DNA of 64,000 nt from Candidatus Rokubacteria bacterium 13_1_40CM_69_27 (lineage in GTDB: Bacteria; Methylomirabilota; Methylomirabilia; Rokubacteriales; CSP1-6): contig MNEF01000106.1 of NCBI GenBank assembly GCA_001917535.1, positions 1 through 64,000 on the forward strand, in the 5' to 3' direction. Positions within the stretch are counted from its first letter, which is position 1; each line of letters opens with the position of its first letter. Position numbers and translations under genes: made by a program. Shown piece by piece: positions 1-64,000 of this stretch. The notes below the pieces were generated by a model that searched no databases, was not told the DNA's origin, and saw only the letters and a program-made list of their open reading frames with translations.

Positions 1-950
1 CGCGGGCGGCGGGCGGCTTCGGCAGGAGCTCGAACTGGTGCACGGAAAGCGCACCTTGTCGGTGCACCGTGCCCAGGCAGTCGGCGCCGGTGTCGCCGCC
101 GCCGATGATGACGACCCGCTTGCCGTTGGCGGTGATGAACCCCTCCTCGGGGACCCGATCTCCCTCGCAGCGCCTGTTCTGGAGCGTGAGGTAGTCCATG
201 GCGAAGTGGATGCCCTGGAGCTCGCGCCCGGGCACCGGGAGGTCCCGCGGCCACCCGGCCCCGCAGGCCAGCACGATGGCCTCGAACTCGCCCATGACCT
301 CCCGACCGCCGACGTCCACGTTCGTGCGGAAGATGATCCCCTCCTTCTCGAGGACTTGCAGGCGGCGGTCGAGGAAGCGCTTCTCCATCTTGAACTCGGG
401 GATGCCGTAGCGCAGCAGGCCGCCGATGCGGTCGGAGCGCTCGAACACGGTGACCCAGTGGCCGGCGCGGTTCAGCTGGTCGGCGGCGGCGAGCCCGGCT
501 GGGCCCGAGCCCACCACGGCGACCTTCTTGCCGGTCCGGACGGCGGGCGGCTGAGGCGCCACCCAGCCCTCTTCCCAGGCGCGGTCGATGATCGTGTTCT
601 CGACGGTTTTGATGGTCACGGCGTCGTCGTTGATCCCGAGCACGCACGAGCCCTCGCAGGGGGCCGGGCAGAGCTTGCCGGTGAACTCCGGGAAGTTGTT
701 CGTCGCGTGCAGCCGCTGGATCGCGTCCTGCCACTGGTTGCGGTAGACGAGGTCGTTCCAGTCGGGGATGAGATTGCCGAGCGGGCAGCCCTGGTGACAG
801 AACGGGATACCGCAGTCCATACAGCGCGCCGCCTGCTTCTTGAGATCGTCTTCGGGGGAGGGGAGGTAGACCTCCTTCCAGTCGCGGAGCCGCTCCTGGA
901 CGGGACGAGCCGGTGGCTTCTTGCGCCCGATCTCGAGGAAGCCGGTGACC

Positions 951-958
<8 letters not shown>
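1..958 (-). CDS. gltD: glutamate synthase small subunit (GltD), 3' end truncated by window edge
   Basis: Reverse-strand reading gives GTG start [15 protein letters not shown]...[27 protein letters not shown]...[26 protein letters not shown]; overlaps gltB stop (GTGGGTAA). Not in ORF track because it runs off the window. Confidence 0.93.
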
Positions 959-5522
<4,564 letters not shown>

Positions 5523-5585
5523 TCTGATGATCCCTTCTGTTCCGCGCCCGTTGTGAAGAGTTGCACGATACTACCCCGAGGCCGG

Positions 5586-5638
5586 ATCATTAGTCAGCCC
5601 GAAAAAATCGTATAGAGGGTATTAGAAGATCTAATGAT
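5586..5638. promoter_or_regulatory. candidate LysR operator between divergent gltB and lysR-type gene
   Basis: ATTAG-N5-CTAAT (5621-5635, T-N11-A type) plus ATCATTAG (5586-5593) / CTAATGAT (5631-5638) inverted repeat. Confidence 0.5.
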
Positions 5639-6565
5639 ATGATCTGGGGCGTGCACCTGGAGACTCTGCGGCTTTACAGCGACATCGTCCGCCTCCGGAG
5701 CTTCTCCCGCGGCGCCGAGCACAACTTCGTCTCTCAATCGGCCGCCAGTCAGGCGATGCAGCAGCTGGAGCGGGAGCTCGGGGTCCCTCTGATCGACCGG
5801 ACCCAGCGGCCCTTCGTGGTCACCGCCGAGGGGCAGGCGTTCTACGGCGCCTGCCGCGCGCTGCTGGACGCCTGGGAAAAGGCCAAGGCGGAGGTGGCCT
5901 CCGTGAAGGCGCGCGTGGACGGCACGGTGAGGGTGGCCGCCATCTACTCCGTGGGGCTGCACGACATGAGCCACCACCTTCAGCGGTTCATGTCCCTGTA
6001 CCCCAACGCCCGCGTCCAGCTGGAGTGCCTGCACCCCCACAAGGTCGTCGAGGCCGTCCTCAACGGCGAAGCGGACGTCGGCATCATGTCCTATCCGCCC
6101 GCCGACCGCGCGCTCTCGGTGATCCCCTTGCGCTCGGAGCCCATGGCCTTCGTCTGCCATCCCAACCACCGGCTGGCGCGGCGCCGGACCGTCATGCCCG
6201 CAGACCTCAATGGCCAGCCCTTCGTGGCGTTCGACCGCGAGCTGACGATCCGCAAAGCGATCGACCGCGCGCTCCGCCAGTCCAACGTCAAGCCGAACAT
6301 CGTGATGGAGTTCGACAACATCGAGACCATCAAGCAGGCGATCATGATCGCCGCGGGCGTCAGCATCCTGCCCCGGCACACGGTGGAGAAGGAGGCGGGA
6401 ATCCGGACGCTCTCGGTCGTGCCCTTCGGCATTCCCGATCTCGTCCGTCCGGTCGGGATCATCCACCGTCGCCAGAAGCAGCTACCACCCGCCGTGAGCC
6501 GGTTCATCGAGCTCCTGCAGGAGTCGAACGGCGCGGCCCCCGCCAAGGTCGCCGCGCAGCGGTGA
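5639..6565 (+). CDS. LysR family transcriptional regulator
   Basis: 308 aa; N-terminal HTH METLRLYSDIVRLRSFSRGAEHNFVSQSAASQAMQQLERELG and LysR substrate domain. Confidence 0.93.
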   Translation: MIWGVHLETLRLYSDIVRLRSFSRGAEHNFVSQSAASQAMQQLERELGVPLIDRTQRPFVVTAEGQAFYGACRALLDAWEKAKAEVASVKARVDGTVRVAAIYSVGLHDMSHHLQRFMSLYPNARVQLECLHPHKVVEAVLNGEADVGIMSYPPADRALSVIPLRSEPMAFVCHPNHRLARRRTVMPADLNGQPFVAFDRELTIRKAIDRALRQSNVKPNIVMEFDNIETIKQAIMIAAGVSILPRHTVEKEAGIRTLSVVPFGIPDLVRPVGIIHRRQKQLPPAVSRFIELLQESNGAAPAKVAAQR

Positions 6566-6575
6566 GGAATCGAGG

Positions 6576-7706
6576 ATGACCGAAGCCCAGGGCCTGCTCA
6601 TCATCGCGTCGAGCGAAGCCGACTCGAACCTCTACTACGCGTGTCGCTTCCTGGCTCCCGATCCCTTCGTGTACGTGGACACCGGGGGACGGCGGCTGTT
6701 GCTCATGACCGACCTCGAGATCGACCGGGCGCGCGCCCAGGCCCGCGTCGACGAGGTGCTCTCCTACTCGGCGTACGAGAGCAAGGCCCGCCAGCGGTGG
6801 CCGCGACCGCACCTCGCCGACGTGGTCACGCTGCTGCTGGAGGACGTCGGCCTCGGCCAGGTGGAGGTGCCGGCGTCGTTTCCTTTGGAGTACGCGGACC
6901 GGCTCCGCGAGCGCGGCATCGGCGTGAGGGCCAGGCCCGACCCGCTCTTCCCCGAGCGCCTCCGGAAATCGCCGGAGGAGATCGCGGCGATCGCGGCCTC
7001 CCAGCGCCATACCGAAGCGGCACTGCAGGCGGCCCTCGACGCGCTCCGCCAGAGCGAGATCCGGGGCGACCTCGTCTACCGGAACGGGCGCCCGCTGACC
7101 ACGGAGGATCTGAAGAAGATCGTGAACGTCGCGCTGATGGAGAACGACTGCGTCGCCCAGCACACGATCATCGCCTGCGGCACCGACGGCGTCGACCCTC
7201 ACAACGAGGGGTCCGGCCCGATCCGGCCGCACCAGTCGATCGTCTTTGACATCTTCCCGCGCTCGTCCCCGAGCCGCTACTTCGCCGACATGACGCGCAC
7301 CGTCGTCAAGGGCCGCGCCTCCGACCCCCTCAAGCGCATGTACGACGCGGTCCTGGCCGCCCAGCTCCGCGGGATCGAACTGATCCGGGCAGGGGCCTCC
7401 GGACTCGCCGTGCATTCCGAGGTGGCGCAGGCGCTCGAGCGCCAGGGCTTCGAGACGGGCGTGGTCGACGGGCGCAACCAGGGGTTCTTCCACGGCACCG
7501 GTCACGGTGTGGGGCTCGACATCCACGAGCCGCCGCGCATCGGCAAGGTGGACTGGGGCCTGGAGGCGGGCAACGTGGTGACGGTGGAGCCCGGGCTCTA
7601 CTATCCACGCTGGGGCGCGGTCCGGATCGAGGACATGGTGGTCGTGGAGCCGGCGGGGTGCCGCAACCTGACCAGCTTTTCCAAGGAGACGTTGCTCGAG
7701 CTCTGA
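6576..7706 (+). CDS. M24 family metallopeptidase / Xaa-Pro aminopeptidase
   Basis: 376 aa; DIFPR...RYFADMTRTVVKG, HGTGHGVGLDIHEPP, VTVEPGLYYP motifs. Confidence 0.9.
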   Translation: MTEAQGLLIIASSEADSNLYYACRFLAPDPFVYVDTGGRRLLLMTDLEIDRARAQARVDEVLSYSAYESKARQRWPRPHLADVVTLLLEDVGLGQVEVPASFPLEYADRLRERGIGVRARPDPLFPERLRKSPEEIAAIAASQRHTEAALQAALDALRQSEIRGDLVYRNGRPLTTEDLKKIVNVALMENDCVAQHTIIACGTDGVDPHNEGSGPIRPHQSIVFDIFPRSSPSRYFADMTRTVVKGRASDPLKRMYDAVLAAQLRGIELIRAGASGLAVHSEVAQALERQGFETGVVDGRNQGFFHGTGHGVGLDIHEPPRIGKVDWGLEAGNVVTVEPGLYYPRWGAVRIEDMVVVEPAGCRNLTSFSKETLLEL

Positions 7707-7796
7707 GGCGGCCACAAACGCCGCGTTGCTCTGAGCGCCGGGGGGGACTACGATGCTGGACACCGGGCTGGCGCGAGTGCCGGCAGGGGGTGGGGC

Positions 7797-8321
7797 ATGA
7801 ACGAGTTCGAGGAGGAGTACAGCGAGGAGATCGAAGGCGAGCTCCGGGAGATCCGGGGAGCCCTGTTCAACGACACGATCGCGGTGCTGTCACCCGCGGA
7901 GCCGATCTGCCTGCGGGAGACGGCGATGGTCCACGAGGCGGTGCAGAGCATGCTGGCCCGCCATCAGGCGGGCGTGCTGGTGGTCGACGCCCAGGGACGG
8001 CTCACGGGGATCTTCACCGAGCGCGACGTGCTCAACCGCGTCGCCGGCAAGGCCCTCGACGTCCGGCGCACGCCGCTCAGCGCGGTGATGACGCCCAATC
8101 CGGAGGCGCTCACCGTATCACAGCGCGTGGCCTACGCGGTCCACTGCATGGGTGTCGCCGGCTACCGCACGGTGCCGCTGGTCGACGCCGAGCAACGCCC
8201 GGTCGGCGTGGTCACGGTCAGCGACGTCATCCGGTGGCTGGCGAATCTGTTCCCCGAGGCCGTGCTGAACCTGGCCCCCGGCGACACCATCAAGCACCCT
8301 GGGCGCATCGACGCCGGTTAG
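7797..8321 (+). CDS. CBS domain-containing protein
   Basis: 174 aa; paired CBS motifs (GVLVVDAQGRLTGIFTERDVL; GYRTVPLVDAEQRPVGVVTVSDVI). Confidence 0.85.
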   Translation: MNEFEEEYSEEIEGELREIRGALFNDTIAVLSPAEPICLRETAMVHEAVQSMLARHQAGVLVVDAQGRLTGIFTERDVLNRVAGKALDVRRTPLSAVMTPNPEALTVSQRVAYAVHCMGVAGYRTVPLVDAEQRPVGVVTVSDVIRWLANLFPEAVLNLAPGDTIKHPGRIDAG

Positions 8322-8350
8322 GCGGTACGGCGGTCGAACCGGAGGACTTC

Positions 8351-8379
8351 TTGCCCTTTCCACGCTGCTCCGATAAAAT
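8351..8379 (+). promoter_or_regulatory. sigma70-like promoter candidate upstream of the oxidoreductase operon
   Basis: TTGCCC-N17-TAAAAT in a locally AT-rich patch within GC-rich intergenic DNA. Confidence 0.4.
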
Positions 8380-8530
8380 TATTTCTGGTTGCCCCGGGGG
8401 CGAATTCCCCAAGCAGTCCGGGATCCAGCGCAATCCCCGCCGGTGAAGCACGCCCGACGCGTGCGTGTCGAGGCAGGTGTGTGAGGGCGCTTGATCTGAT
8501 CACTCGAACCGACGAGAGGACGATGGATCG

Positions 8531-10402
8531 ATGAGCGAGACCGTGGCTCCCGTCCGGACCGCCGCAAAACAGCTGAGGGAGCTAGACCGCGCCGTAGTCC
8601 GCTTCGCCGGCGACTCCGGCGACGGCATGCAGCTTACGGGCGAGCAGTTCACGACGGAATCGGCCTGGGCCGGGAACGACATCGCCACGCTCCCGAACTT
8701 CCCGGCGGAGATCCGAGCCCCAGCCGGCACGCTCTTCGGCGTCTCCAGCTTCCAACTCCAGTTCGGAAGCCAACGTGTCTACACGCCGGGGGATCGGCTC
8801 GACTGCCTGGTGGCCATGAACCCGGCGGCGCTGAAGGTGCATCTGAGCGATCTGAAGCCGGGTGGGCTCCTCGTCGTCAACACCAACGCGTTCGACAAGC
8901 GGAACCTCGACAAGGCGGGCTACCCCTCGAATCCGCTGGACGACCCCGCGCTGGCCGAGCGCTATCGCCTGCACAAGGTGGACATGACGGCCCTCACCCT
9001 GGAGGCGATCAAGGACCTGTCCTTGAACCAGAAGGAGAAGGAACGCACCAAGAACTTCTTCGCCCTGGGCGTGGTTTCCTGGATCTACACGCGACCGCTG
9101 GAGCCGACGCTCGAGTGGATCAAGAAGAAGTTCGCGAAGAACCAGGTCATCGCCGAGGCCAACGCGCGCGTCCTCAAGGCGGGTCACGCCTTCGGCGAGA
9201 CGGCGGAGATCTTCGCCGAGCACTATGCGGTGGAGGCGGCCGAGCTGCCGCCGGGCCTCTACCGCGCCATGACCGGCAACCGGGCGCTGGCCTGGGGGCT
9301 TCTGGCCGCCGCCCAGCGCTCGAAGCTGCCCGTCGTCTACGGCGCCTACCCGATCACGCCGGCCAGCGGCATCCTCGAGGAGCTGGCGATGCACAAGCGG
9401 TTCCGGATCCGCACGATCCAGGCCGAGGACGAGATCGCCGCGGTGACGGCGGCGATCGGCGCCTCGTTCGGCGGGGCCATCGGCGTCACCGCGTCCAGCG
9501 GCCCGGGCATCGCGCTGAAAGGGGAAGGCATCGGGCTCGCCGTCACGGCCGAGCTGCCGCTCGTCATCTTCGACATCCAGCGGGGGGGGCCGTCGACGGG
9601 CCTGCCGACGAAGACCGAACAGGCCGACCTGATGCAGGCCCTCTACGGCCGCAACAGCGAGTCGCCGGTGGTCGTGCTGGCGCCGGCGACGCCGGGCGAC
9701 TGCTTCTACATCGCCTACGAGGCGGTGCGCATCGCCACCAAATACATGACGCCCGTGCTCGTGCTCAGTGACGGCTTCCTGGCCAACGGCTCCGAGCCGT
9801 GGCCCGTCCCCGACATCAACAGCCTGCCGCCCATCGACGTGCAGTTCCGCACGGAGAAGGAAGGCTTCTTCCCGTATCTCCGTGACCCCGCCACCCTGGC
9901 CAGGCCGTGGGTGAGGCCGGGCACGCCGGGGCTGGAGCACCGCATCGGCGGCATCGAGAAGCAGGACGTGACCGGCAACATCTCCTATGACCCGGACAAC
10001 CACGACCACATGGTCCGCATGCGCGCCGAGAAGGTACGTCGGGTCGCCCAGGAGATCCCGCCCACCTCGATCAACGGGCCGGCCACGGGGGACCTCCTGG
10101 TCGTCGGCTGGGGCGGCACCTATGGGGCCATCACCGCGGCGGTCGAGCGCACGCAGTTGGAAGGCCAGTCGGTGGCCTCCGTCCACCTGCGGTACCTCAA
10201 TCCGCTGCCGCCGGACCTCGGCCACATCCTGCGCGAGTACCGGAAGGTGCTGGTGCCGGAGATCAACAGCGGGCAACTGGTGCGCGTGCTACGGGCCGAG
10301 TATCTGGTGGACGCGGTCGGCTTCAACCGCGTGCGCGGCCTGCCCCTGGCCACCGACGAAATCTACGAGGCCATCAAGCAACTCCTCGGGAGCGCGTCAT
10401 GA
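8531..10402 (+). CDS. korA: 2-oxoacid:acceptor (ferredoxin) oxidoreductase alpha subunit (gamma-alpha fusion)
   Basis: 623 aa; RFAGDSGDGMQLTGEQF, YPITPAS, QAEDEIAAVTAAIGASFGG, SSGPGIALKGEGIGLA motifs. Confidence 0.9.
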   Translation: MSETVAPVRTAAKQLRELDRAVVRFAGDSGDGMQLTGEQFTTESAWAGNDIATLPNFPAEIRAPAGTLFGVSSFQLQFGSQRVYTPGDRLDCLVAMNPAALKVHLSDLKPGGLLVVNTNAFDKRNLDKAGYPSNPLDDPALAERYRLHKVDMTALTLEAIKDLSLNQKEKERTKNFFALGVVSWIYTRPLEPTLEWIKKKFAKNQVIAEANARVLKAGHAFGETAEIFAEHYAVEAAELPPGLYRAMTGNRALAWGLLAAAQRSKLPVVYGAYPITPASGILEELAMHKRFRIRTIQAEDEIAAVTAAIGASFGGAIGVTASSGPGIALKGEGIGLAVTAELPLVIFDIQRGGPSTGLPTKTEQADLMQALYGRNSESPVVVLAPATPGDCFYIAYEAVRIATKYMTPVLVLSDGFLANGSEPWPVPDINSLPPIDVQFRTEKEGFFPYLRDPATLARPWVRPGTPGLEHRIGGIEKQDVTGNISYDPDNHDHMVRMRAEKVRRVAQEIPPTSINGPATGDLLVVGWGGTYGAITAAVERTQLEGQSVASVHLRYLNPLPPDLGHILREYRKVLVPEINSGQLVRVLRAEYLVDAVGFNRVRGLPLATDEIYEAIKQLLGSAS

Positions 10403-11427
10403 GCGTGAGCGGCGCGGGGCCGGCCGAAGCCCGGCGCTACACGAAGAAGGACTTCGAATCGGACCAGGACGTCCGCTGGTGCCCCGGATGCGGGGACTAC
10501 GCGATCCTGAGCGCCGTCCAGAAGACGATGCCCGACCTCGGCATCCCCAAGGAGAACATCGTCTTCATCTCCGGCATCGGCTGCTCCAGCCGGTTCCCGT
10601 ACTACATGAACACCTACGGGTTCCACACGATCCACGGTCGGGCGCCCGCGGTCGCCACGGGCCTGCGCCTGGCCCGGCCCGATCTCAAAATCTTCGTGGT
10701 CACCGGCGATGGCGATGGGCTCTCCATCGGCGGCAACCACATGCTGCACGTGCTCCGCCGCAACGTGAGCCTGACCATCCTCCTCTTCAACAACCGGATC
10801 TACGGGCTCACCAAGGGGCAGTACTCGCCGACCAGCGAGCTGGGCAAGGTGACGAAGTCCACGCCGTTGGGCTCGGCCGACCGGCCCGTCAACCCGCTGG
10901 CGTTCGCGCTCGGCTGCGGCGCCACCTTCGTCGGGCGCACGGTCGATCGCGACGTCAAGCACATGGAGGAGATGCTCAAGCGCGCCGCCCACCACAATGG
11001 CACGGCCTTCCTCGAAATCCTGCAGAACTGCAACGTGTACAACGACCTCGCCTGGAACGCGCTGTACGAGAAGGAGTCCAAGCTGCAGTACGAGCTCCGC
11101 CTGGAGCAGGGCAAGCCGCTGCTCTTCGGCGCGCTCGACGACCGCAAGGCGGTCATCATGGACGGCGTCATTCCCAAGGTCGTCTCGGCCGCCAGCGTGC
11201 CGGCCAGCGCCCTCTGGGTGCACGACGAGAAGAACGTGAACGCGGCCAAGCTGCTGGCCGACCTCTGGGCCCCGGAGTTTCCGATCCCGGTGGGCGTGCT
11301 GGCGGCGGTGGAGGCGCCCGTGTACGAGGAGATCCTCCTCGATCAGGAGAAGCGCGCCGTCTCTGAGCGCGGCGCCGGCGACATCGCCAAGCTCCTCACG
11401 TCGGGAGATACCTGGAAGATCGAATGA
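10399..11427 (+). CDS. korB: 2-oxoacid:ferredoxin oxidoreductase beta subunit (TPP-binding)
   Basis: 342 aa; WCPGCGDYAIL, GIGCSSRFPYYM, HGRAPAVATGL, TGDGDGLSIGGNH; overlaps korA stop. Confidence 0.92.
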   Translation: MSVSGAGPAEARRYTKKDFESDQDVRWCPGCGDYAILSAVQKTMPDLGIPKENIVFISGIGCSSRFPYYMNTYGFHTIHGRAPAVATGLRLARPDLKIFVVTGDGDGLSIGGNHMLHVLRRNVSLTILLFNNRIYGLTKGQYSPTSELGKVTKSTPLGSADRPVNPLAFALGCGATFVGRTVDRDVKHMEEMLKRAAHHNGTAFLEILQNCNVYNDLAWNALYEKESKLQYELRLEQGKPLLFGALDDRKAVIMDGVIPKVVSAASVPASALWVHDEKNVNAAKLLADLWAPEFPIPVGVLAAVEAPVYEEILLDQEKRAVSERGAGDIAKLLTSGDTWKIE

Positions 11428-11428
11428 A

Positions 11429-11523
11429 CATCGGAGGGGGCCTCCTCATCGGAGGGGGTCTAGACGGTCCCCTCCGAGGCCTCCCCCCGGATCGAGTCGC
11501 GCCGGCTCCGCCGGCGCTCGAAC
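11429..11523 (+). repeat. dispersed palindromic repeat family A, copy 1
   Basis: atcggaggggg...ggtcccctccgaggcctcccccc...gcgccggctccgccggcgctcgaa; shared core with 16672, 51149 and 52661 copies. Confidence 0.75.
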
Positions 11524-11570
11524 ACCGCGACCACCGCCCGAGGTAAGCGAGTGCCGCCCGTGGAGCTGTC

Positions 11571-13016
11571 ATGTCCCTGAGTCCCGCCGCGGTCAAAGAA
11601 CTGCAGCGCATCCTGGGTCCCCAGGGGCTCGTCACGACGCCCGAAGGACGGCTCGTCTACGAGTGCGACATGCATACCCTCTACAAGGGAATGCCCGACG
11701 CCGTCGCGCTGCCGACCCGGACGGAGCAGGTGCAGGCCGTCGTCGACCTTTGCCGGCGGGAGCGGGTTCCCGTCGTGCCGCGCGGCTCGGGGACGGGGCT
11801 CATCGGCGGCGCCATGGCGCCTCGGGGGGGCGTCATGGTGTCGCTGAATCGTATGGACCGGATCCTCGACATCGATCTCGCCAACCGATGCGCCACCGTG
11901 CAGCCGGGGCTGATCAACCTCTGGCTCACCCGGGCGGTGAGCGACCGGGGTTACTTCTTCGCGCCCGATCCCTCCAGCCAGATGGTGTCATCCATCGGCG
12001 GCAACGTCGCGACCAACGCCGGGGGACCGCACTGCCTGAAGTACGGCATCACCACCAACCACGTCCTGGGGCTGGAGATGGTCACGGGTCGCGGCGAGCT
12101 CGTCCGCCTCGGCGGCAAGGCCATGGACCGGCCCGGCTACGACCTGACGGGCGCCGCGGTGGGAAGCGAGGGGACGTTCGGTCTCGTCACCGCCATCACG
12201 GTGCGCCTGCTCCACGCCCCCGAGGCGGTGAAGACCGTACTGGCGTCCTTCGCCACGATCGGGGAGGCTTCCGAAACGGTCTCGGACATCATCGCGGCCG
12301 GGATGATCCCGGCCGCCCTCGAGATGCTCGACGCGGTCATCATCCGCGCCATCAACGCGGGCATCGGCGCAGGATACCCGGACAGGGCGGGCGCGGTGCT
12401 GCTCATCGAGCTGGACGGGCCGACCGCGGAGGTGGAAGTCCAGGGCGAGCGCTGCGCGGCCCTCTGCCGCCGGCATCGCGCCCTCGAAGTGCGCGTGGCC
12501 CACGACGAAGCCGAGCGGGCGCTCCTCTGGAAGGGGCGCAAAGAGGCGGCCGGGGCCGTCGGTCGACTGACCTCGAGCTACCTGCTGCAGGACGCCGTGG
12601 TCCCGCGCTCGAAGCTCCCCCAGATCATGCGGGAGATGGAGACCATCGCGGCCCGCCACGGCGTGCTCATCGCCAACGTCTTTCACGCGGGAGACGGCAA
12701 CCTGCACCCGCTGATCTGCTACGACGACCGCAAGCCCGAGGAGCTGGCGCGGGCGGTCCGGGCCAACGAAGAGCTGCTTCACGCCTGCATCGAGCTGGGG
12801 GGAAGCGTGACCGGTGAGCACGGAGTGGGCGTGGATAAGGCCGAGAATCTCACCCTGCAGTATTCCGAGGCCGATCTGAACTTCATGTATCGCCTGCGGC
12901 GCGTCTTCGATCCCGACGGGATCATGAATCCGGGAAAGCTGCTGCCGTCGCACCCGGCCTGCGCCGAGGGATTCAGGCCATCGCGTCCGGTCCTGCCCAC
13001 CGGCGCCTGGATCTAG
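11571..13016 (+). CDS. glcD: FAD-linked oxidase (GlcD-like)
   Basis: 481 aa; VPRGSGTGLIGGAMA, GNVATNAGGPHCLKYG, C-terminal GSVTGEHGVGVDK. Confidence 0.9.
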   Translation: MSLSPAAVKELQRILGPQGLVTTPEGRLVYECDMHTLYKGMPDAVALPTRTEQVQAVVDLCRRERVPVVPRGSGTGLIGGAMAPRGGVMVSLNRMDRILDIDLANRCATVQPGLINLWLTRAVSDRGYFFAPDPSSQMVSSIGGNVATNAGGPHCLKYGITTNHVLGLEMVTGRGELVRLGGKAMDRPGYDLTGAAVGSEGTFGLVTAITVRLLHAPEAVKTVLASFATIGEASETVSDIIAAGMIPAALEMLDAVIIRAINAGIGAGYPDRAGAVLLIELDGPTAEVEVQGERCAALCRRHRALEVRVAHDEAERALLWKGRKEAAGAVGRLTSSYLLQDAVVPRSKLPQIMREMETIAARHGVLIANVFHAGDGNLHPLICYDDRKPEELARAVRANEELLHACIELGGSVTGEHGVGVDKAENLTLQYSEADLNFMYRLRRVFDPDGIMNPGKLLPSHPACAEGFRPSRPVLPTGAWI

Positions 13017-13025
13017 CGGGCCTGC

Positions 13026-14348
13026 GTGATGAGCGTCTCCACCCGGTCCATCGAGGGAGCCCTCGCCGAGATCGTCGGCCGCGAGCGCGTGAGCGCCGAG
13101 CCCCGCCTCCTGGTCGCGGCTGCCATCGACGGGCGCCCGCCGCGGTGGGTGGTGAGCCCGGGCGCCCTGGAGCAGGTGGCCGCCGTCCTGGCGCTGGCTC
13201 ACGACGAGAAGCTGGCGGTGGCGGCGCGGGGCAGCGCCAGCGCCCTCGATCTAGGACGTCCCCCCGCGCGGCTGGACGCCGTGCTCGACATGCGCGGCCT
13301 CACGCGGGTCACCGAGGACAACCCCGACGATCTCACGGTGAGCGTGGAGGCGGGGATCACCGCGGGAGCGCTGGCCGCTCGTCTGGCCGCCCGGCACCAG
13401 TGGCTTCCGGTGGATCCGCCGGGCTGGCAGTCGCGGACGATCGGCGGCCTCGTGGCCACCAACGCCCATGGTCCGCTCCGGGCGCGCTACGGCACTCTCC
13501 GCGATCTCCTGCTGGGCGTGCGTTTCGTCCAGGCCCACGGCGTGTCCACGTGGGGTGGCGCGCGGGTCGTGAAGTCGGTGACCGGCTATGACGTGCCCAA
13601 GCTAATGGTGGGATCGCTCGGCACCCTCGGTGTGCTCACGGAGCTCACGCTTCGACTGCATCCGATGCCCGAGTCCGAGCTGACGTGGCTCGCTGCCTTC
13701 CCGTCCGCGGCGGCGGCCCAGGCGTTCGTCGCGTGCGTCCTCGACTCGACGCTGCAGCCGAGCCGCGTCGAGCTTCTGAGTGGAGCGGCGCTGCGCGCCT
13801 GCGCGGCCACCCCGGCCCGGGCCGCAGTCGCCATCGCGATCGGAAGCGTCGAGGCCGCCGTGCGCGATCAGGGCGCGCTCGTCGAGGACTTCGCCCGCCG
13901 CGCGGGGGGCGGGGCCGCCGTGGCCCCCGCGACCTTCTGGGAGCGCTACGATCGTGCCTTCGCGAGGGGCGACGGGGAGATGGTGCTCCAGGTCGCGTCG
14001 CTGCCGAGCCGCCTCGCCGACACGGTGGACGCGATCGAGCGCGGCCAGGAGGGGTTGGGATCGGGCGCCGCCGTGATGATCACCGGCTGTGCGGCGGTGG
14101 CGACGCTCCGGGTCACGCTGACGGGCGCCGAGCTGGAGGGCGCTGCCAGGTTCATCGAGCGGCTGCGGGCGTTCGTCGGCGATTTCGGGGGCAGCGTGGT
14201 GATCCAGAGCGGGCCGATCGCCCTCCGGGCCGGCCTGGACCCCTGGGGCCCGCTCGACCCCGCGACCCTCGCGCTCATGCGCGCGCTGAAGGACGAGTTC
14301 GATCCCCACCGCGTGCTCAATCCGGGGCGCTTCGTCGGGGGCCTGTGA
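13026..14348 (+). CDS. glcE: FAD-binding oxidase subunit (GlcE-like)
   Basis: 440 aa; FAD-binding PCMH-type fold in GlcDEF context. Confidence 0.82.
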   Translation: MMSVSTRSIEGALAEIVGRERVSAEPRLLVAAAIDGRPPRWVVSPGALEQVAAVLALAHDEKLAVAARGSASALDLGRPPARLDAVLDMRGLTRVTEDNPDDLTVSVEAGITAGALAARLAARHQWLPVDPPGWQSRTIGGLVATNAHGPLRARYGTLRDLLLGVRFVQAHGVSTWGGARVVKSVTGYDVPKLMVGSLGTLGVLTELTLRLHPMPESELTWLAAFPSAAAAQAFVACVLDSTLQPSRVELLSGAALRACAATPARAAVAIAIGSVEAAVRDQGALVEDFARRAGGGAAVAPATFWERYDRAFARGDGEMVLQVASLPSRLADTVDAIERGQEGLGSGAAVMITGCAAVATLRVTLTGAELEGAARFIERLRAFVGDFGGSVVIQSGPIALRAGLDPWGPLDPATLALMRALKDEFDPHRVLNPGRFVGGL

Positions 14349-15610
14349 TGAGCGTCGCTCGGCTGGGAGCTTTCACCGCGCCCGATCTGCCCAGCCTGGA
14401 GGGGATCCGCGCCTGCGTGCATTGTGGCATCTGCCTACCGCAGTGCCCGACCTATCGCGTGCTTGGCGAGGAGATGGACTCGCCCCGCGGCCGTATCTAC
14501 CTCATGCGGGCCGCCGCCGAGGAGCGACTCGAGCCGACGGAAGCCTTCGCGCGCCACATGGATCTCTGCCTCGGCTGTCGCGCGTGCGAGAGCGCCTGCC
14601 CCGCGGGGGTGCCTTTCGGCGCGCTGCTGGAGGCCACGCGCTTTCAGCTGGCTCGCCGCGGGCTGTCCTCCGAGCCGCGTCTGCTGACGCGGCTGATCTT
14701 CGCCGTGTTCCCCCATCCCGGCCGGATGGGCCTGCTCCTGGGCGCCTTACGCCTCTATCAGCGCTCCGGGCTTCAGCGCTTGGTCCGCGCCAGTGGCCTG
14801 CTGCGCCTGGCGCCCCGCCTGGCGGCGATGGAGGCGCTGCTGCCCCTGGTGCCGCCACGCGAGCCGCTGCCGGAGCTGATTCCCGCCCGGGGTGGGCGCC
14901 GCGGGCGCCTCGGGCTGCTGACCGGCTGCGTGCAGCGCCACCTGTACCCGCAGGTGAACCGCGACACGGCCCGCCTGCTGAGCCTCGCCGGCTGGGACGT
15001 CATCGTGCCGCGCGAGCAGGGCTGCTGTGGCGCGCTCGATCTGCACGGGGGGCGGCTCGGAGCATTCCGGCGGCGAGCCCGGGCCCTGGCGGCGCAGTTC
15101 GCCGGGGACCTCGACTACGTCGTCACCAGTGCCGCGGGTTGCGGCTCGGCCATGAAGGAGTACGGCCACTGGCTGCCCGAGGCCGCCGAGGTCGGAGCGC
15201 TCGCCCGGCGAGTGAGAGACGTCAGCCAGGTCCTCGTCGACGCCGACCTGCCGCTGGGCCGGCTCGAGACGTCGGTGACATACCACGACGCCTGTCACCT
15301 GGCTCACGGCCAGAAGCTGAGGAACGAGCCCCGCGCGCTGCTGGCCCGCGTTCCGGGCCTGCGACTCGTCCCGCTGGCCGACAGCGAGCTCTGCTGCGGG
15401 AGCGCCGGCGTTTACAATCTCGTCGAGCCCGAGATGGCCGAGCGGCTGCTGGACATGAAGATCTCGCGCATCCTCGCGACGGGCGCCCGAGTCGTCGCCG
15501 CCGCGAACCCGGGCTGCCTGCTCCAGATCGCGAAGGGATGTCGCGCGCGGGGGCTCGACATCGAGGTGGTCCACCCGGTCGAGCTGGTGGCCCGCGCGCT
15601 ACCGGCATGA
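14348..15610 (+). CDS. glcF: glycolate oxidase iron-sulfur subunit (GlcF-like)
   Basis: ATG at 14348 in frame with ORF 13685..15610; CVHCGICLPQCPTYRVLGEEMDSPRGRI, CLGCRACESACPAGVPFG, CCG domains. Confidence 0.9.
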   Translation: MSVARLGAFTAPDLPSLEGIRACVHCGICLPQCPTYRVLGEEMDSPRGRIYLMRAAAEERLEPTEAFARHMDLCLGCRACESACPAGVPFGALLEATRFQLARRGLSSEPRLLTRLIFAVFPHPGRMGLLLGALRLYQRSGLQRLVRASGLLRLAPRLAAMEALLPLVPPREPLPELIPARGGRRGRLGLLTGCVQRHLYPQVNRDTARLLSLAGWDVIVPREQGCCGALDLHGGRLGAFRRRARALAAQFAGDLDYVVTSAAGCGSAMKEYGHWLPEAAEVGALARRVRDVSQVLVDADLPLGRLETSVTYHDACHLAHGQKLRNEPRALLARVPGLRLVPLADSELCCGSAGVYNLVEPEMAERLLDMKISRILATGARVVAAANPGCLLQIAKGCRARGLDIEVVHPVELVARALPA

Positions 15611-15617
15611 GGCCGAC

Positions 15618-15944
15618 ATGAAGATCCGAGTGAGGGAGCTCGCGCAGTTCCGTCCGGACAAGATGGCGAAGATCGCGCTGGCGACGACGGCGCGGACCCA
15701 GCTCGACCTCTACTGCCTAGCGCCGGGGCAGGAGCAGAAGCCGCACGCCCATCAGGACCAGGACAAGATCTACTTCGTCCTCGAGGGCCGCGGTCGCGTC
15801 TTCCTGGACGGGCGGGAGGAGACGGTGGACGCGGGGGAGGCGGTGGTGGCTCCGGCCGGCACGACTCACGGCCTGGTCAATGCGGGAACCACCCCGCTGC
15901 TGGCCCTCGTCGTCGTCACGCCCCCGCCGCCGCACAGCGCATGA
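15618..15944 (+). CDS. cupin domain protein
   Basis: 108 aa; HAHQDQDKIYFVLEGRGRVFLDG. Confidence 0.85.
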   Translation: MKIRVRELAQFRPDKMAKIALATTARTQLDLYCLAPGQEQKPHAHQDQDKIYFVLEGRGRVFLDGREETVDAGEAVVAPAGTTHGLVNAGTTPLLALVVVTPPPPHSA

Positions 15945-16753
15945 ACGAACCCGGGAAGGCTCCGATCAGGGCCTCGCTGATGATCACGTGCCTGGGGGAC
16001 ATGTTCTACCCCGAGGTCGGCGTCCGCATCGTCCGCCTGCTGCGGCGCCTGGGCATCGACGTCGACTTTCCCCGCGGCCAGACCTGTTGCGGCCTCCCGC
16101 TGTTCAACTCCGGTTATCACGCCGAGGCGGCCAAGGTCGCGCGGCGGACGCTCCCGTTGTTCCGCGATTCTCAACACGTCGTCGTGCCGTCGGGCTCCTG
16201 CGCCTGGATGGTCAAGCACGAGTACCCGGGACTGATGCGCGAGCCCGGCCTCCGAGCCGAGGCCGAGCGCCAGGCGCACCGGACGTTCGAGCTCTCCCAG
16301 TTCCTGGTCTCGGTCCTCGGCCGGACGGAGTTCCGGAGCGCCGTGCCCGGGCGCGTCACCTACCACGACTCCTGCCACCTCTTGCGTGGCCTCGGGGAAG
16401 CCGGGAGCCCGCGGGCCATCCTCAAGAGGCTCGCGGGCGCCGAGTTCGTGGAGTTGCCCGGCGGCGACGAGTGCTGCGGCTTCGGCGGCTCCTTCTCGGT
16501 GCGTCTGCCCGAGGTGTCGACGGCCATCCTCGACAAGAAGCTGGCCAACATCGAGGCGACGGGCGCCGGCTGCGTGGTCGCCTGCGACGCCGGGTGTCTC
16601 ATGCAGATGAGCGGCGGGCTGCGCCGGCGGGGGTCGAAGGTGCGGGCCCTTCACCTGGCCGAGCTGCTTCAATCGGAGGGGGCCTCGACGGCCCCCTCCG
16701 AAACCTCCCCCAAAACGGATTGCGCCGGCGAAGCCGGCGCTCGGACCCCGTGA
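15941..16753 (+). CDS. lutA: (Fe-S)-binding protein, LutA/LldE-like
   Basis: 270 aa; LMITCLGDMFYPEVG, YHDSCHLLRGLG, DECCGFGGSF; last ~25 aa lie in repeat A2. Confidence 0.87.
   Translation: MNEPGKAPIRASLMITCLGDMFYPEVGVRIVRLLRRLGIDVDFPRGQTCCGLPLFNSGYHAEAAKVARRTLPLFRDSQHVVVPSGSCAWMVKHEYPGLMREPGLRAEAERQAHRTFELSQFLVSVLGRTEFRSAVPGRVTYHDSCHLLRGLGEAGSPRAILKRLAGAEFVELPGGDECCGFGGSFSVRLPEVSTAILDKKLANIEATGAGCVVACDAGCLMQMSGGLRRRGSKVRALHLAELLQSEGASTAPSETSPKTDCAGEAGARTP
16672..16746 (+). repeat. dispersed palindromic repeat family A, copy 2 (within lutA 3' end)
   Basis: atcggagggggcctcgacggccccctccgaaacctcccccaaaacggattgcgccggcgaagccggcgctcgga. Confidence 0.8.
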
Positions 16754-18144
16754 GTTTCCGTCAGCGAGCCGCCAGCGCGCTCAACGACGCCTCCTTGCAG
16801 GAAGCGCTGACGATCGCGACGACCAAGTTCATCGAGCTGCGTCGGGAGGCCTTCGACGGCTTCCCCCAGGGCGAGCGCCTCCGCGACCGAGCCCGCCAGA
16901 TCAAGGAAGCCACCCTCCAACAGCTGGATCACTACGTCGAGCGCCTGGTCGACAACGTGGAGCGGCTGGGCGGCCACGCTCACTACGCGGTCACGGCCGA
17001 GGAGGCGCGGGACATCGTCCTCGAGATCGCCAAGCGGGGGGGCGCCCGGATGGCGGTCAAGACCAAGTCGATGGCGACCGAGGAGATCGAACTGAACGAG
17101 GCGCTGACCCGGGCCGGGATCACGCCGGTGGAGACAGATCTGGGAGAGTACATCATCCAGCTCGCGCACGAGAAGCCCTCGCACATCATCGCGCCGGCAA
17201 TCCACAAGACCAAAGGGCAGGTGGCCCAGCTGTTCGCGCGCGAGCTCAAGCGCGAGGTCGCCGCCGATGCCGAGGTCCTCACGCGGATCGCGCGGGCGGA
17301 GCTGCGCGACAAGTTTCTCAGGGCCGAGGTCGGGATCACCGGCGCCAACTTCGCGGTGGCGGACACGGGAACAGTGGTGCTGGTGACCAACGAGGGCAAC
17401 GGGCGGATGGTGACCTCGCTACCCCGCGTGCACATCGCGGTGATGGGCGTGGAGAAGGTCGTGCCCTCGATGACCGATCTGATGATCTTCCTGGCCATCC
17501 TGGCCAAGAGCGCGACCGGGCAGAAGCTCTCCGTCTACACGACCCTCGTCCAGGGACCGCGAAGGCCGGGTGAGCTGGAGGGCCCGGACGAGTTCCATCT
17601 CGTGCTCCTCGACAACGGGCGCATCACGCAGCTGGCCGGACCATTGCGGGAGGCGCTCTCCTGCCTCCGCTGCGGCGCCTGCCTGAACGTCTGCCCGGTC
17701 TACCGCCAGATCGGCGGCCACGCCTACGGCTACACCTATCCTGGGCCCATCGGTATTCTGTTGACGGCCATGCTGCACGGTCAGGAGTCGGTCAAGGAGC
17801 TGGCCCACGCCTCGTCCCTGTGCGGCGCCTGCGCCGATGCGTGTCCCGTCAGGATCGACATTCCCCGCATGCTGATCGAGCTGCGCCAGGGCGGCGTCGA
17901 GAGCAAGACCGCGCCCTGGGCCGAGCGCGTCGTGTTCAAGACCCTGGGCCGCCTGCTCACCCGGCCGGCGCTCTATCGTCTGTCGGCGCGCCTGGCGCGG
18001 CTGTTCCAGCGCCCCTTTGTGCGCGATGGCGTCATCCGCCGGCTGCCGCTCTTCTTCGGCCACTGGACGCGGACGCGCGATCTGCCGCCGGTGGCGGCGC
18101 CCACGTTCTCCGAGCGCTGGGCCGAGCTGGAGCGCGAGTCATGA
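16750..18144 (+). CDS. lutB: LutB/LldF-like L-lactate oxidation iron-sulfur protein
   Basis: GTG at 16750 in frame with ORF 15880..18144; KTKSMATEEIELNEAL, CLRCGACLNVCPVYRQIGGHAYG, CGACADACPVRI. Confidence 0.9.
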   Translation: MSFRQRAASALNDASLQEALTIATTKFIELRREAFDGFPQGERLRDRARQIKEATLQQLDHYVERLVDNVERLGGHAHYAVTAEEARDIVLEIAKRGGARMAVKTKSMATEEIELNEALTRAGITPVETDLGEYIIQLAHEKPSHIIAPAIHKTKGQVAQLFARELKREVAADAEVLTRIARAELRDKFLRAEVGITGANFAVADTGTVVLVTNEGNGRMVTSLPRVHIAVMGVEKVVPSMTDLMIFLAILAKSATGQKLSVYTTLVQGPRRPGELEGPDEFHLVLLDNGRITQLAGPLREALSCLRCGACLNVCPVYRQIGGHAYGYTYPGPIGILLTAMLHGQESVKELAHASSLCGACADACPVRIDIPRMLIELRQGGVESKTAPWAERVVFKTLGRLLTRPALYRLSARLARLFQRPFVRDGVIRRLPLFFGHWTRTRDLPPVAAPTFSERWAELERES

Positions 18145-18878
18145 CGCGTCAGGAGTTCTTGGCCCGGATCCGCGGGGAGATGAGGAAGACCTCAGGACTC
18201 TTCGCCGCGTCCGTGGCTGAGCGCCCCGCGCACCCCCAGCGGATCGCCGACACCCTCCGCCGCGAGCTCTCCGAGCGCTGGCCGGAGACCCTGGAGGTCT
18301 TCCGGCGCGAGTTCGAGCGCGTCGGGGGCATCTTCTACCGCGTGCCGTCCCTCGCAGAGGTGCCGGAGGTCGTGGGCGCCCTGGCGCGGGAGCGGGGCGC
18401 GCGCCGCGTGATCGCCTGGCACCCTTCGGCGCTCCGCGCCGATCTCAGTGGCCCGCTGATGGCGCAGGATCTCGAGACCCACCTCATGCCACCCGGCGGG
18501 CTCCCGGAGGCCGAGCGGCACGGGCTGCGGGCCCACATCGCCGAGGCGGACCTCGGCCTCACCGGCGTCGACCTGGCCGTGGCCGAGACGGGGACGCTGG
18601 TGCTGGTGTCGGGCGCCGGGCGCCCCCGGTCCACCGCGCTCCTGCCGCCCTACCACGTCGCGGTCTTCGATCGCACCGCGCTGGTCGAGTCGCTCCAGCA
18701 GCTCGGCGTCGTTCTGGAATCGTGGCATGAAGGCCAGCCGCCGGTGGGGCGGGGCGGCGCCATTCACTTCATCACGGGGCCCAGCCGCACGGCTGACATC
18801 GAGCTCACTCTGACCCGCGGCGTGCACGGACCGAAGGAGGTGCACGCGATCTTCGTGGACGCGCCGTTCGTTGGCTGA
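18141..18878 (+). CDS. lutC: LutC/YkgG-like (LUD domain) protein
   Basis: ATG at 18141; LGLTGVDLAVAETGTLVL ... FITGPSRTADIELTLTRGVHGPKEVHAIFVD. Confidence 0.88.
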   Translation: MTRQEFLARIRGEMRKTSGLFAASVAERPAHPQRIADTLRRELSERWPETLEVFRREFERVGGIFYRVPSLAEVPEVVGALARERGARRVIAWHPSALRADLSGPLMAQDLETHLMPPGGLPEAERHGLRAHIAEADLGLTGVDLAVAETGTLVLVSGAGRPRSTALLPPYHVAVFDRTALVESLQQLGVVLESWHEGQPPVGRGGAIHFITGPSRTADIELTLTRGVHGPKEVHAIFVDAPFVG

Positions 18879-19272
18879 CCGGTACTTCTCGCCCGCCGAG
18901 GTGGAGGCCCTGATCCCCGCGCTCACCGAGCTCGTGGAGCGCGTGATGGCGGGGCACCGGGAGGCCAGCGCCGCGCGGGAGCGCATGCAGGCCGAGCAGC
19001 AGCGGATCACGCTGGCGGGCGGCGGCATCCTCGACCGGGAGGCATGGCAGGCGGAGCGCCAGCGCCTCGACCGCGTCCTCGAGCGTATCCAGGAGGCCCT
19101 CAACGAGATTCTGGCCCTGGGGGGCGTACCCAAGGATCTGGAGCTGGGCCTCGTCGACTTCCCCCATCTACGCCACGGCCAGGAAGTGAACCTCTGCTGG
19201 AAGTGTGGCGAGCGTGAGATCCGCTACTGGCACGGCCTCGACGAAGGCTACGCCGGGCGGAAACCCCTCTGA
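18871..19272 (+). CDS. DUF2203-like protein
   Basis: 133 aa; YFSPAEVEALIPAL..., GLVDFPHLRHGQEVNLCWKCGEREIRYWHGLDEGYAGR. Confidence 0.8.
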   Translation: MADRYFSPAEVEALIPALTELVERVMAGHREASAARERMQAEQQRITLAGGGILDREAWQAERQRLDRVLERIQEALNEILALGGVPKDLELGLVDFPHLRHGQEVNLCWKCGEREIRYWHGLDEGYAGRKPL

Positions 19273-19277
19273 GCGCC

Positions 19278-20036
19278 ATGGCCTACCGCGCGGTGCTCTT
19301 CGATCTGTTCGACACGCTGGTGCGCTTCGACCGCGAGCGCCTGCCCGCGGTGGAGCTCAACGGGCGCGTGGTCCGGTCCACCGCCGGGCACCTCCATCCG
19401 CTCCTGCAGGCCCTGGCACCCGAGGTGACGCTCGACGCCTTCCACGTCGCCCTCAGCCAGAGCTGGCAGGAGGCCGAGCGCCGGCGGGCGATCGATCACC
19501 GTGAGGTCCCGGCCCCCGAGCGCTTCGCCGAACTCTTCCGCTGTCTGGGCCTCGATGCGGCCGCCTGCCCGCACGCCGTGATGCAGAGCCTGCTCGAGAC
19601 CCACCGGCGTGAGCTCTCCAAGGCCGCGGAGTTCCCGAGCCACCACGGTCCGCTCCTGGCCGATCTCGCCCGTCGGTACCGCCTGGCCGTCGTCTCCAAC
19701 TTCGACTACACGCCGACGGCCCTCGGCATCCTCGAGTCGGCGGGCGTCGCCGACCTGTTCACCGCGGTTCTGGTCTCGGATGCCGTCGGCTGGCGCAAGC
19801 CGGCGCCGGCGATCTACCATGAGGCCTTGCGACAGCTCGGGGTCGGACCCGGGGAAGCGCTCTTCGTCGGCGACCGCGCCGACATCGACGTGCTGGGCGC
19901 CCACCGTGTCGGCATGCACGCGGCATGGCTCAACCGGGAGGGCCAGGCGCTGCCACCGGGGGTGGCGCCGCCCCGGTTCGAGATCCGTGACCTGGCCGAG
20001 CTGCGCGGTATCCTGGCGGCCGAGGACCGCATCTAA
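19278..20036 (+). CDS. HAD superfamily hydrolase
   Basis: 252 aa; LFDLFDTLVRFDR, VVSNFDYTP, GWRKPAPAIY, FVGDRADIDVLGAHRVGM. Confidence 0.9.
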   Translation: MAYRAVLFDLFDTLVRFDRERLPAVELNGRVVRSTAGHLHPLLQALAPEVTLDAFHVALSQSWQEAERRRAIDHREVPAPERFAELFRCLGLDAAACPHAVMQSLLETHRRELSKAAEFPSHHGPLLADLARRYRLAVVSNFDYTPTALGILESAGVADLFTAVLVSDAVGWRKPAPAIYHEALRQLGVGPGEALFVGDRADIDVLGAHRVGMHAAWLNREGQALPPGVAPPRFEIRDLAELRGILAAEDRI

Positions 20037-20046
20037 TATTGCGGAC

Positions 20047-20100
20047 GTGCGAGCCGCAGGACGGCCGGGGGCTGGGGCCCCCGCGTCCGAGGCGAGCCTA
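20047..20100 (+). repeat. dispersed repeat family B, copy 1
   Basis: gtgcgagccgcaggacggccgggggctggggcccccgcgtccgaggcgagccta, similar to copies at 21901 (-) and 43924 (+). Confidence 0.65.
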
Positions 20101-20122
20101 GAGTAAGGAGGCACGGGGGACT

Positions 20123-21058
20123 ATGACGGCGCGCAAGGTGATCATCATCGGCTCCGGCCCGGCGGGCTACACGGCCGCCATCTATGCGGCCCGGGCCAAC
20201 CTGGCGCCGCTCATGTTCATCGGCGTGCAGTCCGGCGGTCAGCTGATGCTCACCACGCTGGTCGAGAACTATCCCGGCTTCGTCGACGGCCTCATGGGGC
20301 CGGAGCTGATGGAGACGTTCCGGAAGCAGGCCGAGCGCTTCGGCACCGAGATGATCGCCGAGGACGTGACCTCGGTGGACTTCAGGCGCCGGCCCTTCGT
20401 GGTGCGGGTGGGGGAGACGGAGTACCAGAGCCACACCGTCATCATCGCCACGGGCGCCTCGGCCAAGCTGCTGGGGCTCGAGAACGAGATGAAGCTGATG
20501 GGGCGCGGGGTCAGCACCTGCGCCACCTGCGACGGGTTCTTCTTCAAGGATCAGGACATCATGGTCGTGGGCGGCGGCGACTCTGCGATGGAGGAGGCGC
20601 TCTACCTCTCCCGTCTGGGCCGGGCGGTCACGGTCGTCCACCGGCGGGACGCGCTGCGGGCCTCCAAGATCATGCAGGAGCGCGCCTTCAAGAACCCGAG
20701 GATCTCGTTCGTGTGGAACAGCGCCCTGGACGACATCTTCGACATCCGCCAGGGCAAGGTCACGGGTGTGCGGCTCAAGAATCTGGCCACCGGCGCCCTC
20801 ACCGAGCGGATGGTGGACGGGCTCTTCATCGCGATCGGACACGAGCCGAACACCCAGATCTTCCGGGGCCAGGTGGACCTGCTGCCCAACGGCTACATCA
20901 AGGTCGTCCCCGGCACGATGCAGACCTCCGTGCTGGGCGTCTTCGCCGCCGGCGACGCCCAGGACTACGTCTATCGCCAGGCCGTCACCGCCGCCGGGAC
21001 CGGGTGCATGGCTGCGCTCGAGGCCGAGCGCTACCTGGAGGCCACCCAGCCGCACTGA
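20123..21058 (+). CDS. trxB: thioredoxin-disulfide reductase
   Basis: 311 aa; GSGPAGYTAAIYAARANL, GVSTCATCDGFFFKDQ, GVFAAGDAQDYVYRQAVTAAGTGCMAALEAERYL. Confidence 0.94.
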   Translation: MTARKVIIIGSGPAGYTAAIYAARANLAPLMFIGVQSGGQLMLTTLVENYPGFVDGLMGPELMETFRKQAERFGTEMIAEDVTSVDFRRRPFVVRVGETEYQSHTVIIATGASAKLLGLENEMKLMGRGVSTCATCDGFFFKDQDIMVVGGGDSAMEEALYLSRLGRAVTVVHRRDALRASKIMQERAFKNPRISFVWNSALDDIFDIRQGKVTGVRLKNLATGALTERMVDGLFIAIGHEPNTQIFRGQVDLLPNGYIKVVPGTMQTSVLGVFAAGDAQDYVYRQAVTAAGTGCMAALEAERYLEATQPH

Positions 21059-21089
21059 AACCGGGCGCCCGGGGGGCACGCCCCCGGCG

Positions 21090-21899
21090 TCAGGTCCCGA
21101 CGCGCAGCGAGGCTCCGAGGTCTCTCAGCAGTGCGATCGTGGAGAGGTAGGAGAGCTTGCCGGTGCGCGGGTTCTCCGAGGGGACGTTTTCGATCTCGAC
21201 CGCGAGCCGACCGAACTCGCCCTCCATCGTGACCCGGTGCGCGTTCATCTGGAGGCCCGGGACCGCATAGATGCGGATCCGGGTCTTCTCGGGGCCGATC
21301 CCCGCCAGGGACAGCGCGGCCAGCACGTTGACGTTGGCCGGGAAGGCCCGACAGGCCTCGGTGGCCGGGCCCTCGAAGATGAGCGTCTCGGCCGCGATCG
21401 CGTCGAGGTCGATCTTCTGCTGGACGATCCACGGCGCTCCGGCCAATCCCCGTGGGGGCTTGCGCGTCTCCATGGTCACCGCGGTGACCGTCCCGACACG
21501 CGCGCCCTTGACGCCGTCGAGACCGGCGATGGCGGCGGACGGAACGTAGATCCGGCAGCGGTTGGCTTCGGCCAGCGCGACCCAGTCCCCGCGTCCGAGG
21601 AGCCCGCCCGAGGAGAGCACGACCAGGTCGCGCCCGACGCCCAGCGCCTTCGGCGCGATTTCCTCCAGATGGGCCTGCGTCGAAGCCTCGACGACGAGCT
21701 CGGAGGCGGCGATGAGGTCGTCGAGGGGCAGGAAGGGCGGGCGCCCGGCGAGCCCGTGCAGGAAGCGCTCGGCGCGCTCGCGATCGCGGGCCAGCGCGCC
21801 CGCCAGCCTGAGGCCTGGAATCCCCGCGTCCAGCGCGCGGCACACCGCGCGGCCGATGGCGCCGAGGCCGACGACGCCGACGTTGCGCGTCTTCATCAT
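21090..21899 (-). CDS. nadX: aspartate dehydrogenase-like oxidoreductase (NadX-type)
   Basis: MKTRNVGVVGLGAIGRAVCRALD...SGGLLGRGDW...VNVLAALSLAGIGPEKTRIRI. Confidence 0.8.
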   Translation of the reverse strand: MMKTRNVGVVGLGAIGRAVCRALDAGIPGLRLAGALARDRERAERFLHGLAGRPPFLPLDDLIAASELVVEASTQAHLEEIAPKALGVGRDLVVLSSGGLLGRGDWVALAEANRCRIYVPSAAIAGLDGVKGARVGTVTAVTMETRKPPRGLAGAPWIVQQKIDLDAIAAETLIFEGPATEACRAFPANVNVLAALSLAGIGPEKTRIRIYAVPGLQMNAHRVTMEGEFGRLAVEIENVPSENPRTGKLSYLSTIALLRDLGASLRVGT

Positions 21900-21900
21900 A

Positions 21901-22014
21901 GGCTCGCCTCGGACGGGCGGGACTTCCCAGTTTCGCTCGCTTCGGGCGCAGGGGCCCCAGCCCCTGGCCGCCCTGCGGCTCGCCCAGCGGCTCGCCGGCG
22001 TCCTGCGGCTCGCA
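21901..22014 (-). repeat. dispersed repeat family B, copy 2 (reverse orientation)
   Basis: Reverse complement closely matches 43930-44034 (gggcgagccgcagggcggccaggggctggggcccctgcgcccga.gcgagcgaa...gtcccgcccg.ccgaggcgagcc). Confidence 0.85.
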
Positions 22015-22032
22015 CTACCAGTTTCACGGCGA

Positions 22033-22050
22033 CGGCATGATATCATGCCG
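22033..22050. promoter_or_regulatory. perfect 18-bp palindrome overlapping the TIGR02757-type start codon
   Basis: CGGCATGATATCATGCCG. Confidence 0.5.
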
Positions 22051-22938
22051 CCAGAGCGGCGAATGAGACGAGCCGGCGCCCTGGGCGAGTCGCTCGAGCG
22101 GCTCTATCGCGAGTTCGATTACGCCGCGCGTGTCGGGCGCGACGCCCTTCAGTTCCCTCTCCGCTACGCCGATCCCCGCGACCGCGAGATCGTCAGCCTG
22201 CTCACCGCGTGCCTCGCCTACGGCCGGGTGGAGCTGTTCGGGCGGGCGCTCGACGGTGTGCTGGCGGCCATGGGCCCGTCGCCGGCCGCCTTCGTGGCCG
22301 GGTTCGATCCCCGCCGCGACGCCGGCGCGTTCGCGGCCTTCCGCTATCGCTTCAACCGCCCGCGTGACCTGGTCGCGTTCTGCATCGCGACCCGCGACCT
22401 GCTGGCCCGCCACGGCACCCTCGAGAAGTGCTTCCTAGCGGGCGACGGCGACGGGCGGGGACCCATCGGGCCCGCGCTGGAGCGCTTCGTCCACGCCTTC
22501 CTCGATGCCGATCTGCGCGAGGTCTTCCCGCGGGGCCGGCTCTCCCGCGGTTACCGCCACCTGTTTCCGCTGCCGTCGGCCGGGGGCCCGTGCAAGCGCC
22601 TGCACCTGTTCCTCCGCTGGGTGGTTCGACGCGAGCCGCCCGACTTCGGTCTCTGGGCCTCCGTCTCGCCGTCGCGGCTCCTCATCCCCGTCGACACTCA
22701 TGTCGAGAACATGAGCCGCGCCATCGGGCTCACTCGCCGCCGCAGCCGGACCTGGCGGATGGTCGAGGAGATCACCCGGCGCCTCGCCCGCATCGACCCC
22801 GCGGATCCGGTGAAGTACGACTTCGCGCTCTGTCACAAACGGATGTCGGGCGACTGTCGCGACCGCCGTGATCGCGTCGTCTGCGGGCCCTGCGGCCTGC
22901 GCGGCGTGTGCCGGCACTGGAGGGGGCACCGTGCTTGA
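22045..22938 (+). CDS. TIGR02757 family protein (DUF2400-like)
   Basis: ATG at 22045 (or 22063) in frame with ORF 21562..22938; ADPRDREIVSLLTACLAYGRV, KRLHLFLRWVVRR, IPVDTHVENMSRAIGLT, C-terminal CRDRRDRVVCGPCGLRGVC. Confidence 0.82.
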   Translation: MPPERRMRRAGALGESLERLYREFDYAARVGRDALQFPLRYADPRDREIVSLLTACLAYGRVELFGRALDGVLAAMGPSPAAFVAGFDPRRDAGAFAAFRYRFNRPRDLVAFCIATRDLLARHGTLEKCFLAGDGDGRGPIGPALERFVHAFLDADLREVFPRGRLSRGYRHLFPLPSAGGPCKRLHLFLRWVVRREPPDFGLWASVSPSRLLIPVDTHVENMSRAIGLTRRRSRTWRMVEEITRRLARIDPADPVKYDFALCHKRMSGDCRDRRDRVVCGPCGLRGVCRHWRGHRA

Positions 22939-24319
22939 ACTCGGGCTGATCGTGGGGGGGCTGATCATCGGCGCGAGCCTGGCGTGGATCGTGGCCCGCG
23001 GCCAGTACGTAGCGGCGGCCCTGGCCGAGCGGGAGGTGCTCGGCGCGCGCCTGGCCGCGACCGAGGCCCTCGGGGACGAGCTGCGGAAGCAGCTCACCCA
23101 GCACGACCTGCAGGTGTCGGAGCTGCGCCACGCGCTCGAGGACGAGCGGACGCTGCGCGCCCAGGCGGAAACGCGGTGGGAGGCGGCTCGCGAAAACCTG
23201 GAAGCGCAGCGACGGCTCTTCGACCAGGCCCAGGGGCAGCTCGGGGACGTGTTCAAGGCCTTGAGCGCCGACGCCCTTCGGGAGACCAACTCGGAGTTCC
23301 TGGCGCTGGCCAAGGAGCGTCTGGAGGGCGAGCTGGGGCGCCGCCAGGAGGCCCTCGACAACCTCGTGCGTCCGCTCCAGGAGGCGCTCGGGCGGTACGA
23401 GGTGCAGCTCCGCGAGCTCGAGGCCAGCCGCCAGCAGGCCTACGGCAGCCTGGAGGCACAGGTGCGCACGCTCACGCTCCACAGCGCCGAGCTCCAGCGT
23501 GAAACGGGGAACCTGGTCACCGCGCTTCGCGCCCCCAACGTGCGCGGGCGGTGGGGAGAGATCACGCTCCACCGCGTGGTGGAGCTGGCCGGGATGACGG
23601 CGCACTGCGACTACGTCGAGCAGGTCACGGTCGAGGGTGAGCACGGACGCCTGCGCCCCGACATGGTCGTGCACCTGCCGGCCGGACGCCAGATCATCGT
23701 GGACGCCAAAGTCCCGCTGGCCGCCTATCTCGATACGGTGACCGCGAAGACGCCCGAGGAGCGCGCCGCCGGGCTGGCCCGCCATGCCCAGCAGGTGCGC
23801 CAGCACATGACGGCGCTGGCCGGCAAGGCCTACTGGGAGGAATTCGGCAAGGCCGCCGAGCTGGTGGTCATGTTCATCCCCGGCGAGGCCTTCGTCGCAG
23901 CGGCGGTGGACGTCGACGCCTCCCTGATCGAGGACGGCATGGCCCGGCAAGTGGTGATCGCGACGCCTACGACGCTCATGGCGCTGCTGCGCGCCATCGC
24001 GTTCGGCTGGCGGCAGGAGCAGATCACCACCAACGCCGAGGAGATCAGCGAGCTGGGGCGCCAGCTGTACGACCGTCTGCGGATCCTGGGCGAACACTTC
24101 GACGAGGTCGGGCGGTCCATGGCGCGCGCCACCGCCGCGTTCAACCGGGCCGTGGCCTCGATGGAATCGCGAGTGCTGCCGGCGGCGCGGAGGTTCCGGG
24201 AGCTCGGTGTCGCCACCGGCGGGGAGATCCCGGTCCTCGAAGCCCTGGACCAGCAGCCCCGGGAGTTGAACGCGCCCGAGTTCCCGCGCCAGCTCAACGC
24301 CCCCGAACTGGCGCCGTGA
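22931..24319 (+). CDS. rmuC: DNA recombination protein RmuC
   Basis: GTG at 22931 preferred; N-terminal TM helix, coiled coil, RGRWGEITLHRVVELAGMTAHCDYVEQ, RPDMVVHLPAGRQIIVDAKVPL. Confidence 0.9.
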   Translation: MLELGLIVGGLIIGASLAWIVARGQYVAAALAEREVLGARLAATEALGDELRKQLTQHDLQVSELRHALEDERTLRAQAETRWEAARENLEAQRRLFDQAQGQLGDVFKALSADALRETNSEFLALAKERLEGELGRRQEALDNLVRPLQEALGRYEVQLRELEASRQQAYGSLEAQVRTLTLHSAELQRETGNLVTALRAPNVRGRWGEITLHRVVELAGMTAHCDYVEQVTVEGEHGRLRPDMVVHLPAGRQIIVDAKVPLAAYLDTVTAKTPEERAAGLARHAQQVRQHMTALAGKAYWEEFGKAAELVVMFIPGEAFVAAAVDVDASLIEDGMARQVVIATPTTLMALLRAIAFGWRQEQITTNAEEISELGRQLYDRLRILGEHFDEVGRSMARATAAFNRAVASMESRVLPAARRFRELGVATGGEIPVLEALDQQPRELNAPEFPRQLNAPELAP

Positions 24320-26070
24320 TCCTCACCGCCGTCGACTGGGCGGTGATCGTCGCCTACTTCGCACTCTCGCTGACGATCGCGCTCGTCTACTCGCGGCGGG
24401 CCGGGGCCTCGGCGGAGGAGTTCTTCCTCTCCGGCCGCGCCATTCCCTGGTGGCTGGCCGGGACGTCCATGGTCGCCACGACCTTTGCCGCCGACACGCC
24501 GCTTGTGGTCACCGGACTCACGGTGAAGTACGGGATCGCCGGCAACTGGCTGTGGTGGTCCATGGTCATGAGCGGCATGCTGACGGCCGTCTTCTATGCC
24601 CGCCTCTGGCGCCGGGCCGGCGTGATGACCGACGCCGAGTTCGCCGAGATCCGTTACTCGGGCGGAGCGGCGGCATTTCTGCGGGGCTTCCGGGCCTCCT
24701 ACCTGGCGCTGGCCGTCAACTCGATCATCATCGGCTGGGTGACGGCGGCGATGGCGAAGATCCTCGGACTGACCCTCGGGGTAGGGAAGTGGCAGGCCAC
24801 GATCGGTCTCTTCGTGTTGACCGGCCTCTACTCGGCGATCTCTGGACTGTGGGGCGTCCTGGTCACGGACTTCTTCCAGTTCGCCCTGGCCATGGCCGGC
24901 TGCATCGCGCTGGCATTCTTCGCCCTGGGCGCGGTAGGCGGGATGAGCGGGCTGCTGGCGGCGCTGCACGCGCGCTTCCCCGACGACGCGCCGCTGGGCA
25001 TGGTTCCCGCCCTCGATTCGGCCTGGATGCCGGCCCTGACCTTCTTCGTCTACATCGCCGTCAACTGGTGGGCCTCCTGGTACCCCGGCGCCGAGCCGGG
25101 CGGAGGCGGCTACGTCGCCCAGCGGATCATGTCGGCCAAGGACGAGCGCCACGCGCTGCTGGCTGCCGTCTGGTTCAACATCGCCCACTACGCGCTCCGA
25201 CCCTGGCCCTGGATCGTCGTGGCCCTCGTCTCGATGGTGCTCTACCCGGGGCTGGCCGACCCGGAGTCGGGTTACGTGCGCGTGATGGTCGATGTCCTGC
25301 CGCCCTTCTGGCGCGGCTTCCTCCTGGCAGCCTTCTTCGCCGCGTACATGTCGACGATCTCCACCCAGCTCAACTGGGGGGCTTCCTATCTCGTCAACGA
25401 CGTCTACCGCCGATTCTGGGCGCCGGGGCGCGCCGAGGCGCATTACGTCGCCGTCGGCCGCGTCGCCACCGTCGGAATGATGGCGATCTCGGGCGTGGTC
25501 ACCTACTACATCGGCTCCGTGGAGGGCGCGTGGAAGTTCCTCCTGGCGCTCGGAGCCGGCACCGGGCTCGTGTACCTGCTCCGCTGGTACTGGTGGCGCG
25601 TCAACGCCTGGTCGGAGGTGAGCGCCATGACGGCGGCGCTGGTCGTGTCGCTCGTCGCCCAGTTCGCCTTCGGCCTCAGCGCCGACGATCCGCGCGGCTT
25701 CGCCTGGCTGCTGCTCACCACGACCGCGGCCACGACCGCCATCTGGCTCCTGGTGACCTTCCTCACGCCGCCGGAGCCGCCCGAGCGTCTGCGCCGATTC
25801 TATGCGCGGGTGCGACCGGGGGGCCCGGGATGGCGAGCCATCGTTCCGGAGGCGCGAGCGGACGGCGGTCTGGGAGCGGGGTTGATCCAGTGGGTGATCG
25901 GCTGCGTCGTGGTGTACCTGGGGCTCTTCGGCATCGGCGCGCTCGTGCTCGGAAGGCTCCGCGCGGGCGGCAGCGCCGTGGTCGTCGGCGCGCTGCTCGC
26001 CGCCTATCTCTGGCACGCCGCCGCGGACGCCCCGTCGCGCCGGCGGTCCGAAGCCCGCGTGGTATCATAA
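24316..26070 (+). CDS. sodium:solute symporter family (SSS) transporter
   Basis: 584 aa multi-TM; EEFFLSGRAIPWWLAGTSMVATTFAADTPL. Confidence 0.9.
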   Translation: MILTAVDWAVIVAYFALSLTIALVYSRRAGASAEEFFLSGRAIPWWLAGTSMVATTFAADTPLVVTGLTVKYGIAGNWLWWSMVMSGMLTAVFYARLWRRAGVMTDAEFAEIRYSGGAAAFLRGFRASYLALAVNSIIIGWVTAAMAKILGLTLGVGKWQATIGLFVLTGLYSAISGLWGVLVTDFFQFALAMAGCIALAFFALGAVGGMSGLLAALHARFPDDAPLGMVPALDSAWMPALTFFVYIAVNWWASWYPGAEPGGGGYVAQRIMSAKDERHALLAAVWFNIAHYALRPWPWIVVALVSMVLYPGLADPESGYVRVMVDVLPPFWRGFLLAAFFAAYMSTISTQLNWGASYLVNDVYRRFWAPGRAEAHYVAVGRVATVGMMAISGVVTYYIGSVEGAWKFLLALGAGTGLVYLLRWYWWRVNAWSEVSAMTAALVVSLVAQFAFGLSADDPRGFAWLLLTTTAATTAIWLLVTFLTPPEPPERLRRFYARVRPGGPGWRAIVPEARADGGLGAGLIQWVIGCVVVYLGLFGIGALVLGRLRAGGSAVVVGALLAAYLWHAAADAPSRRRSEARVVS

Positions 26071-26098
26071 TGGAACCTAACGTGCGTCGAGGAGATCG

Positions 26099-26401
26099 AT
26101 GACGAACATCCCCATCCAGGTCTACGGAATCAATCTCCTGGTCCGGCTCCTGCCCGAAGGCCCCGCCGACGTCCGCGTGCACTGCCCGAAGGGCTCGCCG
26201 ATCCGCTACGGGGAGGTCGTGGCACGGGGGGATGGCTTCGACGAGGGCGCCAACGCGTTCCGAGAGATGCCGGGCCTCAAGACGATCGTCGCCTTCGAGG
26301 AGAGCGCCGAGGAGGTCGAGGGCCACTACTTCTACGTGGCCGGCGAAGAGTACCGCGTCATCCGTCTCGACGCGGTGATCCTGTCCTTCCCGCACGAGTA
26401 G
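26099..26401 (+). CDS. divergent GroES-like (co-chaperonin fold) small protein
   Basis: 100 aa; INLLVRLLPEG...RYGEVVARGDGF...GHYFYVAGEEYRVIRLDAVILSF resembles GroES organisation. Confidence 0.55.
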   Translation: MTNIPIQVYGINLLVRLLPEGPADVRVHCPKGSPIRYGEVVARGDGFDEGANAFREMPGLKTIVAFEESAEEVEGHYFYVAGEEYRVIRLDAVILSFPHE

Positions 26402-26410
26402 TCTGAGCGA

Positions 26411-27640
26411 GTGGCGGTCGGATCCAGCATCGAAGCGGCTCTCGCCCACATCGATGAAGCGGAGCTGGTCGCGCTGACGCGCGACCTCGTCCGTATTCCG
26501 AGCGTCGTCCGTCCCGATGACTCCCACGCCACCGAGGGAGCCGTCGCCCAGTACATCGAGCGCTGGTTCGTCAAGGAAGGTCTGAACGTCGAGGTCCAGC
26601 CGGTCGCCCCCGGCCGGCCCAACGTCGTCGCCTGGCTCGGCGACAAGGGGGACGGCCGGTGCCTGCTGCTGGAGGGGCACACCGACGTGGTCACCGAGGG
26701 CAATCCCGCCGAGTGGCGCTACCCGCCCTTCAGCGGCCAGGTCGCCAACGGGCGCATCTGGGGGCGCGGTGCCGCCGACATGAAGGGTGGCCTGGCCGCG
26801 GCGATGATCGCGGCGGCGGCGATCAAGCGGAGCGGTGTGCCGCTGGGCGGCCGTCTGGTGGTCGGCGCGCTGGTCGACGAGGAAGGGGACATGCTGGGCG
26901 TCAAGCACCTCTGCGCGACGCCGATCGGCCAGGAGCTGGACGCCGCCATCATCTGCGAGCCAGAGCAGAACCAGCTGTGCCTCGAGCAGCGGGGCGTGGT
27001 CTGGGCCCGGGTGCTGATCCGCGGCCGCATGGCCCACGGGGCCATGCCGGAGGCGGGCGTGAATCCGATCGCGGGACTGGCGGCGCTCCTCCACCAGGCG
27101 CCCCGGCTGGAGCGCCGGCTGCGTCGACTCTGCCGGCGCAGCCGCTATCTTCGTCCGCCCACCGTCACGGCGACGGTGGTGCAGGCGCCCGTTCATGGCA
27201 CGCCCCAGTCGAACGTCATCCCGTCGGCGGCTCAGGCGACGCTGGACATCCGTCTCACGCCGGGACCGGACGAGACCGTGGTGTCGGCCGAGATCGAGCG
27301 TGCCTGTCGGGCCGCCGCGGCGAGCGTTCCCGGCCTCAGTGTCGAGTGGTGGGCGCTCAACGGCTTCCGCCCGCCGACCACCGTGGACCGGCGCGAGCCT
27401 CTGGTGCGTGCCATGATGACGGCCGTGCGCCAGGCGACGAGGCGCCGGCCGGTTTTCGGCGGCGTGCCGGGCTCGACCGACGGCACGATTCTTCGGACGA
27501 CGCGAGGCATCCCGATCGTGACGTGCGGCCCTGGGAACCGGCTTATCGCGCACCAGGTGAACGAATGCGTCGAGGTATCAGACTTGGTCGATGCAGCGCG
27601 AATCTATGCCGGATCGGTCTTGAACTTCCTCAACCTATGA
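26411..27640 (+). CDS. M20 family peptidase (ArgE/DapE-like)
   Basis: 409 aa; LLLEGHTDVV, GRGAADMKGGLAAAM, VDEEGDM, CEPEQNQ. Confidence 0.9.
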   Translation: MAVGSSIEAALAHIDEAELVALTRDLVRIPSVVRPDDSHATEGAVAQYIERWFVKEGLNVEVQPVAPGRPNVVAWLGDKGDGRCLLLEGHTDVVTEGNPAEWRYPPFSGQVANGRIWGRGAADMKGGLAAAMIAAAAIKRSGVPLGGRLVVGALVDEEGDMLGVKHLCATPIGQELDAAIICEPEQNQLCLEQRGVVWARVLIRGRMAHGAMPEAGVNPIAGLAALLHQAPRLERRLRRLCRRSRYLRPPTVTATVVQAPVHGTPQSNVIPSAAQATLDIRLTPGPDETVVSAEIERACRAAAASVPGLSVEWWALNGFRPPTTVDRREPLVRAMMTAVRQATRRRPVFGGVPGSTDGTILRTTRGIPIVTCGPGNRLIAHQVNECVEVSDLVDAARIYAGSVLNFLNL

Positions 27641-28863
27641 ACGAGGACACGCCCCGGCTCCGTCCCCTCGAGGCCTCCCCGGTCGAGCACGAGGGACAGC
27701 GGCTCGTCGCCCTCCGCGACCCGGCGGGCTACACGACGTCGATCTTGCTCCTGCCGCTGCCGCTCCTCGAGGTGCTGGCGCTCCTCGATGGCCAGCGCTC
27801 GATCCTCGACATCCAGGCGGAGTTGGCTCGGCGCCACGGCGAGATCGTGCCGCGAGCCGACATCGAGGACGTCATCGCGGCGCTGGACGAGCACGGGTTC
27901 ATGGAGAGCGCGCGGTTCGCGGCCCGGCGGGCGGCGATCGACCGCGCGTTCGTCGCGGCCGCGGTCCGGCCGGCAGCCCACGCCGGCAGCGCCTACCCCG
28001 TGGATCCGGGGGAGCTTCGCCGGGCCATGGATGCCTTCTTCACGACCTCCGGCGGGCCCGGTGCGATCGACCGCACGGCCGCGCGCGCCGACGGGCTCAG
28101 AGCCGTCATCGCGCCCCACATCGACTATCACCGCGGCGGCCCCGGGTACGCGTGGGCCTACCGCGACCTGGCCGAGCGGAGCGACGCCGACCTCTTCGTC
28201 ATCTTCGGCACCTGCCACGCCGGGATGCCCGACCCGTTCGCGCTCACGCGGAAGGACTACGACACCCCGTTCGGGCCGGCCCCCGTCGATCGCGACTTCG
28301 TCGAGCGGCTGGCCGCGCGCGCGGGCCAGGACTGTTTCGCCTCCGAGGCGGCACACCGTGTGGAGCACTCGATCGAGTTCCAGGCGGTCTTCCTCCGCTA
28401 CCTCTCCGCGGGGCGGCGCGACATCGCGATCGTCCCCGTCCTCGCCAGCTTCGCCCACGAGGCGCTGGCCGGGCGCCGGCGCGTCGAGGACGATCCACGC
28501 ATCCCCAGATTTCTCGAGGCGCTGGGTGAGACGATCGCCGCCAGCGGACGCCGCGTGGCGCTCATCGCCGGAGCCGACCTGGCCCACGTGGGGCCGCGCT
28601 TCGGCGACCCCGAGCCGGTCTCGCCGAGCGAGCTCGACCGCATCGAGCGGGAGGACCGCGCCATGCTGGGGGCGGTGCAGAGCGGCGATGCCGCCGCCTT
28701 CTTCGAGTCGGTCGCGCGCGACAACGACCGGCGGAGGATCTGCGGGCTCTCCCCGATCTATGCCCTCCTGCGCGCGCTCGGCAGCGGCGCGGGGTCCCTG
28801 CGGCACTATGGCCAGTGGCCGGATCCTCAGGGCGTCGTCAGCTACGCCAGCGTGGTGTTTTGA
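27637..28863 (+). CDS. MEMO1 family / AmmeMemoRadiSam system protein B with N-terminal extra domain
   Basis: ATG 27637 in frame with ORF 26659..28863; PAAHAGSAYPVDPGELR, VIAPHIDYHRGGPGYAWAY, FGTCHAG, EAAHRVEHSIEFQAVFLRY. Confidence 0.85.
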   Translation: MNEDTPRLRPLEASPVEHEGQRLVALRDPAGYTTSILLLPLPLLEVLALLDGQRSILDIQAELARRHGEIVPRADIEDVIAALDEHGFMESARFAARRAAIDRAFVAAAVRPAAHAGSAYPVDPGELRRAMDAFFTTSGGPGAIDRTAARADGLRAVIAPHIDYHRGGPGYAWAYRDLAERSDADLFVIFGTCHAGMPDPFALTRKDYDTPFGPAPVDRDFVERLAARAGQDCFASEAAHRVEHSIEFQAVFLRYLSAGRRDIAIVPVLASFAHEALAGRRRVEDDPRIPRFLEALGETIAASGRRVALIAGADLAHVGPRFGDPEPVSPSELDRIEREDRAMLGAVQSGDAAAFFESVARDNDRRRICGLSPIYALLRALGSGAGSLRHYGQWPDPQGVVSYASVVF

Positions 28864-29318
28864 TGGCCACGCCCGAGAGCGAGTGGAAGCTCCCCCGGCT
28901 GCGCATCGACGTCAACGGCGACTGGCTCGACGACGGCGTCGAGGTCACGCATCCGGGAGTCCTGGCGAACCTGCGCGCGAACCTCCGGCGAGACCCTCAG
29001 GGCTACTTCATCCAGACCCGGGTGCGGATCCCGGTGGAGGTGGACGACGTTCCCTGGGTCGTCGCCCGGGTCGAGCTGAGCGGCGAGCGGCTGCACGCCG
29101 TCCTCAACGACGGCACCGAGACCGACGTCGATCCCGCGACGATCAGGCTCGGCGTCGGCAACGTCCCCTACTGCGCCGCCAAGGGCGGAGGATTCGAGGC
29201 GCGCTTCAGCCGGGCCGCGGCGTTCCAGCTGCTGGCGCTGGCGAACTATGACGAGCGGACGGGCGAGGGAACGCTGCGCGTGGGCAGCCGCGAGGTCCCC
29301 CTGAGGCGACGGGCGTGA
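28863..29318 (+). CDS. DUF1285-like protein
   Basis: ATG 28863 overlapping previous stop; LRIDVNGDWLDDGVEVTHPGVLANLRANLRRDPQGYFIQTRVRIPVEVDDVPWVVARVEL. Confidence 0.6.
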   Translation: MATPESEWKLPRLRIDVNGDWLDDGVEVTHPGVLANLRANLRRDPQGYFIQTRVRIPVEVDDVPWVVARVELSGERLHAVLNDGTETDVDPATIRLGVGNVPYCAAKGGGFEARFSRAAAFQLLALANYDERTGEGTLRVGSREVPLRRRA

Positions 29319-29782
29319 CGGGGAGGACCGTCGTGGGGGGACTCCTGGCGGCGGGGCTCGCCCTCGGTGCCGGGGCCTGGTGGCTGCGCGGCGATGGCGC
29401 GGGCTCGGTGACCATCGACAGCATCGGCGATCGGGTGCAGACGGTCCCGCGGGGGCGGTGGCCCGTCTTCGCCGCCAAGCCCGAGGTGGCGGAGCTCTAC
29501 CGCTTCGTCGCCACCGAGGGCGACTGGGCGGCCTCGGTGCCCTGCACGTGCGGGTGCGCGGATCTGGGCCACACCTCCAACCGCTCCTGCTACATCAAGG
29601 CGGAGACCGCCGAGCGCGTCACCTTCACCAGCCACGCCGCCACGTGAAGCCTCTGCCTGGACATCACGCGTGACGTGATGCGGCTCCGGGCGGAGGGTCA
29701 CTCGCGCGCGGCGGCCCGGGCGGCGATCGACGCGAAGTATCTCCGCTCCGGCCGCCCGACGCCCACGCCGCTGCCGCCATGA
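29315..29782 (+). CDS. PCxCGC-motif (PCYCGC-family) protein, candidate selenoprotein with in-frame TGA at 29645-29647
   Basis: VPCTCGCADLGHTSNRSCYIK...FTSHAAT-[TGA]-SLCLDITRDVMRLRAEGHSRAAARAAIDAKYLRSGRPTPTPLPP*; family continues downstream of TGA in the same frame and the TGA sits at the first Cys of a CxxC. Confidence 0.85.
29650..29696 (+). promoter_or_regulatory. bSECIS-like stem-loop
   Basis: CCUCUGCCUGGA(50-61)/UCCGGGCGGAGG(85-96) lower stem; CAUCACG-CGUGA-CGUGAUG upper stem with GU in the loop, loop about 22 nt after UGA. Confidence 0.75.
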
Positions 29783-29849
29783 GGCGAGCGCGAAAGTTGA
29801 CAGGTCAGACCCGCGGTCGGTAGTGTACCGGCGCGGAGGGAGCACGGAC

Positions 29850-30068
29850 ATGAGGATCGACGAGTACAAGTGCGTGGCCTGCGGCACCATGTGCGGCCAC
29901 GGCATGGTCTCCCACAACTTCGTCAAGAAGATGGTCGACTGGGTCAAGGAGGGGCGGCGCACGCCCGCGCAGGCCGCTCGCTACATGGCGCGGTTCTGCA
30001 TCTGCGGCGTCTTCAACACGGTCCGCGCCGAGAAGCTCTTCGAGCAGGCGCGGACCCGGGGGGCTTGA
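29850..30068 (+). CDS. small Cys-rich protein of unknown function
   Basis: 72 aa MRIDEYKCVACGTMCGHGMVSHNFVKKMVDWVKEG...ARFCICGVFNTVRAEKLFEQ; GGAGGGAGC upstream of ATG. Confidence 0.6.
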   Translation: MRIDEYKCVACGTMCGHGMVSHNFVKKMVDWVKEGRRTPAQAARYMARFCICGVFNTVRAEKLFEQARTRGA

Positions 30069-30072
30069 TCGC

Positions 30073-31059
30073 ATGGCACGTCTCGTCGTCGTTCTCCTCA
30101 CCGCCTTCCTGCTCCTGCCGCTGGCTCGGCCCGAGCGGGCGGCGGCCCAGCAGGTGATCCGCCTCGGTCACGTCGCGTTTCCCGGCTCACTGTTCGACAT
30201 CGTCGCCGCCGAGTACGCCAAGCGGGTCACCGAGGCCCTCAAGGGCAAGGTCGAGATGCGCGTCTTCCACTCCAGTCAGCTCGGCACCGACGAGCAGATG
30301 ATCAAGGGCATCAAGGTGGGCGCGCCGGAGATGTTTCTCCCGTCCACGATCATGAGCACGGTGGAGCCGAAGTACGGCGTCTTCGAGATGCCGTACATCA
30401 TCGTGAGCCGGGCCCACATGAAGAAGGTGTCCGCGCACCCGGAGGTCCGGAAGGCGCTCTTCGATCCGCTGCCCAAGCAAGGGCTCCGCGTGATCGGCGT
30501 GTGGGAAAACGGCTTCCGTCACATCACCAACAACGTCCGGCCCATCGTCAAGCCCGACGACCTCAAGGGTATCAAGCTGCGGGTGCCGAGCGGCGTCTGG
30601 CGCGTGAAGATGTTCAAGGCCTACGGTGCCAACCCCTCGCCGATGGCCTTCGCCGAGGTGTACTCGGCGCTCCAGCAGGGCGTCATGGACGGCCAGGAAA
30701 ATCCGCTGGCCCAGATCTGGTCGGGCAAGTTTCACGAGGTCCAGAAGTACCTGTCCATGACCGGCCACGTCTACTCGCCGGCCTACATCGTCGTGAGCGA
30801 GAGCTTCTGGCAGAAGCTGCCCCCGGACCAGCGCCAGGTGATCGAGGCCCTCGGCGCCGAGATGGGGGACTACTCCCGGGCCACCGGCGAGCGGCTGGAC
30901 CGGGAGCTGCTCGAGAAGATGACGGCCGCCAGCAAGATGAACGTCAACGAGGCGGACAAGGAGGCCTTCATCAAGGCGTCAGCGCCAATCTATCAGGAGT
31001 TCGGCAAGGAGGTCGCCGGCGGCAGCGACCTCATCAAGCTCATTCAGTCCCTGCGCTAG
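30073..31059 (+). CDS. dctP: TRAP transporter substrate-binding protein (DctP family)
   Basis: 328 aa; signal peptide, VIRLGHVAFPGS..., LKGIKLRVPSGVWRVKMFKAYGANPSPMAFAEVYSALQQGVMDGQENP. Confidence 0.93.
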   Translation: MARLVVVLLTAFLLLPLARPERAAAQQVIRLGHVAFPGSLFDIVAAEYAKRVTEALKGKVEMRVFHSSQLGTDEQMIKGIKVGAPEMFLPSTIMSTVEPKYGVFEMPYIIVSRAHMKKVSAHPEVRKALFDPLPKQGLRVIGVWENGFRHITNNVRPIVKPDDLKGIKLRVPSGVWRVKMFKAYGANPSPMAFAEVYSALQQGVMDGQENPLAQIWSGKFHEVQKYLSMTGHVYSPAYIVVSESFWQKLPPDQRQVIEALGAEMGDYSRATGERLDRELLEKMTAASKMNVNEADKEAFIKASAPIYQEFGKEVAGGSDLIKLIQSLR

Positions 31060-31110
31060 CCCCTGAAACGCCTGCTCGCGCTCCTGATCGGGGTCGTCGA
31101 GTGGTGGACC

Positions 31111-31581
31111 ATGGCCCTGATGGTGGCCATGGTGGCTCTGGTAACCATCGGGGTCTTCTTCCGCTACATCGTCAACGCCTCCCTTTCCTGGTACGACGAG
31201 TTCGCGTCGTACCTGCTGGTGTGGCTGTCGTTCTATGGCGCGGTGGTGGCGACCTACCGCGGCCGCCACATCGGCTTCGAGACGCTGGCCGAGCGGCGGG
31301 GGCCGCGCGCCCGCCGCCTGATGGCGGTGGTGAGCGAGCTGCTGAGCATCGTCTTCCAGGGGGTGCTCCTCGTGTACGGCATCGCGCTGGTCCGGGCGGT
31401 GGGACACGAGACCGCGGTGTCCATCGAGGGGGTCCGCATGGGCTGGATCTACAGCGTGCTGCCGATCAGCGGCGGCCTCATGCTCCTGGTGGGCCTCGTC
31501 CGTCTCGGCCTCCTCCTGCGGGGCGACGAGCGGCTGGCGCCGCCCGAGGCCCGCGCTCCGGTCGCGGTGAGGAGCGAGTAG
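31111..31581 (+). CDS. dctQ: TRAP transporter small permease (DctQ)
   Basis: 156 aa; FFRYIVNASLSWYDEFASYLLVWLSFYGAV; upstream CTG start at 31063 possible. Confidence 0.9.
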   Translation: MALMVAMVALVTIGVFFRYIVNASLSWYDEFASYLLVWLSFYGAVVATYRGRHIGFETLAERRGPRARRLMAVVSELLSIVFQGVLLVYGIALVRAVGHETAVSIEGVRMGWIYSVLPISGGLMLLVGLVRLGLLLRGDERLAPPEARAPVAVRSE

Positions 31582-31587
31582 CCGCCC

Positions 31588-32865
31588 ATGGAGTGGCTGC
31601 TCCTGGCCATCATCGTCGCGCTGACGCTCCTCAGCGTTCCCATCGCCTGGGCCCTGGCCCTGACGACGATCCTCTTCCTGGTGGTCAAGGGCGCGGCGCC
31701 GCTGACCCTCGTGCCCCTGATCCTGTTCTCCGGCGCCTCCAGCTTCCCGCTGCTCGCCATCCCGCTCTTCATCCTGGCCGGGGGGCTCATGGAGACGGGC
31801 GGCATCTCGCTCCGTCTGGTGAATCTCGCCCACAGCGTCGTCGGCTTCGTCCGGGGCGGGCTCGCCATGGCGACGGTGGTGGCGACCATGATCCAGTCAG
31901 AGATCTCGGGCTCCTCCGTCGCCGACGCCGCCGCCATCGGCAAGGTCGTCATCCCGGCCATGGGCAGGCGTGGGTACCCCCGGGCCCTGTCGGCCGCGAT
32001 CGTGTCGAACGCGGCCTCGGCGGCGATCCTCATCCCGCCCTCGATCCCGATGATCATCTACGCGTGGATGGCCGAGGTCTCGGTCGGCAAGATGTTCTTC
32101 GCCGGCTTCCTCCCGGGCTTCTTCGCGGGCGGCGCCATGATGGCGCTCTGCTACTACTACGCCCGCAAGCTCGACCTGCCCCGCGAGCAGTCCTTCTCGA
32201 TCGTGCGGGTAGGCCGCGCCACCCGTGACGCCTTCTGGGCGCTGACCATCCCCGTCGTCATCTTCGGCGGCATCTTCGCCGGGATCGCCACGGCCACGGA
32301 GGTGGCGGCGCTGGCGGCGGTGGCCGCCCTCGCGATCGGACTCTTCATCTACCGCGAGCTCGGGCGGGGGAATCTGGTGGCCATCCTGAGAGAGTCGGTC
32401 TCCCAGACGGCGGTGGTCATGATGATCGTCGCCTGCTCGGCGGTGCTGGGCTGGTACCTCACCAGCGAGCAGATCCCCCAGAAGTTCGCCCGCGCCATCC
32501 TCGAGACCACCACCAACAAGTACCTGGTGCTCTTCTTCCTGAACATCTTCTTCTTCGTGGCGGGGATGTTTCTGCACTCGGCGGCGGCCATCATCCTGAT
32601 CGTGCCGATCGTCATGCCGCTCGTCCGCCAGCTCGGGATCGACCCGATCCACTTCGGGATCATCATCACGATCAACCTCGGGGTGGGCCAGCAGACGCCG
32701 CCAGTGGCCACGGTGCTCTTCACCACCGCCGCCATCGCGGGACTGCCGTTCTGGGAGGTCTTCAAGGCCGGTTGGCTCTTCACGCTCGTGCTGGCGCTGG
32801 TGACGCTCGTCGTCACCTACTTCCCGCCGATGTCGCTCGTCCTGGTCGACCTGCTGTTCCGGTAG
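31588..32865 (+). CDS. dctM: TRAP transporter large permease (DctM)
   Basis: 425 aa multi-TM; LLAIPLFILAGGLMETGGIS, NLGVGQQTPPVATVLF. Confidence 0.94.
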   Translation: MEWLLLAIIVALTLLSVPIAWALALTTILFLVVKGAAPLTLVPLILFSGASSFPLLAIPLFILAGGLMETGGISLRLVNLAHSVVGFVRGGLAMATVVATMIQSEISGSSVADAAAIGKVVIPAMGRRGYPRALSAAIVSNAASAAILIPPSIPMIIYAWMAEVSVGKMFFAGFLPGFFAGGAMMALCYYYARKLDLPREQSFSIVRVGRATRDAFWALTIPVVIFGGIFAGIATATEVAALAAVAALAIGLFIYRELGRGNLVAILRESVSQTAVVMMIVACSAVLGWYLTSEQIPQKFARAILETTTNKYLVLFFLNIFFFVAGMFLHSAAAIILIVPIVMPLVRQLGIDPIHFGIIITINLGVGQQTPPVATVLFTTAAIAGLPFWEVFKAGWLFTLVLALVTLVVTYFPPMSLVLVDLLFR

Positions 32866-32877
32866 TATCCTCGCGCC

Positions 32878-34545
32878 ATGACGGTCGCCGAGATCCTCAT
32901 GGAAGTCTTGACATCCGCCGGCGTGCGCTACCTCTTCGGCAATCCCGGCACGACCGAGCTGCCGTTTCTCGACGCCCTTCCGGACTCCGGCCTCGAGTAC
33001 GTGGTGGGCCTGCAGGAGGCCGTCGCAGTGGCGGCGGCCGATGGTTACGCTCAGGCCTCGGGGCAGGTGGGCGTGGTCAATGTCCACGTGGCGCCGGGCG
33101 TGGCCAACAGTCTGTCGATCCTCCACAACGCGGCGCGGGCGAAGTCACCCCTGCTGCTGACGGCCGGACAGCAGGACACGCGTTTCCTGCTCCACGAGCC
33201 GATCCTGGCGGCGGATCTCGTGCAGATGACCGAGCAGTTCACCAAGTGGTCGTGCGAGGTCCGGCGTCCGGAGGAAGCGCCCGTCGCGCTGCGCCGGGCG
33301 CTCACGGTGGCCACGACGCCGCCCACGGGGCCCGTCTTCCTCTCGCTCCCGATGGATCTCATGGGCGCCGTGGTGGAGGATGCGGCTCGGGGGCCCGGCC
33401 CGGTCGCCACGCGGAGCCTGCCCGAGCCGTCGGCGATCGCTCGCGCCGCCGAGCTGCTCCGTGCCGCCGGCGCGCCCCTTGTCATCGCCGGCGACGGCGT
33501 GGCCCGTGCCCAGGCGCTCCCCGAGCTGGTCGCCCTGGCCGAGCGCCTGGGCGCCCGCGTCCACGGCGAGCCCGTGTATCGCCGCACCAGCTTCCCCAGC
33601 GATCACCCGCTGTGGCGGGGCGGGCTCTTCCCGGCGCCGAGCGCCGTCAGGAAGGCGCTGGAGGACTGCGATGCGCTCCTCGTCGTCGGAGCGAACGTCT
33701 TCACGTGGTTCCTCCACGCGCCGGGCGAGCCTTTCCCGCGCGGGCTGCCGGTCGTCCAGATCGACGACGATCCATGGGAGATCGGGCGCAGCTACCCCGT
33801 GACGCTGGGCATCGTCGCCGACCCCAAGGGCACGCTGGCCGCGCTGACGGCGGCGCTCGCCGAGCGGATGAGCGCGGCCGACCGCGCCGCCGCGGCCGCG
33901 CGGGGGCAGCAGATCGGCGCGGCACGAGCGGAGGCGGTGGCCCGGATGCGGGCGGCGGCGGAGGCGGAGGCCGACCGCGTCCCCATCTCGCAGGCCTACC
34001 TGATGCACACGCTGGCCTCCGTCGTCCCCGACGATGTGGTGGTCGTGGACGAGTCGGCGACGTCATTGCCCTTCGTCCTGCGCTACCTGCCGGCCGGGCG
34101 GCCGGGGTCCTTTTTCGGCTCGAAGACGGGCACGCTCGGCTGGGGCATGGGCGCGGCGATCGGCGTCCAGCTCGGCGCCCCGGGCCGGAAGGTCATCGCC
34201 ACCATCGGCGACGGCTCGGTGATGTACGCACCCCAGGCGCTGTGGACGGCGGCACACTACCGTCTCCCGATCACATACGTCGTGCCGAACAACGCGTCGT
34301 ACGCGATCCTCAAGTCCGGCATGCTGAGCCTCGGCCTCCAGTCGGCCAAGCGCGGGATCTATCCCGGGATGGACCTCGTGAACCCCGAGATCGATTACCC
34401 GGCACTCGCCAAGGCGCTCGGCGTGCGCGCCGAGCGGGTGGAAAAGCCGCGCGAGCTTCGCGATCTTCTGGTCGCGTGCCTCGCCCATCCCGGTCCCACG
34501 CTCGTCGACGTCGTCATCGACCGCGGCTTCAAGGCGATGCTGTGA
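32878..34545 (+). CDS. TPP-dependent enzyme (benzoylformate decarboxylase-like)
   Basis: 555 aa; YLFGNPGTTELPFLDAL, GYAQASGQVGVVNVHVAPGVAN, GDGSVMYAPQALWTAAHYRLPITYVVPNN. Confidence 0.88.
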   Translation: MTVAEILMEVLTSAGVRYLFGNPGTTELPFLDALPDSGLEYVVGLQEAVAVAAADGYAQASGQVGVVNVHVAPGVANSLSILHNAARAKSPLLLTAGQQDTRFLLHEPILAADLVQMTEQFTKWSCEVRRPEEAPVALRRALTVATTPPTGPVFLSLPMDLMGAVVEDAARGPGPVATRSLPEPSAIARAAELLRAAGAPLVIAGDGVARAQALPELVALAERLGARVHGEPVYRRTSFPSDHPLWRGGLFPAPSAVRKALEDCDALLVVGANVFTWFLHAPGEPFPRGLPVVQIDDDPWEIGRSYPVTLGIVADPKGTLAALTAALAERMSAADRAAAAARGQQIGAARAEAVARMRAAAEAEADRVPISQAYLMHTLASVVPDDVVVVDESATSLPFVLRYLPAGRPGSFFGSKTGTLGWGMGAAIGVQLGAPGRKVIATIGDGSVMYAPQALWTAAHYRLPITYVVPNNASYAILKSGMLSLGLQSAKRGIYPGMDLVNPEIDYPALAKALGVRAERVEKPRELRDLLVACLAHPGPTLVDVVIDRGFKAML

Positions 34546-36158
34546 CGGCACGCACGGGCGGGGAGTGGGTGGTCGAAGCGCTCCGCGCGGAGGGCGTGCG
34601 CCACGTGTTCGGCATCCCCGGCATCCACAACCTGACGATCTACGACGCGCTCCTCCGGCAGTCGGAGATCACCCACATCCTCGCGCGCCACGAGCAGGGG
34701 GCGGCCTTCATGGCCGACGGCTATGCCCGCGCGTCGGGGAGCGTCGGCGTGGTGGTGGTGACGACGGGTCCCGGGGCCACGAACACGCTGACCCCGCTGG
34801 CCGAGTCGTACTCGGCCTCGATGCCAGTCCTCGTCATCATGTCCGACATCGCCTCGACGCTGGTGGGCCGCGACGTCGGCGCCCTTCACGAGGTCCCCAA
34901 CCAGATCGAGTGCTTTCGACCGGTGTGCCGCATGGCCGAGACGCTCGCGTCGGCAGCCGAGATCCCGACGACGATCGCCGGCGCCTTCGACATCTTGCGG
35001 ACCGGGCGGCCCGGGCCGGTGGTCATCTCCATTCCGAACGATCTCCTCGGCGCGAACACCGAGGGCGTGCTCAGGGCGACCCGGAGTGGCCGCCGGCCGC
35101 CGTGTCACGTGGCCGAGATTGCGGAGGCCGCCCGCCGCCTGGCCGGGGCCCAGCGTCCGCTGATTCTGGCCGGCGGCGGGGTGATCGCCGCGGGCGCCGA
35201 ACGGGAGCTGCTGGCGCTGGCGCGACGGCTGGACGCCCCGGTGATCACCACCGTGATGGGGCGCGGCGCCATCGCCGCGGACGATCCTCTCTGGCACGGC
35301 GTGCTTCCCGACAAGCGCGCGACCGAGCCGGTGCTCCGCGAAGCCGACGTGATCTTCGCGGTCGGGTGCCGCTTCGCCGCGCGCTCGACCCAGGGACTCC
35401 TGCTCAACCTCTCGCTGGCGCCCGACCAGACGCTCATCCACCTCGATCTGGACGCCACGGTGATCGGCAAGCTCTTCAAGCCCCAGCTCGGGATCGTCGG
35501 CGACGCCAAGGACGGCCTGGCCCGACTGCTGGAGACGCTCGGACCAGGCGGGGGCCGGAGCGCCTGGGACCATGCCCGGCGCGGCGAGCAGCGCGAGGCC
35601 GCCAGCCCCCGTTACACCCGGGAGATCGCGGAGCTCATCCGGATGCTGCGCGACGGACTGCCCCGCGAGGCCATCGTGGTCAACGACCAGAGCGGCATCA
35701 ACTACTGGATGGAGTGGCGCTTCCCGGTGCTGGCACCGAGGACGTTTCTCTATCCTGTCGGTTCGGCCACGCTCGGCTACGCTGTGCCAGCGGCGATCGG
35801 CGCTCGGATCGCCAATCCCGGATGCCCCGTGGTGGCGGTGGTGGGCGATGGCGGGTTCATGTTCTCGGTCAACGAACTGGCGACGGCGGTGAAATACCGC
35901 CTGCCGATCGTCTTCCTCCTGATGAACGACAACCGCTACGGCGCCATCAAGTGGCTACAGGAGAAGATGTTCGGGCGCTGGGGCGAAGCGGATCTCGCCA
36001 ACCCCGACTTTCCGGCGCTGGCCCGCGCCTTCGGTGCCGGCGGCGAGTGCCTGCCCAGCCTGGACGCGCTGCCTCGGGCCCTGGCGGCGGCGCTCAAAGC
36101 GGGCGGGCCGACGGTGCTCGAGCTGGCGATGAACATCGACCCCCCATGGGATCTTTAG
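34542..36158 (+). CDS. TPP-dependent enzyme (acetolactate synthase large subunit-like)
   Basis: GTG 34542 overlapping previous stop, in frame with ORF 32772..36158; HVFGIPGIHNLTIYDAL, HEQGAAFMADGYARASG, VVGDGGFMFSVNELATAVKYRLPIVFLLMNDNRYG. Confidence 0.88.
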   Translation: MTARTGGEWVVEALRAEGVRHVFGIPGIHNLTIYDALLRQSEITHILARHEQGAAFMADGYARASGSVGVVVVTTGPGATNTLTPLAESYSASMPVLVIMSDIASTLVGRDVGALHEVPNQIECFRPVCRMAETLASAAEIPTTIAGAFDILRTGRPGPVVISIPNDLLGANTEGVLRATRSGRRPPCHVAEIAEAARRLAGAQRPLILAGGGVIAAGAERELLALARRLDAPVITTVMGRGAIAADDPLWHGVLPDKRATEPVLREADVIFAVGCRFAARSTQGLLLNLSLAPDQTLIHLDLDATVIGKLFKPQLGIVGDAKDGLARLLETLGPGGGRSAWDHARRGEQREAASPRYTREIAELIRMLRDGLPREAIVVNDQSGINYWMEWRFPVLAPRTFLYPVGSATLGYAVPAAIGARIANPGCPVVAVVGDGGFMFSVNELATAVKYRLPIVFLLMNDNRYGAIKWLQEKMFGRWGEADLANPDFPALARAFGAGGECLPSLDALPRALAAALKAGGPTVLELAMNIDPPWDL

Positions 36159-36363
36159 ATGGCCGCCTCCATGTGACGGTCTGTCATCGGCGAGGATCGA
36201 TTGTCACAGATCCGGTGAGCCGCGCCGCCACTCGCTGCTGCGTAACCTCCTGATATAGAAGACGATCGGCCGCGTCCAGGCTGCGGCATTATCCGTGCAG
36301 CGACGGTGGCTTCTCCCTAAGGGCGGGGCAGCGACTACCCCGCGCGAGTCGAAAGGAGGAGTC

Positions 36364-36891
36364 ATGAAGGCACGTCATTGTCATCCTCTCGTGATCTGGC
36401 TCGTGGCATTGGCGACCATTTTCGCCGGGTGCGCCACTCCCGGAACCACGGAGACGTCGGGCGCCTCGGGCGCGGCGGGTGTCAGGCAAACGGCAGGTGC
36501 CGGTGATGCCACGGGCATGGGGCCACGTCCGTCGCCGAAGGAATTCGTCCCCCTCAGGAGTCTCCCCGACATCCACTTCGATTTCGACCGCTACGAGATA
36601 CGAGCGGATGCGGCGAAGGTCCTCGAGGGGACCGCGGACTGGCTGAGAACGAATCGGGACGTGTTGATTCTGATCGAGGGGCACACCGACGAGCGGGGCA
36701 CCAACGAGTACAACCTCGCGCTCGGCGATCGTCGCGCCCGGGCCGCGCTGAACTACCTCGTCTCCCGCGGCGTGCAGAAGAACCGGATCACGACCATCAC
36801 CTACGGCGAAGAGCGGCCGCTCTGCACCTCGCGGACCGAGGAGTGCTGGAGCGAGAACCGCCGGGCCCACTTCGGAATGAAGAGCCGGTAG
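36364..36891 (+). CDS. pal: OmpA-family peptidoglycan-associated lipoprotein (Pal-like)
   Basis: Lipobox IFAGC; IHFDFDRYEIRADAAKVLEGTADWLRTNRDVLILIEGHTDERGTNEYNLALGDRRARAALNYLVSRGV. Confidence 0.9.
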   Translation: MKARHCHPLVIWLVALATIFAGCATPGTTETSGASGAAGVRQTAGAGDATGMGPRPSPKEFVPLRSLPDIHFDFDRYEIRADAAKVLEGTADWLRTNRDVLILIEGHTDERGTNEYNLALGDRRARAALNYLVSRGVQKNRITTITYGEERPLCTSRTEECWSENRRAHFGMKSR

Positions 36892-36943
36892 CCCTCCGAC
36901 TGCGCCGCGGGCGAGCAGCGGCGTCCTCGCCCACGGCTCACGT

Positions 36944-38029
36944 TCAGTCGCTGTCCGTCAAGGGCACGCAGGCGGCGGCGGGCAGGGTGAGCGTCACTTC
37001 CTGACCCGCCCGCACGGCCGCCGGGGGCGGCCCGGCCACGCGCAGGACCACATCGCTCCCGTCCACCTGCACCTGATAGTCGATGGCGTCACCGAGATAA
37101 CTCGTGCGCTGAACGGTCCCTCTCAGCACGTTCACCCCCTCACCGGGGGTCCTCGGTGAGGACGCGGGCGCCAGGGCGATCTCGTGGGGGCGGATGGAGA
37201 CCGTCACGGCCGCGCCGGGCTTCAGGCTCGCCGAGGCCACCCGGAGGCTGAGCCCGCCTCTGGCTACGCGATCGGGAGCGGCGGCCACCCCGTCGATCAA
37301 GTTGGTCTTGCCGATGAAGTCGGCGACGAAGCGCGTGCGGGGCTGCTCGAAGAGCTGATGCGCGGTTCCGATCTGGACGAGGCGTCCCCGGTAAAGCACC
37401 GCGATCCGGTCGGAGATGACCATGGCCTCGGCCTGGTCGTGGGTGACATAGAGCGTGGTGATCCCGAAGGCCTCGTGAAGCCGGCGGATCTCGAAGCGCA
37501 TTTCCTCACGGAGATTTGCATCCAGGTTACTGAGAGGTTCGTCGAGTAACAGGATCTCCGGCTCGACCACCAGCGAACGGGCCACAGCCACGCGCTGCTG
37601 CTGGCCCCCCGACAGCTCGCCCGGGTAGCGCGACTCGAACCCCTCGAGGTGGACGACCTTGAGGATCTCCCGCACCCGGCGCTCGCGCTCGGCTCGGGAC
37701 ACCTCCTGCTTGAACCGCAGGCCATACGCGACGTTCTGGGCGACCGTCATGTGGGGCCACAGCGCGTAGCTCTGGAAGATCATCGCCATCCGTCGCCGTT
37801 CCGGCGGGACGACGGCGCTCGGCGACGACAGACACCGGTCGCCGACCCAGATCTCGCCGGCCTCGGGCCTGAGGAATCCGGCCACGACCCTGAGCGTCGT
37901 CGTCTTCCCGCATCCCGAGGGGCCGAGCAGCGCCACCAGCTCGCGGGGTTTCACCTCGAGGGAAAGCCCCTCGACGGCGGCGACCTCGCCGTAGCGCTTG
38001 GTCAGCTCCTTGACGATCACTCCGGGCAT
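36944..38029 (-). CDS. ABC transporter ATP-binding protein (iron/putrescine/2-aminoethylphosphonate type)
   Basis: 361 aa; [48 protein letters not shown]-like C-terminus. Confidence 0.93.
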   Translation of the reverse strand: MPGVIVKELTKRYGEVAAVEGLSLEVKPRELVALLGPSGCGKTTTLRVVAGFLRPEAGEIWVGDRCLSSPSAVVPPERRRMAMIFQSYALWPHMTVAQNVAYGLRFKQEVSRAERERRVREILKVVHLEGFESRYPGELSGGQQQRVAVARSLVVEPEILLLDEPLSNLDANLREEMRFEIRRLHEAFGITTLYVTHDQAEAMVISDRIAVLYRGRLVQIGTAHQLFEQPRTRFVADFIGKTNLIDGVAAAPDRVARGGLSLRVASASLKPGAAVTVSIRPHEIALAPASSPRTPGEGVNVLRGTVQRTSYLGDAIDYQVQVDGSDVVLRVAGPPPAAVRAGQEVTLTLPAAACVPLTDSD

Positions 38030-38039
38030 CGAGGCGGCC

Positions 38040-39701
38040 TTACTCCTTCGCCCCCATGAAGTCGCGCCCCAGCACCCGCTGCATCAGCACCACCGTGCCG
38101 AAGGTCATGGCCAGCATGAAGAGGCCCAGGACGGCGATCGGCCCGAACTGGCCCTCTTCCTTGAGGTCGAAGATCACCACCGATATCACCTTGGTCGCGG
38201 GCGTGAACAAGATGATCGACGCCGAGAGCTCGCGGATCACCCCGATGAAGATGAAGCACCAGGTGGCGATGATCCCGCTGCGGGCCAGGGGCGCCGTGAT
38301 CTCCCCGAGCACGCGCAGGCGGCCGGCCCCGAGGATGCGGCCGGCGTCCTCGAGCTCCGGATGGACACCCTTGAACGTCGCGTCCGCCTGCGAGTACCCG
38401 ACGGGCATCTCCTTGGTGACATAGGCGACGAAGAGGATCCAGAGCGTGCCGTAGAGGAGGAGCGGCGGCCGCGTGTAGGCGATGAAGAGGCCGACGGCGA
38501 GCACGACACCGGGGATGACGATGGGCGCCAGGGCCAGGAAGGCCAAGACTTGATGGCCGATGATCAGCCGGCGGTTGGTGACGTAGGCCAGCAGGGCCGC
38601 CAGCCCGGCGCCCACCGTCGCCGTCATCACGCCGAGCTCGAGCGTGTTGAGCACCGCCGACTGGGTGGCGCTGTACTCGAAGAAGGTGAACGTGAAGTTC
38701 GCCAGCGTGAGGTTGTCCCAGGTGAGCGGCTGGGCCCAGGCGCGCGAGAGCGCCGCCTTGGCCAGGACCCCGTAGGGGAGGAAGATCGCGCACGCCAGCA
38801 GGGCCAGGCACCCTCCCAGCGCCGGATAACGCCAGAGGCCGAGCGGAATAGCCCGGCGCCGGCCACCCTTGCCGCCGATCGACGCGTAGCCGCGCCGCCC
38901 CAGCAGCCGCTTCTGGACCTGCAGCAGGAGCGCCGTGGCCAGGAGCAGGGGAATGGAGAACGCCGCCGCCATCTCCACCTTGGGCGGGTAGTGGAAAAAG
39001 GACCAGATCTGCGTGGTGATGGTGTGGAAGCCGGCGGGGAGCGCGAGGATGGCGGGCGAGCCGAACAGGGCCAGGGCCTGCAGCACGGCCAGGATGAAGC
39101 CGCTGAGGATCGCCGGGGCCACCATCGGCAGCGTCACCGTGGCGGCCACCCGGAGCCGGCCGGCGCCGAGGATGGCGGCCGCCTCCTCCAGATCGGAGGC
39201 GATCAGCGCCAGCGTGTTGGCGATCATGATGTAGACGTAGGGGAAGGTGTAGATCGCCACCACGAAGATGAGGCCCGGCATGGTGAAGATGTTGACGAGG
39301 GCGTCGTCGGCGCCGCTGAGATTTCGGTAGAGCTTGTTGAGCAGCCCGGCGTTGGGGCCGGCCAGCATGACCCAGGCGAAGGCGCCCAGGAAGGGCGGCG
39401 TCACGAAGGACGCCATGATGAGCCCGCGGATCAGCGTCTGGCCGGGCAGGTCCGTGCGCGCCGTGAGCCACGCCATCGGCGCCCCCAGGGCGACGGAGGC
39501 CAGGCCCACCCAGAACGCCATCACGACCGTGTTCCACAGTGCCTTCTGCAGCTGCGGGTCCTGGAAGACCGTGGCGTAGTGGGCGAGCGTGGGCCCGCTC
39601 TCGCTGCTGACGCTCACCCAGCCGATCCACCCGAGCGGGAGGGCCATCAACACCACGAGGGCGAGCGCGGCAGCCACCCAGACCGGAATCGAGCGGTCCA
39701 T
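38040..39701 (-). CDS. ABC transporter permease (FbpB/iron type, fused)
   Basis: 553 aa multi-TM, two BPD-type permease halves; FVAYVTKEMPVGYSQADATFKGVHPELEDAGRILGAGRLRVLGEITAPL. Confidence 0.92.
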   Translation of the reverse strand: MDRSIPVWVAAALALVVLMALPLGWIGWVSVSSESGPTLAHYATVFQDPQLQKALWNTVVMAFWVGLASVALGAPMAWLTARTDLPGQTLIRGLIMASFVTPPFLGAFAWVMLAGPNAGLLNKLYRNLSGADDALVNIFTMPGLIFVVAIYTFPYVYIMIANTLALIASDLEEAAAILGAGRLRVAATVTLPMVAPAILSGFILAVLQALALFGSPAILALPAGFHTITTQIWSFFHYPPKVEMAAAFSIPLLLATALLLQVQKRLLGRRGYASIGGKGGRRRAIPLGLWRYPALGGCLALLACAIFLPYGVLAKAALSRAWAQPLTWDNLTLANFTFTFFEYSATQSAVLNTLELGVMTATVGAGLAALLAYVTNRRLIIGHQVLAFLALAPIVIPGVVLAVGLFIAYTRPPLLLYGTLWILFVAYVTKEMPVGYSQADATFKGVHPELEDAGRILGAGRLRVLGEITAPLARSGIIATWCFIFIGVIRELSASIILFTPATKVISVVIFDLKEEGQFGPIAVLGLFMLAMTFGTVVLMQRVLGRDFMGAKE

Positions 39702-39711
39702 GCGCGGGATC

Positions 39712-40740
39712 CTAGGCCCCGAAGAACTCCACGAAGCGCTTCTTGATCTCCTCGTTGCGCTTCTCCAGCTCTTCGGGATCGACCTGGAGCAGCTTGAGCT
39801 CGTCCAGCTTCGGCTTGTCGGCCGGGTACTTCACTTCGGGGTGCCCGGTGTAGAGGCCCTCGCTGTCGGCCATGACCTGCTGGACATCCTTGGTGAAGGT
39901 GAAGTCGGTGAAGAGCTTGGCCGCATTCGGATGCGGGGCGAAGGCGGTGATGGCGGTCGGCGAGACGACGAGCGGCACGCCATCCTTGGGATACACGATC
40001 TCGATCGGGCTGCCCTTCTTCTTCAGCTGATACGCGCTGTAGTCGCCGCCGTTCACGGCCACCGAGCGCTCGCCGGAGGCCACCACGGCGGACGGGTCGG
40101 CGGCCGACTGTACGATCATGGCCCGGTTCTGAGCGAGCTGCTTGAAGTAGTCCCAGCCGTAGTGGTTCACGAGCGCCAGCACGTGGGTGGCGATGACACC
40201 GCTGTAGCCGGGATGGGCCGTGACCAGCTTGCCCCTCCACTTGGGGTCGAGCAGCTCCTTCCAGGTCCTGGGGGCCTCCACCGCCGACACGATCTTCGTG
40301 TTGTAGGCGATGACGTTGACCGTGGCCCGCAAGCCGTAGTAATAACCATCGCGGTCCTTGAAGCCCGCCGGGAACTTGTCGACGCCCGCCGGCGTGTAGT
40401 GCATGAGGAGCTTCTTTTCCTTGAGGAGCACGAAGTGGCCGGCGTCCGAGGTGTGGACGACGTCCACGTTCTTGATGTTGGCCTGGAGCTCCTGCATGAG
40501 CTTCTGCAAGATGCGCTGCGAGCCGGTGCGGTGGACCTCCACCTTGATCCCCGGGTAGGCCGCCTCGAACAGCTTGGCGACCTTCTCGGCGCTGGGGAGG
40601 ACCAGCGAGGTGTACCAGACGACTTTACCTTCCTTCTTGGCGGCCTCCAGGTGCCCGTCCTGGGCGGAGGCCGGCGCGGCCCCGCCCAGCAACACCAGCA
40701 CTCCGAGAACCGCCATCGGGAAACGCCAACGCTGGGCCAT
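39712..40740 (-). CDS. extracellular solute-binding protein (Fe(3+)-type ABC)
   Basis: 342 aa; signal peptide; AKKEGKVVWYTSLVLPSAEKVAKLFEAAYPGIKVEVHRTGSQRILQKL. Confidence 0.92.
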   Translation of the reverse strand: MAQRWRFPMAVLGVLVLLGGAAPASAQDGHLEAAKKEGKVVWYTSLVLPSAEKVAKLFEAAYPGIKVEVHRTGSQRILQKLMQELQANIKNVDVVHTSDAGHFVLLKEKKLLMHYTPAGVDKFPAGFKDRDGYYYGLRATVNVIAYNTKIVSAVEAPRTWKELLDPKWRGKLVTAHPGYSGVIATHVLALVNHYGWDYFKQLAQNRAMIVQSAADPSAVVASGERSVAVNGGDYSAYQLKKKGSPIEIVYPKDGVPLVVSPTAITAFAPHPNAAKLFTDFTFTKDVQQVMADSEGLYTGHPEVKYPADKPKLDELKLLQVDPEELEKRNEEIKKRFVEFFGA

Positions 40741-40742
40741 GC

Positions 40743-42149
40743 TCAGTCCTCTCGTCGGAGTGAAGCCGCCAGACCCTCCAGCCGCGGCGCTCCGGGCAGC
40801 CGCTCGACTTCGCGGACCACCCGATCGATGCGCTCGACCGACAGGGCCAGGGCGGCGTTGCCGCGGAATTTCGCCTCTAGCTCGTCGCGCGTCAACGGGG
40901 AATCAGGGCCCCCACGCGGATGCTCCTGGCGGGCCTCCACCACGCGGCCATCGGCGAGGCGCACCAGGACGTGACCGGAGAACTGGCGGGGGTAATCGAT
41001 CGTGGGGTCCACCTCGTAGCCGACCTTCTCCGCTACCCGCAGCACCCTCTCATCCCCGACCGCCTCGTCGGTGAAGCAGGCCAGCCCGGCCTCCCCCCTG
41101 ACCAGCATCGTCGCCAGCAGGTAGGGGAGGCTGAACTTGGCCGCGTAGCCGTTCGCCGGGCGGTGCTTGGCGGCCAGGGGCTCCCAGAGACGAGGCACGG
41201 GGCCGGCCGCCGTCCGGCATCGGATCTCGACGATCTCTTCGGCTCGGACGCGGTGCTCCTGCCGAAGCCGGAGGGCGCAGTCCATGTACGGGTGGGCGAT
41301 GGAGCCACAGGGATAGGGCTTGAAGGTGAGCCGTTCGATCTCCCACTCCCGGCCGAGGCTCTCCAGCAGCCTCTCGAGCCGGGCGGCATCGAAGCCGTCG
41401 GCGAACGCGCGGTAGAAGCCGTGCTCGCCTTCGAGCACGCGGGCGGGACCGCTGAACCCGTGGCGGGCCAGGAGGGTCGCCACCACGCCCGCGTGGGCCG
41501 CCCAGCCCGGGTGCAGGCGCTTCGTCCACGCTCCATCGGCCAGGTACTCGATGATGCCGCCCGCCTGGCTGCCGCAGATGCCGAGGGCGTCGACGAGCTG
41601 GTCCTCGGTCAGCCCGTACAGCCGGGCGGCCGCGGCCGCTGCGGCGAAGCCGCCCGTCAGCGCCGTCGGATGAAAGTGGCGCGCGTGAAATTTTCCGGGG
41701 ACGGCGAGCCCGACGCGGCACATCACCTCGACCGCCGCCACGATCGCCTCGACAACAGCGGCGCCGGAGGCCACCACGGCCTCACCCACGGCAAGGGCGG
41801 TGGGCACCGCGACGCATCCGGTGTGGACGATCGCGTCCTCACGCGTGTCGTCGAAGTCGAGCCCGTGGGCCAGCGTGCCATTGGCGAGGACGGCGCTGGC
41901 GGCGCCGACTCTCTCTTTGGCGCCCACCAGCGTGCTCTCCGGCGCGCCGCCGAGTCGGAGCGCCGTCTCGGTCGTGGCCCGGCCGAATTCCATGGTGGAG
42001 GCGGCGAGGCAGCTGCCCAGCGTGTCGAGGACGAGGAGCGTGGCGCGTTCGACGGCGGCCGGAGGAATCGCGCCGAGCCGCAGGCCGAGCGCGAAGCGGG
42101 CCAGGCGTCGGGAGGCCGATCGTTCGCCCCGGCCGGGCCCCGCGGTCAT
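40743..42149 (-). CDS. MmgE/PrpD family protein
   Basis: ATG 42149 in frame with ORF 40743..43025; LVLDTLGSCLAAS, ANGTLAHGLDFDDT, FHPTALTGGFAAAAAAARLYGLTEDQLVDALGICGSQAGG. Confidence 0.9.
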   Translation of the reverse strand: MTAGPGRGERSASRRLARFALGLRLGAIPPAAVERATLLVLDTLGSCLAASTMEFGRATTETALRLGGAPESTLVGAKERVGAASAVLANGTLAHGLDFDDTREDAIVHTGCVAVPTALAVGEAVVASGAAVVEAIVAAVEVMCRVGLAVPGKFHARHFHPTALTGGFAAAAAAARLYGLTEDQLVDALGICGSQAGGIIEYLADGAWTKRLHPGWAAHAGVVATLLARHGFSGPARVLEGEHGFYRAFADGFDAARLERLLESLGREWEIERLTFKPYPCGSIAHPYMDCALRLRQEHRVRAEEIVEIRCRTAAGPVPRLWEPLAAKHRPANGYAAKFSLPYLLATMLVRGEAGLACFTDEAVGDERVLRVAEKVGYEVDPTIDYPRQFSGHVLVRLADGRVVEARQEHPRGGPDSPLTRDELEAKFRGNAALALSVERIDRVVREVERLPGAPRLEGLAASLRRED

Positions 42150-42931
42150 TTCCTGATCTCTTTGAGCACGCTCAGCATGGCGTTGTGGATGCGCCCGTTG
42201 CTGGCGACGATCGCCGGCGCGTCCACATCGAGGCGGTCGCCCCGGAGATCGGTGACCCGGCCGCCCGCCTCCTCGACGAGCAGCGCTCCGGCCGCGACGT
42301 CCCAGGGGCCCACGCGGAGCTCCCAGTAGCCGTCGAAGCGTCCCGCCGCCACCCAGGCCAGATAGAGGACCGCGGAGCCCAGACGGCGGACGGCGCGGGC
42401 GCGAAGGCTGAAGGCGGCGTACTCGGCGAGGTTGGTGTCGGTCGTCTCGCGGATAGTGTACGGAAAGCCGGTCGCCAGCAGGCTCTCCCCGAGGCCCGCC
42501 GTGGTCGACACGGCCAGCCGCTCGTCGCCGAGGAACGCGCCGCCACCGCGCTCGGCGACGAAGAGCTCGTCGTGGTTGGGATCGTAGACCACGCCCAGCG
42601 CGATCCGCTGGTCGACCTCCAGCGCAATGGAGACCGCGAACAGGGGAACGCCGTGGGCGTAGTTGGTGGTGCCGTCGAGCGGGTCGACGATCCATCGGCG
42701 CCCCGACCGCCCCGGCCGCGCGCCGCCTTCCTCGGCCAGAATCGCGTCGGCGGCGAACGCGGCGTGGATGCGCTCGGTGATGAGCGCCTCCGCGCGCGCG
42801 TCCATTTCGGTCACGAGGTTGGTCGGCGTGCCCTTGTACGAGATTCGCCGCGACCCGGACAGCTCGTTCAGCAGCAGGCGGCCGGCCGTGCGCGCGGCGT
42901 CGATCGCCACGCGCCGCTCGAGGAACGTCAT
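42146..42931 (-). CDS. inositol monophosphatase family protein
   Basis: 261 aa; ILAEEGG, WIVDPLDGTTNYAHGVPLFAVSIAL, GPWDVAAGALLVEEAGGRVTD. Confidence 0.93.
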   Translation of the reverse strand: MTFLERRVAIDAARTAGRLLLNELSGSRRISYKGTPTNLVTEMDARAEALITERIHAAFAADAILAEEGGARPGRSGRRWIVDPLDGTTNYAHGVPLFAVSIALEVDQRIALGVVYDPNHDELFVAERGGGAFLGDERLAVSTTAGLGESLLATGFPYTIRETTDTNLAEYAAFSLRARAVRRLGSAVLYLAWVAAGRFDGYWELRVGPWDVAAGALLVEEAGGRVTDLRGDRLDVDAPAIVASNGRIHNAMLSVLKEIRK

Positions 42932-42999
42932 GATTCAGCAGGCACTCTACCATATGCTCGCTTGACAACCAACGGAGGCTCCCGGAGCATGAAGAACCT

Positions 43000-44073
43000 G
43001 TGAGCGCGCTGCGCATCGTCGTCATGGGCTCGGGCGGTGTGGGCGGCTACTTCGGCGCGCGCCTGGCGCGCGCGGGCGGAGCCGTCACGTTCGTCGCCCG
43101 CGGCGCCCATCTCGACGCGATTCGTCGCCACGGCCTTCGCATCCGCTCGGCGATCGAGGGTGAGTACGCGGTGAAGGCGGAGGCGGTGGAGCGGCTGGAC
43201 GGCCGTCCGGTCGCCGACGTCGCGCTGCTCTGCGTGAAATCGTTCGACACGGAATCTGCCCTGGCGGCCCTAAGGCCCGCCGTTGGCCCCGGCACGGCCG
43301 TGCTCTCGCTCCAGAACGGCGTGGACAACGTGGAGAAGATCGATACGGGGCTGGGCCCCGGCCACGCCCTCGGCGGCGCCGCCTACGTCTTCGCCGCGAT
43401 CGAGGCGCCCGGCGTCATCGCGCACCGGTTCGCCGGCCGCATCGTGTTCGGAGAGCTCGACGGGCGCATCACGCCGCGATGCGAGCGCCTGCGGGAGGCT
43501 TTCGCCGAGGCCGGCACCCCCGTCGAGCTGTCGACGGAGATCCGGCGCGTGCTGTGGGAGAAGTACCTCTTCATCTGCGCGCAGGCGGCGGTCACCGCGG
43601 TCACGCGCTGTCCGACCGGCGTGGTACGCGCCATCCCGGAGACCTGGCGGCTCTATCGAACGATCCTCGAGGAGCTGGCGGCGGTGGCCGCGGCCGCCGG
43701 GGTCAAGCTCCCGGCCGATACCGTGGAGACCATCGTGAAGGCGGCGGCGGCGCTGGCGCCGGAGACGACCTCGTCGCTGGCCCACGACCTGAGCCAGGGC
43801 AGACGGCTCGAGCTGGAAGGGCTGCACGGCCATGCCGTGCGCCTGGCCGAGCGGCTGGGCGTGCCGACACCGACCGTGTTCGCCGTCTACGCCGTGCTCA
43901 AGCCCCACGCGGATGGTTGTGCGCAGCCGCAGGGCGGCAGCGGGCCACTGGGCGAGCCGCAGGGCGGCCAGGGGCTGGGGCCCCTGCGCCCGAGGCGAGC
44001 GAACCCAGAGAGTCCCGCCCGCCCGAGGCGAGCCGATGAACCGGGGAGTGCGCAGCCGCCCGCGGAGCGATAG
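43000..44073 (+). CDS. 2-dehydropantoate 2-reductase (PanE/ApbA family) with repeat-derived C-terminal tail
   Basis: 357 aa; VVMGSGGVGGYFGARLARAGGAVTFVARG, KSFDTESAL, LSLQNGVDN; residues after LKPHADG map to repeat B3. Confidence 0.88.
   Translation: MSALRIVVMGSGGVGGYFGARLARAGGAVTFVARGAHLDAIRRHGLRIRSAIEGEYAVKAEAVERLDGRPVADVALLCVKSFDTESALAALRPAVGPGTAVLSLQNGVDNVEKIDTGLGPGHALGGAAYVFAAIEAPGVIAHRFAGRIVFGELDGRITPRCERLREAFAEAGTPVELSTEIRRVLWEKYLFICAQAAVTAVTRCPTGVVRAIPETWRLYRTILEELAAVAAAAGVKLPADTVETIVKAAAALAPETTSSLAHDLSQGRRLELEGLHGHAVRLAERLGVPTPTVFAVYAVLKPHADGCAQPQGGSGPLGEPQGGQGLGPLRPRRANPESPARPRRADEPGSAQPPAER
43924..44034 (+). repeat. dispersed repeat family B, copy 3 (inside panE-like 3' end)
   Basis: Near-identical to reverse complement of 21901-22014. 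Confidence 0.85.
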
Positions 44074-44076
44074 CGC

Positions 44077-45816
44077 ATGCGGGTGTCGTCGCCGGCGCGC
44101 GCCCTCACGCGCTACGTCACCCGCTATCGGCTCCGGTACGCGGCCGGCGTCGCGTGCCTGGGTGCCGCGACCCTCCTGAGTCTGGCCATTCCCCGGACGG
44201 TCCAGCGCGCGGTCGAGGCGCTGGAAGCCGACGCGGGCGGGGCACCGGTCGGCGCCTACGTCGGCATCATCCTCCTCCTGGCGCTGGGCAACGGGGTGGC
44301 GCGCCTGGGCTCGCGCTTCGCGATGATGGGCAGCGCCCAGCGCGTGGAGTACGACGTCCGCAACGATCTGTACCGCAGCCTCCTGCGCTTCCCGCCGGCG
44401 TTCTACGCGCGGCACTCGATCGGCGACCTCATGGCCCGCTCGTCCAGCGACATCAGCGCCGTGCGCGTGCTGGCGGGCTTCGGCGCCGTGAGCTTCATCA
44501 GCACCGTGTTCGCGTTCGTGGGAGCGCTGGGCGCGATGATCGCGGTCGACCCCTGGCTCACGCTGTACGCGCTGGCGCCGTATCCGACGCTGGTGGCGCT
44601 GGCCCGCCGGGCCAACGTCACCATCCACGAGCGCACCCAGGCGGCCCAGGACCAGCTCGGCGTCCTCTCCGCGCGCGTGCAGGAGCACCTGGCGGCGATG
44701 AGCGTCGTCCGGGCCTACACGATGGAGGGGCAGGCCGCTGCCGAGTTCGACCGCGCCAACGGCGAGTATCTCCGACGGAGCCTGGCGCTGGGGCGGACCC
44801 TCTCCCAGTTCGTCCCGCTCACCGGGCTCATCACGGGGTTGGGCGCCCTCATCGTCCTCTGGCTCGGCGGCCGGGCGGTGATGGACGGGCGCCTCACCCT
44901 CGGAGCGCTCGTCGCCTTCAACGGCTACCTGGCTTATCTGGCCTGGCCCACACTGGCACTGGGATTCACGCTCTCGATCGTCCGCCGCGGCCTCACCTCA
45001 ATGGAGCGCATCCAGGAGATCGTGGCCACCGCTCCGGCCCCCGAGCCCCACGCGGCGCCCCTGGGCGGGGCGCCGGCCATCCGGTTTTCGAACCTGACCT
45101 TCGCCTACGAGGATCGGCCGCCCGCGCTCAGGGAGGTGAGCTTCGAGGTCACGCCCGGGGAGACCGTCGCCGTGGTCGGCCACACGGGGAGCGGCAAGTC
45201 CACGCTCGGTGCGCTGTTGGCGCGGCTCTGGGAGCCGCCCGCCGGCACGGTGTTCGTCGGAGGGCGCGACGTCGGCGACTTGCCTCTCGGCACCCTGCGC
45301 GGCGCCCTGGGCTACGTGCCGCAGGAGGCCTTCCTGTTCTCGCGCTCCATCAGCGACAACGTGACGCTGGGGCGGTCGATGATCGCGCCCGACGTCGTGC
45401 GTGCGGCCGCCGCGGTCGCGGGCGTCGCCGATGAGGTCGAGCGCTTTCCCGCGGGGTGGGAGACCGTCGTCGGCGAGCGGGGCCTCACGGTCTCGGGCGG
45501 CCAGCGTCAGCGGCTGGCCCTCGCGCGGGCGCTGGCGGGGGCTCCGGCAATCCTCGTCCTCGACGACGTCTTCGCCAGCGTCGACGCCGCCAAGGAGGAG
45601 GAGATCGTCGAGAACCTCCGGCGCGCAGCCTGGGGGCGCACGGTGCTCCTCATGACCCACCGACTCCGGGCCGCGCGGGCGGCCGATCGCGTGGTGGTGC
45701 TGGCCGAGGGCCGCGTCGCCGAGACGGGCACGCACGACGAGCTCCTCGGGCGGGGCGGCCTCTACGCCCAGCTCTGGCGGATCCAGCAGCTCGAGGAGGA
45801 GATCGCCCGTGCATGA
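44077..45816 (+). CDS. ABC exporter (TMD-NBD fusion), subunit 1
   Basis: 579 aa; GHTGSGKSTLGALLARLWEPP, VSGGQRQRLALARALAGAPAILVLDDVFASVD. Confidence 0.93.
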   Translation: MRVSSPARALTRYVTRYRLRYAAGVACLGAATLLSLAIPRTVQRAVEALEADAGGAPVGAYVGIILLLALGNGVARLGSRFAMMGSAQRVEYDVRNDLYRSLLRFPPAFYARHSIGDLMARSSSDISAVRVLAGFGAVSFISTVFAFVGALGAMIAVDPWLTLYALAPYPTLVALARRANVTIHERTQAAQDQLGVLSARVQEHLAAMSVVRAYTMEGQAAAEFDRANGEYLRRSLALGRTLSQFVPLTGLITGLGALIVLWLGGRAVMDGRLTLGALVAFNGYLAYLAWPTLALGFTLSIVRRGLTSMERIQEIVATAPAPEPHAAPLGGAPAIRFSNLTFAYEDRPPALREVSFEVTPGETVAVVGHTGSGKSTLGALLARLWEPPAGTVFVGGRDVGDLPLGTLRGALGYVPQEAFLFSRSISDNVTLGRSMIAPDVVRAAAAVAGVADEVERFPAGWETVVGERGLTVSGGQRQRLALARALAGAPAILVLDDVFASVDAAKEEEIVENLRRAAWGRTVLLMTHRLRAARAADRVVVLAEGRVAETGTHDELLGRGGLYAQLWRIQQLEEEIARA

Positions 45817-47593
45817 CCTCGAGCACGACGAGATCCTCGGCCGCGCCTTCGACCGCCATCTGGTGGGGCGCCTGGCGCGGATGGCCCGGTCCCACGGGCG
45901 GTTGATCGTCTCCACGGCGCTCCTGTTTCCGCTGATCGCCTGCGTCGAGCTGCTGCAGCCCTATCTCCTGAAGATCGCCATCGACGATCACATCCTGGCC
46001 GCCGACTGGCGCGGCCTCACCGAGGTCGCCGCGCTGTTCCTCGGCGTCCTCGTGATGCTGAGCGCGCTGAGAGCGGCCGAGGCCTACCTGATGCAGCTCA
46101 CCGCCCTGCGGGTGATGCACGACCTCCGCGCCATGCTCTTTCGCCACCTCCTGCGCCTGGAGGCGGCCTTCTTCGATCGCAACCCGGTCGGGCGGCTGAT
46201 GACCCGCGTGCTCAACGACGTCGAGGCGGTGAGCGAGGCGTTCACCAGCGGGCTCTTCGCCGTGGTCGGGGACGTCATCACGCTGGCGGGTGTGGTCGCG
46301 GTCATGCTGTGGATGGACTGGCGGCTGGCGCTGGTGACCTTCTCCCTGGTGCCCGCGCTCGGCGCCATCGCCGGCTACTTCCGAATCCGCGCCCGCGACG
46401 CCTACCGCGAGGTCCGCCGGCGCCTGGCCCGGCTGAACGCCTTTCTGCAGGAGTCGCTCCAGGGCATGACGGTGATCCAGCTCTTTGCCCGCGAGGGGCA
46501 CGAGTTCAGCGCCTTCCGCCGCCTCAACGCCGACTACCGGCGCGCGATGTTCGGCTCGACCGTGTGGGAAGCGTCCCTCTATGCGGCGGTCGAGGCGCTC
46601 GGGTCGGCGGCGCTGGCCCTGCTGCTCTGGTATGGCGCGGGCCAGATCGCGGCGGAAGCCCTGACGTTCGGCACGCTGGTCGCGTTCATCCAGTACACCA
46701 ATCGCTTCTTCCTGCCCATCCGGGACCTGGGGGCCAAGTACACGGTCATGCAGTCGGCGATGGCCTCGTCCGAAAGGATCTTCGCGCTGCTCGATCGCGC
46801 GCCCGCGATCGCGGCGCCGGCGGTCGCCGGCCCGCGCGCGGAACCACAGGGTCCATCGCCGGTCGCGTTCAAGGCCGTCTGGTTCGCCTACGAGGGCGAA
46901 GACTGGGTGCTCCGCGATTGCTCGTTCGAGGTGGCGCCGGGGGAGCGCGTGGCGATCGTCGGCGCCACCGGCGAGGGCAAGAGCACCTGCGCCCGGCTCC
47001 TCAACCGCTCGTACGATGTCGGGCGCGGGCAGGTCCTGGTCGACGGCGTCGACGTGAGAGAATGGGATCTCCAGAGCCTCCGCCGCCACGTGGGGATCAT
47101 CTTCCAGGACACCGTGCTCTTCACCGGGACCATTGAGGCCAACCTCCAGCTGGGCAGCGACGGGCGGGTGACCCGCGCCGATCTCGAGCGCGCGGTCGAG
47201 GTCGCCAACTGCCGCCGGGTGATCGAGGGCCTGCCGCGCGGCTGGGGCGAGGAGCTTTCCGAGCGGGGGGCGAACCTCTCGCACGGGCAGCGCCAGTTGC
47301 TGGCCATCGCCCGGGCCCTCGTATACAATCCCGCCATCCTCGTCCTCGACGAAGCCACCTCGAGCGTGGATCCGGAGTCCGAGGCGCTGATTCGGCACGC
47401 CATGACGCGGCTGGCGGAGGGCCGCACGACGATCACGATCGCTCACCGGCTGTCCACGGTGCAGAGCGCCGACCGCATCCTCGTCCTGCACCGCGGCCGC
47501 ATTCACGAGGAGGGCCGTCACGCGGAGCTGTTGCGCCTGGGCGGACTGTACGCGCGGCTGTGGGAGCTGGGGGTCAAGAGCCGTCCCGTCTGA
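45809..47593 (+). CDS. ABC exporter (TMD-NBD fusion), subunit 2
   Basis: 594 aa; GATGEGKSTCARLLNRSYDV, LSHGQRQLLAIARALVYNPAILVLDEATSSVD; overlaps subunit 1. Confidence 0.93.
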   Translation: MHDLEHDEILGRAFDRHLVGRLARMARSHGRLIVSTALLFPLIACVELLQPYLLKIAIDDHILAADWRGLTEVAALFLGVLVMLSALRAAEAYLMQLTALRVMHDLRAMLFRHLLRLEAAFFDRNPVGRLMTRVLNDVEAVSEAFTSGLFAVVGDVITLAGVVAVMLWMDWRLALVTFSLVPALGAIAGYFRIRARDAYREVRRRLARLNAFLQESLQGMTVIQLFAREGHEFSAFRRLNADYRRAMFGSTVWEASLYAAVEALGSAALALLLWYGAGQIAAEALTFGTLVAFIQYTNRFFLPIRDLGAKYTVMQSAMASSERIFALLDRAPAIAAPAVAGPRAEPQGPSPVAFKAVWFAYEGEDWVLRDCSFEVAPGERVAIVGATGEGKSTCARLLNRSYDVGRGQVLVDGVDVREWDLQSLRRHVGIIFQDTVLFTGTIEANLQLGSDGRVTRADLERAVEVANCRRVIEGLPRGWGEELSERGANLSHGQRQLLAIARALVYNPAILVLDEATSSVDPESEALIRHAMTRLAEGRTTITIAHRLSTVQSADRILVLHRGRIHEEGRHAELLRLGGLYARLWELGVKSRPV

Positions 47594-47898
47594 GGTTCGT
47601 CCAGGCGGTGTGGCGCCTGGTGCGACGCATCCCCCGCGGCCGCGTCGTCACCTACGGCCAGATCGCGACGCGCCTGGGCCGGCCCCGGGCGGCTCGGGCG
47701 GTCGGCCGGGCCCTGCGGGGTTGTCCGCCGGATCTACCCTGGCATCGGGTGGTCAACGCCCGCGGCGGCATCAGTCCCCGCGCGCGGATGAGCAGCGTGC
47801 TGACCCAGCGGATCCGGCTCGAGGGGGAAGGCATCGCGCTCCGGGGCGGACGCGTCCGCTTGCCCCAGTACCGGTGGCATCCGGGCGATCGACGGTGA
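47560..47898 (+). CDS. MGMT-family alkyltransferase-like protein (active-site Cys replaced by Trp: PWHRVV)
   Basis: [36 protein letters not shown]...[14 protein letters not shown]; true start may be downstream, e.g. 47590-47608. Confidence 0.82.
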
Positions 47899-47920
47899 CA
47901 TCGTTCGACGGAGGGCGGTC

Positions 47921-48952
47921 ATGAAGCTCGCGCTGCATCTGAGCTACTCGGGCCCGACGATGGCGCTCGACGTGGCCAAGATCCAGGAGGCGGAGCGCCT
48001 GGGCTACGACTCCGTCTGGACGGCCGAGGCCTATGGCTCCGACGCGGTCACCCCGGCCGCCTGGATCGCCGCGCGCACCGAGCGCATCCACGTGGGCACC
48101 GCCATCATGCAGATCGCCGGGCGCACGCCAGCGATGGCGGCGATGACGGCGATGACGCTCGATGCGCTCGCGGGCGGGCGGTTCCGGATGGGGCTGGGCG
48201 TGTCGGGGCCGCAGGTCGTCGAGGGCTGGCACGGGCAGCCCTTCGGCAAGCCGCTGGTGAAGACGCGCGAATACGTGGAGATCGTCCGTGCGATCCTTCG
48301 CCGCGAGAAGCCCGTCGAGTTCCGGGGCGAGTACTACCAGATCCCGTATGCGGGCCCCGGGGCCACCGGCCTCGGCAAGCCCCTCCGCTCGATTCTCCAC
48401 GGGCGCCCGGCCATCCCGATCTATCTCGCCGCCATCGGGCCAAAGAACGTGGCCCTGGCCGCCGAGATCGCCGACGGCTGGATCCCCGTCTTCTTCTCGC
48501 CGCGACGCATGTCGATGTTCCGCGAGTGGCTCGACGCGGGCTTTCGGGCGGCGGGTGGGGATCGCGCGAAGTCCCGCGCGGGCTTCGACGTCATGCCGTC
48601 GGTGGCCGTGGTCGTGGGCGAGCGGGTGGAGGAGTGCCGGGCTCCGGTGAAGGCGCGGCTGGCCCTCTACGTCGGCGGCATGGGGGCGCGTGGCAAGAAC
48701 TTCTACAACGAGCTGGCCCGGCGCTACGGCTACGAGGAGGCGGCGCGGACGATCCAGGATCTGTACCTCGGCGGCCGCAAGGCCGAGGCCGAGGCGGCCG
48801 TGCCCGACGCGCTGGTGGACGAGGTCGCGCTCTGCGGGCCGCGCGCGCTCATCCGCGAGCGCCTCGCCGAGTGGACGTCGTCCGGTATCACCACCCTGAT
48901 GGTGGCGGGCAACGCCGACGCGATCCGGCTCATGGCCGAGCTGGTGCTCTAG
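47921..48952 (+). CDS. LLM class (F420-dependent-like) oxidoreductase
   Basis: 343 aa; [59 protein letters not shown]. Confidence 0.9.
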
Positions 48953-48965
48953 CCGGGAGGGTGCG

Positions 48966-49727
48966 ATGAAGCTCGAGAACCGGGTGGCGATCGTCACGGG
49001 CGCGGGTTCGGGCATCGGCGCCGCCTCGGCGCTGGCCATGGCCGCGGAAGGGGCGCGGATGGTGGTGGTGGACATCAACGAGGCGGCGGCCAAGGCTACG
49101 GTGGAGCAGATCGAGAAGGGCGGAGGCCGGGCGCTGGCCCTGGCCGCGGATGTCACCCGCGCCGACGACAACCGCTCGATGGTCGAGCGCGCGCTGGCCA
49201 CCTTCGGCGGGCTCGACGTCTTTTTCGCGAACGCCGGCGTGCCCCAGTGGCCGGCCAACATCGAGGACGTCGACGAGGCCACCTACGATCGCATCATGAC
49301 GGTCAACGTCAAGGGCGTCTGGCTGGGAGCGAAGTACGCGCTGGGTGTGATGAAGAAGCAGAAGCGGGGCGTGTTCCTCATCACGGCCTCGACCGCGGCG
49401 ATCCGGCCGCGCCCCGGCGGACAGACCTACGCGGCGTCCAAAGGCGCCGCCGTCGCGCTCACCAAGAGCCTGGCACTGGAGGCCGCGCCTCACGGCGTGC
49501 GTGTGGTCGCTATCGCGCCGGTGGCGACGGAGACCCCGATGCTGGCGACCTTCATGGGCAAGAAGCAGGTCGACGCCGAGGGCATGGCGCGCTACGTCGC
49601 CACGGTACCGCTGGGTCGCCTGAACAAGCCCGAGGACATCGCCCGGACGGCGGTGTTCCTGGCCTCCGACGATGCGGCGATGATCACGGGCGCCTGCGTG
49701 GAAGTGGACGGCGGGCGGTGCATCTAG
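48966..49727 (+). CDS. SDR family oxidoreductase
   Basis: 253 aa; VTGAGSGIGAASALAMAAEGA, NAGV, S-(x)n-YAASK. Confidence 0.93.
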   Translation: MKLENRVAIVTGAGSGIGAASALAMAAEGARMVVVDINEAAAKATVEQIEKGGGRALALAADVTRADDNRSMVERALATFGGLDVFFANAGVPQWPANIEDVDEATYDRIMTVNVKGVWLGAKYALGVMKKQKRGVFLITASTAAIRPRPGGQTYAASKGAAVALTKSLALEAAPHGVRVVAIAPVATETPMLATFMGKKQVDAEGMARYVATVPLGRLNKPEDIARTAVFLASDDAAMITGACVEVDGGRCI

Positions 49728-49728
49728 C

Positions 49729-50670
49729 ATGAAGGTCATCCCGCTCGCGGCGGAGTCGCTCGGCGCCCGCTCGATGGCGACCTTCGTCGAGGCGGGGCGC
49801 ACCGGGATCCTCATCGACCCGGGGGCCACGCTGGCGCCGTCGCGCTTCAACCTGCCGCCCGCCGAAGAGGAGTGGGAGGCCCTGCGCCGGGCCAACGATC
49901 GCATCTCGGCCTATGCGACGCGCGCCGACCTGATCTTCGTGAGCCACTACCATGAGGATCACTTCCGCTCCGATCCCTCGTCCTACGTGGGACGCGCGGT
50001 GCTGGTGAAGGACCCGCGGCGGATGGTGCAGGGGCTTCAGGCCCGCCGGGCCGGGGAGCTCTCGCGGGCCCTGGCCGGCCAGGCCCGAGTCGAGCCGGCC
50101 GACGGCCAGGCGCGGCGCGAGGCCGACGTCACGCTGGAGGTGTCGCCGCCGCTGGCTCACGGCCTGGAGGGCACGCCGCTCGGCTACGTCGTCACCCTCA
50201 CGATCGTCCACCGCGCCGAGCGCGAGCGCTTCGTCTTCGCCTCGGACGTGCAGGGACCACTCTCACCGGTGGCCGCCGCCTATCTCACGCGCCAGCAGCC
50301 GACGCTGCTCTACCTCTCGGGACCGCCCTCCTATATGGAGCGCGAGGTCGGCGGCGCGGTCATCGACCACGGCGTCGAGCACCTGCTCCGCATCATCGAC
50401 GCCACCGGCTGTCGCGTCATCATGGACCATCACGCGCTCCGAGACCGACGGTGGAAGGAGCGCTTCGCGCGGCTGTGGGAGACGGGGCGCGTCACCACCG
50501 CGGCGGCCTACATCGGCTTGCCCGAGGCGACGCTGGAGGAGCGACGGGCGCAGCTCTGGGCCGCCGCCCGCCGGCCCGCCGCCAAGGCTCCGACGGGGCG
50601 TGCTATCATGACTCGCACGTCAGCGACACGCACCACCGGGCAATTCGCGAAAGGAGGATACGCCGAGTGA
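49729..50670 (+). CDS. MBL-fold metallo-hydrolase (UPF0282-like)
   Basis: 313 aa; FVSHYHEDHFRSDPSSYVG, VFASDVQGPLS, DHHALRDRRW. Confidence 0.75.
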   Translation: MKVIPLAAESLGARSMATFVEAGRTGILIDPGATLAPSRFNLPPAEEEWEALRRANDRISAYATRADLIFVSHYHEDHFRSDPSSYVGRAVLVKDPRRMVQGLQARRAGELSRALAGQARVEPADGQARREADVTLEVSPPLAHGLEGTPLGYVVTLTIVHRAERERFVFASDVQGPLSPVAAAYLTRQQPTLLYLSGPPSYMEREVGGAVIDHGVEHLLRIIDATGCRVIMDHHALRDRRWKERFARLWETGRVTTAAAYIGLPEATLEERRAQLWAAARRPAAKAPTGRAIMTRTSATRTTGQFAKGGYAE

Positions 50671-51146
50671 GTACGCTCAGCGAGAGCAAGACGCTCAACG
50701 TGGGCGATCAGGCCCCCGACTTCACGCTGAAGACGATCGGGCTCAAGGAGATTAGCCTGCGAGAATTCCGCGGCAAGAAGAACGTCGTTCTGCTGTTCTA
50801 CCCGCTGGACTGGACGCCGGGCTGAAGCACCTGCATGCCCGCCTTCGATAAGCGCGTTCGCGATTTCGAGGCGGCCAATACCCAGGTGCTGGGTATCAGC
50901 ACGGACAGCCCCTTCAGTCACGAGAACTGGGGAAAGGCAGTCGGCATCAGCAACTATCCGCTGCTGTCGGATGTGCAACGCAGCGTCGCCAAGGATTACG
51001 GCGTCTACTGGCCGGACTGGAACGCCAACGTCCGGGCCACATTCGTCATCGATCGCAATGGCAAGGTGCGCTTCACCGAGCGCTACGCCAAGGGCCAGTT
51101 GCCCGATCCCGACAAGATCCTCGCCGAGGTGAAGAAACTCGCCTGA
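50667..51146 (+). CDS. peroxiredoxin (AhpC/TSA-BCP type), candidate selenoprotein with in-frame TGA at 50823-50825
   Basis: GTG 50667 with AAAGGAGGA RBS; VGDQAPDFTLKTIGLKEISLREFRGKKNVVLLFYPLDWTPG-[TGA]-STCMPAFDKRVRDFEAANTQVLGISTDSPFSHENWGKAVG...; TGA replaces the peroxidatic Cys. Confidence 0.9.
50839..50874 (+). promoter_or_regulatory. bSECIS-like stem-loop
   Basis: CCGCC(U)UCGA ... UCGAGGCGG stem, upper GCG-CGUU-CGC with GU in the loop about 31 nt after UGA. Confidence 0.5.
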
Positions 51147-51148
51147 TC

Positions 51149-51230
51149 ATCGGAGGGGGCGGACGTTACGGCCCCCTCCGAGACCTCCCCCAGAAAAAGA
51201 AGACTGCGGCGGCAACGCCGCCGCTCGGAA
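51149..51230 (+). repeat. dispersed palindromic repeat family A, copy 3
   Basis: atcggagggggcggacgttacggccccctccgagacctcccccag...gcggcggcaacgccgccgctcggaa. Confidence 0.8.
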
Positions 51231-51250
51231 GGGCGCCGCTCGAAGCGCCC

Positions 51251-52150
51251 TCACCGGGGGCGGCGGGTGGTGGTCAGGGCCACGCCGGCCAGGACCAGCG
51301 CGCCTCCCACGATCTGCCACACGCCGATTGGCTCGGCGAGCAGCGCGGTGGCCAGCAGCACGCCGACGACGGGCTGCAGGTTCATGAAGATCGCCGACCG
51401 GCTTGGTCCCACCACCTGCACCGCCTTGTACCACCAGACATGGGCGACGGCGCCGAGCAGCCCCTGGTACAGCACCACCGACCACGCCAGGCCGGAGCCC
51501 AGGCGCGGCGGAGGGAAGAAGGTCGCGGTGGCGGCCATCGTGGGGATGATGAGGAGCGTGCCCAGCACGTACGCCGCCGTCGTCGCCAGCGCCGGCGAAT
51601 AGGTGGTCAGGACGCGCTTGCCGTAGACGGTGTAGGCGCTCCATCCGGTCAGCGACGCGAGGTTGATAAAGTCCCCGATCCGCAGCTCCTCGGGGCGGAG
51701 CGCCGCCAGTCGGCCGCTGGTGATGACCAGCAGCACGCCCAAGGCGGAGACCGCCGCCCCCAGCCACTGCCCCGCCGCCAGCCGTTCGCCGAGGTACAGG
51801 CGGGCGGCGATGGCCACGATCACCGGTGCGGCGGCCTGCAGGATGACGGCGTTGGACGCGGTCGTGTAGTAGATCGCCAGGTAGCTGAACTGGGTCGAGC
51901 CCCAGATGCCGGCGACAGCCAGGATCATGAACGCGCGGACGGCGCCGGGCCCCAGCCCGCGGACCGTGTCGGCTCCTGCGCGCGCCAGCAGCACGAGGAG
52001 GAACGCCGAGGCGATCGTGCAGCGGACGGCGGCGAGGAAGAACGGCGGGAAATCCTGGAGCGCGAGCTTCGCGGTCGCCGGATAGCTCCCCCAGAGCGTG
52101 ACGATGAGGAGCAGCGCCAGATAGGCGCGGGTTTGACTGGGTCCGGACAC
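51251..52150 (-). CDS. DMT (EamA) family transporter
   Basis: 299 aa, ~10 TM; two EamA repeats (LLLIVTLWGSYPATAKLAL; GWSAYTVYGKRVL). Confidence 0.9.
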   Translation of the reverse strand: MSGPSQTRAYLALLLIVTLWGSYPATAKLALQDFPPFFLAAVRCTIASAFLLVLLARAGADTVRGLGPGAVRAFMILAVAGIWGSTQFSYLAIYYTTASNAVILQAAAPVIVAIAARLYLGERLAAGQWLGAAVSALGVLLVITSGRLAALRPEELRIGDFINLASLTGWSAYTVYGKRVLTTYSPALATTAAYVLGTLLIIPTMAATATFFPPPRLGSGLAWSVVLYQGLLGAVAHVWWYKAVQVVGPSRSAIFMNLQPVVGVLLATALLAEPIGVWQIVGGALVLAGVALTTTRRPR

Positions 52151-52173
52151 CTGCCTATGATAGCGCGCGCGTC

Positions 52174-52644
52174 ATGCCCGACTACATCCTCGAGTCGCGC
52201 GTGTGGCTGCCGAAGCCGCGCGCCGAGGTCTTCGCCTTCTTCGCCGAGCCCGCCAACCTCGCACTGATCACGCCGCCCTGGCTCGGCTTCCGTCTCCTCA
52301 CGCCGGGAGCGGCGATGGCCCGCTGGGCCATCCTGGAGTATCGGATCTGCTGGCTTGGCCTGCCGTTCGCCTGGCGGTCGTTCATCCGCGAGTACGACCC
52401 GCCGGCCTGCTTCGTGGACGTGCAGGTCCGCGGACCGTACGACCGCTGGGAGCATCGTCATCTTTTTCTCGAAGAGCGGGGCGGCACCTGGGTCGAGGAT
52501 CGCGTGACGTACCGGCTGCCGCTGGGATCGCTGGGGCGCGCGGCCCACGGCCTGGTGGTCGGTCGCCAGCTGGCGGCGATCTGGGCGTACCGGCGACGGA
52601 AGCTCACTGAGCTGGTGGCGCCCGCGCTGGACGCCCCCCCGTGA
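52174..52644 (+). CDS. SRPBCC/START-like ligand-binding protein
   Basis: 156 aa; SRVWLPKPRAEVFAFFAEPANLALITPPWLGFRL...WVEDRVTYRLPLG. Confidence 0.85.
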   Translation: MPDYILESRVWLPKPRAEVFAFFAEPANLALITPPWLGFRLLTPGAAMARWAILEYRICWLGLPFAWRSFIREYDPPACFVDVQVRGPYDRWEHRHLFLEERGGTWVEDRVTYRLPLGSLGRAAHGLVVGRQLAAIWAYRRRKLTELVAPALDAPP

Positions 52645-53654
52645 CGCGTCGTACCGCTCGTTCGAGCGCCGGCTTCGCCGGCGCAATCGGATCTGGGGGA
52701 GGCCTGGGAGGGGGCCGTAACGTCCGCCCCCTCCAACGAGACGACCTGGGCGCGCACATGTCCATCGCCGGCGGCCTCTATCGCGCGCTGGAGCGCGGCC
52801 GCGAGGTCGGTTGCTGCACGGTGCAGATCTTCCTCAAGAACCAGCGCCAGTGGTCCGCCCCGCGGCTCCGGGACGAGGACGTGCGCGCCTTCGCCGCCGC
52901 CCGGCGTCAGACCGGCATCCGTCCCGTCTTCGCCCACGGGAGCTACCTCATCAACCTGGCGGCGCCGGATCAGGCGCAGTGGGCGCAGGCGGTCGACGCC
53001 TTCGCCGACGAGCTGGAGCGAGGCGAGGCGCTGGGGCTCAGCTGCGTGGTTATCCACCCCGGCTCTCACCTGGGCGCGGGGGCCGAGACGGGGTTGCGGC
53101 GCGTGACGGCGGCACTCGACGAGGTGACGCGCCGGACCACGGGCTACCGTATCCGGATCGCGCTCGAGAACACGGCCGGCGGCGGTTACACGCTCGGGCG
53201 GACGTTCGCCGAGCTGGGCGCGCTGCTGGCGGGAGCCGCGCGGCCCGAGCGTCTCGGCGTCTGCATCGACACCTGCCACCTCTTCGCCGCCGGTTACGAC
53301 ATCGGCCGGCACCGAGGCTACCAGGCCGCGATCACGGAGTGCGCCCGGACGGTCGGCCTCAGCCGAATCCTCGCCTTCCACCTCAACGACGCGGGGGCGC
53401 CCCGCGGCTCCGGGCTCGACCGTCACCAGCACATCGGCGAGGGTTTTCTGGGGCCCGGCGCCTTCCGGCGGCTGCTCAAGGATCGGCGGTTCGCCCGGAT
53501 TCCCAAGGTGCTTGAGACGCCCAAGGAGCCCGAGCCCCAGGCGGACCGCCGGAACCTTGCGCGGCTGCGCGCGCTCCGGGCTAGCGCGACGTCGTCACGC
53601 CCACCCGTCGGCAGAGCGGCCGCACGGGGCAGAGCGAGCAGCGGGGCGAGATAG
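52641..53654 (+). CDS. nfo: deoxyribonuclease IV (endonuclease IV family); N-terminal ~30 codons overlap repeat A4
   Basis: LGAHMSIAGGLYRALERGREVGCCTVQIFLKN, VIHPGSHLGAG, LGVCIDTCHLFAAGYDI, FHLNDAGAPRGSGLDRHQHIGEG. Confidence 0.9.
   Translation: MTRRTARSSAGFAGAIGSGGGLGGGRNVRPLQRDDLGAHMSIAGGLYRALERGREVGCCTVQIFLKNQRQWSAPRLRDEDVRAFAAARRQTGIRPVFAHGSYLINLAAPDQAQWAQAVDAFADELERGEALGLSCVVIHPGSHLGAGAETGLRRVTAALDEVTRRTTGYRIRIALENTAGGGYTLGRTFAELGALLAGAARPERLGVCIDTCHLFAAGYDIGRHRGYQAAITECARTVGLSRILAFHLNDAGAPRGSGLDRHQHIGEGFLGPGAFRRLLKDRRFARIPKVLETPKEPEPQADRRNLARLRALRASATSSRPPVGRAAARGRASSGAR
52661..52736 (-). repeat. dispersed palindromic repeat family A, copy 4 (reverse orientation)
   Basis: ttcgagcgccggcttcgccggcgcaatcgga...gggggaggcctgggagggggccgtaacgtccgccccctcca; core is the exact reverse complement of the copy 3 core. 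Confidence 0.85.
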
Positions 53655-54228
53655 GCGTGCAGACGTTCTGGCCGAAGCTGACCAGGAGATCGTTGTAGCC
53701 GATCCAGTACCGGCGCGGGAGTTTCGCCCGCAGCGCCATTTCCGTCTTCTCGGGGGTCGGGGTCTTCACGTACCCCAGCCGGTTCGAGATGCGATGGACG
53801 TGCGTGTCGACGCAGATCCCCGGCTTGCCGTAGCCCATGGTCACCACCAGATTGGCGGTCTTCCGGCCCACCCCCTTGAGCGTCAGGAGCTCGTCGATCT
53901 CGTCGGGCACGCGTCCGCCGAAGCGCTCCAGGAGCTCGCGGCAGATCGCGCGGATCACGCGGGCCTTGGTGCGGTAGAAGCCGACGGGGTAGATAGCGCG
54001 CTCGATCCGCGCGGCCGTCAGGCGGAGCATCCCCTCCGGGGTGTCGGCCAGCGCGAACAGCCGCTCGGCGGCGGGCCCCGTGGTCGTATCCTGGGTGCGG
54101 AGCGACAGGATGCACGCGATCAGGACGCGGAAGGGGTCGCGCGTCCGGGCGGCGACGACGGCCAGCGCAGTCGGGTTCCAGCGCGGCTTGGTCCGCTGGA
54201 GCCGGTGAATGACCGCGCCGATCGTCAC
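53581..54228 (-). CDS. nth: endonuclease III
   Basis: 215 aa; HhH LLTLKGVGRKTANLV, VDTHVHRISNRLG, C-terminal CTPISPRCSLCPVRPLC [4Fe-4S]. Confidence 0.95.
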   Translation of the reverse strand: MTIGAVIHRLQRTKPRWNPTALAVVAARTRDPFRVLIACILSLRTQDTTTGPAAERLFALADTPEGMLRLTAARIERAIYPVGFYRTKARVIRAICRELLERFGGRVPDEIDELLTLKGVGRKTANLVVTMGYGKPGICVDTHVHRISNRLGYVKTPTPEKTEMALRAKLPRRYWIGYNDLLVSFGQNVCTPISPRCSLCPVRPLCRRVGVTTSR

Positions 54229-54959
54229 CGCGTGTCCTTGATGGACTCGAGGAGCGTGCGGGCGCGGGGCAGGTCCTTGACGGTCCAGTCGGCGATGCTG
54301 GTCGGCGCCTTCTCGCCGATCACCCGCTCGAGCTCCCGGCGTGCCTCCGCCTGGCGGCCCGTCGCGATCAGGAGGCGGGCAAGGTCGTTCCGGATGACGG
54401 TGAACCTCGGGTCGATCGCCAAACCCTGGCGGTAGTGCTCCTCGGCCTTCTTCCGGTCGCCGCCGAACAGCGCCGGCACCTCGAAGAAAACGTTGCCGGC
54501 CAGCGCGTGCCCCCGGACCGAGCGCGGGTTGAGGCCGAAGATGGTGTTCAGTTCCTCACGGAGCGTGGGCAGGAGGAAGAGCGACCGCATGACGCCTTTG
54601 GTCTGGCCCCAGCGTCCGGTGTTGATCGCGTACCACACGTGGGCTTCCTCGCTCCGGGGCGCCAGCTCCACGGCCCGCTGGCCCAGCTCCCGCCCGCGGG
54701 CGTAGGCGGCCAGCTTGTCCTCGTCGGTGGTGGCGCGGATCTCGCCGTAGAGGAAGTAGATGCGGGAGAGAAGCACGAGCGTCTCGACCTGCCGCTCGCG
54801 CTTGAGCTCCTCTTCGAGGAGGTCGCGGGCCCGGTCGATGCGGGCGGGGTCTTCGTGGTAGCGCGCGATCAGCGCGCGGCCCGCCTCCCGCGGTGTCTCC
54901 GCCGCGGCCGGCGTGGCGAGACAGAGCGCGAGGCCGAGCCCCGCGAGGCGTTTGGACAT
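54225..54959 (-). CDS. TPR-repeat secreted protein
   Basis: 244 aa; signal peptide MSKRLAGLGLALCLATPAAA; TPR-like repeats. Confidence 0.75.
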   Translation of the reverse strand: MSKRLAGLGLALCLATPAAAETPREAGRALIARYHEDPARIDRARDLLEEELKRERQVETLVLLSRIYFLYGEIRATTDEDKLAAYARGRELGQRAVELAPRSEEAHVWYAINTGRWGQTKGVMRSLFLLPTLREELNTIFGLNPRSVRGHALAGNVFFEVPALFGGDRKKAEEHYRQGLAIDPRFTVIRNDLARLLIATGRQAEARRELERVIGEKAPTSIADWTVKDLPRARTLLESIKDTR

Positions 54960-54967
54960 CGCCGCGC

Positions 54968-54996
54968 ACTCTACCGCCCGCCCTCAGGGGTGTCAA
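54968..54996 (-). promoter_or_regulatory. sigma70-like promoter for the TPR gene (probably leaderless)
   Basis: TTGACA-N17-TAGAGT on minus strand, -10 ends 8 nt before ATG at 54959. Confidence 0.55.
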
Positions 54997-55119
54997 TCGA
55001 GAGCGGCGGCCCGAGTTGACACGCGCCCTCGCTTTGCCGATGCTCGGCTCGTGCTCGCGCCCGGCGATCGGCCCTGGGCAGGGGGCAGGAGCGCGAGGGA
55101 TCACGATGACTCTGGACTC

Positions 55120-55575
55120 ATGAGAGCACTCCGGACGCTCGCCGTCGCCTGCGTGGCGGCCTGGCTGGGCGTGATGGCATTCTTCTCCCTGGCCGCGGCG
55201 CCGCTGCTCTTCCGCACGATCGAGCGCGCGAGCGCGGGGCAGGTGGTCGCCGCGCTCCTGCCGCACTATTACCGCTGGGGCATCACGCTCTGCGTCCCGG
55301 CGCTGGTGGCCCTGCTGACGCTGACCCTGGGGACACGGGCGGGGCGTACCCGCCATCTGGCGGGGGCCGTCCTGGCCGGGGCCATGGTCGCGCTGCTCAG
55401 CTGGGCGCTCACCGTGACGTTGCCGGCCGCCGAGGGTGCCCGCCGCGCGGGGGACACCGAGCGGTTCACGGCCGCGCACCGGAGCGCCATGCGCCTCAAT
55501 CTCCTGACGATGCTCTGCGGGGCGGGCCTGGTCGCGCTCGAAGCGTTCACCGGGGCCGGGCGGCGGGACGAATGA
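55120..55575 (+). CDS. DUF4149-like membrane protein
   Basis: ATG 55120 in frame with ORF 54913..55575; 4 TM segments. Confidence 0.65.
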   Translation: MRALRTLAVACVAAWLGVMAFFSLAAAPLLFRTIERASAGQVVAALLPHYYRWGITLCVPALVALLTLTLGTRAGRTRHLAGAVLAGAMVALLSWALTVTLPAAEGARRAGDTERFTAAHRSAMRLNLLTMLCGAGLVALEAFTGAGRRDE

Positions 55576-56017
55576 AGGCGATGAGCGCGGCGAGACGATC
55601 CGGAACCGCCTCCGCCGGCTCATGGGCCAGCGCCTCGCCGGCGGCCAGGGCGAGCCAGGCCAGCATATCCGTGGGGACGTCGCTGCGCGTGGCCCCCGCG
55701 CGCTCAAGCAGATCGCCGAGCGCCAGGCGCACCTGCTCGCGCGCCCACGCCAGCGCCAGCGCCCGCGACTTTTCGCGCCCGCGACGCGGCCCGTGGGGCG
55801 ATCGCGCCTCGCGCGGCGGCTCGACGTAGCTCAGACGGGCGAGCGCTTCGCCGAGCGCCTCACCGGGCGGGCGGCCTCCGCGCGCGAGCGCGGCGAGCTC
55901 GCGGGCCACGCGGAGCAGCCTCGCCTCCTCCGGACCCGGTGGTCCACTCGGCCGCGTCGCCGCCGCCGGAGGCGATGGGCGCGACGCACGCCGCGGCTTC
56001 CTGCGCCTCGAAGCCAT
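55547..56017 (-). CDS. hypothetical protein
   Basis: 156 aa ORF filling the gap; no recognised motif. Confidence 0.45.
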   Translation of the reverse strand: MASRRRKPRRASRPSPPAAATRPSGPPGPEEARLLRVARELAALARGGRPPGEALGEALARLSYVEPPREARSPHGPRRGREKSRALALAWAREQVRLALGDLLERAGATRSDVPTDMLAWLALAAGEALAHEPAEAVPDRLAALIAFIRPAARPR

Positions 56018-56088
56018 GACCGCTCAACCATAGCAAGGGTTCACGCGCTCAGGTGGCAGTCGCCTTGCACAAGCTTGGACCGGGGGGA

Positions 56089-56757
56089 ATGATGTTTCGA
56101 CGCATCAGCCTGACAGCGTGCACGCTCGTGCTGGGGCTCACCCTCGCGGCGGGCGCCGACGAAGTCATCACCGGCACGGTCGTCCGCGTGGATGAACACG
56201 CGGGTGTGATCGTGCTCGACGACGCGCGAATGTACAGAGTCGCCGATGGCGGCGCCGTGCTGGTGAACAGCCAAGCGATGGAGCTGCGGGAGATCGAGCC
56301 CGGAACGAGAGTGGTCATCCGCTCCGGCCAGCCGGTCGAGTACCGCGACGGTCAGTACGTCGTCATCACCCAGCCGGAGCCCGCCGCATCGCCCGCCACC
56401 ACGGTCGTGACGCCGCCGCCGGCGCCGATCACCCTGACGGAGGGTGCGATCACGGGCACCGTGTCAAGCGTCGACGAGCCCGCCAGCGTGGTGGTCCTCA
56501 GTGACGGGCGCATGGTGCAGATCGGGCCGAAGACCATCATCCTCGCCGACGGCCGGCCGATCCACCTCGCCGCGCTCAAGCCCGGCGCGAAGGTGATCAT
56601 CAGTGCGGTCAATCCCGTCGTCTACCGCAACGGCCGCTACGCCTTGCTCAACTCGGGCTTCCGTGATTCGGGGACCGGCAGCTCGCTAACGTGGGACTCG
56701 CAGTGGGCGGGGTACGAGGTGGAGATCGAACACGGCGGCATGCAGATCCAGTCGTAA
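56089..56757 (+). CDS. secreted protein with two tandem homologous domains
   Basis: Signal peptide MMFRRISLTACTLVLGLTLAAGA; internal repeats ITGTVVRVDEHAGVIVLDDARMYRV.. and ITGTVSSVDEPASVVVLSDGRMVQI.. Confidence 0.65.
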   Translation: MMFRRISLTACTLVLGLTLAAGADEVITGTVVRVDEHAGVIVLDDARMYRVADGGAVLVNSQAMELREIEPGTRVVIRSGQPVEYRDGQYVVITQPEPAASPATTVVTPPPAPITLTEGAITGTVSSVDEPASVVVLSDGRMVQIGPKTIILADGRPIHLAALKPGAKVIISAVNPVVYRNGRYALLNSGFRDSGTGSSLTWDSQWAGYEVEIEHGGMQIQS

Positions 56758-56818
56758 CCGCGCCTGGATGCTCGCGCGTCCGCCCCCATCGGGCGCTGAC
56801 GCCGGCTGAGGGAGGGGA

Positions 56819-56870
56819 CGGGGCAGGCTCTGCCGGCGAGTTGTTTTTCGAAGCCGGAGAGCCTGCCCCG
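56819..56870. terminator. hairpin between convergent genes (candidate bidirectional terminator)
   Basis: CGGGGCAGGCTCT(G)CCGGC - 15-nt loop with TTTTT - GCCGGAGAGCCTGCCCCG, 18 bp with one bulge. Confidence 0.65.
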
Positions 56871-56874
56871 CCCC

Positions 56875-58103
56875 TCACTCGTACCGGAGCGCCTCGATTG
56901 GGTCGAGCCGCGCGGCTTTGCGCGCGGGATAGAAGCCGAAGAAGATCCCGATCGCGGCGGCGAAGCCGAAGGCCAGCGCGATGGCCTCCGGAGCGACCAG
57001 GGTGCGCCACTCGGCGAAGTAGCTGATGGTCCGGGAGCCCGCCAGCCCCAGCGCGATCCCGATCACGCCGCCGATCAACGACAGCGTAATGGCCTCGACC
57101 AGGAACTGCAGCAGGATGTCCCGGCCGCGCGCGCCCACCGCCATGCGAAGCCCGATCTCACGCGTCCTCTCGGTGACCGAGACCAGCATGATGTTCATGA
57201 TCCCGATACCGCCGACGAGCAGCGACACGGAGGCGATGGCGGCGAGCAGGTAGGTCATCACCCGCGTGGACTCCTCCTGCGTCTGGAGCACCTCGGACAG
57301 GTTGCGCAGGGAGAAGTCGTCGTCCTGGTTGGGCTGGAGGCGATGGCGCTGGCGCAGCAGGGCGCGGATCTGCGACTCCGCCTCGGTCATGTCCTCGCCC
57401 TGCCGCACCTTGACTGAAATGGAGCCGACGGAGCGGTAGTTGGCCTGCGCCGCCCCCAGCACCTTTTTTTTCGCCGTCGACAGTGGGATCAGGATGACGT
57501 CGTCCTGGTCCTGGCCCCAGGAGGTTTGCCCCTTGCGCGAGAGCAGGCCCACCACGGTGAACGGCACCTTCTTGATGCGAATAGTCTGGCCCAGCGGGTC
57601 AGCGTCGCCGAAGAGGTTGAGCGCGGTCGTCTGGCCGATGAGCGCGACCTTCGTCGCCCCGTCGACGTCGTCCGGCGCGATGGGCCGGCCGGCGTCCAGC
57701 CCCCAATCGCGGGCCTCGAGGTAGTCCACCGTCACGCCCTGGATCCCCGTGGCCCAGTTGAGGTTACCGTAAACGACCTGGGCGGAGCCGCGATTCGACG
57801 GCGCGGCCACCTGCACGGTGGGGATCTCGCGCGCGATGGCGGCGGCGTCGTCCTCGGTGATGGTGAGCTGGCTGCCCTGACCGAGCCGGATGCCGCTGCT
57901 CGTGATGCTGCCGGACAAGACGATGATGAGGTTCGATCCGAGACTCTGGATCTGCTCGGCGACCCGTGCCTGCGCGCCTGAGCCCACGCTCACCATCGCG
58001 ATCACCGCGCCGACGCCGATGATGATCCCGAGCATTGTGAGCGCGCTCCGGAGCTTGTTGACCCGCAACGCGCGGAGGGCTATACGCGCGGACTGCAAAA
58101 TGT

Positions 58104-58107
<4 letters not shown>
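56875..58107 (-). CDS. macB: ABC transporter permease (MacB/FtsX family)
   Basis: 410 aa; [64 protein letters not shown]. Confidence 0.92.
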
Positions 58108-58844
<737 letters not shown>

Positions 58845-58845
58845 G

Positions 58846-60480
58846 CTAGAGCCTCAGCCGCGGCCCGCCACCTGCCGGTCCTCCCTGGGGCCTGTTCTGG
58901 CCGCCCGCGCCCAGGGTGCCCACGATGACCTCCTGGCCTTCCTTCAGCTCGCCGCCCAGCACCTCGGTGAAGGTGCCGTCGCTGAGCCCCAGCATGACCG
59001 GCACGGCTTTGGGCCGCCCGTCGGGACCGGGACCGAAGACGCGCCCGGGAGTCCCGCCGCCGCGCCCCTCGGCCGGGAACTGGTCATAGCGCGCGCGCTG
59101 CTCGGCGGTCAGCATCTCGCGGATGCGGGCCCGCATCGTCTCGAGGATCTGCTGGGCGCGGGACTCGCTCAGCCCCGCGCTCTGCAGCGCCTGGAGCTGG
59201 CTGCGCCTGTCCGTAAGGATCGGATCGAGCTTCGCTTGCTGCTCGGCGGTGAGCCCCAGGCCGCGCACGAGACCCTCGCGCAGGTTCTCGCCCAGCCCAG
59301 GCCGGCTCGGCGACGCGCCCCCGCTGGCCCGGGGGGCGGCCTCGCCCGCCTCGGCGCCGGCAGGACGGAACCTGAGCGAAGCGTTCGGGATCTTGAGGAC
59401 GTTCGGCTTCTCGGCGATGACCAGCTTCACGTTGGCGGTCATGCCGGGCAGGAGCTTGCCATCCGGGTTGGCGACCGCGACGATCACGATGTAGGTGACG
59501 ACGTTCTGGTTGACCACCGGCGCTTTGCGGATCTGGGTCACACGACCGCTGAACGTCTCGCCGGCGAAGGCGTCCACGGTGAAGGTTGCGATGCCGTCCA
59601 GCCGGACCTTGCCGATGTCAGCCTCGTCCACGCTGGTCTCGACCTGCATCTGTGTGAGGTCCTGGGCGATCGTGAAGAGCGTGGGGGCCTGGAGGCTCGC
59701 GGCCACGGTCTGCCCGACATCGACGGTGCGAGAGACGACGACGCCGTCCACCGGGGCCACGATGACGGTGTGCTCCAGATTGATTTCGGCTTGGCGCAGG
59801 TTGGCCTCGTTCTGGGCCACGATGGCCTTGGCGTTCTTGAGCTGGGCCTCGGCGACTTTAAGCTGGGCCTCGGCCGAGGTCACCGCCGCGGCCTGGGCAC
59901 GCTCCTGGGCCACCGTGGCTTCGTGCTGCGCCACGGCCGAGTCGAACTGCACTTGCGCGGCGTCGAGGTCAGACTGGGCGATCAGGTCTCTCTGGCGGAG
60001 CTCCTGCTGGCGACTGACATTCCGCCGCCCGTCCGCCACCGCCACCTGAGCCTTGACCGTCTGAGCCTTCGCAGAGGCCAGGGCGGCCTTGGCATTGGCG
60101 AGGTCGGCCCGGGTCTTCTCGACCACCGCCTCCTGGTTAGCCATTGCCGCTCGGGCCGCCTCCAGCTGCGCTTTGGCTTGATTGACCTGGGCCTGGAGCA
60201 TCTCGGGGTCGATCCGAGCGATGACCTGTCCTTTCTTCACCGGCGAGTTGAAGTCGACGTAGAGGTTCTTGATGTTTCCCGAAACCTGGCTGCCGACGAG
60301 CACGGTGATGACGGCGTTGAGGTTGCCGGTGGCGGAGACAGCGGCGGTGAGGGGACCCCGCTCGACCCGGGCCAGGCGGTACTGCTGGCCCTGGCCCCGG
60401 CTCTGGACGTACAAGTACCCCCAGACGCCGGTGGCGACGACGAGCACGACGAGCCCGAGCCAGACGAGACGCTTCATCAA
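58846..60480 (-). CDS. macA: periplasmic adaptor subunit (MacA/HlyD family) with LTxxQ-containing insertion
   Basis: 544 aa; [26 protein letters not shown], long coiled coil, [16 protein letters not shown]. Confidence 0.9.
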
Positions 60481-60525
60481 ATATTAGACGGCGTTAGCCG
60501 GGCTGTGTTTACCCCTTCGTCCAGC

Positions 60526-61845
60526 TTACCGCCGACCGCGGGCCCGATCGAGGCGGTAGATGGCGATCCGGTAATCGGAGAGCGCCTGCGCTTCGGTTTG
60601 CTGGGCCTGAGTCAGCGCGAGCTGGGCGTCGGTGAGCTCCAGGATCGTCCCCACGCCGGCGTCGAACCGGCCCTGGGCGAGGCGGAAGTTCTCCTGGGCC
60701 GAGGCCACGGCGGCCTGGGCGGCCTGGATCCGTTCGGCGGCTTCTCCCACCGTGAGCTGCGACTGCTCGACGTTCTGGATGATGTCGAGCTCGCTGGCGC
60801 GCACGCGCGCCCGGGCGGCGTCCATGTTCGCTTTCGCCTCGCGGTACCTCGCGATGCGGCCGCCGCCGTCGTAGAGGGTCCACGACATGGACAGCGTGGC
60901 CGTCCACGTCTCGCCGAGGTCGGTACGGGCGCCGCCATAGGTCCCGCTCCCGGTGATGTCAGGGAAGAAGTTGCGGAAGGCCTGGCGCTCGCTCGCCTCG
61001 GCCGATTCGGCGAGCAGCCGGGCCTGGCGCATCTCCGGACGCTCGCGCAAGGCCTCGGCGCGCAGGGCGGCCCGGTCGAGCGTGACCGGCTCGTAGACGA
61101 GGTTGTCCTGAACCTGCGTCGGCGTATCCACTTCGATGCCCATGCCCGTGTTCAACGCCACGCGCGCCAGGCGCTCGGCGTTCCGTGCCTGGATCACGGT
61201 CAACTTGGCGTTGGCCACATCCACTTCGGCGCGCGCCACATCGGACTTGGGACGGGTCCCGACCTCGAAAAAGCCGCGCGCGGACTTGAGGTTGAGCTCC
61301 GCGCGGTCCAGCGCCTGCTGGTTGACGCGGATCAGGCGCTCGGCAAGCAGCATGTTCGTGTACGCCTCTTTGACGGCGAGAGCGATGAGCTGACGCTGGA
61401 GCTCGATGTCCTCCAGCGCGACGGCGGCGAGCTTCTTGGCGGCGGCGGTCGCCGCCATGTTCTTGCCAAAGTCGAAGAGAAGCTGCGAGAGCGCGACCTG
61501 CGCGACGAGCGTGTCGCTGAACTCGCGGCTGGTGATCGTCGACGACGGCGGCGCCCCCACTGACTGGCTCTTTGCAGCGGTTACGGAGCCCGCGAGCTGG
61601 GGCAGGAGCGGTGCGATCGCCTGATCGACGCGGTAGCGCGCCGCGGCGTAATCGAACAGGCGCGCCTGGATCTGTGGCTGGGACGCCAGCGCGATGGCCA
61701 CCGCCTCGTCCAGCGTCAACAGCCGACCCGCAACCTGAGGCGGGGCGGGGGGACCGGCCGGACTCTGCGCCCTCGCCGGAGCCGTCGGGGTGCACAGCAC
61801 AAGCGCGGCACCGACCGCGGCCGCGACGATGAAGGCCATCCTCAT
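60526..61845 (-). CDS. TolC family outer membrane efflux protein
   Basis: 439 aa; signal peptide; LTLDEAVAIALASQPQIQARL; two OEP repeats. Confidence 0.92.
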   Translation of the reverse strand: MRMAFIVAAAVGAALVLCTPTAPARAQSPAGPPAPPQVAGRLLTLDEAVAIALASQPQIQARLFDYAAARYRVDQAIAPLLPQLAGSVTAAKSQSVGAPPSSTITSREFSDTLVAQVALSQLLFDFGKNMAATAAAKKLAAVALEDIELQRQLIALAVKEAYTNMLLAERLIRVNQQALDRAELNLKSARGFFEVGTRPKSDVARAEVDVANAKLTVIQARNAERLARVALNTGMGIEVDTPTQVQDNLVYEPVTLDRAALRAEALRERPEMRQARLLAESAEASERQAFRNFFPDITGSGTYGGARTDLGETWTATLSMSWTLYDGGGRIARYREAKANMDAARARVRASELDIIQNVEQSQLTVGEAAERIQAAQAAVASAQENFRLAQGRFDAGVGTILELTDAQLALTQAQQTEAQALSDYRIAIYRLDRARGRR

Positions 61846-62024
61846 GCGGGCGCTCCTCCGACCGCGCTCGTGAACACGCGAGTCCGGCGTGAGGATATCA
61901 CGGCGGCCGCGGGGCCTTCGGGCGGCCCGGGCCGGCGGGGGACAAACAGTGGATGAGCTGTGGATGGTGGGTGGACACCTTTTTTCTTGACGGCCGCTAG
62001 ATCCTGCGTGCTAGAGTCCGTCCA

Positions 62025-62040
62025 CCACAAGATATAGTTA
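62025..62040 (+). promoter_or_regulatory. NrdR-box-like operator upstream of nrdJ
   Basis: CCACAAGATATAGTTA, 12/16 matches to ACACwATATATwGTGT; lies just downstream of TTGACG (61987) and TAGAGT (62012). Confidence 0.45.
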
Positions 62041-62122
62041 TAGGAGGGGTCCGCTCCGGGTCTGCCGGCGGGGCCAGCGGCGCGACCCTCCACCGGTGTC
62101 CGAGCGAAGGGAGGAACGGAGC

Positions 62123-64000
62123 ATGTTGTCGGAAAGCCGCCCGGCGAAGGTCGGCAAGTGGACGGAACCCGCTCTCCGCGTGCTCCGCGAGCGCTACCTC
62201 ACACGCAGGGATGGGGAGGTGGTGGAGACCCCGGAAGAGATGTGCTGGCGGGTGGCCCAGTCCATCGCCGCCGGCGAGGCCCGCTATGGGCGGAGCCCCG
62301 CCGCCGTGCGGGAGATCGCCGAGACCTTCTACGACATTATGGTGGACGGCTACTTCCTACCGAACTCCCCCACGCTGATGAACGCCGGGAAGGGCAACGG
62401 CCTGCAGTACTCCGCGTGCTACGTCCTTCCGGTCGGCGATTCCATGGAGGAGATCTTCGACTCCGTAAAGGCGGCAGCGATCATCCACAAATGCCTGGTC
62501 GCCGACACGTGGGTGATGAGCAACGGGCTGAACCGTCTTGTTAACGTCCGGGACGGCTGCCTAGTCCTCACTGACGCGGGCCCTTTCCACGTTAGTGCGC
62601 TGCACGACAACGGCGAACAGCCGGTCTTCGAGGTTCGGACGAACCGGGGTTACCAGATCGTCGGGACCGCCGAGCACCGCTTGCTGATAGTTGACGACGA
62701 CGGTCGCTACGGATGGCGCAAGATCGCTGATCTTCGGGAAGGCGATTGGCTCGTCATGAAGCCGGGGTCCTGGATCGGGGGTGAGACGAAGCTCCCGGAA
62801 TTCGAATTCACTAAGAAGCAGGGCGGGAACAACACCAGCTTCAGAGCCATGGAGTACCGTTTGCCACGTGAGCTGACACCGGCCCTCGCCGAGGTCATCG
62901 GGCTCTACATCGGTGACGGCTCGAATCATCGCGACGGAGTCCGCGTCACGGTCAGTCGGGAGTGTCCCGAGGTCGTCCGGAAGATCGAGGAGACCAGCCT
63001 TGCGCTGTTCGGCAAGCGAGCCTCGATCAGCTACGAGCCGCGGAAGCGCACGTTTGAAGTGGCGATATTGAGTACGCAGATCAAGGCGTGGTTCGACTTC
63101 CTCGGCCTGACGAAGGCCTCGGCCCGCGAGGCCCACGTTCCGGAGATCATCCTTCGGAGCACCGAAGAAGTGGCCTGTGCCTTCGTGCGTGGGCTCTTCA
63201 CGGCCGATGGGTGTGTCCGCAAGAATGGCCACATCACCCTGACGACGATCTCACCGCGACTGGCCGAAGACCTTCAGAGCCTGTTGCTGGCCCTGGGAGT
63301 GCCGACGCATCTGCGCAAAGATGTCTGGGCGTCGGGCTATGAGGTGTACCAGGTCTCCGTCTGCACCAAGGCGGGATTTCGGACGTTCCGGCAGAAGATC
63401 GGATTCATCGGTGGAGGCAAGGCGGCACGCCTGGCGGCGGTCGATGAGCACGCTATCTTCGTTAAGGGCGAAACGATCCCGAATCAGCGGCGGAGGCTCC
63501 GCACTTGGTATGACGGACTTCCGACGGACGTACGGCGGCAGGCGAAGAGGCTGTTCGACGACCTGCTCAATCGAGTGGCAGCTCCGAGAGAGTTGAGCCG
63601 GCAGCGGCTCGCGACCGCCCTGAAGGGCCCGGGGCCGTTCCCGTCGTTCTTCGCGGAACTGGCGGAGAAGGATTTCCTTTTCGTCCGCGTTACTGCAATC
63701 CGTTCGGCCGGCATTCGTCGTGTCTACGATCTGACTGTTCCCGAGAAGCACGCTTATATCGCAAACGGGTTTGTTGCGCATAACAGCGGGGGGGGCACGG
63801 GCTTCGCGTTCTCCCGCCTGCGCCCCAAGGACGACATCGTCACCTCTACCGGCGGTCGGGCCTCCGGGCCCGTCTCGTTCCTTCGGGTGTTCAATGGCGC
63901 CACGGAAGCCGTGAAGCAGGGAGGGACGCGCCGGGGGGCCAACATGGGGATCCTCCGGATCGACCATCCAGACATCCTCGAGTTTATCGAATGCAAGCTG
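62123..64000 (+). CDS. nrdJ: adenosylcobalamin-dependent (class II) ribonucleoside-diphosphate reductase, interrupted by an intein; truncated by window end
   Basis: Continuous frame from ATG 62123 to window end: [26 protein letters not shown]...[45 protein letters not shown]/intein/[37 protein letters not shown]. Absent from ORF track because no stop occurs in the window. Confidence 0.92.
62492..63784 (+). mobile_element. full-length LAGLIDADG-containing intein (431 aa) in NrdJ
   Basis: Starts [12 protein letters not shown], block [23 protein letters not shown] and [12 protein letters not shown], block [25 protein letters not shown] followed by Ser +1. Confidence 0.95.

Follow-up and report, generated by a model that had tools for sequence, protein, structure and literature searches.

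The window is a stretch of 64,000 nucleotides from a draft genome (3.68 Mb, 93.6% complete) that is closest, among genome records with names, to Candidatus Rokubacteria, in the Methylomirabilota. Three genes on its forward strand concern us here. The first (27637..28863) encodes a Memo-like protein (PF01875 / TIGR04336, AmmeMemoRadiSam system protein B), identified by profile matches and neighbour comparison and conserved two genes upstream of the gene under study. The second (28815..29318) encodes 167 amino acids with no Pfam or NCBIfam match, and its adjacency to the third is conserved. The third (29315..29782) begins with a GTG at 29315 that overlaps the TGA stop of the second at 29316-29318, which suggests that the two may be translationally coupled. 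The standard ORF list gives this third gene only as a truncation of 110 amino acids, 29315-29647. We argue from the frame, the Pfam match and the alignment of homologues that it very probably encodes a selenoprotein of the PF13798 (PCYCGC) family, 155 residues long, in which the TGA at 29645 would be read as selenocysteine 111.

When TGA is translated as U, 29315-29782 reads ...PCTCGC...GHTSNRSCYIK...SHAAT-U-SLCLDITRDVM...IDAKYLRSGRPTPTPLPP-stop. By its column among homologues the in-frame TGA (29645..29647) takes the first position of a UxxC motif, the cysteine of which, C114, is encoded at 29654-29656. After it come 44 sense codons and then the genuine stop, also a TGA (29780..29782), placed by the sequence and the alignment of C-termini. 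A sequence-only reading of this DNA had proposed the longer frame, and our translation confirms its coordinates, residues and codon count. That reading had also recognized the C-terminal layout of PCYCGC-type proteins. The Pfam profile agrees, since its match spans the TGA from residue 50 to residue 154 with 73.1 bits against a gathering threshold of 25, and the C-terminal half is matched in full only if the TGA is read through. This is the single PF13798 match in the whole source genome, and it carries one TGA.

The protein has two predicted reactive clusters, Cys-x-Cys-Gly-Cys and Sec-x-x-Cys. The first lies in the PCTCGC motif (29540..29557, residues 76-81), a form of the PCYCGC or CxCxC motif in which P76, C77, C79, G80 and C81 are invariant among 34 sequences. 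A GH...CY element and the His preceding the selenocysteine are conserved as well. In the AlphaFold model the mean pLDDT is 89 and the part after the TGA reaches 94-98, while residues 1-30 are of low confidence. There the gene encodes a hydrophobic signal or anchor, VVGGLLAAGLALGAGAWWL (29318..29395), in place of which the N-termini of some homologues are of the lipobox or Tat-like kind. Judging from this segment the PCYCGC domain is probably outside the cytoplasmic membrane, and the gene product would be a small, membrane-anchored, extracytoplasmic selenoprotein.

The in-frame TGA is a property of the family in this part of the tree rather than of one genome. Within the order there are 54 PF13798 matches in 46/60 genomes, all with an in-frame TGA, and when one match from each of 51 order loci is aligned the TGA falls at the identical column in 51/51, in the context HAAT-U-xxC or near it. 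Across the phylum Methylomirabilota every match among the matches listed has the TGA (71/95 genomes). A scan of the genomes of 85,462 species found 66 relatives. When these are aligned together with the window gene and a few more members of the phylum, 65 rows have TGA at the column and six have Cys (L100, L103, L108, L114, L118 and L121); homologous TGA genes share descent, and such counts are not independent events. Beyond the phylum, too, TGA is the codon in most homologues. The selenocysteine forms occur in Chloroflexota, Gemmatimonadales, Thermomicrobiales, Symbiobacteriaceae and one Anaerolineales chromosome record. Among the Cys forms is that of Thermanaerothrix daxensis, a named isolate, and a Bacillus pseudomycoides plasmid protein has Cys at the same column too. 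The sequence-only reading had proposed to look for Cys aligned with U in relatives, and this check came out in its favour.

It is important to weigh the simplest objection, that translation truly stops at TGA 29645, giving a protein of 110 residues, and that the frame beyond it is open by chance or is a relic. Standard ORF finding does stop here, and RefSeq stops the homologue in Thermomicrobium roseum at the same place. However, no other codon occurs at this column among the aligned order homologues, the Cys homologues continue past it, and the 44 downstream codons keep the family C-terminus under purifying selection equal to that on the upstream part. Median dN/dS among order members is 0.42 upstream of the TGA, 0.48 downstream and 0.47 beyond the hairpin described below (pairwise Nei-Gojobori; pairs are non-independent, and some have a dS close to saturation). 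The part after the TGA is constrained like the rest of the protein. Homologues of the window type that truly end at the TGA, which the earlier reading had named as grounds for refutation, are absent from the aligned matches in the phylum. We consider a true stop very improbable. A pseudogene, or a sequencing or assembly error that created the TGA, might be suspected in a draft genome of 127 contigs, but the same TGA is present in dozens of separately assembled genomes from several phyla and in the finished record of a T. roseum plasmid, and we regard the chance of such an error as negligible.

The selenocysteine reading predicts a signal in the message, and there is a good candidate. An apical hairpin, CAUCACG-CGUGA-CGUGAUG (29662..29680), has a 7-bp stem and a 5-nt loop (29669-29673) with G at loop position 2, and it is supported by folding and conservation. 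Folding also gives a larger stem-loop (29650..29696) in which a 12-bp lower stem (29650-29661 with 29685-29696) starts 2 nt past the TGA. The sequence-only reading had described this same structure, and folding reproduces it with a minimum free energy of -33.4 kcal/mol and z = -2.6 against dinucleotide shuffles. Synonymous recoding is a stricter null than shuffling; the first 51 nt past the TGA fold at -32.2 kcal/mol, and only 0.12% of 5000 such recodings do as well. Published constraints on bacterial SECIS elements are a loop of 3-9 nt, a stem of 4-16 bp, G in the first two loop positions, a spacing of 16-37 nt and an MFE <= -7.5 (PMC13188914). The window hairpin agrees with all of these (CGUGA loop, 7 bp, spacing of 21 nt, -32 to -33 kcal/mol), as the earlier reading had supposed.

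Only the upper part of this structure is shared. When all distinct sequences are set in register from the TGA, conservation among homologues does not extend to the 12-bp lower stem, and for this reason we believe that stem should not be counted as part of the putative signal. The 7-bp stem closing a 5-nt loop 21 nt past the TGA, on the other hand, is found in 69/72 distinct TGA sequences of the window's group. The loops are CGTGA (55), CGGGA (15) and CGTGC (2), with G at position 2 in 72/72. One sequence (L042) exchanges the loop-closing pair from G-C to C-G, which changes Asp to Glu in the protein. Three TGA genes have an incomplete 7-bp stem, and one of them, L074, looks damaged. Stems of at least 6 bp are observed in 70/72, where recoding with synonymous codons at the window's usage would lead one to expect 16.6; this null applies a single codon usage to all organisms and ignores relatedness. 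Because of these simplifications the comparison with the Cys genes carries more weight. None of the six Cys homologues keeps the stem (0/6), yet they encode the near-identical peptide ICVDITRDVM, using ACC/ACA, CGG/CGC/AGG and often GTC codons. The swaps between Sec and Cys, in which the hairpin is gained or lost, amount to a clean natural experiment.

The source genome also has what is needed to use such a signal. The sequence-only reading had proposed a search for selA, selB, selC and selD, and all four components are present. A tRNA-Sec with anticodon TCA (69.7 bits) lies together with selA (582 bits) and selB (368 bits) on contig C80, and selD lies on contig C122 (G000:C122:113903-114847, L143). 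In the wider sample selA is present in 54/59 genomes of the order and in 29/30 of the genomes that carry homologues outside the phylum. By its sequence SelD is itself a predicted, independent selenoprotein of the same genome, with its own selenocysteine in a UxxK motif (ASCAG-U-ASK). It serves here as the positive control in place of Fdh-alpha, for which the source genome has no match above the cut-off. A molybdopterin match resembling Fdh-alpha, with in-frame TGAs, does lie below the family cut-off (G000:C27:15331-16290), and it could be either a selenoprotein or a broken gene.

These data bear on one more alternative, that the TGA is read as another amino acid such as Trp or by unspecific read-through. 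We found no support for it, though an open frame alone would permit it. The residue that replaces selenocysteine is Cys and not Trp, the hairpin tracks the TGA and is lost with Cys, the full selenocysteine machinery is in the genome, and TGA serves as an ordinary stop in the same genome, for example at 29316-29318 and 29780-29782. This alternative is highly unlikely. The selenocysteine reading is the one we adopt, with UGA 29645 decoded, as we picture it, by SelB and tRNA-Sec(UCA) under the direction of the hairpin at 29662-29680.

How new is this? The sequence-only reading had raised the idea that the family might be undescribed as a selenoprotein, and here it was mistaken. A 'CYCXC family protein (hypothetical protein OS_HP4), PF13798, UxxC' is among the predicted selenoprotein families in Table 1 of PMC13188914, OS_HP4 coming from work on the Olavius algarvensis delta-1 symbiont, and OS_HP4 with UxxC is also in the list of PMC9312934. 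The NCBIfam model NF041379 is named 'CYCXC family (seleno)protein'. The order in fact holds two PF13798 groups, the window group and one with LYCYC-ECDK...HAATUDICMDEALDA. The latter scores 123-125 bits against NF041379, whereas the window group scores 41-68 and the window protein itself 41.2, below the equivalog cut-off of 90 bits. The two groups share the Pfam family, the occurrence in this order and the selenocysteine at the same HAAT-U-xxC column, and a profile-profile comparison matches them Sec to Sec with E 9e-22. The window group differs in having PC[TYF]CGC, in being longer by about 11 residues between CYxK and SHAAT, in having ITRDVM where the CYCXC group has DEALDAS, and in the sequence of the hairpin at this position. 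The CYCXC group has, at almost the same location, an unrelated stem, CGAGGCGC/GCGTCTCG, around TGGAC or TGGAT. Bacillota and Chloroflexota also have PCYCGC motif (lipo)proteins with Cys in place of Sec. They share the PF13798 domain and its layout, with CxxC where the window protein has UxxC, and the six tested have no hairpin.

The claim that this family contains selenoproteins is therefore already known, and the PC[TYF]CGC branch adds to it a new group of members that lies beyond the curated NF041379 model. What we add is modest: a branch that falls below the cut-off of that model and that RefSeq truncates at the TGA in T. roseum. The RefSeq entry for T. roseum DSM 5159, a 'PCYCGC motif-containing (lipo)protein', stops at locus base 5201, which is this TGA, and past it the frame continues as UGICIDITRDVMRL...GTNTPWPPE. 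This corrects a systematic annotation error: among the matches listed for the phylum the family was found only in the Sec form, and standard gene calling cuts it at the TGA, as RefSeq does even in the cultured T. roseum. The T. roseum gene (L141:4884-5333, NC_011961.1, WP_012642643.1) has a hairpin, ATCACGCGTGACGTGAT, identical to that of the window.

The gene neighbourhood falls into distinct arrangements. In Rokubacteria with the window layout the Memo-like gene and the 167-aa gene precede the selenoprotein gene in about 20 loci, and in 20 loci besides the window the 167-aa gene is directly upstream. The human protein Memo1 binds Cu(I) (PMC9477392) and is reported to bind iron too (PMC11081632), which may be a weak hint at function. 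In 23 loci a COX2-like cupredoxin (Pfam COX2), whose CxxxCxxxHxxM pattern is that of a CuA site, is directly downstream, and a Fer4_5 (4Fe-4S) membrane protein comes next, likewise in 23 loci. This order is found in Chloroflexota, Acidimicrobiia, Gemmatimonadales and a single Rokubacteria locus (L104), and it does not differ between Sec and Cys forms. Iron uptake was considered as the main reading and rejected, as an apparent FTR1 beside 27 loci was a product of cluster chaining. In the window itself a Cys-rich protein of 72 aa, MRIDEYKCVACGTMCGHGM...CICG (29850-30068), recurs in two further Rokubacteria loci (L088, L099) and has no Pfam or NCBIfam match.

The order with the CuA protein offers a testable first function for the family. 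As the likeliest role we tentatively suggest, with somewhat less than even confidence, selenol/thiol redox chemistry or metal (copper) handling for CuA-type sites at the cell envelope, mainly from neighbours in other phyla, among them the heavy-metal P-type ATPase and ArsR genes beside the Bacillus Cys form; these lie mostly outside the window's lineage, where the gene follows a Memo-like gene. The protein would keep the CxxxC of a CuA-type cupredoxin reduced, or deliver metal to it, as Sco-type proteins serve cytochrome oxidase. Copper-site assembly factors of the Sco/TlpA and NosL types act on CuA-type proteins and are Cys/His proteins anchored in the membrane. They are a functional analogy only, and we found no sequence or fold relation to the window protein: a fold search of the PDB with the model gave no match at E <= 0.001, and a PDB sequence search gave no relative, the best match having E 0.15.

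A selenoprotein for iron or heavy-metal handling, or a selenol peroxidase, is a serious competitor to copper-site maturation and quite possible, if short of probable. The Bacillus Cys form has these heavy-metal and arsenic genes beside it, a Parageobacillus PCYCGC lipoprotein adjoins an Fe3+ binding-protein gene (PMC13068155), and FTR1 is near three loci (by direct tblastn) and a multicopper oxidase near eight. Against this, the CuA cupredoxin with Fer4_5 is the only repeated, immediately adjacent order outside the core Rokubacteria. The broadest form of the copper reading, in which the PC[TYF]CGC branch would form a phylum-spanning and so far unannotated subfamily of selenoproteins that assemble or reduce envelope CuA-type copper sites, in some lineages with a second selenoprotein nearby (DUF1573-like, GCU), we hold to be doubtful as a whole.

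A separate observation concerns DUF1573-like proteins near the PCYCGC gene in Chloroflexota and Acidimicrobiia loci. They score only 24 bits against NCBIfam OS_HP2 (cut-off 100). The published motif of DUF1573 selenoproteins is UGC (PMC13188914), whereas these have GCU, with an in-frame TGA in EGC-U-PP (L107:7157, L118:5428, L100:5020, L103:7168, L106:271, L108:5146, L109:546, L110:5643, L115:5715, L121:4624 and L123:11479). In each the TGA is then followed by a conserved hairpin around GTTC.
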